NCBI GenBank assembly: GCA_022560375.1
Contig: JADFTK010000005.1
Location: 1-44,248, forward strand
Reading direction: 5' to 3'
Length of the DNA: 44,248 bases
Origin: Patescibacteria group bacterium
Lineage (GTDB): Bacteria > Patescibacteriota > Patescibacteriia > UBA10025 > JAHIVO01
This document shows positions 1 through 44,248 of the stretch, in pieces. Under the pieces are notes generated by a model. That model did not search any database. It was not told the DNA's origin and saw only the letters and a list, made by a program, of their open reading frames with translations. The position numbers and the translations under genes were made by a program. Each line of letters opens with the position of its first letter. Position 1 is the first letter of the stretch.

Positions 1-180
1 TCCGATACTTAGTCTTCAGGGCGGGGGTAAAAGGATTCGAACCACATGGGTCGCCCTGTTGACTCAGGTTCTAAGGTTAGCCGATACTTAGTTCTTTTGG
101 CGGGCCGGATGGGGTTTCCGCTATTGATCCTGCAAGATACTCATTAAAGATTAAAGTTCGTATCTAAATGGTGACAGGGC
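1..180 (-). other. Degenerate tRNA-like sequence with a direct repeat (ccgatacttagt at 2-13 and 81-92)
   Basis: T-loop-like GGTTCGAATCC on the minus strand with poor stem pairing; a second copy begins gcgggccgga like the tRNA-Asp 3' end; no complete cloverleaf found. Confidence 0.35.
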
Positions 181-208
181 TAAATTTAAAAAAGGCCCAC
201 TTCCTCTG

Positions 209-282
209 CGGGCCGGACGAGACTCGAACTCGCGATCTCCGCCGTGACAGGGCGGCGTGTTAACCAGCTACACCACCGGCCC
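209..282 (-). tRNA. tRNA-Asp (GTC)
   Basis: Reverse complement folds as a cloverleaf: acceptor GGGCCGG/CCGGCCC, anticodon loop CTGTCAC (GTC), T arm GCGAG-TTCGAGT-CTCGT; 74 nt. Confidence 0.93.
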
Positions 283-398
283 ACAGAAGAAGAGAGTTTA
301 AAAAGGCTAAGTTAAACGGCTACCCGTCCGCTTATGGCTTCGCAAGATGGCGATGACGGGCGGGCACACCACCGGCCCAGTCGGATAAATCAAAATAA

Positions 399-743
399 TT
401 ACTTTTTCACTAATTCTACTACTTCTTGGAAAGTTTTTGGCTCGTGTTCAGCTAGGTGGGCTAATGATTTTCTGTCGAGATCAACTTTGGCATCATGTAG
501 TAATTTGATGAATTTACTGTAGGTTAATTCGTGTTGTCTGACTCCGGCGTTGATTTTGATATTCCAAAGCTGCCTGGCAGTTCTCTTTTTTACGCGGCGG
601 TCGCGATAAGCATGAGCGCCAGCTTTAAGCACGGCTGTTTTGGCCAGTTTTATTTTTTTCTTCCGACCCCAACGGAATCCCTTGGTCCGTTTAAGAAGAT
701 TTTTCCTTCTCTTTAAATGTGATGTGCCTCTTTTGACTCTCAT
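399..743 (-). CDS. rplT: 50S ribosomal protein L20
   Basis: MRVKRGTSHLKRRKNLLKRTKGFRWGRKKKIKLAKTAVLKAGAHAYRDRR is a typical L20 sequence; follows L35 and IF-3. Confidence 0.96.
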   Translation of the reverse strand: MRVKRGTSHLKRRKNLLKRTKGFRWGRKKKIKLAKTAVLKAGAHAYRDRRVKKRTARQLWNIKINAGVRQHELTYSKFIKLLHDAKVDLDRKSLAHLAEHEPKTFQEVVELVKK

Positions 744-746
744 TTT

Positions 747-944
747 TTAATGGTAGGGGGTTAATTTTTTTATTATTCTGAGATTTGTTTTATGTGCGCT
801 AATATCACGCCGTTTACGTTTAGTGACTACCCCAGATTCTTTAGCATTGAAGTGGTCTTGGCCAGCTCTACGTCGGAGTATTTTATTGGTACCAGTAAAA
901 CGGTATCGTTTGGCCGTTGCTTTGTGGGTTTTGATTTTTGGCAT
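747..944 (-). CDS. rpmI: 50S ribosomal protein L35
   Basis: [37 protein letters not shown] is a typical L35 sequence. Confidence 0.95.
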
Positions 945-962
945 AATTTATGTACAAATATT

Positions 963-1478
963 TTAAGATTTTTTCCCCAGTATCATGAACAGTCGGTTGC
1001 CCTGACGAGAAATATTTTTTTCTATTATTATACTTTGAACGGCAGCTATTTCTTCAGCAAATTTTTTCATTATGTCTTGGGCCCGGTCCGCATGAGCTCG
1101 TTCTCGTCCGCGTAGAATTAGTTCTACTTTGGTTTTGTCACCCTTCTCTAAGAATTTTAGAGCTTGATTTTTTCTATTATCCAGATCGTGGGGCCCGATT
1201 TTTAGCGTTAGGCGAATACCCTTGATGTCTACCTTCTTTTGTCTCGCTTTTTGCTTTCGCTCTTTTTTTTCTTGCTGATAGAGGTGAGCTCCGTAATCCA
1301 TGATACGACAAACTGGAGGCTCGGCTAAGGGAGAAACTTCGACCAAATCTAAGTCACTCTCTTGCGCCAGCTCGAGGGCTCGTTGTGTATCCATGACACC
1401 AAGCTGTGCACCATCGGCAGCGATAACCCTGACTTTTGGTATATTTATTCTGTTGTTAACGCGTTGTCGTTTACTGAT
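963..1478 (-). CDS. infC: Translation initiation factor IF-3, extended upstream of the track ORF to a probable ATC start
   Basis: The track ORF (963-1394) starts inside the IF-3 N-domain. The open frame upstream encodes ISKRQRVNNRINIPKVRVIAADGAQLGVMDTQRALEL..., matching IF-3, with no in-frame ATG/GTG/TTG. Confidence 0.85.
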   Translation of the reverse strand: MSKRQRVNNRINIPKVRVIAADGAQLGVMDTQRALELAQESDLDLVEVSPLAEPPVCRIMDYGAHLYQQEKKERKQKARQKKVDIKGIRLTLKIGPHDLDNRKNQALKFLEKGDKTKVELILRGRERAHADRAQDIMKKFAEEIAAVQSIIIEKNISRQGNRLFMILGKKS

Positions 1479-1501
1479 AGTAGTCGCGTAATAATTAAAT
1501 T

Positions 1502-1900
1502 TGGTGGAAGCGAGGGGAATTGCACCCCTGTCCAGCCTTACTATACAAGAACGTCTACAAACATATTTTATTTTTCCAGTTCAGACAAGTGAGTATAAAA
1601 TAAACAAAACCTCACTGTCTTAGCCTTCATTCAATTTTGGTAATCCGCCAAAAGGCTAAAATGGACACCTAGTCCGAAAATGTCACCAGACGCTCTATCG
1701 GACAATCAAACGGCTGATGGCAGTCGAGTTTTAGGCAACTGCGAGTGCTGGCACACGAAAAGCCGAAGCTATCGTAGCCTTCACTTTTGAAACAAATGTA
1801 TTGGCATTTGTAATTTCTACCCACAGATTAACGTCATATAGATAGAATAGGACGGTTTGCAATTCTTATAAAAGTTCAACTGTCGATTATGAACGCTCCC
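1502..1900 (-). ncRNA. ssrA: transfer-messenger RNA (tmRNA)
   Basis: 5' GGGAGCG pairs with 3' CGCTTCC followed by ACCA; T arm GGACAGGGGTGCAATTCCCC; tag frame GCC AAT ACA ... GTT GCC TAA at 1805-1731; directly downstream of smpB. Confidence 0.93.
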
Positions 1901-1910
1901 ATGAAAGGGT

Positions 1911-1945
1911 ATGATAACCTCTTTAGTTAGTCAAGCGGTTATCAT
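1911..1945 (-). promoter_or_regulatory. Perfect 9-bp inverted repeat between smpB and the tmRNA 5' end
   Basis: ATGATAACC (1911-1919) / GGTTATCAT (1937-1945), 17-nt loop, no following T-run. Confidence 0.6.
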
Positions 1946-1961
1946 TACTTCCAGCGTTGCC

Positions 1962-2411
1962 TTACGTTTTATTTCTCATTAATCGTCTCAGGCGGCGGTC
2001 AGACTCTTTTTTCTTAATAGATTCTCGTTTGTCGTGAGCCTTTTTTCCTCGGCAAAGGCAGAGCTTAACTTTGATCAAGCTGCCTTTAGTATAAACAGAA
2101 TGTGGCAGTACTGTCAAGCCGTGCGATTTGAGCTGGCCAATCAATGAATCAATTTCTTCGCGTTTAAGCAGTAATTTTCTGTCTCGGGTTGGGTCATAGT
2201 CTCCTTGGTTGGTAGCCATGGCGTAGGGGCTGATGTGAGTTTTGATAAGCCATAATTCCCCATTCCGTAATGAGACGTAGCTACCTTTTAGGTTGATTTG
2301 ACCCTTTTTGACAGATTTGACTTCAGCCCCACTCAAAACAATGCCAGCTTCAAAGTCTTTGATGATCTGGTAGTCATAAGCCACTCGTTTATTTGTGACG
2401 ATGGTAGGCAT
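1962..2411 (-). CDS. smpB: SsrA-binding protein SmpB
   Basis: VTNKRVAYDYQIIKDFEAGIVLSGAEVKSVKKGQINLKGSYVSLRNGELWL...HDKRESIKKKESDRRLRRLM. Confidence 0.96.
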   Translation of the reverse strand: MPTIVTNKRVAYDYQIIKDFEAGIVLSGAEVKSVKKGQINLKGSYVSLRNGELWLIKTHISPYAMATNQGDYDPTRDRKLLLKREEIDSLIGQLKSHGLTVLPHSVYTKGSLIKVKLCLCRGKKAHDKRESIKKKESDRRLRRLMRNKT

Positions 2412-2449
2412 AGCTAATCGTTAGTATATAGTAATTTTAAAGATGATAA

Positions 2450-2477
2450 AACTCGCCTCACATATAGGGTGAGACGA
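2450..2477 (-). terminator. Rho-independent terminator after the 2498-3034 gene
   Basis: CTCGTCTCACC...GTGAGGCGAG stem followed by TTTT on the minus strand. Confidence 0.6.
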
Positions 2478-2497
2478 GTATACGTTGAACGGCTTTG

Positions 2498-3034
2498 TTA
2501 GAGCTTGCTAATAGTGTACTTACCGAAATCTTCTGGCCTGATACGGCGTAATCTCTGGGCTAGATCTTCTTCTTTTTTGAATAAGTCTTTAGCCACGAGC
2601 AATGGTACATTTCTTTTTTCTCTTTTGGCACACAGGTAAACAACTAGCGCTTCGTACAAATCAACCAAAGGAATAGATGTTTTTTGGTCCGAATCGCTAC
2701 GCTGTATGACCAGAGAAGTTTTTATGACCATGGTTTTTGAGCGGAATAGCCTAATGCATTTTACGTCGGCATCGGAAGCGCTGGAATACCTGAGGAATTT
2801 GCTAAGCGAGTCATTCGGCGGATTATGAAAATTCATCATCTGGCAGAGAAAATTTACTTTATTCTCTTCCATCAAAATTGTAATACCCCCTGCACCATCT
2901 AAATTTTGTAGAATGATGTTGCCAGAATGGCCACCTTCTTTATATACCTCTCCCAAGGTAGGTAATTCCCCCTTACCAGCAAAACCAAACGAAAATATTT
3001 CAACACGACTAAAGCCTTTTTCTGTATACGGCAT
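2498..3034 (-). CDS. Hypothetical protein
   Basis: 178-aa ORF with an AGGAGG Shine-Dalgarno before ATG; no recognised family. Confidence 0.75.
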   Translation of the reverse strand: MPYTEKGFSRVEIFSFGFAGKGELPTLGEVYKEGGHSGNIILQNLDGAGGITILMEENKVNFLCQMMNFHNPPNDSLSKFLRYSSASDADVKCIRLFRSKTMVIKTSLVIQRSDSDQKTSIPLVDLYEALVVYLCAKREKRNVPLLVAKDLFKKEEDLAQRLRRIRPEDFGKYTISKL

Positions 3035-3132
3035 TGATTCCCTCCTTTTCTAAAGTACATTCATAATTAATATATCTTAGTCCTATTGGTGCTTTGAAGT
3101 CAAGTTACTATTTCGGATTTCTATTTATTATT

Positions 3133-3147
3133 GTTATACTAATTACA
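3133..3147 (+). promoter_or_regulatory. Extended -10 promoter; transcript likely leaderless (argS)
   Basis: TGtTATACT with the -10 at 3135-3140, only 6 nt before ATG. Confidence 0.55.
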
Positions 3148-4796
3148 TGAATTTCAAACTAAATTTACAGAAAAAAATTGAACGAGCTATAGTTGGGATT
3201 TGGCCCAGGCTTCGAGAGAATCCGGTAGTAGTAGATATTAATCACCCGCCGGAAGATAAGTTTGGCGATTACTCAAGTAATATTGCCATGCAGCTAACTT
3301 CAATTGCCCAACAAAGTCCCCTGGCCATTGCCGAGGCTATCAAAGATAAACTTGGTAAAGTCCCGGCCATTAATCGCATCGAGATTGTGCCTCCTGGTTT
3401 TTTGAATTTTTACCTAGATGATAAATGGTTAGCTCGACAAATGGGTATTATTCAAAAGGAAAAAAATAAATTTGGACAGAGTAATATTGGCGGTGGGCGG
3501 CGGGTGCTGCTAGAGTATGTATCAGCCAATCCTACTGGCCCAGTGACTATGGCCAATGGCCGCGGTGCTTTCGCTGGCGATACCTTAGCTAACATCATGA
3601 AGTTGTCTGGGTATACGGTACTGCGTGAGTATTATATGAATGATATTGGTAATCAGGTTAATATCCTGGCTGAATCAGTTCTACGACGATATTGGATCAA
3701 TCAGGGGATAAAAATGGAATATCCAGATTATTGTTATCAGGGAGAGTATATTAATGACTTAGCCAAACGAATTAATCTGCCTAACTATAAGCTTAATAAT
3801 ATTGAGAAGATTGAGGTTGTCCGTGATAAGATAAAGTCCCGTATTTTACAAAAGATGATTAGCGATATCAAGAAGGTGCTAGAGAAAAAATTAATAGTCC
3901 ACTATGATCGGTGGTATTCAGAAAAGATGCTGTATACATCAGGACAGGTCGATCAAGTTCTGCGATTGCTGAAAGGACGTGGCTTGTTATATAAATTTGA
4001 GGGAGCTATATGGCTCAAGATGAAAAAATTTGGTGATAGTCAGGATCACGTACTGATTAAGGCCAATGAGGATCCGACATATTTTTTGTCCGAAGTTGCC
4101 TATCTCTGGAATAAGTTTGTCAAACGAAAGATTAATAAGTATATACTTTTTGTCGGGGCTGATCACCATGGCCATGCCGCACGTATTCAACGTGTGCACA
4201 GGATGTTGGAATTTTCAGGTACGACGGTGGTTATATTGATGCAGATGGTTCGATTGATGAGGCGAGGCCAGGAGGTAAAAATGTCGAAACGATCAGGTAT
4301 TTTTATTACCTTAGAAGAATTAGCTGATGAGGTAGGATTGGATGCAACTCGATTTTTTTTCCTGATGCATGATTTCAATACCCATATGGATTTCGATATG
4401 GATTTGGCCAGAAAAAAATCAAAGGACAATCCGGTATTCTATGTTCAGTATGCCCACGCTCGTATCTGTAGTATAATGGAGAAGGCCAAGACCCTTGCCG
4501 CTACGCCAGTGCCGAGAGGAGCTAACCTAGAATTGGCCAAGGCTGAAAAAAGACTAATCAAACAGCTTATTAGGTGGCCGGAGCTAGTAGCTGAGGTGGC
4601 ACAAAATTATCAAGTGCATAGAATTCCTTTCTTTGCCATTGAAGTTGCTACTATTTTTCACGAATTTTATACCCAGTGCCAGGTCATTCAAGGCAAGCAA
4701 TACAATGGCCGAAGAATGCAGCTAGTAAATACTACCCGAATAGTTTTACAAAATATATTGAGTAGTATGGGAATTAACGCCCCAGCCAAGATGTAA
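3147..4796 (+). CDS. argS: Arginyl-tRNA synthetase
   Basis: VSANPTGPVTMANGRGAFAGDTLANIMKLSGYTV...YILFVGADHHGHAARIQ...KMSKRSG. Confidence 0.96.
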   Translation: MNFKLNLQKKIERAIVGIWPRLRENPVVVDINHPPEDKFGDYSSNIAMQLTSIAQQSPLAIAEAIKDKLGKVPAINRIEIVPPGFLNFYLDDKWLARQMGIIQKEKNKFGQSNIGGGRRVLLEYVSANPTGPVTMANGRGAFAGDTLANIMKLSGYTVLREYYMNDIGNQVNILAESVLRRYWINQGIKMEYPDYCYQGEYINDLAKRINLPNYKLNNIEKIEVVRDKIKSRILQKMISDIKKVLEKKLIVHYDRWYSEKMLYTSGQVDQVLRLLKGRGLLYKFEGAIWLKMKKFGDSQDHVLIKANEDPTYFLSEVAYLWNKFVKRKINKYILFVGADHHGHAARIQRVHRMLEFSGTTVVILMQMVRLMRRGQEVKMSKRSGIFITLEELADEVGLDATRFFFLMHDFNTHMDFDMDLARKKSKDNPVFYVQYAHARICSIMEKAKTLAATPVPRGANLELAKAEKRLIKQLIRWPELVAEVAQNYQVHRIPFFAIEVATIFHEFYTQCQVIQGKQYNGRRMQLVNTTRIVLQNILSSMGINAPAKM

Positions 4797-4806
4797 AATA
4801 TGAATT

Positions 4807-5940
4807 ATGCGTATTGGAATAGACTGTAGAACAATTCTAAATCCGAAACTCGGTGAACGCGCTGGCGTTGGTCACTATACTTTTAATTTGGTTAAAAATT
4901 TGCTGAAGTTGGATAAAGTAAATGAATATATTCTCTATTTCGACCATCGCGTACATAGCACCAAGGATTTTGAGCAAAAGAACGTTAAAATAAAAAATCT
5001 GCCCTTTTCACAATATAATAAGTTTATGCCATTTGCATATTCTCATATGCTTATTTCCGCGTATCTTTTGAAACACGGGTTGGACATTTTTCATTCTCCA
5101 ATATCATCACTGCCGCTGACCTATCCAAAAAAGTCTCTGATCACAGTTCATGACTTGGCCATCTACAAAAATCCATCTTGGTTTCCCACCCAAATATTCA
5201 GCACAAAATTATTAGTGCCTAGAAGCCTGAATGCTGCGGATAAAATTATTGCCGTGTCCGAGAGTACCAAAAAAGATATTAGAGAAATCTTTAATATACC
5301 ACCAAAAAAAATAAAGGTGGTGTATGAGGCGCCTAATGTAACGAAAGTAAAGGTTAGGAACAAAAAAATTGATAGCCTGCATAAATTTAAATTACCTTCT
5401 AAGTTTGTATTTTTTCTAGGCACCATCGAGCCCAGAAAAAATCTGGTTGGCTTACTGGAGGCGTTTAGAAAAGTTATAGATCGGAATATGTCATTACGGT
5501 CGTATCAATTGATTATTGCCGGGGCCAAAGGTTATAAGAATGAAAATGTTTTTAGTAGGATTAAAGAATTGAAACTTAGCAAATACGTAAAGTATCTAGG
5601 CTACGTTACCCATAATCAAAAAATTGAGCTACTTAAAAAAGCCACTTGTTTTGCTTTTCCCACCAGTTATGAAGGTTTTGGTTTGCCGGTGCTAGAGGCT
5701 ATGGCCCTGGGTACGCCTGTTATCACAAGCAACGTCTCGTCACTGCCGGAGATTACAAAAAATTCAGCTGTACTAGTGGATCCTGAAAGTACCACTGAGC
5801 TGGCGGCTGCTTTGCAAAAAATAATGACCAATCAGCAACATCGTATAACTCTTAGTAAGAAAGGTTTAAAAAGGGCTAAGGATTTTTCCTGGGAAAAGTG
5901 TGCTAGGGAAACGCTAAAAGTTTATAAGAGCATGGGTTAG
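4807..5940 (+). CDS. Glycosyltransferase family 4 (GT-B) protein
   Basis: FFLGTIEPRKNLVGLLEAF...FAFPTSYEGFGLPVLEAMALGTPVITSNVSSLPEI. Confidence 0.92.
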   Translation: MRIGIDCRTILNPKLGERAGVGHYTFNLVKNLLKLDKVNEYILYFDHRVHSTKDFEQKNVKIKNLPFSQYNKFMPFAYSHMLISAYLLKHGLDIFHSPISSLPLTYPKKSLITVHDLAIYKNPSWFPTQIFSTKLLVPRSLNAADKIIAVSESTKKDIREIFNIPPKKIKVVYEAPNVTKVKVRNKKIDSLHKFKLPSKFVFFLGTIEPRKNLVGLLEAFRKVIDRNMSLRSYQLIIAGAKGYKNENVFSRIKELKLSKYVKYLGYVTHNQKIELLKKATCFAFPTSYEGFGLPVLEAMALGTPVITSNVSSLPEITKNSAVLVDPESTTELAAALQKIMTNQQHRITLSKKGLKRAKDFSWEKCARETLKVYKSMG

Positions 5941-5945
5941 TTTCG

Positions 5946-6251
5946 ATGTGGTACCATGAAAAGGAAGGCGGGGTCATACTGCAGATCAAGGTTATTTCAA
6001 GCGCTAAACGAACCGCTATAGTTAAAGGGCATCCACCATCTTTATTAGGAGCGGATGCTGATTTTTTAACAATTAAAATAACGGCAGCATTAGTGCAGGG
6101 GCAAGCTAATAAGTCTTTGCGAAAAATATTAGCAAAAAAATTAAGCCTGGCCCCGTCAGATGTAATGATTGTACGCGGTCAGACTAATAATATAAAGATC
6201 ATATTTGTGCCTGTCTCAGCCGATCAGATAAAAGCGGTATTTGAAGAATAA
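5946..6251 (+). CDS. DUF167 (YggU-like) family protein
   Basis: Small ORF with LQIKVISSAKRTAI...ALVQGQANKSLRKILAKKL...VRGQTNNIKII. Confidence 0.8.
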   Translation: MWYHEKEGGVILQIKVISSAKRTAIVKGHPPSLLGADADFLTIKITAALVQGQANKSLRKILAKKLSLAPSDVMIVRGQTNNIKIIFVPVSADQIKAVFEE

Positions 6252-6297
6252 GCATAAACGAGTGTAGATCATTTTTTTGAGATCGGACTTTTTTATC

Positions 6298-6326
6298 TTG
6301 CAAAATGTATAAAATTTGGGTAAACT
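6298..6326 (+). promoter_or_regulatory. Promoter of ileS
   Basis: TTGCAA (6298-6303), 17-bp spacer, TAAACT (6321-6326), 15 nt before ATG. Confidence 0.5.
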
Positions 6327-6341
6327 AGAGACTACTTAAAT

Positions 6342-9302
6342 ATGCCACAAGACGAAAAAAGAGAAAGTAAGTCCAGCTTCCCTAAGGCCGAAGAGGAGAT
6401 ATTGGCTTTTTGGGAAAAGGAAGATATTTTTAAAAAAAGTTTGGCCAATACCAAGAATGGTAAGTCGTTTGTATTTTTTGAAGGACCGCCAACCGCTAAT
6501 GGCCAGCCGGGCCTCCACCACGTATTAGCCCGAGCCTATAAGGATGTTATCCTGCGCTATAAAACCATGCGGGGGTTTTTTGTTGAGCGCAAAGCTGGCT
6601 GGGATACTCATGGACTGCCAGTCGAGCTACAAGTAGAAAAAGAATTAAAAATTTCCGGCAAACCGGAGATAGAAAAGTATGGCATAGATAGATTCAATAA
6701 AAAGTCCAAAGAGAGTGTGTGGAAATACAAAGAAGATTGGGAGCGCCTGACTAGGCGGATGGCTTTTTGGATTGATCTGGAGCACCCCTACATTACTTAT
6801 GAAAATAATTACATAGAATCACTCTGGTGGATAATCAAGCAAATTTGGGACAAAAAATTGTTATATAGAGGTTACAAGGTTGTCCCTCAATGCCCTAGAT
6901 GCGGTACCGCCCTATCATCTCACGAGGTGGCCCTGGGCTACAAACTAGTAAAAGAAAATTCAGTATATGTAAAATTTAAAGTTCTGGGACAGGAGGACAC
7001 TTATATTCTCTCCTGGACCACTACTCCATGGACTCTACCTGGCAACGTCGCCCTAGCGGTCGGAGAAAAAATTGAATATATAAAAGTAGAAATTAACAAG
7101 GAAAAATATATTTTAGCAGCAGATAAGGTTAAACTTGTCTTACCCCCGGGTAAATTATTAATACCAGGAAAACCAATTGAAGCAAGTATTAATATTCTTG
7201 GACGATTCAAGGGTAGTGATCTTGTTGGTATGGAATATGAGCCGCTATTTGATATTAAGCCCCTGCAGTCTGACAAATCATTCAAAGTATATGCGGCTGA
7301 TTTTGTAAATACGGACGAGGGCACCGGGGTTGTCCATACCGCAGTCATGTATGGTGAAGATGATTTTGAGCTGGGTGTCCGAGTAGGACTTCCTCAGCAT
7401 CATACCGTAGATGAGAATGGAAAATTTACCGATGACGTGCCGCAATGGACAGGTAAATTCGTCAAGAGTAAAAAAGTGGAGGCGAGCATTATCGACGATA
7501 TCAAGCAGAGGGGTCTGCTGTATAGAGAGGAATTATATGAGCATGATTATCCTTTCTGTTGGCGGTGTGAAACACCATTATTGTACTATGCTAAATATTC
7601 CTGGTTTATAAAAATGACCAGCCTCAAGGATAAGCTGATAAAAAATAATGAATCAATAAATTGGGTTCCCCAGCATATCAAGCAAGGTCGTTTCGGGGAA
7701 TGGTTAAATGAGTTAAAAGATTGGGCATTTTCTAGAGAGAGATACTGGGGAACCCCCTTGCCGATTTGGGAGTCAGCCCAGGGCGATAGAATATGTATTG
7801 GCTCAATTGAAGAATTAAAATCATTGGCTAAGGATCCAGCGCAGATCGGTAAGGATTTTGATCTGCACCGACCGTTTGTTGATGATATTGTATTGGTCAA
7901 AGACGGGCAAGATTATAAAAGAGTTCGCGAGGTTATAGATGTTTGGTTCGATTCAGGAGCCATGCCCTTTGCCCAGTGGCATTATCCGTTTGAGAATAAA
8001 GAAAGAATAGATGAGGCTAAAAGTTATCCGGCTGATTATATTGTTGAGGCGGTGGATCAGACACGGGGTTGGTTTTATACTTTATTAGCCGTAGCCACTC
8101 TTTTAGATAAAGAGGCGCCTTATAAGAATGTAATATGCCTGGGCTTGATACTTGATAGTCGGGGCCAAAAAATGTCCAAATCAAAAGGTAATGTGGTAGA
8201 TCCCTTTGCCATGATGGATAAATATGGAGCTGATGCTTTACGCTGGCACTTCTTCATAATGAACCAGCCAGGCGAAACGAAGTTGTTTGATGAAAAGAAT
8301 CTGGAGGAGGTAGTAAAAAAGAATTGGTTGATTCTCTCGAATGTTTTATCTTTTTGGAAAATGTTTAGCAGTGATACGGCCACTCTCGATGCCAGCCAAC
8401 GGCCTAAATCCACTAATATCCTAGATAAGTGGGTGGTGGCCCAGCTTCATGTATTAATTAAAAACGTAACGGCACACCTGGATGGATATGCCATTACCGA
8501 AGCTGGCCGGGCCATTAGTGATTATATTAATGAAATTTCTACTTGGTATTTGCGCCGTTCACGAACACGATTTAAACGGGGAGGCAAGGAAAGAGATGAA
8601 GCTCTCCAGGCTCTACATTATGTATTAGTTAATCTAGCTAAATTATTAGCACCGTTCGCCCCATTTTTTGCGGAGAGATTATATAAAGAATTAGGCGGTG
8701 ATAAAGTTGAGGCCATTAGTGTTCATTTAACTAAATGGCCAGTTGATGATGAAGGACAGTCACAGCAGGATCTGGTTGATAAGATGAAAATAGTTCGTCA
8801 GGTGGTGGAGATGGGCCATGCTCTGAGAAAAGAGCAGGAGATCAAGGTGCGACAGCCACTGGCACAATTTATAGTCGTCAAGGTTGCTCTGGAGCCGGAA
8901 TTTATGGAAATTGTGAAAGACGAGATGAATGTTAGTGAGGCGATTTTAGCGAAACAAGTACCTAGTGGTAAAGAATTTATATCCAAAAAACAAGGGGACG
9001 TCTCGGTATCGCTGGACACTACCATAACAGATGAATTGAGATACCAGGGAATAGCCAGAGAGATGGTGAGGCACATTAATGCCATGCGCAAAGATGCTAA
9101 ATTAACTATCAATGACATGGTTACCTTATATTATGAAATTACCGATCAGGAGCTAGAAGCCGTATTTATCCAAAATAAAGATAATATCCGTCAGGAGGTT
9201 TTGGCTACCAAGTGTTTAAAGGGATTACCTGATAATGTGGAATTAAAAAAGGTGTTGCTAATTTCTGGAAGCAAAGTACTTTTTGGGATAAAAAAACAAT
9301 AA
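6342..9302 (+). CDS. ileS: Isoleucyl-tRNA synthetase
   Basis: FFEGPPTANGQPGLHHVLARAYKDVILRYKTMRGFFVERKAGWDTHGLPVE...KMSKSKGNVVDP. Confidence 0.97.
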   Translation: MPQDEKRESKSSFPKAEEEILAFWEKEDIFKKSLANTKNGKSFVFFEGPPTANGQPGLHHVLARAYKDVILRYKTMRGFFVERKAGWDTHGLPVELQVEKELKISGKPEIEKYGIDRFNKKSKESVWKYKEDWERLTRRMAFWIDLEHPYITYENNYIESLWWIIKQIWDKKLLYRGYKVVPQCPRCGTALSSHEVALGYKLVKENSVYVKFKVLGQEDTYILSWTTTPWTLPGNVALAVGEKIEYIKVEINKEKYILAADKVKLVLPPGKLLIPGKPIEASINILGRFKGSDLVGMEYEPLFDIKPLQSDKSFKVYAADFVNTDEGTGVVHTAVMYGEDDFELGVRVGLPQHHTVDENGKFTDDVPQWTGKFVKSKKVEASIIDDIKQRGLLYREELYEHDYPFCWRCETPLLYYAKYSWFIKMTSLKDKLIKNNESINWVPQHIKQGRFGEWLNELKDWAFSRERYWGTPLPIWESAQGDRICIGSIEELKSLAKDPAQIGKDFDLHRPFVDDIVLVKDGQDYKRVREVIDVWFDSGAMPFAQWHYPFENKERIDEAKSYPADYIVEAVDQTRGWFYTLLAVATLLDKEAPYKNVICLGLILDSRGQKMSKSKGNVVDPFAMMDKYGADALRWHFFIMNQPGETKLFDEKNLEEVVKKNWLILSNVLSFWKMFSSDTATLDASQRPKSTNILDKWVVAQLHVLIKNVTAHLDGYAITEAGRAISDYINEISTWYLRRSRTRFKRGGKERDEALQALHYVLVNLAKLLAPFAPFFAERLYKELGGDKVEAISVHLTKWPVDDEGQSQQDLVDKMKIVRQVVEMGHALRKEQEIKVRQPLAQFIVVKVALEPEFMEIVKDEMNVSEAILAKQVPSGKEFISKKQGDVSVSLDTTITDELRYQGIAREMVRHINAMRKDAKLTINDMVTLYYEITDQELEAVFIQNKDNIRQEVLATKCLKGLPDNVELKKVLLISGSKVLFGIKKQ

Positions 9303-9312
9303 TCATAGGCCG

Positions 9313-10065
9313 ATGGGAAGTTTTTTAGTACATGGCATCATCCTACAGCATAATAATTTCCGTGAAGTGGATAGGCTTTTGACTGTCTATACTGAGGAGA
9401 TGGGCAAATTGCAAGTTATCGCTCGAGGTGCTAGAAAAATTTCTAGTAAGATGGCTGGGTCGCTAGAGCCGTTATTAGAAGTCCAGATGATGTTTGTCCA
9501 TGGGCGGTATAATAATACTGTAACTTCCGTTGAGGTTTTAAATAGCTGGCAGCCATTGAAGACGGATGTGGATAAAGTGCAATTTGCTAATTATATATCT
9601 ATGATACTTGACCGCTCCACCAGGGATCAGCAGCGAGACGGCCGGATTTTCCATCTCTATAAAGGTACGCTAGAGGCAATTGAAAAGCAGCCATTTTTAT
9701 CTCAGCAACGTTCAATTACTATCTGGTTTTTCGTTTGGCAATTATTATTCTATTTGGGCCATCAACCCGAGTTGAATAATTGTTTGAACTGCCGCATAAA
9801 AATTGCCGCCAAAAAGAATTTTTTTACTATGTCTAAGGGTGGGGTTATCTGTTCCAGCTGTCGTAGCCAAAGCAGAGGTAATGTTTCAATTTCCAATAAT
9901 GCCATAAAAATACTGCGACTTCTAATTTCACAGCCTAGAGACACCCTCAATAATATTATTATTGGACGGTCGATAATGACAGAATTGGATGGCTTGACCA
10001 CTAGTTACCTGAATTATACTCAAGAGGGAGATTTTAGGATTAACGATTTTTTATTAGCGGTATAA
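9313..10065 (+). CDS. recO: DNA repair protein RecO
   Basis: Start GIILQHNNFREVDRLLTVYTEEMGKLQVIARGARK; CLNC...CSSC zinc site. Confidence 0.9.
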   Translation: MGSFLVHGIILQHNNFREVDRLLTVYTEEMGKLQVIARGARKISSKMAGSLEPLLEVQMMFVHGRYNNTVTSVEVLNSWQPLKTDVDKVQFANYISMILDRSTRDQQRDGRIFHLYKGTLEAIEKQPFLSQQRSITIWFFVWQLLFYLGHQPELNNCLNCRIKIAAKKNFFTMSKGGVICSSCRSQSRGNVSISNNAIKILRLLISQPRDTLNNIIIGRSIMTELDGLTTSYLNYTQEGDFRINDFLLAV

Positions 10066-10086
10066 TTTGATATACTATTACTATCT

Positions 10087-12069
10087 ATGCCACCCCGAAA
10101 GAAATCAGTCAAAAAAGAGAACTCGACGGTAAGAAAAATTACTGTTCATAGCGAACCCCATGATCCTATTGATAGCAATCATCAGGCAAGTTCAGATGTT
10201 CCCATAAACAATTTTGCGGCTTTGTACAGCAGGGGACGTGATCGAGCGACTGACATGACAAGGATAGATCGGCACGATCCTAACCGAAAGAAAAAAATAA
10301 TTGCTTGGGTGACGGTTCTTTTCATTATTATCATAGCTGCCGTTCTCGGTGGTTTTTATTTTTTTGTAAATCAAGAAGATAAATTTAGTGGAGACCAAAT
10401 TGATTTTTCATTGAAATTTACGGATATTGTTTCCTCTGGAGAAATAACCACCTTTATCATCGAGGTGGCCAACAATGAGGAGGTAGATCTTTTACAGGCT
10501 GAATTGACGGTGCGCTGGCCCACTGATTTTATTTTTGATTCATCTGATCCGCAATCTATCAATGAGGCTAATAATGCTTGGCAGCTAGGCACTATCAAAT
10601 CTGGCAAAAATAAATCGGTTAAAATATCTGGTAAGTTTTTAGGTGCCATAGGGACGATCAAAGAGATTACGGCTCTCCTGAGTTATTTGCCATCTAATTT
10701 TAATTCAGAGTTTCAGAGCACTGAAACATTTAGTGTGGCTATTGGTGCCTCCATATTGGATTTATCGATAAAAACTCCGGTAAACATTATTAGCGGATTA
10801 CCATCAGAATATACTATCAGCGTTACTAATAAATCCTCTGATTTACTAGATAATGTAAGCCTGATACTCAAATTACCGAATGATTTAGAAGTAAGCGATT
10901 TTGATCCCGAGCCTGATAAAGTTGGAATTACACGATGGGATTTTGAGGAGTTAGCCGGCGGGGAGCAAAAGACCATAAAATTTACCGGTTCATTGATCGC
11001 GGATATTGGAGTAATGAGAGAAATTGGTGTCGAAGCTGGTTATATAGATGGAGCTGGGCGATATAATAAGCAAGTTGAGGAGACTACCATAATATTTGTA
11101 GTTAACCCCCAATTAAATCTCACCTTGAGTCTAAATGATGGTGACAATGCAGTGGTATCATTTGGTGATACCCTTAATTATGAATTACAATATAATAATG
11201 ACAGTCAGTCAGTAGTCAGAAATTTGAAACTCACGGTAGTTTTAACAGGCGAGGTACTTGATTGGAAAAATATTGTTGATACTAAAAATGGCACCGTGAG
11301 TGACGGCAGTATTACCTGGGACTCCACCAGTATAGAGGCACTCAAATTAGTAAAGCCTGGAGATGAGGGATCAATCCAGTTCAGCATACCATTACTAAAG
11401 AATAAATCAGCTGATGATAGCAGCGATGGAAATTATATTATTGACAGTCAGGCCTTGGCCGTGGCTAGCGGTGAGGACGATTCGAGTGAAGGATCATTGG
11501 AAATTAAAAGTGAAAGTATCTCGACCTCAGTAAATAGTCGACTGGATTTGAAATCCGAAGCAAGATATTATAGTGATGAATTTTTGGAAGTTGGATCTGG
11601 ACCAGTGCCGCCTGAAATTGGGGAAGAAACCACCTACCAAATATATTGGTATCTGACCAATACCAGTAATGTGGTGAATAATATTACGGTCACGGCTACT
11701 TTACCAGATGATATTGTCTGGGCAGACGACTTTGTGATGACAGCTGGCAGCATGATTTATGATGAAAGTACGCGAACCGTAACCTGGACTATTAATAAAA
11801 TTCCTCAGCATGTAGGTCAGTTTATCGCTGAGCTAGAAGCTAGGTTTTCGGTATCTGTCACCCCCACCGATAGTGATCTCGGGAATCTGCTCATTTTAAT
11901 GAACAAAAGTACTGTCCAGGGTCAAGATAATTTCACGGAGGAATCACTGAGCCTGACGCAGGATCTGATAACTTCAGATTTATCAACCGATCCTCTGGCG
12001 GTGGGCAAGGGGATTGTGGTCGAGAGCAGTACTCCTACTAATGCTAATGAGAATACCAATAGCTTGTAA
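10087..12069 (+). CDS. Membrane-anchored surface protein with DUF11-like repeats
   Basis: N-terminal TM (IIAWVTVLFIIIIAAVLGGFYFFV) then repeated beta-rich DUF11-like units (YTISVTNKSSDLLDNVSLILKLPNDLE; YQIYWYLTNTSNVVNNITVTATLPDDI). Confidence 0.75.
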   Translation: MPPRKKSVKKENSTVRKITVHSEPHDPIDSNHQASSDVPINNFAALYSRGRDRATDMTRIDRHDPNRKKKIIAWVTVLFIIIIAAVLGGFYFFVNQEDKFSGDQIDFSLKFTDIVSSGEITTFIIEVANNEEVDLLQAELTVRWPTDFIFDSSDPQSINEANNAWQLGTIKSGKNKSVKISGKFLGAIGTIKEITALLSYLPSNFNSEFQSTETFSVAIGASILDLSIKTPVNIISGLPSEYTISVTNKSSDLLDNVSLILKLPNDLEVSDFDPEPDKVGITRWDFEELAGGEQKTIKFTGSLIADIGVMREIGVEAGYIDGAGRYNKQVEETTIIFVVNPQLNLTLSLNDGDNAVVSFGDTLNYELQYNNDSQSVVRNLKLTVVLTGEVLDWKNIVDTKNGTVSDGSITWDSTSIEALKLVKPGDEGSIQFSIPLLKNKSADDSSDGNYIIDSQALAVASGEDDSSEGSLEIKSESISTSVNSRLDLKSEARYYSDEFLEVGSGPVPPEIGEETTYQIYWYLTNTSNVVNNITVTATLPDDIVWADDFVMTAGSMIYDESTRTVTWTINKIPQHVGQFIAELEARFSVSVTPTDSDLGNLLILMNKSTVQGQDNFTEESLSLTQDLITSDLSTDPLAVGKGIVVESSTPTNANENTNSL

Positions 12070-12071
12070 TT

Positions 12072-12737
12072 TTATTGCGGAATAGTGGATGGGCCTTCTT
12101 GGTTGGTGTCACCTGATCTTTTATCTTTCAGAGAAAGATGCAGCACAATACTTATAATCGCAAATATTGCAGCCAGCCATAAAATAATTTCGGCTACCAT
12201 GGCTACTGGAGCACTATTTAGTCCTAGCATTAATATAATGACGGCTATCCCTTCGAGTGTCATTTTTATTTTGCCGGCATTGTTGGCTCCTAATTGGCGA
12301 CTTTTATTAAATAATATTTTGATAAGGGGAGCTATCACCGCAGCTAAGAGAACTAGGCTAATTTCTAAAGTTATAATGGTATAGATAATTATCTGGCTGA
12401 GGCGGTCCGGAGCGATAAGCAGCAACACACCGACGAAAAGTATTTTATCCGCTAGGGGATCTAATAACTTGCCTAATGTTGTTTCCTGATGGTAATATCG
12501 GGCGTGCACACCGTCTAATATATCCGTGAATAATCCAAGGAAAAACAGTATTACTACCCAAGCGTATAACCCCTCCTGGTAGGTAAAATATATTGGCACT
12601 ATTAATAAAGCCCTGACACCTGATATTAGATTGGAATTAAACCAGGCCGGAATCATTTTGACAATATTTTGAAATACCATCTCTTTCTTGCCCATGAATC
12701 GGTTGAGCCAGGAATTGCCAATATTTTTATCTATCAT
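12072..12737 (-). CDS. pgsA: CDP-alcohol phosphatidyltransferase (PgsA-like)
   Basis: DILDGVHARYYHQETTLGKLLDPLADKILFVGVLLL matches the CDP-alcohol phosphotransferase signature. Track start at 12788 overlaps tgt; an internal ATG at 12737 is more likely. Confidence 0.85.
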   Translation of the reverse strand: MIDKNIGNSWLNRFMGKKEMVFQNIVKMIPAWFNSNLISGVRALLIVPIYFTYQEGLYAWVVILFFLGLFTDILDGVHARYYHQETTLGKLLDPLADKILFVGVLLLIAPDRLSQIIIYTIITLEISLVLLAAVIAPLIKILFNKSRQLGANNAGKIKMTLEGIAVIILMLGLNSAPVAMVAEIILWLAAIFAIISIVLHLSLKDKRSGDTNQEGPSTIPQ

Positions 12738-12771
12738 ACCTTCACTGTAACTAATTTTATTTTGACTGTCT

Positions 12772-13872
12772 ATGTCATGGCGCATCATTAAATCGAGTAA
12801 AAAATCTTCTGCCCGGGCTGGTACTTTGTCAACTAGACATGGCCGTTTTGCTACGCCGGCATTTATGCCGGTCGCTACTCGTGGGGCGGTTAAGTCACTG
12901 TCGGCGGAAGAGCTGCATCAGGTCGGCAGCCAGATTATCTTAGCTAACACTTATCATCTCTGGCAAAGGCCAGGCCTCTCAATTATAAAAAAAGCTGGTG
13001 GGCTGCATAATTTCATGAACTGGGATGGACCAATTTTAACTGACTCTGGCGGATACCAGGTTTATTCACTGGCCAAATTAAGAAAAATAACTGAGCAAGG
13101 CGTATCGTTTGTATCGGAAATTGACGGGACCAAGCTCATGCTTACTCCTGAAAAAGCTATTGATATTCAGCAGGTACTAGGCTCGGATATCATGATGGTT
13201 TTAGATGAGTGCCCACCATATCCCTCAACCGTAAAATATGCCAGAAACTCAATGGCACTAACTACCCGGTGGGCCAAGCGATCCCTTAATTATAAAAAAA
13301 AGAAACGGATTAGCCAACAGTTATTATTTGGCATTGTGCAGGGATCTGTATATAAGTCTTTACGCCAAGCTCATGCGGCGGAACTTTCTCAATTAAATTT
13401 TGACGGTTATGCCTTAGGCGGTTTGGCGGTTGGGGAGCCCACTAATATAATGTATCGGGTGTTAGATTTTACTGTCCCGATATTACCCTTCGATAAACCG
13501 CGGTATTTAATGGGCACGGGTAAGCCCGACCAGATCGTGGAAGCGGTCAAGCGTGGTATAGATATGTTTGATTGTGTCATCCCTACGAGGCATGCTCGTC
13601 ATGGTACAATTTATATTTGGAAAAGTAATAAGCCCCAAGGAAATTTTTTTGACGAATTACGCATTAAACAATCAAAATTTGCTAAAGACTTGAAGCCACT
13701 TGATAAACGCTGTGGATGCCAAACTTGTACCAACTATTCACGAGCCTACTTACGTCATTTGTTTATGTCAGGAGATCCACTGGGCAGTCGACTGGCATCT
13801 TTGCATAATGTATATTTTTATCTTGAACTGATGGCCAAATTGAGGGTATTAATAAAAAGTGGTAAGATATAA
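12772..13872 (+). CDS. tgt: Queuine/preQ1 tRNA-ribosyltransferase
   Basis: RHGRFATPAFMPVATRGAVKSL...ILTDSGGYQVYSL...CGCQTCTNYSRAYLRHLF. Confidence 0.95.
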   Translation: MSWRIIKSSKKSSARAGTLSTRHGRFATPAFMPVATRGAVKSLSAEELHQVGSQIILANTYHLWQRPGLSIIKKAGGLHNFMNWDGPILTDSGGYQVYSLAKLRKITEQGVSFVSEIDGTKLMLTPEKAIDIQQVLGSDIMMVLDECPPYPSTVKYARNSMALTTRWAKRSLNYKKKKRISQQLLFGIVQGSVYKSLRQAHAAELSQLNFDGYALGGLAVGEPTNIMYRVLDFTVPILPFDKPRYLMGTGKPDQIVEAVKRGIDMFDCVIPTRHARHGTIYIWKSNKPQGNFFDELRIKQSKFAKDLKPLDKRCGCQTCTNYSRAYLRHLFMSGDPLGSRLASLHNVYFYLELMAKLRVLIKSGKI

Positions 13873-13874
13873 AT

Positions 13875-14255
13875 ATGAAGGATATCTTTCGGCCCACTAA
13901 GGCAAAAATTATAGTCACTTTGTTACTACCCTTATATATAGGCATGGTTATAGAGGTTGCTAGCATATCGAGCGGTGGTTTAGCCGCAGGAGAATGGAAA
14001 TTAATATTTCTACCATTTGCTTTTTTGTTCTTTGGAGGTCTGGCTGTATTTATTGTTAATGAGAATTTTTTTTCCGCTTTATCCAATTATTCATTCGGAG
14101 AGTCAGTTTGGTATTTTTTTCTGGAAATTATACTGCCGTTGATTATTAATTATGTGATCGCTTGTTTACTGGTGCATTATTCAAAAAAATTGTGGCGTCA
14201 ATACAAGAAAACATCCGTCGATTTACCGCCAGTTGACGAAGAATTGAGTCTCTAA
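13875..14255 (+). CDS. Small integral membrane protein
   Basis: 126-aa ORF with several hydrophobic segments, 2 nt after tgt. Confidence 0.65.
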   Translation: MKDIFRPTKAKIIVTLLLPLYIGMVIEVASISSGGLAAGEWKLIFLPFAFLFFGGLAVFIVNENFFSALSNYSFGESVWYFFLEIILPLIINYVIACLLVHYSKKLWRQYKKTSVDLPPVDEELSL

Positions 14256-14370
14256 CTACATTCAGCAGTAAAAAAATATAGTTACCCACAGCCTGAATGG
14301 TTGTTTTTTTGTACAGATTTGATAGAATAATCTTTACAAATTAAAAAAATAAAAAAAGAAAGGTAAATCA

Positions 14371-14844
14371 ATGATCAATATTCGTAAGGCTTCATGTGTT
14401 GATAGCCGGATTATTTCGCAACTTCTGCATAAAAAATATTCTTTTCAATCTCCTGAAGAGGCTGAAGGCATTTTTTTAACAGAGTGTCAGAACAATCATT
14501 TCCGCATTGTCGAAGATGGTGAAAAGGTGATAGGGTTAATTAGCTGGCGAATTCAAGGTATTCTTAACCATGGTGTTATTGAATTAGCTCGCCTAGCCGT
14601 CGACCCGGATATTTTGGACCCTAAGTATGTTAAGGAAATGCTGTTTGATGTAATGGTTGCCGAGGCTGATTACTATTACAAGAAATATGGTTTTAAGCTT
14701 AGGAAGATTTATTCACTAATTCATGAGGACAATAGGGTTGTTAAAGATTTTTTTATTGATAAGGGGATGGAGCAGGAAGCTGTATTACGAGATCATTATA
14801 GGCGAGGCCAGGATGAACTTGTTTTTTCAATGTTTCTAGCCTAA
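14371..14844 (+). CDS. GNAT-like N-acetyltransferase
   Basis: MINIRKASCVDSRIISQLL...FRIVEDGEKVIGLISWRI...ELARLAVDP resembles the GNAT fold. Confidence 0.7.
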   Translation: MINIRKASCVDSRIISQLLHKKYSFQSPEEAEGIFLTECQNNHFRIVEDGEKVIGLISWRIQGILNHGVIELARLAVDPDILDPKYVKEMLFDVMVAEADYYYKKYGFKLRKIYSLIHEDNRVVKDFFIDKGMEQEAVLRDHYRRGQDELVFSMFLA

Positions 14845-14849
14845 TTTTA

Positions 14850-15341
14850 ATGGCCACTATTACTAATAAAATTATATTATGGCTGGCTACTGGTTTTGGC
14901 ACTGGCTATTTGCCGTGGGCACCGGGAAGCTGGGGAGCTGCGGCTGCTGCTATCATGGGATGGTGGCTAGTCGACCTGCCATTTTTATGGTATTTATTGA
15001 TTATTTTTGCTCTAACCGTCATTGGTTTTGGTGTGTCGCCAGCAGCAGATAGGTATCTATCTATAAAGTCAGGTAAAAAATATGATAATAGCCAAATAGT
15101 CATAGATGAATGGGTAGGCATGCTAATTACATTATTACCCTTTTATTTTTTTGAAAAAAGTATTCTCTATCTAGTCATTGGATTTTTAATGTTTAGAATT
15201 TTTGATACATTGAAGTTCGGTTTGGCAAAATTAGCTGACCAGTGGCGCCATAGTGGGGGAGTGATGCTAGACGACATAGTGGCTGGCCTACATTCCGGAA
15301 TTTTTTTCTTTATCGCTCTCTGGGTAATGGAAAAATTTTAA
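14850..15341 (+). CDS. pgpA: Phosphatidylglycerophosphatase A
   Basis: ATGFGTGYLPWAPGSWGAAAA...IVIDEWVGMLITLLPF...FDTLKFGLAKLAD...GGVMLDDIVAG. Confidence 0.9.
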   Translation: MATITNKIILWLATGFGTGYLPWAPGSWGAAAAAIMGWWLVDLPFLWYLLIIFALTVIGFGVSPAADRYLSIKSGKKYDNSQIVIDEWVGMLITLLPFYFFEKSILYLVIGFLMFRIFDTLKFGLAKLADQWRHSGGVMLDDIVAGLHSGIFFFIALWVMEKF

Positions 15342-15366
15342 ACGTATAAAATTTTATCATTAAAAG

Positions 15367-15386
15367 TCGGTAAATACCGATTTTTT
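15367..15386 (+). terminator. Rho-independent terminator after pgpA
   Basis: TCGGTA-aa-TACCGA-TTTTTT. Confidence 0.7.
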
Positions 15387-15450
15387 CGTTATCATGATTC
15401 TTTACTAAAGGGTAAAAAAATGCTAAAATGAATATAATTAGCTTGTCTTT

Positions 15451-15843
15451 ATGTCTAATAATATTTTCCTAGCTACAATAAAGTATATCTTGGTTGAAAT
15501 TCTGTGGGACATAATTTACTTCCCCATTTGGTGGTATACCAAGGGGTTGGTTAAGGTGGCTCGATATTGTCTTGATAGCGCTCAGTTTCATTTACAGCGC
15601 CGCATCGGACTTAGCATCTGGCTGAAGAGCATGTTTAAGCCAATGTTTGGTGACTATACTAAAGAGGGTCGGATCATTAGCTTCTTTATGCGTATTTTTG
15701 TTTTGATTTGGAAGCTGGCTTCATCATTAGTTTGGCTAATAATTTTATTAATCCTTTTTATAGTCTGGCTGCTTTTGCCGCTGCTCGTAGTTTATTTTAT
15801 TCTGTACCAGACATTTAATATTCCATTTTTTTCTTATTCTTGA
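15451..15843 (+). CDS. Small membrane protein in an operon with the ClpC-like ATPase
   Basis: 130 aa, hydrophobic N-terminal segment and a long C-terminal one (LASSLVWLIILLILFIVWLLLPLLVVYFILY); ends 3 nt before the next start. Confidence 0.75.
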   Translation: MSNNIFLATIKYILVEILWDIIYFPIWWYTKGLVKVARYCLDSAQFHLQRRIGLSIWLKSMFKPMFGDYTKEGRIISFFMRIFVLIWKLASSLVWLIILLILFIVWLLLPLLVVYFILYQTFNIPFFSYS

Positions 15844-15846
15844 TCT

Positions 15847-18612
15847 ATGGCGGAACCAAAAGGCAAGAAATTTCTTTTCCTAGAGTGCCCTGTGTGTCAG
15901 GGGACTGGTCATGAAGGTGATCGGGAATGTTCTCGTTGTGGAGAGCGAGGTATGTTTGCTTGGCTGGATAATGAAATTTTGCAGTGGTCAAAAAAAATAG
16001 ACACCCTTCATATATTTGAGGAAGCACTGGAGAGAACAGTCAATGCTATGATAAATGGTTTCCTGATTTTTTTCGGGGTAGTAGGTTTACTCTCTCTGGT
16101 AGTGACTATAGTGGTCATGGTGCAGGAGCAGGCAAATATTTTAGAATTTTGGAAACTCCAGAATGGGTTAATGGGCATTTTTGCCATTAGTCTTCTGACT
16201 GATTTATACGCCTATTATAGGCTACAACGACAATCCCTCAACGAGCGCACTGTAAAGAAGAAAAGCTTTGAAACTTTTTTGACCGAAGAGGATGCTCGAG
16301 TATTATTTGATCAGGCCACGCAGCTGGATAATAAAAAAATAATAGAGGTATCAGATGCCTATACTGCCACCGCCCTTAGGGTAGTGGAAGGCGGATGGCA
16401 AATGGCCAAGCGTTTGAAGCACAACAGTGCTACTCCTTTGCATATACTAGCTACCTTGCTAGGCTACCCAGATACTCAGGTGGTACTGGCACGGCTGGGT
16501 TTGGACGGTAAGATATTGGTGGAGAAAATATCCCGAAGTCTGCAAAAGATACCAAGGGCAACTGGAGCAGAGGTTAGTATATCGACGGACTATAAAAGGG
16601 TGTTGATTCAAGCCTATGCTGAAGCCTATAATAGTCGGCGAGAACAGGTAGATGTGCCCCAGCTACTGATGGCAGTTGTGAAGATTGATGATACCTCTCG
16701 AGACATTTTGTATGATATGGAGATAGAGCAGGAAGAGGTGGTCAATGTGGTTGAATGGCTAAATATCCAACATCGCTTTTCACAGCAGTGGCGAAAATGG
16801 AGAAGCAAAGCGGTCTATAAGTCTAAAGGCGTAATGAATAAATCAATGACCGCACAAGCCACTCCACTGCTGGATCGTTTTGCTAATGATTTAACTCAAT
16901 TAGCCCAGCGTGGCATTTTGTCCCCGACTATTGGGCGTGATAAAGAGATCGAAGAAACGTTAAGAATTATTGAAGGTGGTAAAAATGTAATCCTATCAGG
17001 AAATCCAGGCGTGGGTAAAACCAGTATAGTTGAAGGCATCGCTGAATTGATGGCTTCTGAAGAGGTGCCGGAAGTACTCCAGGATAAAAGGTTTGTGAGC
17101 CTCTCCATTGCTTCACTAGTCGGCGCCGCCGGGCGGCAAGGCGAGCTGGAGGGGATATTACTGGAAATTATTAACGAGGTTGCCAGATCGGGTAATATAT
17201 TGTTATTTATTGATAATATTCAAAACATGGTGGGAGTTTCCACGCAGGGATCCCAAAATTTAGATATTGCTGAGATGTTTGCCAGTGCCCTGCAGAAGGG
17301 ACTGTTTTACTGCATCGCCACGACCACCCCCCAAGACTATCGCCGCTATATAGAGCCCAGCAGCGCCCTAACCTCGGTATTCCAAAAAGTATCCGTGGAG
17401 GAGCCGGATATCAATGGGGCCATTTTGGTTCTCGAGGGCAAGGCCAGTTCCATCGAAGCTAAAAATGATATATATTTTTCCTATGAGGCCATAGAGAGAA
17501 CCGTAAAATTGTCTGAGAGATATATACAGGATAGATATTTACCCGAAAAAGCTATTTCTTTATTACAGGAGATTGCAGTATATGTCCGCAAGAAAAGAGG
17601 CAAGGGAGCCATAGTTCGTGGAGAGGATGTCGCGGAAATTATATCTACCCGCACTAACGTACCTATTACAAAAATTACCGAAAAAGAGTCGGCCAAGTTA
17701 CTAAACCTGGAGGAGCACATCCATGAACGGATGATTGATCAGGCAGAGGCGGTATCCGCTGTAGCCACAGCTCTTCGTCGAGCCCGGGCTGAATTGAGGG
17801 ATGTCAGCAGGCCGATAGTAAATTTATTATTTCTGGGGCCAACTGGTGTAGGTAAAACTGAATTGGCGAAGACAGTAGCGGAAGTATATTTTGGATCAGA
17901 AGAAAATATGATCAGGCTTGATATGTCCGAGTACCAAGAACGCTCTTCTATTAATCGGTTGATTGGCGCTCCGCCAGGTATGGCTGGTGGAACCAAGGGT
18001 GGCTTTTTAACGGAAGCGGTCCGCTCGAAACCATTTTCCCTGGTACTCCTGGATGAAATTGAAAAAGCCCATCCTGATATCCTGAACATATTTTTGCAGG
18101 TAATGGATGATGGCCGATTAACTGATACGCAGGGGAGGACTATTAATTTTTCAAATGTAATATTGATAGCCACCTCCAATGCCGGTACCTCGATGATCCA
18201 GGATCGCATGAAGGCTAATATTGGCATTGATCAAATTAAAGAGGAACTTATTAATGAGGGGTTGAAAGCTTTTTTCCGACCAGAATTTTTGAATCGTTTT
18301 GATAATATTGTGGTATTCAAGCCATTAGCCTATGAAGAAATTTTGCAAATAGTAGATCTCATGCTCAATAAAGTAGCGGAGCGTTTATCGGCCAAAGGGA
18401 TCAGTCTGGAAGTTACGCCGGAAGCTAAAGAAGAACTAGCCAAGGATGGATATGATCCGGTGTTTGGTGCTAGACCGCTCAGGCGGGCTATTCAGAATAC
18501 GGTGGACAATGCCTTGGCCACATATTTATTACAGGGGAAGCTGAGCCGGCGTGATGTGGCTGTATTGGAGCCGGGCGGCAAGATTACGGTAAAGCGAGCA
18601 GAGGCAATATAA
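15847..18612 (+). CDS. Membrane-anchored ClpC/ClpB-type AAA+ ATPase with N-terminal zinc knuckle
   Basis: CPVCQGTGHEGDRECSRCGERG, two TM segments, Clp_N-like region, D1 Walker A GNPGVGKTS, D2 Walker A GPTGVGKTE, D2 Walker B LVLLDEIEKAHPD, ClpB_D2-small-like C-terminus. Confidence 0.9.
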   Translation: MAEPKGKKFLFLECPVCQGTGHEGDRECSRCGERGMFAWLDNEILQWSKKIDTLHIFEEALERTVNAMINGFLIFFGVVGLLSLVVTIVVMVQEQANILEFWKLQNGLMGIFAISLLTDLYAYYRLQRQSLNERTVKKKSFETFLTEEDARVLFDQATQLDNKKIIEVSDAYTATALRVVEGGWQMAKRLKHNSATPLHILATLLGYPDTQVVLARLGLDGKILVEKISRSLQKIPRATGAEVSISTDYKRVLIQAYAEAYNSRREQVDVPQLLMAVVKIDDTSRDILYDMEIEQEEVVNVVEWLNIQHRFSQQWRKWRSKAVYKSKGVMNKSMTAQATPLLDRFANDLTQLAQRGILSPTIGRDKEIEETLRIIEGGKNVILSGNPGVGKTSIVEGIAELMASEEVPEVLQDKRFVSLSIASLVGAAGRQGELEGILLEIINEVARSGNILLFIDNIQNMVGVSTQGSQNLDIAEMFASALQKGLFYCIATTTPQDYRRYIEPSSALTSVFQKVSVEEPDINGAILVLEGKASSIEAKNDIYFSYEAIERTVKLSERYIQDRYLPEKAISLLQEIAVYVRKKRGKGAIVRGEDVAEIISTRTNVPITKITEKESAKLLNLEEHIHERMIDQAEAVSAVATALRRARAELRDVSRPIVNLLFLGPTGVGKTELAKTVAEVYFGSEENMIRLDMSEYQERSSINRLIGAPPGMAGGTKGGFLTEAVRSKPFSLVLLDEIEKAHPDILNIFLQVMDDGRLTDTQGRTINFSNVILIATSNAGTSMIQDRMKANIGIDQIKEELINEGLKAFFRPEFLNRFDNIVVFKPLAYEEILQIVDLMLNKVAERLSAKGISLEVTPEAKEELAKDGYDPVFGARPLRRAIQNTVDNALATYLLQGKLSRRDVAVLEPGGKITVKRAEAI

Positions 18613-18650
18613 AAACAGCTCACCAGTAAGATTATGGTAGCCGTTTTTTT
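18613..18650. terminator. Bidirectional terminator between convergent genes
   Basis: Imperfect stem GCTCACCA/TGGTAGC flanked by an A-run on the left and a T-run on the right. Confidence 0.6.
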
Positions 18651-19044
18651 ATGAGGACAGTTCTCTGGTCTGAGTAAACACAAAAAGTACCAGCACCCAC
18701 GATATTAGTACCACAATCATCCCAATAATGGCTGCCTTGAGTATATCCTTAGCTTTACGCACCCTTTCTTCATTACCAGCACTGGTCATCCACATAAATC
18801 CTCCCCAGATAATCATGACCACCGCAACCAAGCCGAGAAAGCTCAGCGCCCATTTAATTGTATTGACGGTAATCTGTACTGGGCTGGCTGTTGTCAGGCC
18901 GGTGGCGTCTGCGATTTTATCTTCAGGATCAAACTCCGCACCCCGAAATCCATCTTCTACAGCGAATATTTTTTTAGAAAAAATAATGGCACTGGTAGCC
19001 ACCAGAGATAGCGTTCCGATAATTTTCCACAGATTTTTTTTCAT
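18649..19044 (-). CDS. T4SS_pilin / VirB2-like small membrane protein
   Basis: Signal-like N-terminus, then two TM segments with VTVNTIKWALSFLGLVAVVMIIWGGFMWMTSAGNEERVRKAKDILKAAIIGMIVVLISWVLV-type sequence seen in CPR T4SS_pilin-like proteins. Confidence 0.75.
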   Translation of the reverse strand: MKKNLWKIIGTLSLVATSAIIFSKKIFAVEDGFRGAEFDPEDKIADATGLTTASPVQITVNTIKWALSFLGLVAVVMIIWGGFMWMTSAGNEERVRKAKDILKAAIIGMIVVLISWVLVLFVFTQTRELSS

Positions 19045-19157
19045 AAGGTAATGATTAATATGCGGTAATTATACGATTTGAGATACGTACTGTCAACGAA
19101 GATATAAGCATGTATTTTATTGCTTAATAGTAAAATAATAGCTATAATTACATTAAT

Positions 19158-20609
19158 ATGGACAAAAATACCACCATGGAAAAATTAGTTTCGCTTTGCA
19201 AAAGGCGGGGTTTTATTTTTCAGTCAGGTGAAATGTACGGTGGCCTGCAGGGTTTTTGGGATTTTGGTCCCCTGGGCGTGGAACTGAAAAATAATATCAA
19301 AAAGTCTTGGTGGAAAAAGTTTGTGCAAGAAAGAGATGATGTGGTAGGTTTAGACTCGTCAATTATTACTAACCCTAAGGTTTGGGAAAAAAGTGGTCAT
19401 TCTGAACTATTTGGTGATTTTAAAGTCGAATGTAAGGCATGTCACCAAAGATTTAAAGTTGATGATTTGAATTTAAAAGTAAATTCGTTAGAACGTATAT
19501 TATCTCTCTCCCAACAGCTTTCTAAAGGAGAGTATGAAAAAGAAGAGTTAAGAGATATTGAGGAGAATATAAATAATGAAAAGGAGCTGCTCGGGGATTA
19601 TTTACAACATACAAGAGATTGTGATAATTGTGGTAAGAGAAATTGGGCAAATCCGGAATTTTTTAATTTAATGTTTAAAACTAATATTGGCCCAGTTGAA
19701 AATTCATCATCAATTGCTTTTCTTAGACCAGAGACAGCACAGAATATTTTTGTAAACTTTGATCTAGTCCGTCAATCAATGAGATTAAAAGTGCCCTTTG
19801 GTATTGCTCAGATTGGCAAAGCCTTTCGTAGTGAAATCACACCGGGTAATTTTATATTCCGATCACGTGAGTTTGAGCAAATGGAGATGGAATTTTTTAT
19901 CAATCCCAAGGATGATGACAAATGGTTTAAGCAATGGTTAGATGCACGGTTTCAGTGGTACCAGGATTTGGGCATAAAGCCAGAACATTTGCATAAGTAT
20001 ACCCAGAAAAAAGAGGAGTTAGCTCACTATGCCAAGCACGCAGTTGATATTGAGTATGATTTCCCCTTTGGCAAAAAAGAACTAGAAGGTATTCATAACC
20101 GTACTGACTATGATTTGAAAGCACATGGGTTTGAATATCGTGATGAGGCCAGTAAAAAATCTTTTATTCCCTATGTGATTGAAACGTCGGCAGGCGTAGA
20201 CCGGGCGGCTTTAGCATTTTTGCTGGATGCTTATGATGAAATCAAAGGTGGACGAACGACTACCACTGATAGCAATAAAGAAGAAGAGGTTGTATTACGA
20301 TTGCATAAAGATTTAGCGCCTATTAAGGTGGCGGTGCTACCATTATCAAAAAAAGAACAAATTACCAAGCCGGCTCGGGACATTTTCCATGATTTACAAA
20401 AGCATTTTATGGCGGATTACGATGAAGTGTCTTCAATCGGCCGCCGCTATCGCCAGCAGGATGAAGTGGGGACGCCATACTGCGTAACCTTTGATTTTGA
20501 CAGTTTGGATGATAAAAAAGTAACAGTGCGTGATCGTGATACTATGGATCAGGAGAGGGTGGCCATTAGTGAGTTAAAGGACTATTTAGAGGATCAGTTG
20601 TCAAGTTGA
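19158..20609 (+). CDS. glyS: Glycyl-tRNA synthetase (single-chain type)
   Basis: LVSLCKRRGFIFQSGEMYGGLQGFWDFGPLGVELKNNIKKSWW...FLRPETAQNIFVNF. Confidence 0.95.
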   Translation: MDKNTTMEKLVSLCKRRGFIFQSGEMYGGLQGFWDFGPLGVELKNNIKKSWWKKFVQERDDVVGLDSSIITNPKVWEKSGHSELFGDFKVECKACHQRFKVDDLNLKVNSLERILSLSQQLSKGEYEKEELRDIEENINNEKELLGDYLQHTRDCDNCGKRNWANPEFFNLMFKTNIGPVENSSSIAFLRPETAQNIFVNFDLVRQSMRLKVPFGIAQIGKAFRSEITPGNFIFRSREFEQMEMEFFINPKDDDKWFKQWLDARFQWYQDLGIKPEHLHKYTQKKEELAHYAKHAVDIEYDFPFGKKELEGIHNRTDYDLKAHGFEYRDEASKKSFIPYVIETSAGVDRAALAFLLDAYDEIKGGRTTTTDSNKEEEVVLRLHKDLAPIKVAVLPLSKKEQITKPARDIFHDLQKHFMADYDEVSSIGRRYRQQDEVGTPYCVTFDFDSLDDKKVTVRDRDTMDQERVAISELKDYLEDQLSS

Positions 20610-20621
20610 ATAATTAAACTG

Positions 20622-20686
20622 AGGTTGGCCCCGCCAAGGGCGGGGAGATTCTTTCCCCTGAAACGAGTTTAGGGTCAGAATGACAA
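20622..20686. repeat. Palindromic intergenic repeat of the GTCATTCTGA...AAGAATCT class
   Basis: CCCCGCC-aa-GGGCGGGG hairpin followed by agattctttcccctgaaacgagtttagggtcagaatgacaa, whose complement runs TTGTCATTCTGACC...GGAAAGAATCT with an inner stem. Confidence 0.6.
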
Positions 20687-20747
20687 ATGTTAGACACAGA
20701 GCTCATTCCCCAAATGATAAATATTTAATAAGAAAAATTTAAATAAA

Positions 20748-22013
20748 ATGTTCAAAAAATATAAGCTAAAAAACGGCATGCGCGTCATATTAGCCCCGCT
20801 GCATGAGACGAAGGCCATCACAGCTCTGATTTTAGTGAAAGTCGGATCACGCTATGAGCAGCGCAGCATCAATGGCGCTTCGCATTTTGTGGAGCACTTA
20901 ATGTTTAAAGGAACTAAAAAACGCCCGACCGCCCTGAGTATCACTAAGGAGCTGGATGGAATCGGTGCTGAATTCAATGCCTTCACTTCTAAAGATCACA
21001 CGGGCTACTATATCAAGGCTAATTTTGAAAAGCTGGAACTAGCTTTAGACATTCTCTCTGACATTATATACAATTCAAAATTTGTGGCCAAAGAAACAGA
21101 ACGTGAGAGGGGAGTCATCATCGAGGAGATAAATATGTATGAAGATAATCCGATGATGATGATGGAAGATTTGTTTGAGCAGACAGTTTTTGGCGATCAT
21201 CCATTGGGCTGGAATATTTCGGGACCGAAAAGCGTCATAAATAAAATCAGCCGAGAGAAGCTTTATCAGTATTATAGAAAATATTATAGGCCTCAGAATA
21301 TATTATTGACAGTAGCGGGTAATTTTGATACTAAAGTGAATAATTTAATAGAGCACTACTTTGGTGTAAAACCGCAAGCTAAATCCCCTAGTAGCTTCCA
21401 GAAAATTATCATCCAACAAAAGAAGCCGCAGATAAAAGTAAAGTACAAAGACACGGAACAGGTACAGCTCGGTCTGGGCTTCCCGGCCTATTCTTATACT
21501 ACCAGTAAATTATATCCACTGTACCTTTTAACTGTTATCTTGGGAGGTAATATGAGTTCCCGACTTTTTATGTCCATACGCGAGAAAAAAGGTCTTTGTT
21601 ATTTTATTCGCGCTGGCGTCAATGCTTACCAAGATTCTGGAACTCTAATGATACAGGCCGGAGTAGACAAACAAAGAGTCCACGAAGCTATAAAAGCTAT
21701 TTTAAAGGAGTTGAAAAAAATAAAAGTCAGTGGTGTTACCGAAGCTGAGCTCCGCAAAGCCAAGGATTATCTGAAAGGAAAATTGATTTTGGATCTGGAA
21801 TCCTCTGAGCACGTAGCTTCATGGCTGTCTCGCCAGGAACTATTACAGAACAGGGTACTAACTCCGACACAGCAGATTCAACGTTTGGAGAAGGTTAAAT
21901 TGGCGGATATTAAAAAAGTAAGCAATGAGATCATCAACACACGCTCATTAAACATATCTCTTATTGGACCATTCAAGTCTGCTGAATCGTTTAAGGACGT
22001 TTTACAGGTCTAA
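20748..22013 (+). CDS. M16 family zinc metallopeptidase
   Basis: HFVEHLMFKGTKKRP (HxxEH inverted zinc motif) and downstream YYRKYYRPQNILLTVAGNF. Confidence 0.93.
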   Translation: MFKKYKLKNGMRVILAPLHETKAITALILVKVGSRYEQRSINGASHFVEHLMFKGTKKRPTALSITKELDGIGAEFNAFTSKDHTGYYIKANFEKLELALDILSDIIYNSKFVAKETERERGVIIEEINMYEDNPMMMMEDLFEQTVFGDHPLGWNISGPKSVINKISREKLYQYYRKYYRPQNILLTVAGNFDTKVNNLIEHYFGVKPQAKSPSSFQKIIIQQKKPQIKVKYKDTEQVQLGLGFPAYSYTTSKLYPLYLLTVILGGNMSSRLFMSIREKKGLCYFIRAGVNAYQDSGTLMIQAGVDKQRVHEAIKAILKELKKIKVSGVTEAELRKAKDYLKGKLILDLESSEHVASWLSRQELLQNRVLTPTQQIQRLEKVKLADIKKVSNEIINTRSLNISLIGPFKSAESFKDVLQV

Positions 22014-22039
22014 ATGGTGTAGTATACTGAAGATAGCTT

Positions 22040-23128
22040 TTGATTAAACAACCTATGGCTCAGCCTGCAAATGACAATTTAACCATAAATATATCGACTA
22101 AAACCTTTTTTAAGGTAATTTTTATCGTATTAGCCTTGGGTTTGATATACGTCCTCCGTGATGTCATTGTGATAATCCTCGTATCCTTTGTTTTGGCTAC
22201 GGCTCTTAATCCATGGGTAAATAGTTTACATCGCCGCAAGGTGCCAAGAATTGTGGCCACCCTGTTTATTTATCTGGCATTTTTTGGATCATTTATAATT
22301 GTCTTAGTGCTTTTAATCCCTCCGATCGCCTCGCAAATTTCTGATCTGGCCCAAAGTTTTCCTGAGTATTATAATCGGGTGATAAATGATTTTCAACGGT
22401 TTCAAGATTTTTCGCTTCAGCAAAGTCTTTTGGATAATTTAAGCTCAGTTTTTCAGTCACTTCAGACCAACCTAGCTCAAACAACGGCAGGAATATTTGG
22501 TGCGTTGTCAACTATCTTTGGGGGGGTATTTTCTTTACTGGGCGTCATGGTTATTACTTTTTATATGTTGCTCGAAGAAAACGCCATTAAGAAATTTATA
22601 CGATCGATTACCCCAGCAAAATATCAGCCCTATGTATTCCAGTTATTAAATCGTTCCCAGGATAGCTTGCGTTTGTGGTTACGGGGACAAATTATACTAA
22701 GCTTAATTATTGGCGCTTTGGCGTATGTTGGTCTGGTAGTACTTGGGGTGGAGTTTGCCTTGATACTGGCTCTCTGGGCTGGGGTAACTGAATTTATACC
22801 GTACCTGGGCCCGTTACTAGGTGGCATTCCAGCTGTATTTATTGCTTTGACTACCGGTGGTTTTTTACCCGCTTTATTTGTCGTCATTTGGTATATTATT
22901 ATCCAGCAACTGGAGAATAATTTAATCGTACCCAAGGTAATGGAAAAAACAGTGGGCATGAACCCCTTGGTGGTCATTATTGTTATGCTGACTGGGGCTA
23001 AATTAGCCGGTATTGTTGGATTACTATTGGCTGTACCAGTCAGCCTGATCATCAAAGTATTTATGGAGGACTTTCTGGCGATGAGGGAGGAGAAGGCCAA
23101 TACGCTGGATAAAGAACAGGTAGATTAA
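22040..23128 (+). CDS. AI-2E family transporter (PerM-like)
   Basis: Multiple TMs and GVEFALILALWAGVTEFIPYLGPLLGGIPAVFIAL...NNLIVPKVMEKTVGMNPLVVII; TTG start. Confidence 0.9.
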   Translation: MIKQPMAQPANDNLTINISTKTFFKVIFIVLALGLIYVLRDVIVIILVSFVLATALNPWVNSLHRRKVPRIVATLFIYLAFFGSFIIVLVLLIPPIASQISDLAQSFPEYYNRVINDFQRFQDFSLQQSLLDNLSSVFQSLQTNLAQTTAGIFGALSTIFGGVFSLLGVMVITFYMLLEENAIKKFIRSITPAKYQPYVFQLLNRSQDSLRLWLRGQIILSLIIGALAYVGLVVLGVEFALILALWAGVTEFIPYLGPLLGGIPAVFIALTTGGFLPALFVVIWYIIIQQLENNLIVPKVMEKTVGMNPLVVIIVMLTGAKLAGIVGLLLAVPVSLIIKVFMEDFLAMREEKANTLDKEQVD

Positions 23129-23130
23129 AA

Positions 23131-23158
23131 AAACCGTAAACTTTATTGTTTACGGTTT
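23131..23158. terminator. Bidirectional terminator overlapping the rpsU stop codon
   Basis: AAACCGTAAAC (23131-23141) / GTTTACGGTTT (23148-23158), perfect 11-bp stem with A/T flanks; rpsU stop in the loop. Confidence 0.8.
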
Positions 23159-23349
23159 CTCTCTAGACGGGCCTGGCTGAGCTCTCGCTTTTTTTTAATA
23201 TTTATATTATTGCGTATAGTGGATGGATTTTCGTAGTAATGAAGTTTACGAATCTCTCCCCAAAGGCCTGATTTCTTGACTAGGTTGATAAAGCGTCGGA
23301 GAGCTCGTTCGGATGTTTCACCATCCCGTTTTTTTACTCCGACATTCAT
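23143..23349 (-). CDS. rpsU: 30S ribosomal protein S21
   Basis: MNVGVKKRDGETSERALRRFINLVKKSGLWGEIRKLHYYENPSTIRNN; GGAGG Shine-Dalgarno. Confidence 0.92.
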   Translation of the reverse strand: MNVGVKKRDGETSERALRRFINLVKKSGLWGEIRKLHYYENPSTIRNNINIKKKRELSQARLERNRKQ

Positions 23350-23410
23350 TATTCCTCCCTATGTGGTAGGTGCAGTTTGTTCAAATTAGTATAATCCAGT
23401 AAGCTACTAG

Positions 23411-24115
23411 GTGTCAACTATTAATAATAAATTCATGGGCACACTTTATATCATTGCTACCCCGATTGGAAATTTAGAAGATATCACTTTAAGGGCCCTT
23501 AGAATTTTAAAAGAGGTTGATTATATTTTATGTGAGGACACCAGACATACGTTAAAATTGTTAAATCATTTTGGGATTAAAAAATCTCTAATCAGCTATC
23601 ATCAGCATTCCGGTTTGCAGCGCGTGAACTATATAATTGAATTATTGAGAGATAGTAAGCAGCTGGCCTTAGTCACTGATGCTGGCACGCCGGGGTTGTC
23701 TGATCCGGGGGGTGTCTTAGTATCAAAAGTAGTGGAGGAATTAGGGTCAGGTGTTCAAGTTGTACCAGTACCTGGTGCCTCAGCTCTAGGATCTATCCTG
23801 TCAGTAGCCGGTTTGCCCACTAATAAATTCACTTTTTTGGGCTTTATTCCCAATAAAAAAGGGAGGCAGAGTATTTTTAATTCCATTAATGATTCCGTAC
23901 ATACTATTATATTTTACGAATCACCACACCGGATATTAAAAACTTTAGAGGCCTTAGTTGAATTACTGGATGAGAAACGCCAAGTGGTTGTCGGCCGGGA
24001 ACTCACCAAGAAATTTGAAACTATCTATCGAGGTTCTATGAGAGAGGTGGTAGCTAGTCTAAGAGCCGATGAGGTAAAAGGGGAGTTTGTGGTATTAGTG
24101 GCCGGGAAAAAATAA
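23411..24115 (+). CDS. rsmI: 16S rRNA 2'-O-methyltransferase RsmI
   Basis: GTLYIIATPIGNLEDITLRALRILKEVDYILCEDTRHTLKLL...DAGTPGLSDPG; real start may be ATG 23435. Confidence 0.93.
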   Translation: MSTINNKFMGTLYIIATPIGNLEDITLRALRILKEVDYILCEDTRHTLKLLNHFGIKKSLISYHQHSGLQRVNYIIELLRDSKQLALVTDAGTPGLSDPGGVLVSKVVEELGSGVQVVPVPGASALGSILSVAGLPTNKFTFLGFIPNKKGRQSIFNSINDSVHTIIFYESPHRILKTLEALVELLDEKRQVVVGRELTKKFETIYRGSMREVVASLRADEVKGEFVVLVAGKK

Positions 24116-24182
24116 CACAATTTTAAAAAATGCTGTAATATCATCGTGGAATAAAGCTGTGAAAAGTAATTAGAAAATACAT

Positions 24183-24863
24183 ATGAACAAATTAGTTTTG
24201 TTCGACATTGATAAAACTTTAATAGCAAGCTCTACTGGACATAAGGCAGCATTTTCTATTGCGTTTAAAGAAGTCTATGGAGTTGATACAAGTATTGAAG
24301 TTATTCAGTGTCACGGTAAGACTGATCAACAAATCATTTATGAAGTACTACGAGTTAGTGGACTGGACGATACAGTAATAAAATCAAAAATAGATTTATG
24401 CATGGAGACAATGGTAAATGCTTTCAAAAAACTTTATAAGGAGGATAACATTGTCATATTACATGGTGTGAGAGAATTGTTGAGCGCTTTTAAAAAAAAT
24501 AATATATTAATGGGTTTAGTGACGGGTAACCTCGAACCAATTGGAAGGGGGAAAATGAAGAAGCTCAACTTGAATCAATATTTTAAGGTAGGGGGTTTTG
24601 GAAACGAACATATCAACAGGACTGAACTAGTAAAAATTGCAATAAAAAAAGCTCAAACGAATTTTAATTTTACCTTTTCTAACAATGTGTTCTTATTCGG
24701 TGATGCACCGCAAGACATTAATGCGGGGAGAGAGGCTGGCGTCAAAACTATCGGCGTAGCAACTGGAATTTATACAAAAAAACAGTTAGAAAGTAGCGGC
24801 GCTTCAATGGTAGTAGATAATCTAAAAAACACAAATTATTTATTAAGGTATATTAGTGAATAA
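24183..24863 (+). CDS. HAD-superfamily hydrolase
   Basis: LVLFDIDKTLI (motif I), GLVTGN (motif II), FGDAPQDINAGREAGVKTIGV (motif IV). Confidence 0.9.
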   Translation: MNKLVLFDIDKTLIASSTGHKAAFSIAFKEVYGVDTSIEVIQCHGKTDQQIIYEVLRVSGLDDTVIKSKIDLCMETMVNAFKKLYKEDNIVILHGVRELLSAFKKNNILMGLVTGNLEPIGRGKMKKLNLNQYFKVGGFGNEHINRTELVKIAIKKAQTNFNFTFSNNVFLFGDAPQDINAGREAGVKTIGVATGIYTKKQLESSGASMVVDNLKNTNYLLRYISE

Positions 24864-24902
24864 CTTTAAGCTCAATTTTTTGTTTGAAACCCTACTTTTT
24901 GG

Positions 24903-24908
24903 TATAAT
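24903..24908 (+). promoter_or_regulatory. Extended -10 promoter; transcript likely leaderless (metG)
   Basis: TGGTATAAT with TATAAT at 24903-24908, 9 nt before ATG at 24918. Confidence 0.5.
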
Positions 24909-24917
24909 AGTGTTATT

Positions 24918-26348
24918 ATGAGAAAGAAATTTTACATCACCACCCCTATTTATTATGTTAATGACAAGCCGCATATTGGTCATGCCTATACGACTATTGC
25001 GGCTGATGTTTTAGCTCGCTACTATCGGCAAAAAGGTGACGAAGTATTTTTTTTGACGGGTACTGATGAACATGGTGATAAAGTCGCTAAGAGCGCTGAG
25101 GAGAATAATATGGGTGTCGAAAAGTTTGTGGACCAAAATGCTACAGAATTCCAGAAAACCTTTGCTAATTTGAAAATTAGCAATGATATATTTATGCGGA
25201 CTACTTTACGGGAGCACAATGAATCCGTGCAAATATTTATGAAAAAATTACATGCGGCTGGCGCTATATACCAGAGTGATTATGAAGGACTGTATTGCCG
25301 CGGCTGCGAGGATTTTTATACCGAGAAGGACCTAGCTGAAGGACTATGTCCCGTGCATAAAGTAAAGCCAGAATTAGTGAAAGAAAAAAATTGGTTTTTT
25401 AAGCTTGAAGAATACTTACCCCGGGTAGAGCAAATGATCGAGTCGGGCGAGATGATCATCGAGCCAGCTAGTAGGAAAAATGAGGTGCTGGGCTTGTTTA
25501 AGCAAGGCCTAAAGGATTTTTCTGTAACCCGCGAGCGGGTAAAATGGGGTTTGGACTTCCCCATAGATAGTAGCCAAAAAATATATGTTTGGGTGGAGGC
25601 CTTACAAAATTATATATCCGCCATTGGCTATGGCCGGGATGATAAGCAATTCAATAAATGGTGGCCGGCTAATGTACACCTGATGGCCAAGGATATTATT
25701 AAATTCCACGCTATTTATTGGCCTGCTATGCTCATAGCGGTTGGGCTAAAACCACCCCAGAAAATTTTTGCCCACGGCTTTTTCAGCCTCAACGGCCAAA
25801 AAATGTCCAAGACGCTGGGCAATGTCATCGACCCTAATGCTATGGTAGAGCAGTATGGAGTTGATGGGACCCGCTATTTGCTGCTGTCTCAATTTCCCTT
25901 TGGCCAAGACGGGGATATTAAAGAATCCCTTTTTAAAGAAAAGTACAATGCCGATTTGGCTAATAATTTGGGTAATTTAGTAAGTCGAGTTTTTAATATG
26001 ATTGAGCAGTATTGTGATGGCCGTATACCCAAGCAGCTGCCTTCGCCAATTTATCTGGAAATGATTGGCGAGAAAATTGAGCAGTTGGAATTTGATGAGG
26101 CCTTGAAAAATATTTGGCAGGCGATTGCCAAGGCTAACCAGTTGATAGACTCCAATGAACCGTGGAAGATGGCCAAGGATGCCAATAAGAAAGAGGAGCT
26201 GAATGAACTGTTAAGCCAGTTAGCCAGCTTTTTATCTGATTTGGTGCCATTGCTAAATCCATTTATGCCGGATGTGGCGGCCTCAATAGTGGGCGGCTTG
26301 AACGCTGACAAAATTATTAAGGGCGAGCCGTTATTTAAAAGATTATAA
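24918..26348 (+). CDS. metG: Methionyl-tRNA synthetase
   Basis: YITTPIYYVNDKPHIGHAYTTIAADVLARYYRQKGDEVFFLTGTDEHG...GQKMSKTLGNVIDP. Confidence 0.96.
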   Translation: MRKKFYITTPIYYVNDKPHIGHAYTTIAADVLARYYRQKGDEVFFLTGTDEHGDKVAKSAEENNMGVEKFVDQNATEFQKTFANLKISNDIFMRTTLREHNESVQIFMKKLHAAGAIYQSDYEGLYCRGCEDFYTEKDLAEGLCPVHKVKPELVKEKNWFFKLEEYLPRVEQMIESGEMIIEPASRKNEVLGLFKQGLKDFSVTRERVKWGLDFPIDSSQKIYVWVEALQNYISAIGYGRDDKQFNKWWPANVHLMAKDIIKFHAIYWPAMLIAVGLKPPQKIFAHGFFSLNGQKMSKTLGNVIDPNAMVEQYGVDGTRYLLLSQFPFGQDGDIKESLFKEKYNADLANNLGNLVSRVFNMIEQYCDGRIPKQLPSPIYLEMIGEKIEQLEFDEALKNIWQAIAKANQLIDSNEPWKMAKDANKKEELNELLSQLASFLSDLVPLLNPFMPDVAASIVGGLNADKIIKGEPLFKRL

Positions 26349-26358
26349 GTCACTAAAT

Positions 26359-26865
26359 ATGGGTACCTTTGACACAGTATTGCTCGTTATCTTCTCCGGT
26401 TTTGTCGGGGCGGGGTTTTATTTTGGATTGATTCATACGTTGGGTGCAATTTTTGGGGTGGTCATGGGGGTAGTGGTGGCAGGTAATCTCTATAATCAAG
26501 TTTCTGCTTTTTTTGAATTTTTATTGCTCAAGCCGGAGGTAGCTAAAGTTTTAGCTTTTATCTTAATATTTTTAGTGGTGTCTCGAGGCATTGGTTATGT
26601 GGTATATGCTTTTGATAAAGGATTTAAAATTATCAGATTTATACCCATGGCCAGCTCGATTAATCGGTTGGGCGGGGCCCTGCTGGGTTTTTTTGAAGGT
26701 GCCTTGGTATTGGGTGTGATCCTGACCATCACTAGCAGTTTTCAAATATCACCCTACATTAATCAAGCCATTGATAGCTCGCCTTTGGCAGGAATACTAA
26801 TGACCATAGCAGTGGTATTAACACCACTCATTCCCGAGGTGCTAAAAATTAAGATCATTCAGTAA
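26359..26865 (+). CDS. CvpA family membrane protein
   Basis: Four hydrophobic segments and a CvpA-like pattern (GFYFGLIHTLGAIFGVVMGVVVAGNLY...INRLGGALLGFFEGALVLGVIL). Confidence 0.75.
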   Translation: MGTFDTVLLVIFSGFVGAGFYFGLIHTLGAIFGVVMGVVVAGNLYNQVSAFFEFLLLKPEVAKVLAFILIFLVVSRGIGYVVYAFDKGFKIIRFIPMASSINRLGGALLGFFEGALVLGVILTITSSFQISPYINQAIDSSPLAGILMTIAVVLTPLIPEVLKIKIIQ

Positions 26866-26878
26866 GTATGCTAATAGA

Positions 26879-26913
26879 CCCCGCACCACATCGCTATGCT
26901 CTGGGTGTCGGGG
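26879..26913 (+). other. GC-rich hairpin upstream of tatD
   Basis: CCCCG (26879-26883) / CGGGG (26909-26913) with inner ACC/GGT pairing, in an AT-rich context. Confidence 0.4.
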
Positions 26914-26979
26914 CGAGACGTGCGTGTAAAAAATCTTTTTGATATAAATTATTATTATTTTTTTGATTTTGATTTTACC

Positions 26980-27819
26980 ATGTTAATAGATACCCATTGC
27001 CATTTAAATTTTGCGGCCTACAAAGATGATATTGATGAGGTCGTCCAGCGTACTATCGATGCTGAGGTAAGGGTTATTAATGTTGGTTCACAATATTCCA
27101 CCAGCCAACGAGCAGTAGAGATGGCGGAGAAGTATCCTGATAATTTTTACGCAGCCATCGGTCTGCACCCCATTCATATGTTCGATATGCATGTTGATGA
27201 ATCTGAGCTGCCGTTTAAAACTCGTAAGGAAGAGTTCAGTCCAGAGGCCTATGAAAAATTAGCCCAAAGTAAGAAGGTGGTAGCCATTGGAGAAATGGGA
27301 ATTGATTATTATCACGTACCTGAAAATGTGCCCAAGCGGGAGTTTGCCAGAATCCAGCAATGGGGTTTTTTGAAAGGGGTTGCTTTAGCCAAGAAATTGA
27401 AGTTGCCGATGATATTACATTGCCGTGGATCTAAAGAGGATATGGCCAAAGCATATAACGACATGTTGCGATTATTAAAAGAGTCAGACTATAATAACGG
27501 GGTAGTACACTGCTATACCGCGGACCGGGAGATTGCCAGGAAGTTTATCAAGGCCGGATTTATGATTTCATTTACGGGAATTATTACTTATCCTAAAACT
27601 GATGAGCTGGCTAAGGTGGTCAAGGAAATGCCCATGGACAGACTCATGATTGAAACTGATGCACCTTATCTAGCTCCACAATTAGTTCGTGGCAAGCGCA
27701 ATGAGCCCAGATACGTTGGTTATATTGCTGACCGCGTGGCGGAGATTAAAGGGATAACGTATAATGAGGTTGAGGAAACTACTACTAATAATGCTATGAA
27801 GTTTTTTAATTTAAATTAA
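26980..27819 (+). CDS. TatD family metal-dependent hydrolase
   Basis: MLIDTHCHLNFAAYKDDIDEVVQRT...AIGEMGIDYYH...MIETDAPYLAP; ATG 26980 preferred over track start 26896. Confidence 0.93.
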   Translation: MLIDTHCHLNFAAYKDDIDEVVQRTIDAEVRVINVGSQYSTSQRAVEMAEKYPDNFYAAIGLHPIHMFDMHVDESELPFKTRKEEFSPEAYEKLAQSKKVVAIGEMGIDYYHVPENVPKREFARIQQWGFLKGVALAKKLKLPMILHCRGSKEDMAKAYNDMLRLLKESDYNNGVVHCYTADREIARKFIKAGFMISFTGIITYPKTDELAKVVKEMPMDRLMIETDAPYLAPQLVRGKRNEPRYVGYIADRVAEIKGITYNEVEETTTNNAMKFFNLN

Positions 27820-27824
27820 TAAAA

Positions 27825-28892
27825 ATGGATACTATATTACTTGTTATGGCAACCTTGATATTTATAAGCATTTGGTTTGTCATATTTTCTGTTCGCCGTC
27901 AGGGTGCCAGCAATGGTAGTAATCCGGAATTACATGAGAAAATGGTTAGACTGGAAGAGCGGATTGGCCAGCTCAATGAAAAAAGTTCAGAGCTAACCAG
28001 AGTCGTGGATACTAAATTATCAGAATCTACAAAGGTTATACAAGATCAGTTTGGCCATTCTACTAAGATTATTCAAGATGTTACAGAACGCCTTACCAAA
28101 TTAGATGAAACTAACAAACAAGTTTTAAATTTTTCGGACCAGCTACAGAACCTTCAGGATATTCTTCAAAATCCTAAACAACGAGGCATCTTGGGCGAGT
28201 ATTTTTTGGATAACCTTTTAAAGAACGTACTCCCACCGGGTTCGTATCAAATGCAGTATAAGTTCAAGGATGGTGAGATTGTCGACGCGGTAGTGAAAAT
28301 CAAGGATCGGCTGGTACCGGTTGATTCTAAGTTTAGCCTTGAAAACTATAATCGGCTTGTAGCCACGAATGATAAAACCGAACGTAGTATTCTAGAAAAA
28401 GCGTTCGTAAATGATCTCAAGAATCGGATACAGGAAACAGCCAAGTATATCCGTCCGGACGAGAATACAATGGATTTTGCTTTTATGTTCATACCATCTG
28501 AGGCGATATACTACGATCTGCTGGTGAATAAAATTGGCGCTGTCACGGAGGAGACTGAAAATTTGATACAGCGCGCCGCTAATAAATATCACGTGATTAT
28601 AGTTTCTCCAACATCTTTTCTAGCATATCTGCAGACAGTAATGGAGGGTTTGCGCGCTTTGAAAATTGAGGAGTCAGCTAAAGGGATTCGTAAAAACGTT
28701 GAGGCTTTGGCTAAGCATTTATCCAGCTATGATAATTATTTACAAAAGCTGGGCCAACATTTGGGTACTACCGTGAACACATATAATACTGCTTATAAAG
28801 AATTCAAAAAGGTAGATAAAGACGTATTAAAAATCTCAAACAAAGGTGGCAAGGTGGAGCCATTGGAGTTAGAAAAGCCGAATGAAGATTAA
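27825..28892 (+). CDS. rmuC: DNA recombination protein RmuC
   Basis: N-terminal TM plus coiled coil and KQRGILGEYFLDNLLKNVLPPGSYQMQYKFKDGEIVDAVVKIKDRLVPVDSKFSLENY. Confidence 0.9.
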   Translation: MDTILLVMATLIFISIWFVIFSVRRQGASNGSNPELHEKMVRLEERIGQLNEKSSELTRVVDTKLSESTKVIQDQFGHSTKIIQDVTERLTKLDETNKQVLNFSDQLQNLQDILQNPKQRGILGEYFLDNLLKNVLPPGSYQMQYKFKDGEIVDAVVKIKDRLVPVDSKFSLENYNRLVATNDKTERSILEKAFVNDLKNRIQETAKYIRPDENTMDFAFMFIPSEAIYYDLLVNKIGAVTEETENLIQRAANKYHVIIVSPTSFLAYLQTVMEGLRALKIEESAKGIRKNVEALAKHLSSYDNYLQKLGQHLGTTVNTYNTAYKEFKKVDKDVLKISNKGGKVEPLELEKPNED

Positions 28893-28929
28893 CGGGTAAA
28901 AATGGGTAATTAATTCTGGATCCTTAGGC

Positions 28930-28953
28930 CTCTTGACAAAGAGGTTTTTTTGA
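28930..28953 (+). terminator. Rho-independent terminator after rmuC
   Basis: CCTCTT-gaca-AAGAGG followed by TTTTTTT. Confidence 0.7.
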
Positions 28954-29006
28954 TGCTAATATGAGCTGTTATAAAAAAAAAAAATCAAACAGGAGGTTCT
29001 TTAAAT

Positions 29007-29456
29007 ATGCTAGCCAATCAAGCCCAACCGATCATTAAGGAATTTTTACTACGGGTCCTTAACGAAAACTGCAGGGGTGAGTCCGGTAAGCAGCATTATC
29101 TGCTTGGATTTAAACCTGATTTCCCGTTAAACTTTGCGCCGATTGATACTGACTCGCCAAGTTCTGTCAAATTAGAATTAGCTACAGATAATTCAACATT
29201 TGCTGAACTGGGATTGTGCTTTACGTTTCCTCACGAAATTTGTGAGCAGTTAGAAGAGAAACTCGGTATGCCCACGATTCACAGCAACCACCGTCGGATG
29301 ATCGCTTCGACAATGGATATCCAAGATCCGCCCATGAAGCCGTTTAATAGATCGGCCCGTCTAGATCTGACAATCCGCCAATTAGCCACTTTTTTGGCCA
29401 ATTGGTTGAGTAAAAAGCATCCCCATGTTTCGCTTATTACACCCCTCGTATCCTAG
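29007..29456 (+). CDS. Hypothetical protein
   Basis: 149-aa ORF with AGGAGG Shine-Dalgarno; bracketed by terminators; no recognised family. Confidence 0.75.
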   Translation: MLANQAQPIIKEFLLRVLNENCRGESGKQHYLLGFKPDFPLNFAPIDTDSPSSVKLELATDNSTFAELGLCFTFPHEICEQLEEKLGMPTIHSNHRRMIASTMDIQDPPMKPFNRSARLDLTIRQLATFLANWLSKKHPHVSLITPLVS

Positions 29457-29475
29457 CCGATACGAGGGTTTTTTT
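29443..29475 (+). terminator. Strong terminator overlapping the stop of the 29007 gene
   Basis: CCCTCGTATC-ctagcc-GATACGAGGG-TTTTTTT, 10-bp perfect stem; TAG in the loop. Confidence 0.85.
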
Positions 29476-29659
29476 ATTGGAGCAATAAAATACTTTATAT
29501 TAGCCAAAAAAAGGAATTTTACCCAGTTCGTAAAACACAGGGTGTTGACTTATTAGTTAAGATAAGATAGTATGACAGCCAACTTGAAGATAATGAATGA
29601 ATATATTTCCTAAGGGTAGCCAAATTGTAGCTATTTTAATCACCTATTAGCGCCTACCA

Positions 29660-29953
29660 ATGGATAAAGATTCTCAACAAGTATGGTGGCAGCCAGCCAT
29701 AAAGATTTTTGTCCAGATATCTGGATTATTGGTTGGACCCATTGTCATCGCTCTACTGCTAGGGCGATACCTGGATGAAAAGTTTGATAAGGAGCCGTGG
29801 TTTTTCCTGGGACTGACAACAATAGCTTTTATCATATCCATAATTTCTTTGATCAAAATTGGAAGAAATTATATAAAAAAAATAGAAAGAGAGCAAAAAA
29901 ATAAAGAAACAAATAAACATGAATCTAGTAAAATTAACAACAGCCATAGGTAG
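29660..29953 (+). CDS. AtpZ/AtpI-like ATP synthase accessory protein
   Basis: Two TM segments with LLVGPIVIALLLGRYLDEKFDKEPWFFLGLTTIAFIISIISLIK, immediately upstream of atpB. Confidence 0.75.
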   Translation: MDKDSQQVWWQPAIKIFVQISGLLVGPIVIALLLGRYLDEKFDKEPWFFLGLTTIAFIISIISLIKIGRNYIKKIEREQKNKETNKHESSKINNSHR

Positions 29954-30788
29954 CGAAGCTGAAATTGCAGCCAATACTTATGAAGAAATATCTCATGAGT
30001 TGACGCTCTTTGCTGAGCCAGTTTTTAATATTGGTGAATTTACTGTTACTAATTCGTTAATCAATGCCTGGATAGTAGTAGTGGGGATTGTCATCCTATC
30101 AATTATAATTAGCAAAAAAATAAAGCGTATTCCTCGAGGGTTGCAAAATGCTTTTGAAATTGTGGTTGAGGGAGCCATGAACTTAGCGGATTCTGTTACC
30201 GGTGACCGAGCCAAGACAAAAAAAGTATTTCCGTTTGTCTTTGCCGCTTTTATTTTTATTCTATTAAATAACTGGCTAGGCCTCTTGCCTGGTATCGGCT
30301 CCATTGGTTTTATTGAGCAGCACGGCGCAGAATTATTGTTTGTCCCGTTTTTTCGCGGAGCCATGGCCGATTTGAATACGACATTGGCCTTAGCTCTGCT
30401 TACCGTTATTGGAGCTAATATATTTGGTATATTTACGGTAGGATTCTTCAAGCACATGAATAAATTTTTTAATGTTAAAGCCCTAGCTGAAATACCTGGT
30501 AAGCTAAAGAAAGAGCCAGCTATCATATTTATAAACCCAATTAAGTTTTTTGTTGGGATAATTGAAATTATCAGTGAATTTGCTAAAGTAGCCTCACTAT
30601 CATTTCGATTGTTCGGAAATATATTTGCCGGTGAGGTGCTGTTGTCTTCAATTGCGGTCATATTTGCCTTGGCTCTGCCCATACCGTTCCTGTTTTTGGA
30701 GGTATTTGTTGGCATGATTCAAGCGTTAATCTTCAGCATACTCATGCTAGTATATTTCACTATCGCCTCAACGGCGGAAGAACATTAA
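29919..30788 (+). CDS. atpB: F-type ATP synthase subunit a
   Basis: FVFAAFIFILLNNWLGLLPGIGSIGF...FAKVASLSFRLFGNIFAGEVLLSSI...EVFVGMIQALIFSILMLVYFTIAS. Confidence 0.95.
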   Translation: MNLVKLTTAIGSEAEIAANTYEEISHELTLFAEPVFNIGEFTVTNSLINAWIVVVGIVILSIIISKKIKRIPRGLQNAFEIVVEGAMNLADSVTGDRAKTKKVFPFVFAAFIFILLNNWLGLLPGIGSIGFIEQHGAELLFVPFFRGAMADLNTTLALALLTVIGANIFGIFTVGFFKHMNKFFNVKALAEIPGKLKKEPAIIFINPIKFFVGIIEIISEFAKVASLSFRLFGNIFAGEVLLSSIAVIFALALPIPFLFLEVFVGMIQALIFSILMLVYFTIASTAEEH

Positions 30789-30816
30789 TGGTATAATTAA
30801 TATAGATATAAGTAAT

Positions 30817-30872
30817 GTTTGCTGTACCGACCCTGTTTAAAAAAAAATAATTACTGGTCGAGCACAGCAAAC
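30817..30872 (+). promoter_or_regulatory. Bulged hairpin directly upstream of atpE
   Basis: GTTTGCTGT (30817-30825)/ACAGCAAAC (30864-30872) with inner CGACC (30828-30832)/GGTCG (30856-30860) and an A-rich loop. Confidence 0.65.
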
Positions 30873-30885
30873 GTAGAAAGGATAA

Positions 30886-31113
<228 letters not shown>

Positions 31114-31127
31114 TCGCCTGACGGACG

Positions 31128-31153
31128 GAAGATCTGTCAATTATCAGGTCTTC
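31128..31153 (+). promoter_or_regulatory. Hairpin directly downstream of atpE
   Basis: GAAGATCTG/CAGGTCTTC, 9-bp stem with one G-U pair; no proper T-run. Confidence 0.5.
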
Positions 31154-31181
31154 TGTGGTCATATGATTAAAAAAATGAAAC

Positions 31182-31682
31182 ATGGATGAATTAATAAAAA
31201 CATTTCACATAGATTGGAAACTTTTAATAGCCCAGGTAATTAATTTTGCAATTGTCCTAGGGGTGCTATGGTATTTTGCTCTGCGCCCACTGCGTAAAGT
31301 GATGGACAAACGGACTGATGATATTACTAAAAGTTTGGATGATGCAAAAAAAATTGAGAAACGAATGCAGGATACCGCGATAGAACGAGAACAGATTATT
31401 ATAGAAGCTAAGAAAGAAGCGCAAATAATAGCTGCCCAAGTTGCTGAGGATACAGAAAAATTACGTGAGGATAAACTTCATCAAACACGTGAGGAAATAA
31501 ATAAAATGGGAGCCAAAGCTAAAGAGGATTTATCCTCAGCCAAGGAGCAAATGGTACGCGAGGTAAAAAAAGAGATATCAAATATAATTATTTCCGCCAG
31601 CGAAAAGGTTATTGATAAAAATATTGATGCCGCTGACAATCAGAAACTTATTGATGAAACACTAAACCAGGTGAAAGAATAG
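31182..31682 (+). CDS. atpF: F-type ATP synthase subunit b
   Basis: N-terminal TM (LLIAQVINFAIVLGVLWYFALRPLRKVMDKR) then long charged helix. Confidence 0.93.
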   Translation: MDELIKTFHIDWKLLIAQVINFAIVLGVLWYFALRPLRKVMDKRTDDITKSLDDAKKIEKRMQDTAIEREQIIIEAKKEAQIIAAQVAEDTEKLREDKLHQTREEINKMGAKAKEDLSSAKEQMVREVKKEISNIIISASEKVIDKNIDAADNQKLIDETLNQVKE

Positions 31683-31683
31683 T

Positions 31684-32085
31684 ATGCGGAAGATTACCCC
31701 GAAAAAATATGCTATCAGCCTGTATGAGGTGACACAAAATGCCAGCCGTGATGCCATAGGAGAAAGTGTTAAAAATTTTATTAAATTATTAGTTCAGCAC
31801 AAGCGTTTATCGCAAGCTGAAAAAGTGATTAAAGCTTTTAGTAAGTATGCTGATGAACAGGAAAATATTCTAGAAGTATCAGTAACCACGGTTGATAAGA
31901 TGGCAGATAAACAAAGACGGAGTTTAATAAAGGAGCTAGAAAAACATTTTAGTAAAAAAATAGTATTGATAGAATTAATTGATAAAGCATTGCTGGGGGG
32001 CATCGTACTGCATTACGGAGATACGGTGGCTGATGGCAGTGTGAAGCAGCGGCTTAGTTTATTAGCTCAATCATTAACCAAGTAA
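31684..32085 (+). CDS. atpH: F-type ATP synthase subunit delta
   Basis: PKKYAISLYEVT N-terminus and LLGGIVLHYGDTVADGSVKQRL C-terminus; position in operon. Confidence 0.9.
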   Translation: MRKITPKKYAISLYEVTQNASRDAIGESVKNFIKLLVQHKRLSQAEKVIKAFSKYADEQENILEVSVTTVDKMADKQRRSLIKELEKHFSKKIVLIELIDKALLGGIVLHYGDTVADGSVKQRLSLLAQSLTK

Positions 32086-32109
32086 CCATAAAGATAATAA
32101 GAACTATAT

Positions 32110-33627
32110 ATGTCCAATAAAGATTTCATCATCGATGAATTAAAAAAACAAATTACTGATTTCAAAACATCTGTGGCCAAAGAAAAGGTTGGTACCGTTG
32201 AAGAGGTTGGTGATGGTATTGCCCGTATTTCTGGATTAGCCGAGGTCAGGGCAGCCGAGATGCTTGAATTTCCTGGCGGAAAATTCGGGGTGGCTTTGAA
32301 CCTGGAAGAAGATACTATCGGTGCTATTATTTTGGATGATCAATCAGGTATAAATGTGGGGGATACGGTGAAAAGTACCGGTAATATATTGCAGGTGCCG
32401 GTTGGCGAGTCACTGGTAGGACGGGTAGTGAATCCCTTGGGTAAACCCGTGGATGGTAAAGGTGATATTAAATCTGACAAATTTTATCCGGTGGAGAAAA
32501 TCGCCCCTCGAGTTATTACCAGAAAATCAGTGGACACGCCTTTGCAAACTGGCATCAAGGCTATTGACTCAATGATACCGATTGGCCGAGGCCAGCGTGA
32601 GCTTATCATTGGCGACCGCCAAGTAGGCAAGACAGCTATTACTATAGACACTATTGTAAATCAAAAAGATACGGGTGTGATTTGCATATATGTTGCCATT
32701 GGTCAGAAAGAATCAAAAATTGCCAGAATAGTGGCGGAGTTAGAAAAGCGCGGAGCTATGGATCATACTATCGTAGTGATGGCTGGTGCGTCAGATCCGG
32801 CCTCGCTATCGTTTATTTCCCCGTATTCAGGATGTGCCATGGGTGAGTATTTCATGGATCAGGGTAAAGATGCTTTAGTAATTTATGATGATTTATCCAA
32901 GCATGCTTGGGCTTACCGCCAAATTTCATTATTATTACGTCGACCACCAGGTCGTGAAGCCTACCCCGGAGATGTTTTTTATCTGCACTCCAGGCTGCTA
33001 GAGAGAGCGGCCAGGCTCAATGAAGACAATGGTGGCGGATCACTAACCGCCTTGCCGATTATTGAAACTCAATCAGGCGATGTCTCCGCCTATATACCAA
33101 CTAATGTAATTTCAATTACTGATGGTCAAATATATTTGGAGCCGGATTTATTTCATCAAGGCATTCGGCCAGCCCTAAATGTTGGTTTGTCCGTATCGCG
33201 AGTCGGCTCAGCTGCGCAGACTAAGGCCATGAAGAAAGTGGCTGGTAAATTACGATTAGATCTAGCCCAATATCGTGAATTGGCTGCTTTTGCTCAGTTT
33301 GGCTCTGATCTGGATGAAGCTACTCGCCACCAGCTGGAGAGAGGTAAACGTTTGACTGAAATATTGAAACAGGGACAGTTCGAACCAATGTCAGTTTCCC
33401 AGCAGGTGGCGATTCTGTACGCCGGCGTCAATGGTTTACTTGATGATATACCCGTGGAAAAAATTAAGGAGTTTGAGAAATCATTCATTGAATATCTAAG
33501 TACATCACAAGCTGAATTACTAAAGAGTATTGCTAGCGATGGTGATTTGTCAGAGGAGTTAGAAAAAAAGTTGAAAGCGGTCATTGAAGATTATAAAAAA
33601 ATGAAAGATTTTGTCATAAAAAAGTAA
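32110..33627 (+). CDS. atpA: F-type ATP synthase subunit alpha
   Basis: [19 protein letters not shown]...VYIAIGQK-like...[29 protein letters not shown]. Confidence 0.97.
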
Positions 33628-33630
33628 ATC

Positions 33631-34539
33631 ATGCCAGTAGCAACAAAAGAAATTCAAAGGCGTATCCGCTCCGTAGGTAATACCAAAAAAATTACCAAAG
33701 CTATGGAGTTGGTGTCGGCAGCAAAAAGGCGTTCCGCTGTACAGTCGGTAGTGGCTACCAGGAAATACTCCCAGACTGCCTGGCAGATCGTCAAAGATCT
33801 ATCAGCCAGAACTGATCCTGCCCACCATCCGCTACTACACAAGCGTGACCAGAACGACAACCTGGGATTAATTCTGCTGTCATCCAACCGAGGTTTATGT
33901 GGAGGATTTAATAGGGAAATTGTAGAGCTGGCGGCTAAATATTGTAATGGTTTCGCTGAGAAAAATCAGGCAGCCAAGATTGAGGTAGTTTTAGTCGGAC
34001 AGCGTGGCCGCAATATCATGACCAGGCATCACTATAAAATAGTGGCTGAATTTACAAAATCAGATGTGGCTGAGAGTATTACCGAAGTTCAGGCCTTGGC
34101 AAAAATGGTCATTGATGATTATTTGTCCGGCAAATACGATAAAGTGGTTATGGCTTACACGGATTATCATTCGGCTATTTCGCAAGAACCTCGGCTTCGC
34201 CAATTATTGCCAATTCATTCGGCTGACGAGGAGCTGGGATCAGTAGACGGGGACGAGATGCCTGCCGAGAAGGCTCCGGCATATGAATATACGTTTGAGC
34301 CATCTCCTGACTATGTCTTAGACCAAATGCTCTACCGCTTGATCGAATTACAAATTTATCAGGCACTACTAGAGTCCAATGCCTCAGAACATTCGGCTAG
34401 AATGGTGGCTATGCGCAATGCCTCAGATGCGGCTAATGATATGATTGACGATCTTACTTTGAGTTTTAATCAGGCTAGACAACAGGTGATAACAGCTGAG
34501 TTAGCCGAGATAAGCGCTGGTCGCGCGGCAGTGTCTTAA
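33631..34539 (+). CDS. atpG: F-type ATP synthase subunit gamma
   Basis: RRIRSVGNTKKITKAMELVSAAKRR...SNRGLCGGFN...MVAMRNASDAANDMIDDLTLSFNQARQ. Confidence 0.96.
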   Translation: MPVATKEIQRRIRSVGNTKKITKAMELVSAAKRRSAVQSVVATRKYSQTAWQIVKDLSARTDPAHHPLLHKRDQNDNLGLILLSSNRGLCGGFNREIVELAAKYCNGFAEKNQAAKIEVVLVGQRGRNIMTRHHYKIVAEFTKSDVAESITEVQALAKMVIDDYLSGKYDKVVMAYTDYHSAISQEPRLRQLLPIHSADEELGSVDGDEMPAEKAPAYEYTFEPSPDYVLDQMLYRLIELQIYQALLESNASEHSARMVAMRNASDAANDMIDDLTLSFNQARQQVITAELAEISAGRAAVS

Positions 34540-34565
34540 TTAATAATATTACTAAAGATAAATGA

Positions 34566-35950
<1,385 letters not shown>

Positions 35951-35951
<1 letters not shown>

Positions 35952-36394
35952 TGTCCGACAAGTTTAAATTTGAGATTACTACACCAGAACGCACAGTATA
36001 TTCTGATACTGTTGATGAGGTTATATTACCGACCTTGAGCGGAGAGATTGGCATATTGCCAAATCATATCCCGCTGGTTTCAGTAATAAAGCCTGGTGAG
36101 ATTCGCATCAAAAAAGGCTCTGAAGAAAGTAGCTTAGCTGTCTCAGGTGGATTTATTGAAGTGCAGCCAAATAAAGTGATTGTTTTAGCTGATACGGCGG
36201 AGCGAGCGGAAGAAATTGATGAAGCAAGAGCTGAAGAAGCGCGACAGAGGGCAGAGAAATTATCAAAAGAGAAAGGTGTAGATGCACGCGAGTTTGCTGC
36301 CATATCAGCCAAGATTGAGAAAGAACTAAGCCGTTTAAAAGTCGTGAGGCGCAGAAGAAAAAATAGACCAATATCACCAATAAAACCAACATAA
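35951..36394 (+). CDS. atpC: F-type ATP synthase subunit epsilon
   Basis: FEITTPERTVYSDTVDEVILPTLSGEIGILPNHIPLVSVIKPGEIRIKKG. Confidence 0.93.
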
Positions 36395-36411
36395 AAAGTG
36401 AAAGGGATTAT

Positions 36412-36846
36412 ATGACGCATAAATGCCAGGCGCTGGTATTGCACTGTATGGACTACAGGTTCATTGGACACCTTAGAGATTTTATTGTATCTCAGGGATT
36501 AAAGGATCAATACGACGAGGTCAGCGTGGCCGGGGGAGTGCAAGGAATAGTTAGCGGCACCAAACATGTTCAGGAATATATCTTGAATCAAATTGGCACC
36601 GCCCGCCGTCTGCACAGTATTCAAGATGTATATCTCATTAACCATTTAGACTGCGGGGCCTATGGAGGACGAACCGCGTTCGGTAGCGACCAGGAGGAGC
36701 ATGATCGCCACACCTCAGATTTACAGAAAGCACAGATTATCATCAACCAACGCTTTTCTGAACTAAATATCAGTATGGTTATCGCACGGTTGAATGAAGA
36801 AAATGGAGGCCAGGAGGTAGATTTCGAAGTAGTAAGCGGTTCATAA
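36412..36846 (+). CDS. Beta-carbonic-anhydrase-like protein (short)
   Basis: HCMDYRF (CxDxR) and NHLDCGAYGG (HxxC), the zinc/active-site motifs of beta-carbonic anhydrases; 144 aa. Confidence 0.7.
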   Translation: MTHKCQALVLHCMDYRFIGHLRDFIVSQGLKDQYDEVSVAGGVQGIVSGTKHVQEYILNQIGTARRLHSIQDVYLINHLDCGAYGGRTAFGSDQEEHDRHTSDLQKAQIIINQRFSELNISMVIARLNEENGGQEVDFEVVSGS

Positions 36847-36864
36847 CTGCTGTAAAAAATTTAA

Positions 36865-36896
36865 AAAGGTCAGTCGAAGGAAACTGGTCTTTTTTT
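36865..36896 (+). terminator. Rho-independent terminator
   Basis: AAGGTCAGT-...-AACTGGTCTT stem with TTTTTTT. Confidence 0.65.
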
Positions 36897-36957
36897 ATTG
36901 ATTAAGAATAACAATAGTGCTAGAGTTTATTAATTAGTATTTATTTTTTTTGAATTT

Positions 36958-37593
36958 ATGGAATGTTGTGCCAACTATGATCGTGTTTTTGATCAAAAGC
37001 AAGCAAAAAAGGATTTAAAAAGATATCGCAAAAGGGGTCTGCGAAAATCCTCACAGCAGATTGTTGACTATCTAGGGGATAAAATCGGTGGCATGACTGT
37101 CTTAGAGATCGGCAGTGGAGTAGGCTATCTGGGTATGGAGTTAGTAAAAAAAGGTGCTAAGTCCGCTCTGGAAATTGATATTTCTTATGCCTATCTCGAA
37201 AGAGCTAAGGTTCTGCGTCACGAATTAAATTTGGATGATGCGGTAGAGTTTAGGACCATGGACTTTATACAACACTATGGTAATTTATCGGATCATGATA
37301 TAGTGGTGTCTGATAAAGTTATTTGCTGCTTGCCCAATTTTAAGGAATTTATAGAGGCAGGAACGGCTCGGGCCAAGCACTATTACGCCATAGTTTATCC
37401 TAGAGATCTAAGACTTTGGAAAATGTTTGGCGTAGTGCTGAATTGGTCAGCTCAGTTTTTAAAAAAATATAAAGGGTTTAATTTTTTTATTCATCCTCAC
37501 AAGGATATTCACGAATTAATTACCCAAAAAGGATTTGAAAAAGTATTAGATAGAAAGGGGGTTTGGCAAATATCAATATATGAAAAGAAGTAG
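36958..37593 (+). CDS. SAM-dependent methyltransferase
   Basis: MTVLEIGSGVGYLGMELVKKGAKSALEIDIS (class I SAM motif I and post I). Confidence 0.85.
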   Translation: MECCANYDRVFDQKQAKKDLKRYRKRGLRKSSQQIVDYLGDKIGGMTVLEIGSGVGYLGMELVKKGAKSALEIDISYAYLERAKVLRHELNLDDAVEFRTMDFIQHYGNLSDHDIVVSDKVICCLPNFKEFIEAGTARAKHYYAIVYPRDLRLWKMFGVVLNWSAQFLKKYKGFNFFIHPHKDIHELITQKGFEKVLDRKGVWQISIYEKK

Positions 37594-37624
37594 GTATGGC
37601 ACTTTTTAAAAAATTGGAGGAGAC

Positions 37625-37789
37625 ATGGCGGAAGGAAAAGCAATTTGTCCATGTTGTAATGGCAACATTGATATAGTTAACGGTAAATTGATCGGTCACG
37701 ACCGTACGGAAACAGGGTACTGCGAAGGCAGCAACAAAACACCTGATGAATTGAGAGCTTCAAATTGTTCTGATGCCAAGAACAAGTAA
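37625..37789 (+). CDS. 54-aa Cys-rich small protein (possible zinc ribbon), not in the ORF track
   Basis: MAEGKAICPCCNGNIDIVNGKLIGHDRTETGYCEGSNKTPDELRASNCSDAKNK; GGAGGAG Shine-Dalgarno 4-5 nt before ATG; own terminator. Confidence 0.75.
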   Translation: MAEGKAICPCCNGNIDIVNGKLIGHDRTETGYCEGSNKTPDELRASNCSDAKNK

Positions 37790-37812
37790 GTGATATTTGT
37801 TTCTACCTATTA

Positions 37813-37842
37813 AAGTCTGTTTTAAAAAAACAGGCTTTTTTT
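37813..37842 (+). terminator. Rho-independent terminator after the 54-aa protein
   Basis: AGTCTGTTTT-AAAAACAGGCT-TTTTTT. Confidence 0.7.
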
Positions 37843-37844
37843 AA

Positions 37845-37872
37845 TTGACAATATATCCAGTGGCGCTATACT
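37845..37872 (+). promoter_or_regulatory. Near-consensus promoter of the dtxR-like gene
   Basis: TTGACA (37845-37850), 16-bp spacer, TATACT (37867-37872). Confidence 0.75.
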
Positions 37873-37881
37873 AAAAAATAA

Positions 37882-37897
37882 GTTCGTATACACGAAC
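37882..37897. promoter_or_regulatory. Candidate operator palindrome
   Basis: GTTCGT-ATAC-ACGAAC, 6-bp arms, just downstream of the -10 and 4 nt before the regulator ATG. Confidence 0.55.
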
Positions 37898-37901
37898 AAT
37901 T

Positions 37902-38333
37902 ATGAAAGATAAACGAATCACCCCAACAATAGAAGACTATTTAAGAGCTATCTATTACTTAGGCAAAAAGCGCGATGGTGGTGTTGGTGTTGTTACCCTG
38001 GCCAAGTATATGCGACTCGCCAAATCTACAGTTTCCGAAAGACTTAAAAATTTAGACAATCATAAACTTATTAACTACAAAAAGTATTCTTCAATAATAT
38101 TTACTAACAAAGGATATACGCTCGCCAGCCAGCTAACTTATAAACATCGACTAATTGAGGTATTTTTGCACGAGGCACTAAAGATGAGCAAAAACAATGT
38201 GCATAGAGAAGCCCACAAGCTCGAACACGCCTTTAGTGATGAGGTGATTACCAGATTAAGTAAATTTCTTGGCTACCCCAAAAAAGATCCTCATGGAAAA
38301 CCAATAACGCATAAGCATGAAATCACGGACTAA
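37902..38333 (+). CDS. DtxR/MntR-family metal-dependent transcriptional regulator
   Basis: TPTIEDYLRAIYYLGKKRDGGVGVVTLAKYMRLAKSTVSERLKNLDNHKLINYKKY...REAHKLEHAFSDEVITRLSKFLGYPKKDPHGKPI. Confidence 0.9.
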   Translation: MKDKRITPTIEDYLRAIYYLGKKRDGGVGVVTLAKYMRLAKSTVSERLKNLDNHKLINYKKYSSIIFTNKGYTLASQLTYKHRLIEVFLHEALKMSKNNVHREAHKLEHAFSDEVITRLSKFLGYPKKDPHGKPITHKHEITD

Positions 38334-39414
38334 ACTTTCCCTTATATTTACGCTGTTTTTACTTCTATTTAGTATGGTCTTAATTGTTTTTACTCCTTTG
38401 GGGCGCCTAGTATTCAGGGGTGATGACAGTGAGTACAATAGTGACAAAGTATTACAGGCTAGTGAAGATAAGGCTATTGACTATAAAAAACTTCAACAAA
38501 TTTCCCAAGAGAAGATGGGTATGATTGGTGAGGTTGCTACTGATGATTTCGACCCAACTGAATTCTTAACTACCTGGAATTTTAATAATCTCCCACCGGA
38601 AGAACGGGAAAAATTTTATAAAGAATCACGACTCCCAGATGGTAGACTGCTGAGAGAATATTGGTTCATTGCTGAAGATAAAGAAATTGAGATTGCTCCG
38701 GGTATATTTTTTCCCGCCTGGACTTATAATGGACAGGTTCCAGCTCCAACGATCCGAGCAACTGAAGGTGATCGGATTAGGATACACTTTGTGAATAGTG
38801 GAACTAAGCCTCATACCATGCACTTCCACGGCTTCCACACTGAAGAAATGGATGGCGCCGTGCAAGATCAGTTCGTTTATCCAGGGGAAACATTTACCTA
38901 TGAATTTGATGCCGATCCATTTGGCGTCCATCTTTTTCATTGTCATTCTGTACCGGTAAGTCAGCACATCAGCAAAGGGCTTTACGGAGCCTACATTGTT
39001 GATCCCAAAGAAGATACTAGGCCCCAGGCTGATCAAGAGCTTATTATGGTTATGAATGGATTTGATACTAATTTTGATGAAGAAAATGAGATATATGCCG
39101 TGAACACGGTGGCCTTTCACTACGCAAAACATCCTATTCAAGTAAAAGCCGGTGAATTGGTACGGATTTACCTTATCAATATACTTGAATTTGATCAGAT
39201 CAATTCTTTTCATGTCCACGCTAATTTCTTCGATGAATATAGAACTGGGACATCTCTGGAACCAGACACTTTCACTGATACAGTTATCATGGGACAAGGA
39301 GAGCGATCTATTATAGATATACGATTTAAATTTCCAGGGAAATACATGTTCCATGCCCACAAAACCGAATTTGCAGAAAAAGGATGGATGGGCTTTTTTG
39401 AAGTCATAGAATAA
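38317..39414 (+). CDS. Two-domain multicopper oxidase, membrane anchored
   Basis: N-terminal TM; four HxH motifs (MHFHGFH, LFHCHSVPVSQH, FHVHANFF, MFHAHKTEF) and PAPTIRATEGDRIRIHFVNSG; Cys only in the first-domain HCH motif. Confidence 0.9.
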   Translation: MKSRTKLSLIFTLFLLLFSMVLIVFTPLGRLVFRGDDSEYNSDKVLQASEDKAIDYKKLQQISQEKMGMIGEVATDDFDPTEFLTTWNFNNLPPEEREKFYKESRLPDGRLLREYWFIAEDKEIEIAPGIFFPAWTYNGQVPAPTIRATEGDRIRIHFVNSGTKPHTMHFHGFHTEEMDGAVQDQFVYPGETFTYEFDADPFGVHLFHCHSVPVSQHISKGLYGAYIVDPKEDTRPQADQELIMVMNGFDTNFDEENEIYAVNTVAFHYAKHPIQVKAGELVRIYLINILEFDQINSFHVHANFFDEYRTGTSLEPDTFTDTVIMGQGERSIIDIRFKFPGKYMFHAHKTEFAEKGWMGFFEVIE

Positions 39415-39418
39415 TAAA

Positions 39419-40618
39419 ATGCCAGAACAAACAAAATATCACAAGATTCGATTTTGGATAAGCGCCTTGCTCCCCCTTGTTTTCTTGGCAGCGCTATTTT
39501 ATATTTTTCTTAACTTTGGTCCACTAGGAGTTTTTAAAACAGCGTTACCCCCCATTGAAGAAGCATTTATACAAAGAATAATTTTAGAGCCTGAGCAAAT
39601 ATCCGTTAACATTATAAATGACGGACCAGAACCAGTAACCATTGCGCAGGTTTTAATTAATGATATTTATTGGCAATTCTCCATGACTCCCTCCCAGACC
39701 CTCGCCCCTCTCAAGCGAGGAGTTATTAAGCTGCAATATCCTTGGCTGGAAGGCGATCCCATACGCATAACCTTGATTTCAAGAAACGGCGTTACCTTTG
39801 AAGGAGAAGTGGGTGTGGCAGTAGAAACGCCACAATTTAATATCCTCTACTCTAGAACCTTTGTCCTATTGGGCATATATGTTGGCGTTATTCCCGTGCT
39901 CTTGGGGCTCTTGTGGCTCCCTTTTCTTCGAAAGTTACGAGCAGAGTGGTATTCGTTTTTACTTTCATTTACCATTGGCATTTTGGTGTTTTTAGGAATT
40001 GATACTTTGGCCGAATCATTTGAGCTGGTAAAGAATCTCCCCCAGGCATTCAATGGCATCGGCATCTTAGTTATTGGTTTTCTATTTTCCGTCTTGACCC
40101 TTTCGGCCATAAGCTACAAGACAGAACATCACCGAGCCCGCAGCGACCATCATCAGGCCCTAGCCTGGGGATACTTAATCGCGCTTGGAATTGGCTTACA
40201 TAATCTTGGAGAAGGATTGGCCATAGGAAGCGCCTATGCCATCGGAGAAATAGCACTGGGGGGCAGTTTAGTAATTGGGTTTATGCTGCACAACACCACT
40301 GAAGGAGTGGCTATTATTGCCCCGCTGACAAAAACATTCAAACAGTTTAAGACCTACCTTTTACATCTCATTCTTATGGGTCTTATTGCTGGTGTCCCGA
40401 CAATTATTGGCACCTTAATTGGAGGTTTTGCTTTTTCTTTTGCGCTGGCCGTGCTATTTTTGGCTATCGGGGCCGGTGCAATATTCAATGTGGCATTTGA
40501 TATAACAAAAAGCATGGCCAAAGGCTCGTGGCTTTCAATATTTACAGTAACTAATGTTCTTGGTTTCTTCGCCGGACTTTTAATAATGTATGTTACTGGT
40601 TTTTTGGTTCTAGGCTAA
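39419..40618 (+). CDS. ZIP family metal transporter with N-terminal beta-domain extension
   Basis: HNLGEGLAIGSAYAIGEIALGGSLVIGFMLHNTTEGVAIIAPL (ZIP TM IV/V metal-site motifs HNxxEG and HNxxEG). Confidence 0.9.
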   Translation: MPEQTKYHKIRFWISALLPLVFLAALFYIFLNFGPLGVFKTALPPIEEAFIQRIILEPEQISVNIINDGPEPVTIAQVLINDIYWQFSMTPSQTLAPLKRGVIKLQYPWLEGDPIRITLISRNGVTFEGEVGVAVETPQFNILYSRTFVLLGIYVGVIPVLLGLLWLPFLRKLRAEWYSFLLSFTIGILVFLGIDTLAESFELVKNLPQAFNGIGILVIGFLFSVLTLSAISYKTEHHRARSDHHQALAWGYLIALGIGLHNLGEGLAIGSAYAIGEIALGGSLVIGFMLHNTTEGVAIIAPLTKTFKQFKTYLLHLILMGLIAGVPTIIGTLIGGFAFSFALAVLFLAIGAGAIFNVAFDITKSMAKGSWLSIFTVTNVLGFFAGLLIMYVTGFLVLG

Positions 40619-40677
40619 GCCCTTTCTAAAAATAATAATATTTCCCTCATAATTTTTTAACTTTTTACTTTGTTAAC

Positions 40678-40752
40678 GGACAAGTTTTTTATTTGTTCTC
40701 GTATTTTTGTAACTTCTTGGGATTTTTTTGGAGGGGACAAGTTTTTTATTTG
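40678..40752. repeat. Two exact 18-bp direct repeats, period 57 bp
   Basis: ggacaagttttttatttg at 40678-40695 and 40735-40752. Confidence 0.85.
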
Positions 40753-40828
40753 ACGATTTTTTTTCATTGAGTTAGCATAGGCTGTTGTCCTTTTTATTTC
40801 TTTAGTTTGTTGATTGGAGGTAGTGTAA

Positions 40829-41281
40829 TTGCATTCGTCGTTGTCTATACTAGTAGCTGCTGAGGATTTACCTGAAGGAGCGGAGCTGAACAAAACATTG
40901 GTTGTGGTGGGCGAACTTCGCCTATATCGTCATAGTTCAGGCTGTTATTCAACTATGATCGGCCTTGGCCCGAACGGTGAATTATACGAAACTTTAGTGA
41001 AGGCGCTCGAAGAAATTGATTTAAAATATCAGGTTAGCATAGATGCCATGTTGCCACTCGAAGGTTCATCCGCTAACATCGCTGAAGGAGAATATCTTGA
41101 AGACAGGATAGAGGTGCAAGTCTGGAAACTTGATCCACGAAAATACACGGACATGCTAGTAAATGCTAAAGAGCCGGTGCTTAGTATCAAGTTGATCAGT
41201 GATGACATCAATTCCGCCATTGTCTTCTATCGTTTATTACTTGAGGGACGAAAGAAACCCCTATCAAGTGATAGTCAGTAG
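40829..41281 (+). CDS. Hypothetical protein, TTG start
   Basis: GGAGG 8 nt before TTG; 150 aa; followed by a terminator; no recognised family. Confidence 0.7.
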   Translation: MHSSLSILVAAEDLPEGAELNKTLVVVGELRLYRHSSGCYSTMIGLGPNGELYETLVKALEEIDLKYQVSIDAMLPLEGSSANIAEGEYLEDRIEVQVWKLDPRKYTDMLVNAKEPVLSIKLISDDINSAIVFYRLLLEGRKKPLSSDSQ

Positions 41282-41285
41282 TTAG

Positions 41286-41321
41286 GGCGCATTCCAAAAA
41301 TAGGAATGCGTCTTTTTTTAT
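41286..41321 (+). terminator. Rho-independent terminator
   Basis: GCGCATTCC-aaaaata-GGAATGCGTC-TTTTTTT. Confidence 0.85.
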
Positions 41322-41467
41322 AGCTAGTATAATGTATTGAGACATCATTTTTTTATAGGTATTGACTTTAAGTCGTAGATGGTGTACCATATGTTTAATA
41401 AAAATTTGTTAAAATAGAAAAGTACCTAATCATGGTGCATATCGTTCATTCAAATCTAGGAGGTTAA

Positions 41468-41629
41468 ATGGGTAAAAAAGGAGAATCATCTTGTTCGGAA
41501 GATAAAGGTAATAATGCAGATAATTCTCGACAAGAGGATTACTGCTCTAAATGCGGGAGTCATCATGGAGGGGTACATAAACCGCCCCATACCTGTAATG
41601 GTAAAGTCATCGGCCTCAGGAGAAAGTAG
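41468..41629 (+). CDS. 53-aa Cys/His-rich small protein, not in the ORF track
   Basis: MGKKGESSCSEDKGNNADNSRQEDYCSKCGSHHGGVHKPPHTCNGKVIGLRRK; AGGAGG Shine-Dalgarno 4 nt before ATG; own terminator. Confidence 0.75.
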   Translation: MGKKGESSCSEDKGNNADNSRQEDYCSKCGSHHGGVHKPPHTCNGKVIGLRRK

Positions 41630-41645
41630 AGGCGCCAAGTATTGA

Positions 41646-41682
41646 CCTGTCGAATACATTTATCGACAGGTCGTTTTATTTT
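41646..41682 (+). terminator. Rho-independent terminator after the 53-aa protein
   Basis: ACCTGTCGA-atacattta-TCGACAGGT then T-rich tract. Confidence 0.85.
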
Positions 41683-41744
41683 TGCTAACAACTTTTATTA
41701 CCATGGCTATGTAAAATACTATAAAGGTATGATATAAATCAGTT

Positions 41745-41798
41745 ATGGAAGATATTAGATTAATAAAAAAATATTTAGAGGTTAACGAAGCGCGCTAA
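41745..41798 (+). CDS. Possible 17-aa leader peptide ending in a terminator-like hairpin
   Basis: MEDIRLIKKYLEVNEAR*; stop overlaps CGCGCT-AAGAA-AGCGTG-TTTTTTT; no Shine-Dalgarno. Confidence 0.3.
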   Translation: MEDIRLIKKYLEVNEAR

Positions 41799-41886
41799 GA
41801 AAGCGTGTTTTTTTGGTATTTAACATATCCAATGGAAGGAGGGTATCGCCGACGATAATCAACGTTTTCACCAATCAGATCTTCAG

Positions 41887-42336
41887 GTGGCACTTAATGG
41901 TTCCAGTATCACGATCAACGGCACGGTTTATTATCAGCATCCGCGCGGACGCAAAAAAACGGATTATTGCTATGGCAATCAATACTTTGAGACCGAGGAG
42001 GAGGTCTTGATTGCAGAAATGCTGGGTAATATGAATATATCTTTCATACACCACGTGAATTTCATCTTCAATCTCAGAGAGGGTGATCAACATTCAGTTA
42101 TCTGGTGTCCGGACTTCGTCTTTGCCAAGCCATGGCGTTGGGTAGGGGATATATGTAATGGTTCGGTAATTATGGGCCTAGAAGTAAAACGCTCATGTAT
42201 ACGAGGCAAGCCTCGCAGCCGATCTAAAAGTTTGCTGCGTGAATTAGGCATTCCTATATTGCTGGTAGCCCGATCACATGTCGAGCCATATTACATTAAT
42301 TCCTGTAGGCTCCCGCTGAAGCCCCTGAAATCTTAA
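41887..42336 (+). CDS. Small PD-(D/E)XK nuclease-like protein, GTG start
   Basis: EEEVLIAEML...VIWCPDFVFAKP...VIMGLEVKRS...LLRELGIPILLVA matches the E / PD / ExK pattern. Confidence 0.6.
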   Translation: MALNGSSITINGTVYYQHPRGRKKTDYCYGNQYFETEEEVLIAEMLGNMNISFIHHVNFIFNLREGDQHSVIWCPDFVFAKPWRWVGDICNGSVIMGLEVKRSCIRGKPRSRSKSLLRELGIPILLVARSHVEPYYINSCRLPLKPLKS

Positions 42337-42490
42337 AAGTCTGTCGTTTCACCAAATGGCGGACTTTTTTATAATAATGGTAAATGAAAACATTGACTAT
42401 TGATAACAGTTGTTGATAACTTTTATATTGTATATTTAAAATAGCTAATGTTAGCCTTTTTTTATCAACTAAGGTTAATTAATTTTATTT

Positions 42491-42519
42491 GCATAGGGGG
42501 GTATTTTTTAGTATACTAT
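42491..42519 (+). promoter_or_regulatory. Promoter of the repetitive secreted protein
   Basis: TTGCAT, 17-bp spacer (aggggggtattttttag), TATACT. Confidence 0.6.
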
Positions 42520-42610
42520 AATACAAGAAAGGAGAACCTTAAATTTAATTTATCAATTTTTTAGCTTAAGATTATTTTAAAATATTAAGAAAGATAAGAA
42601 AGAAAATATT

Positions 42611-44248
42611 ATGCACAGAATTACATACGTAAGTTTATTCATTGGCGCTGTGGTATTGATTTTTGCTCCAGCAGCTCAGGCGGCAGTCGTCACAGCAGAT
42701 AGTTTACACGTCCAAGGCGTGTCTTTTTTGACTGGACCTATTGTCAATCCTATGGGTGCAGTCACAATTGCTGATAATCTCGATGTTCACGGCGCTATTT
42801 TTCGAAAATTTGGCGCAGTAAAGATTGGTGATGATCTCGATGTTCACGGCGCTATTTTTCGCAGTTTCGGACCGGTGAAAATTGGTGACGGTATTTTGCA
42901 ATTGGGCGGAGAGCAAGTAACCTTTAGCGGGAATGTTAATGCTAATAAAGGACTTGATGTAATAGGGACATTAAATGTAAGCGGAGCTACAATGTTATCC
43001 TCACTCGGCACTGGTCTGCTCCATGCAGATGCCAATGGCCTATTATCGTCTAGCGGAATCTTAGGTTCTGATTTTGCTGCTGGAGCAATAGGTTTGAACA
43101 AGTTAGCTAGTGGCACCTCAGGACAACTTATAGTTGGAAACGCTTCTGGCGTACCAACCTACGTTTCAGCTTCAGGTGATGTGCTAATCAGTAATCTCGG
43201 TGTCAACACTATCCAACCTAATTCGGTAGCCCTCACAACAGACACGACTGGAAACTATGTGGCATCACTTGCTAACGGTACTGGCATCACTGGTGGTGCT
43301 GCAGGATCTGAGGGGGGAACACTCACCATCGGAGTAGATGAAGCTAACGCCTTTACCTGGACTTCCTTACATATCTTTTCATCGGTAGACATTAACGGCG
43401 GCGCAATCGATGGCACAACTATCGGATCTGCGTCAGCCTCTACTGGTGCCTTTACTACCCTAAACTCTTCTAGTCTCTTTACAGGTACTCTTGGTGCAAC
43501 TCTCAGTGGTGCAGTTGTTAGTCTCAATAACGATTCTAACTTCGCAGTTAACATCAATACTGGTACTTCAAATGCCGCCCTAGCACTTGGTGGTGGTATG
43601 GGTACTGTGGCCATTAACTCTTCTGACTGGGATATTGATGTTACTGGAGCATTTACTGATGGTGCTGTAGACAGTTCGCCTGTTGGAGCATCCACAGCCT
43701 CCACCGGTGCCTTCACTACCCTAAGCGCTTCTAGTCTCTTTACAGGTACTCTAGGTGCTACCATTAGTGGAGCAGCTATTAGTTTGAATAACGCTTCTAA
43801 CTCTGCAGTCAATATTAATACCGGTACTTCCACTGGAACTCTGACTCTAGGTGGTGGTAGTGGCTCAGTGATTATTAACTCCGATGACTGGGACATCACG
43901 GCTCTTGGTGTAATCACCGGTGTCGCCTTTAATGCCAATGACACTGGCAACACCCTGACCAATGTGGATAATGCAGATCTCACTGCAGATACAATCGACT
44001 TTGACAGTATCGCGAATTCTGCCACTATTGACGAGGCCACATCGTTTACTGGTGCAGCTGGAAATACATTGACCATTGCCAGAACACTGACGAACAACAC
44101 ATCTGAGAATGCCCTCCTCGTGACCACGACAGCGTCTGATACTAGTGGTACGACAACGGCCCAATACGGACTCTATCTGGACAACGTTTCTACTGGTACT
44201 CAAGCAGCTGATGCACTTTTGGTCCTGGATAACTCCGATGGAGCTATT
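42611..44248 (+). CDS. Repetitive secreted surface protein, 5' part only (open at window end), not in the ORF track
   Basis: Continuous frame from ATG: MHRITYVSLFIGAVVLIFAPAAQAAVVTADSLHVQGVSFLTG...; signal peptide, G/T/S/N-rich beta repeats, no stop seen before the window end. Confidence 0.88.
   Translation, partial: MHRITYVSLFIGAVVLIFAPAAQAAVVTADSLHVQGVSFLTGPIVNPMGAVTIADNLDVHGAIFRKFGAVKIGDDLDVHGAIFRSFGPVKIGDGILQLGGEQVTFSGNVNANKGLDVIGTLNVSGATMLSSLGTGLLHADANGLLSSSGILGSDFAAGAIGLNKLASGTSGQLIVGNASGVPTYVSASGDVLISNLGVNTIQPNSVALTTDTTGNYVASLANGTGITGGAAGSEGGTLTIGVDEANAFTWTSLHIFSSVDINGGAIDGTTIGSASASTGAFTTLNSSSLFTGTLGATLSGAVVSLNNDSNFAVNINTGTSNAALALGGGMGTVAINSSDWDIDVTGAFTDGAVDSSPVGASTASTGAFTTLSASSLFTGTLGATISGAAISLNNASNSAVNINTGTSTGTLTLGGGSGSVIINSDDWDITALGVITGVAFNANDTGNTLTNVDNADLTADTIDFDSIANSATIDEATSFTGAAGNTLTIARTLTNNTSENALLVTTTASDTSGTTTAQYGLYLDNVSTGTQAADALLVLDNSDGAI
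42722..42894 (+). repeat. Short in-frame repeat, 57 bp / 19 aa
   Basis: DNLDVHGAIFRKFGAVKIG then DDLDVHGAIFRSFGPVKIG, preceded by a degenerate DSLHVQGVSFLTG unit. Confidence 0.85.
43424..43920 (+). repeat. Long in-frame repeat, 261 bp / 87 aa, two copies
   Basis: GSASASTGAFTTLNSSSLFTGTLGATLSGAVVSLNN... and GASTASTGAFTTLSASSLFTGTLGATISGAAISLNN..., both reaching INS(S/D)DWDI. Confidence 0.9.

Follow-up and report, generated by a model that had tools for sequence, protein, structure and literature searches.

A predicted self-regulated metal-acquisition cassette common to a patescibacterium and DPANN archaea

Organization of the cassette

The analyzed DNA (hereafter the window; 44,248 nt) is a 44-kb contig from the 1.1-Mb, 97% complete genome of a Patescibacteria group bacterium. 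Its gene content is chromosomal (rpL20, infC, smpB, argS, ileS, recO, tgt, metG, glyS and the genes of ATP synthase). The ATP synthase operon ends 1.5 kb upstream of three ORFs, which encode a DtxR-family regulator, a two-domain multicopper oxidase (MCO) and a ZIP-family transporter (Table 1). The coordinates and common strand of these genes, the 17-bp overlap of dtxR and MCO and the 4-nt gap between MCO and ZIP had been given in a first-pass annotation and all proved exact when the ORFs were rechecked.

Table 1. Features of the dtxR-MCO-ZIP cassette and of its upstream region (window positions).
Feature	Position	Strand	Remarks
Intrinsic-terminator-like hairpin and T run	37812..37838	+	12 pairs, tail TTTTAATTGA
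Predicted sigma-70 promoter, TTGACA-16-TATACT	37845..37872	+	11/12, best site of the region
Palindromic operator GTTCGTATACACGAAC, candidate DtxR box	37882..37897	+	Core GTTMGN6CKAAC also upstream in most related ultra-small-clade loci
dtxR, DtxR/MntR-family repressor, 143 aa	37902..38333	+	Pfam; HTH and dimerization/metal domain
Two-domain MCO, 365 aa	38317..39414	+	N-terminal membrane anchor; T1 copper in domain 1
MCO domain 1, HTMHFHGFH	38812..38838	+	T1 His166, trinuclear cluster (TNC) His169/171, extra invariant His174; invariant in 82/82
MCO domain 1, HCHSVPVSQHISKGL	38938..38982	+	TNC His208/210, T1 Cys209/His217, axial Leu222; His/Cys invariant, Leu in 68/82
MCO domain 2, HVH	39211..39219	+	TNC His299/301; 82/82
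MCO domain 2, HAH	39352..39360	+	TNC His346/348, no T1 Cys; 81/81
ZIP-family transporter, 399 aa	39419..40618	+	Extra N-terminal TM helix and beta-sandwich domain
Beta-sandwich fused to ZIP, aa 51-131	39569..39811	+	Probably extracytoplasmic
ZIP metal-site motifs HNLGEG (aa 261-266) and HNTTEG (aa 291-296)	40199..40306	+	Conserved in relatives

A terminator-like hairpin, a promoter, a palindrome and the dtxR ATG follow one another within ~90 bp, and this arrangement (terminator, sigma-70 promoter, operator, start codon) points to a self-contained transcription unit, which the hairpin would isolate from transcription arriving from upstream. An Rfam search over positions 36300-44248 gave zero matches and thus no RNA switch.

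Several minor features were found around the cassette. The gene placed directly after the ATP synthase operon (36412-36846) encodes a Pro_CA_2 protein (putative carbonic anhydrase). The cassette is flanked by two tiny ORFs for Cys-rich, zinc-ribbon-like proteins (37625-37789, 54 aa, and 41468-41629, 53 aa), for which no clear Pfam family was found, and an 18-mer, GGACAAGTTTTTTATTTG, occurs twice, ~58 bp apart, just 3' of the ZIP gene (40679-40760).

The regulator and its operator

Both the HTH and the metal/dimerization domain of the DtxR protein were recognized above the Pfam cut-offs (PF01325, 44.7 bits; PF02742, 94.2 bits), and NCBIfam supports the assignments of DtxR and of the MCO. The protein resembles DtxR/IdeR/MntR repressors in its domains, its metal-ligand positions and its palindromic box (with a TTAGG/CCTAA core in the DPANN members), but differs from them in being too short for an SH3 domain and in the GTTCG half-site subtype found in the window and in loci L002 and L019. 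Its ligand-type residues are D12, H82, E86, H101, H105, E108 and H109. With Asp at the position of MntR D8 and His at that of E99/C102 (which we take to be metal-ligand positions of MntR/DtxR), the set is a mixture of the MntR and DtxR types, and the identity of the metal cannot safely be read from it.

A palindromic operator at the promoter, as expected of a DtxR-family system, is present as a sequence footprint. It overlies the presumed transcription start. The 1.1-Mb genome contains a single copy of its form GTTCGTN4ACGAAC, and a genome search found dtxR of the cassette to be the only PF02742 gene, which together suggest a private, autoregulated circuit. Among the related loci the site is kept although the flanking sequence differs. 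The pattern GTTMGN6CKAAC gave 33 matches in 31.8 kb of upstream regions versus 1 in 856 kb elsewhere, a ratio that is not to be read as a probability, since the pattern was generalized after inspection of these loci, which share a common ancestry. TTAGGN4CCTAA gave 15 exact matches in the upstream regions, with 0.07 expected from its density elsewhere.

In most DPANN loci, AAGTTAGGNNNNCCTAACTT or a near-match lies upstream of dtxR, a few bases 5' of the ATG; its TTAGG/CCTAA core is that of the classical DtxR/IdeR box. The GTTCG-type operator was found in the window, L002 and L019, while L020 has a hybrid and L023 has GTTCTATATATAGAAC. The recognition helix of the window protein reads AKSTVSER. 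The three loci with the GTTCG half-site (window, L002, L019) share KSTVSER in this helix, and in the remaining DPANN loci KPSVSEM accompanies GTTAGG. The half-site thus tracks the recognition helix, so that regulator and site co-vary. The DPANN operator sits just 3' of an archaeal TATA-like box and that of the window after the sigma-70 -10 element, so that one operator is found within the promoter type of each domain.

The oxidase and the transporter

The MCO comprises two cupredoxin domains (PF07732 and PF07731, both above cut-off), which is also the result of the AlphaFold monomer model and of Foldseek. All T1 His/Cys ligands and the eight TNC His (four HxH motifs) are intact and are invariant across 81-82 aligned sequences; the T1 set (H166, C209 and H217) lies in domain 1, with none in domain 2. 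The model matches the two-domain MCO structures 3gdc (TM 0.95) and 7rab (TM 0.88) (Marinithermus hydrothermalis, dodecamer), which have the same fold and the same copper-ligand motifs.

The ZIP protein scored below the Pfam gathering cut-off (PF02535, E 3.6e-6, 26.9 versus 35.1 bits), and the same profile matches all 47 members of this ZIP family at E-values of up to 1 (best 1e-12). It was nevertheless accepted as a ZIP transporter, because the fold of its AlphaFold model (pLDDT 85; an extra N-terminal TM helix, a beta-sandwich and eight ZIP helices) matches BbZIP (TMt 0.65-0.71) and both HNxxEG motifs are intact. The beta-sandwich occurs throughout the MCO-linked ZIP family. No recurrent Pfam family was found for it among the 47 members, and its best structural likeness, to the archaellum proteins FlaG/FlaF, is weak. 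A metal-chaperone role was considered for this domain and rejected: its likeness to PCuAC/CopC is weak (E 0.04-0.06) and it has no conserved His, Cys or Met, for which reason docking is the preferred role.

Occurrence of the cassette

For comparison, 80 relatives were retrieved from genome contigs. A ZIP gene of the same type lies directly or nearly directly 3' of the MCO in 78 of them, representing many phyla, so the pairing is more than chance. A DtxR-family gene is present within the fetched stretch in 58/80, mostly adjoining the pair. The idea of a conserved metal-uptake unit, put forward from the window alone, is supported, and the metal oxidation suggested along with it is plausible. The position of the regulator varies: dtxR comes (i) first and on the same strand in DPANN archaea and in the CPR locus L019, (ii) divergently in Arthrobacter and in the CPR-type loci L017, L018 and L083, and (iii) downstream of ZIP in Nitrososphaerales and in some of the Chloroflexi. 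DPANN archaea and a small number of further CPR bacteria also have the complete dtxR-MCO-ZIP unit, to which NRAMP/MntH is often added as a fourth gene.

Within the host phylum the cassette is rare. Its MCO was detected in 2 of 380 genomes (one being the host), the host is the sole carrier among the 286 genomes of the class, and the cassette is found in 0/3 of the other genomes of the family. This distribution does not fit vertical inheritance within Patescibacteria, and the rarity of the cassette in the phylum indicates that it was probably acquired horizontally. In these three sister genomes atpD-atpC is retained and the cassette is absent (one of the contigs ends early); a Pro_CA_2-like gene lies near atpC in two of the three.

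Base composition is uninformative as a mark of transfer: the GC comparison proposed in the first-pass annotation gave 0.36-0.44 for the cassette and 0.37-0.45 for its surroundings. No relative was found in the viral contig collection (viral_contigs), and a virus as the carrier was rejected. The wider MCO family is present in 133 plasmid records, 74 of which are typed as conjugative, often together with ZIP. Since the best matches listed are distant (51-58% identity), these plasmids are not considered the direct source.

Metal specificity

In 14 loci of the ultra-small clade (13 archaeal ones and CPR L019), ZIP is directly followed by an NRAMP gene. DPGN is present in all 14 proteins and MPH in all those that are long enough, and the NRAMP proteins of L010 and L019 are called Mn(2+) MntH by NCBIfam. 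The DtxR-box-like operator and this NRAMP/MntH partner argue for metal-repressed acquisition of Mn(II)/Fe(II), which is favoured over copper uptake on these grounds. No NRAMP gene was found in the window genome, so the link to manganese comes from the relatives only; the genome also encodes an Fe/Mn superoxide dismutase and a second ZIP. As for plasmids, Nramp-dtxR is divergent from MCO-ZIP in one of Deinococcus, Nramp, dtxR, MCO and ZIP all lie within ~8 kb in one of Rubrobacter, and one of Microvirga combines MCO-ZIP with a Fur-family gene. Against the Mn/Fe reading it must be said that the homologous pair of ammonia-oxidizing archaea rises mildly under copper limitation (PMC7785015) and that some plasmid copies sit in copper-resistance islands; besides, the cargo of ZIP and NRAMP is divalent ions, which leaves the benefit of an oxidase to uptake unexplained.

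Copper acquisition, in which the oxidase converts Cu(I) to Cu(II) and ZIP imports the latter, is the model that the literature offers for MCO1-ZIP in Nitrososphaera viennensis (PMC7785015, PMC7819960). The window MCO has the T1 axial Leu of MCO1 of ammonia-oxidizing archaea (AOA). We consider this reading unlikely for the window, because the DtxR-box-like operator and the NRAMP/MntH operon partner point to Mn/Fe, and because the regulators adjoining the pair belong to the DtxR or Fur families, with no copper regulator directly adjacent in the four plasmids examined. In addition, the response of the AOA pair to copper limitation is mild (log2FC of 0.81 for MCO1 and 1.33 for the adjacent permease), and the patterns of MCO1 in N. 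maritimus are conflicting (PMC7785015).

Alternatively, the oxidase might remove toxic Fe(II), Mn(II) or Cu(I) outside the cell, with ZIP acting as an exporter or being unrelated cargo. MCOs such as CueO are detoxifiers, and the plasmid copies lie among genes for P-type ATPases, CDF exporters and copper proteins. This role is even less probable than copper acquisition, as an operator over the transcription start suits repression by metal and not induction, NRAMP and ZIP are importers, and MCO and ZIP are almost never separate in the relatives.

Phylogeny and probable transfer between domains

In the MCO tree, the window falls inside a 26-row clade (support 100/98) of Woesearchaeota, Nanoarchaeota, Micrarchaeota, CPR and one TA06-titled contig. 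The ZIP tree recovers the same set (100/99), while that of dtxR, a short gene, is weakly resolved. With MCO and ZIP concatenated, the window pairs with the nanoarchaeotal locus L003 (98/90) within a 21-row CPR/DPANN clade (100/100), outside of which Micrarchaeota are placed. The MCO-ZIP pairs of Nitrososphaerales occupy a separate part of the tree, together with Dadabacteria/Tectomicrobia. On these trees, the closest relatives of the cassette are DPANN archaea (Woesearchaeota and Nanoarchaeota) and other CPR, not AOA. The likeness to AOA oxidases stated in the first-pass annotation thus holds at the level of the broad family, which includes MCO1, but the trees speak against a specific link, and an origin in AOA was rejected. 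The cross-domain transfer considered plausible there from this likeness is itself indicated by the nesting of the window with DPANN archaea in a well-supported clade, and sharing of the cassette across the bacteria-archaea divide can be regarded as a well-supported reading.

The nesting tentatively suggests transfer from archaea to CPR. How many transfers into CPR would be counted depends on L011: monophyly of CPR was rejected by the AU test with this locus included (p = 7.6e-7) and not without it (p = 0.34). L011 is probably a misbinned archaeal contig; although titled 'Peribacteria', it encodes a TrmB regulator and is placed among Woesearchaeota by the MCO tree as well as by that of ZIP. In this locus a cupredoxin/COX2-like gene (6963-7337) lies between MCO and ZIP.

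The dependence on L011 could also mean that the apparent sharing between domains as a whole is a binning artefact. This is very improbable, given that the window is a 44-kb chromosomal piece, partly collinear with the sister genomes, and that each promoter is of the kind expected from the domain of its host (a TATA-like box in DPANN archaea, -35 and -10 elements in the window).

Predicted activity and comparison with known systems

The ligands and fold predict that the MCO should be an O2-reducing oxidase and not a nitrite reductase. That it is a copper nitrite reductase (NirK), an enzyme reported from Parcubacteria, has a next to negligible probability and was rejected: the best NCBIfam match is indeed TIGR02376, but at 103 bits against a cut-off of 296.3, the top structures are the oxidases 3gdc and 7rab, and all eight TNC His, of which two-copper NirK does not have the full set, are complete. 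The nirK reported in CPR groups with Brocadia and Rhodanobacter sequences (PMC5581439) and therefore seems to represent a different clade.

The best explanation for the locus, and one that we hold to be likely, is a horizontally acquired, self-regulated metal-acquisition cassette. When metal is sufficient, the small DtxR/MntR-type protein would bind Mn(II)/Fe(II) and then the operator over the transcription start, shutting off the whole cassette with its own gene included. DtxR-family proteins can also activate, which counts against reading the site as one of repression. Scarcity of metal would lead to production of the ZIP permease and of the copper oxidase, anchored at the cell surface, and to import of Mn(II)/Fe(II). 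As to the substrate class, we tentatively favour a ferroxidase-type metallo-oxidase beside the importer, as a possibility slightly short of an even chance; it might work on the outer face of the membrane, where O2 would be reduced to water, and may dock onto the beta-sandwich of ZIP. It could aid uptake by removing competing Fe(II), by freeing metal from organic ligands or by a Fet3-like hand-over. A bolder form of this explanation is conceivable but doubtful in its entirety: a mobile 'manganese kit' of ultra-small prokaryotes, composed of a DtxR-repressed oxidase, a ZIP with a docking domain and, in most cases, NRAMP, which was passed between DPANN and CPR with its operator rebuilt for the promoter of each domain, and whose oxidase oxidizes competing Fe(II) where cells are exposed to O2, leaving Mn(II) as the ion that the permeases import.

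The nearest known system is the MCO1-ZIP pair of AOA (Kerou 2016 as cited in Reyes 2020, PMC7785015), whose lineage MCO1 is described in that literature as limited to thaumarchaeal genomes. In both systems a two-domain MCO with a T1 axial Leu lies directly beside a ZIP permease (4 nt away in the window), and in the Nitrososphaerales loci L071, L074 and L077 the pair is followed by a DtxR gene. The window cassette differs in being placed on a branch separate from thaumarchaeal MCO1, in having dtxR as its first gene with a conserved operator, in the NRAMP gene added in its relatives, and in the metal assigned (Mn/Fe instead of Cu). The yeast ferroxidase-permease system Fet3-Ftr1 likewise pairs a copper oxidase with a permease; the resemblance is one of working principle, as the permease families differ and that of the window is a ZIP, a mover of divalent metals. 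A search of openly accessible papers gave no report of a DtxR-MCO-ZIP(-NRAMP) operon, of its operator or of such a unit in CPR/DPANN. Thus, MCO1-ZIP is known, and what is new is the regulated, NRAMP-extended form common to ultra-small cells of both domains.

These findings suggest that a ready-made kit for scavenging manganese/iron is traded between streamlined bacteria and archaea, and they provide a clean case in which regulator and operator have remained a matched pair within a promoter typical of the respective host. They open the copper-uptake reading of MCO1-ZIP, the current AOA model, to direct test in culturable relatives, and point to metal scavenging and to copper chemistry that uses O2 in cells commonly called fermentative and minimal. 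In another CPR bacterium (L096, G346 contig 12), genes for a VIT1-family transporter (4614-5351) and an Fe/Mn superoxide dismutase (15431-16057) were observed several kb from a divergent cassette.
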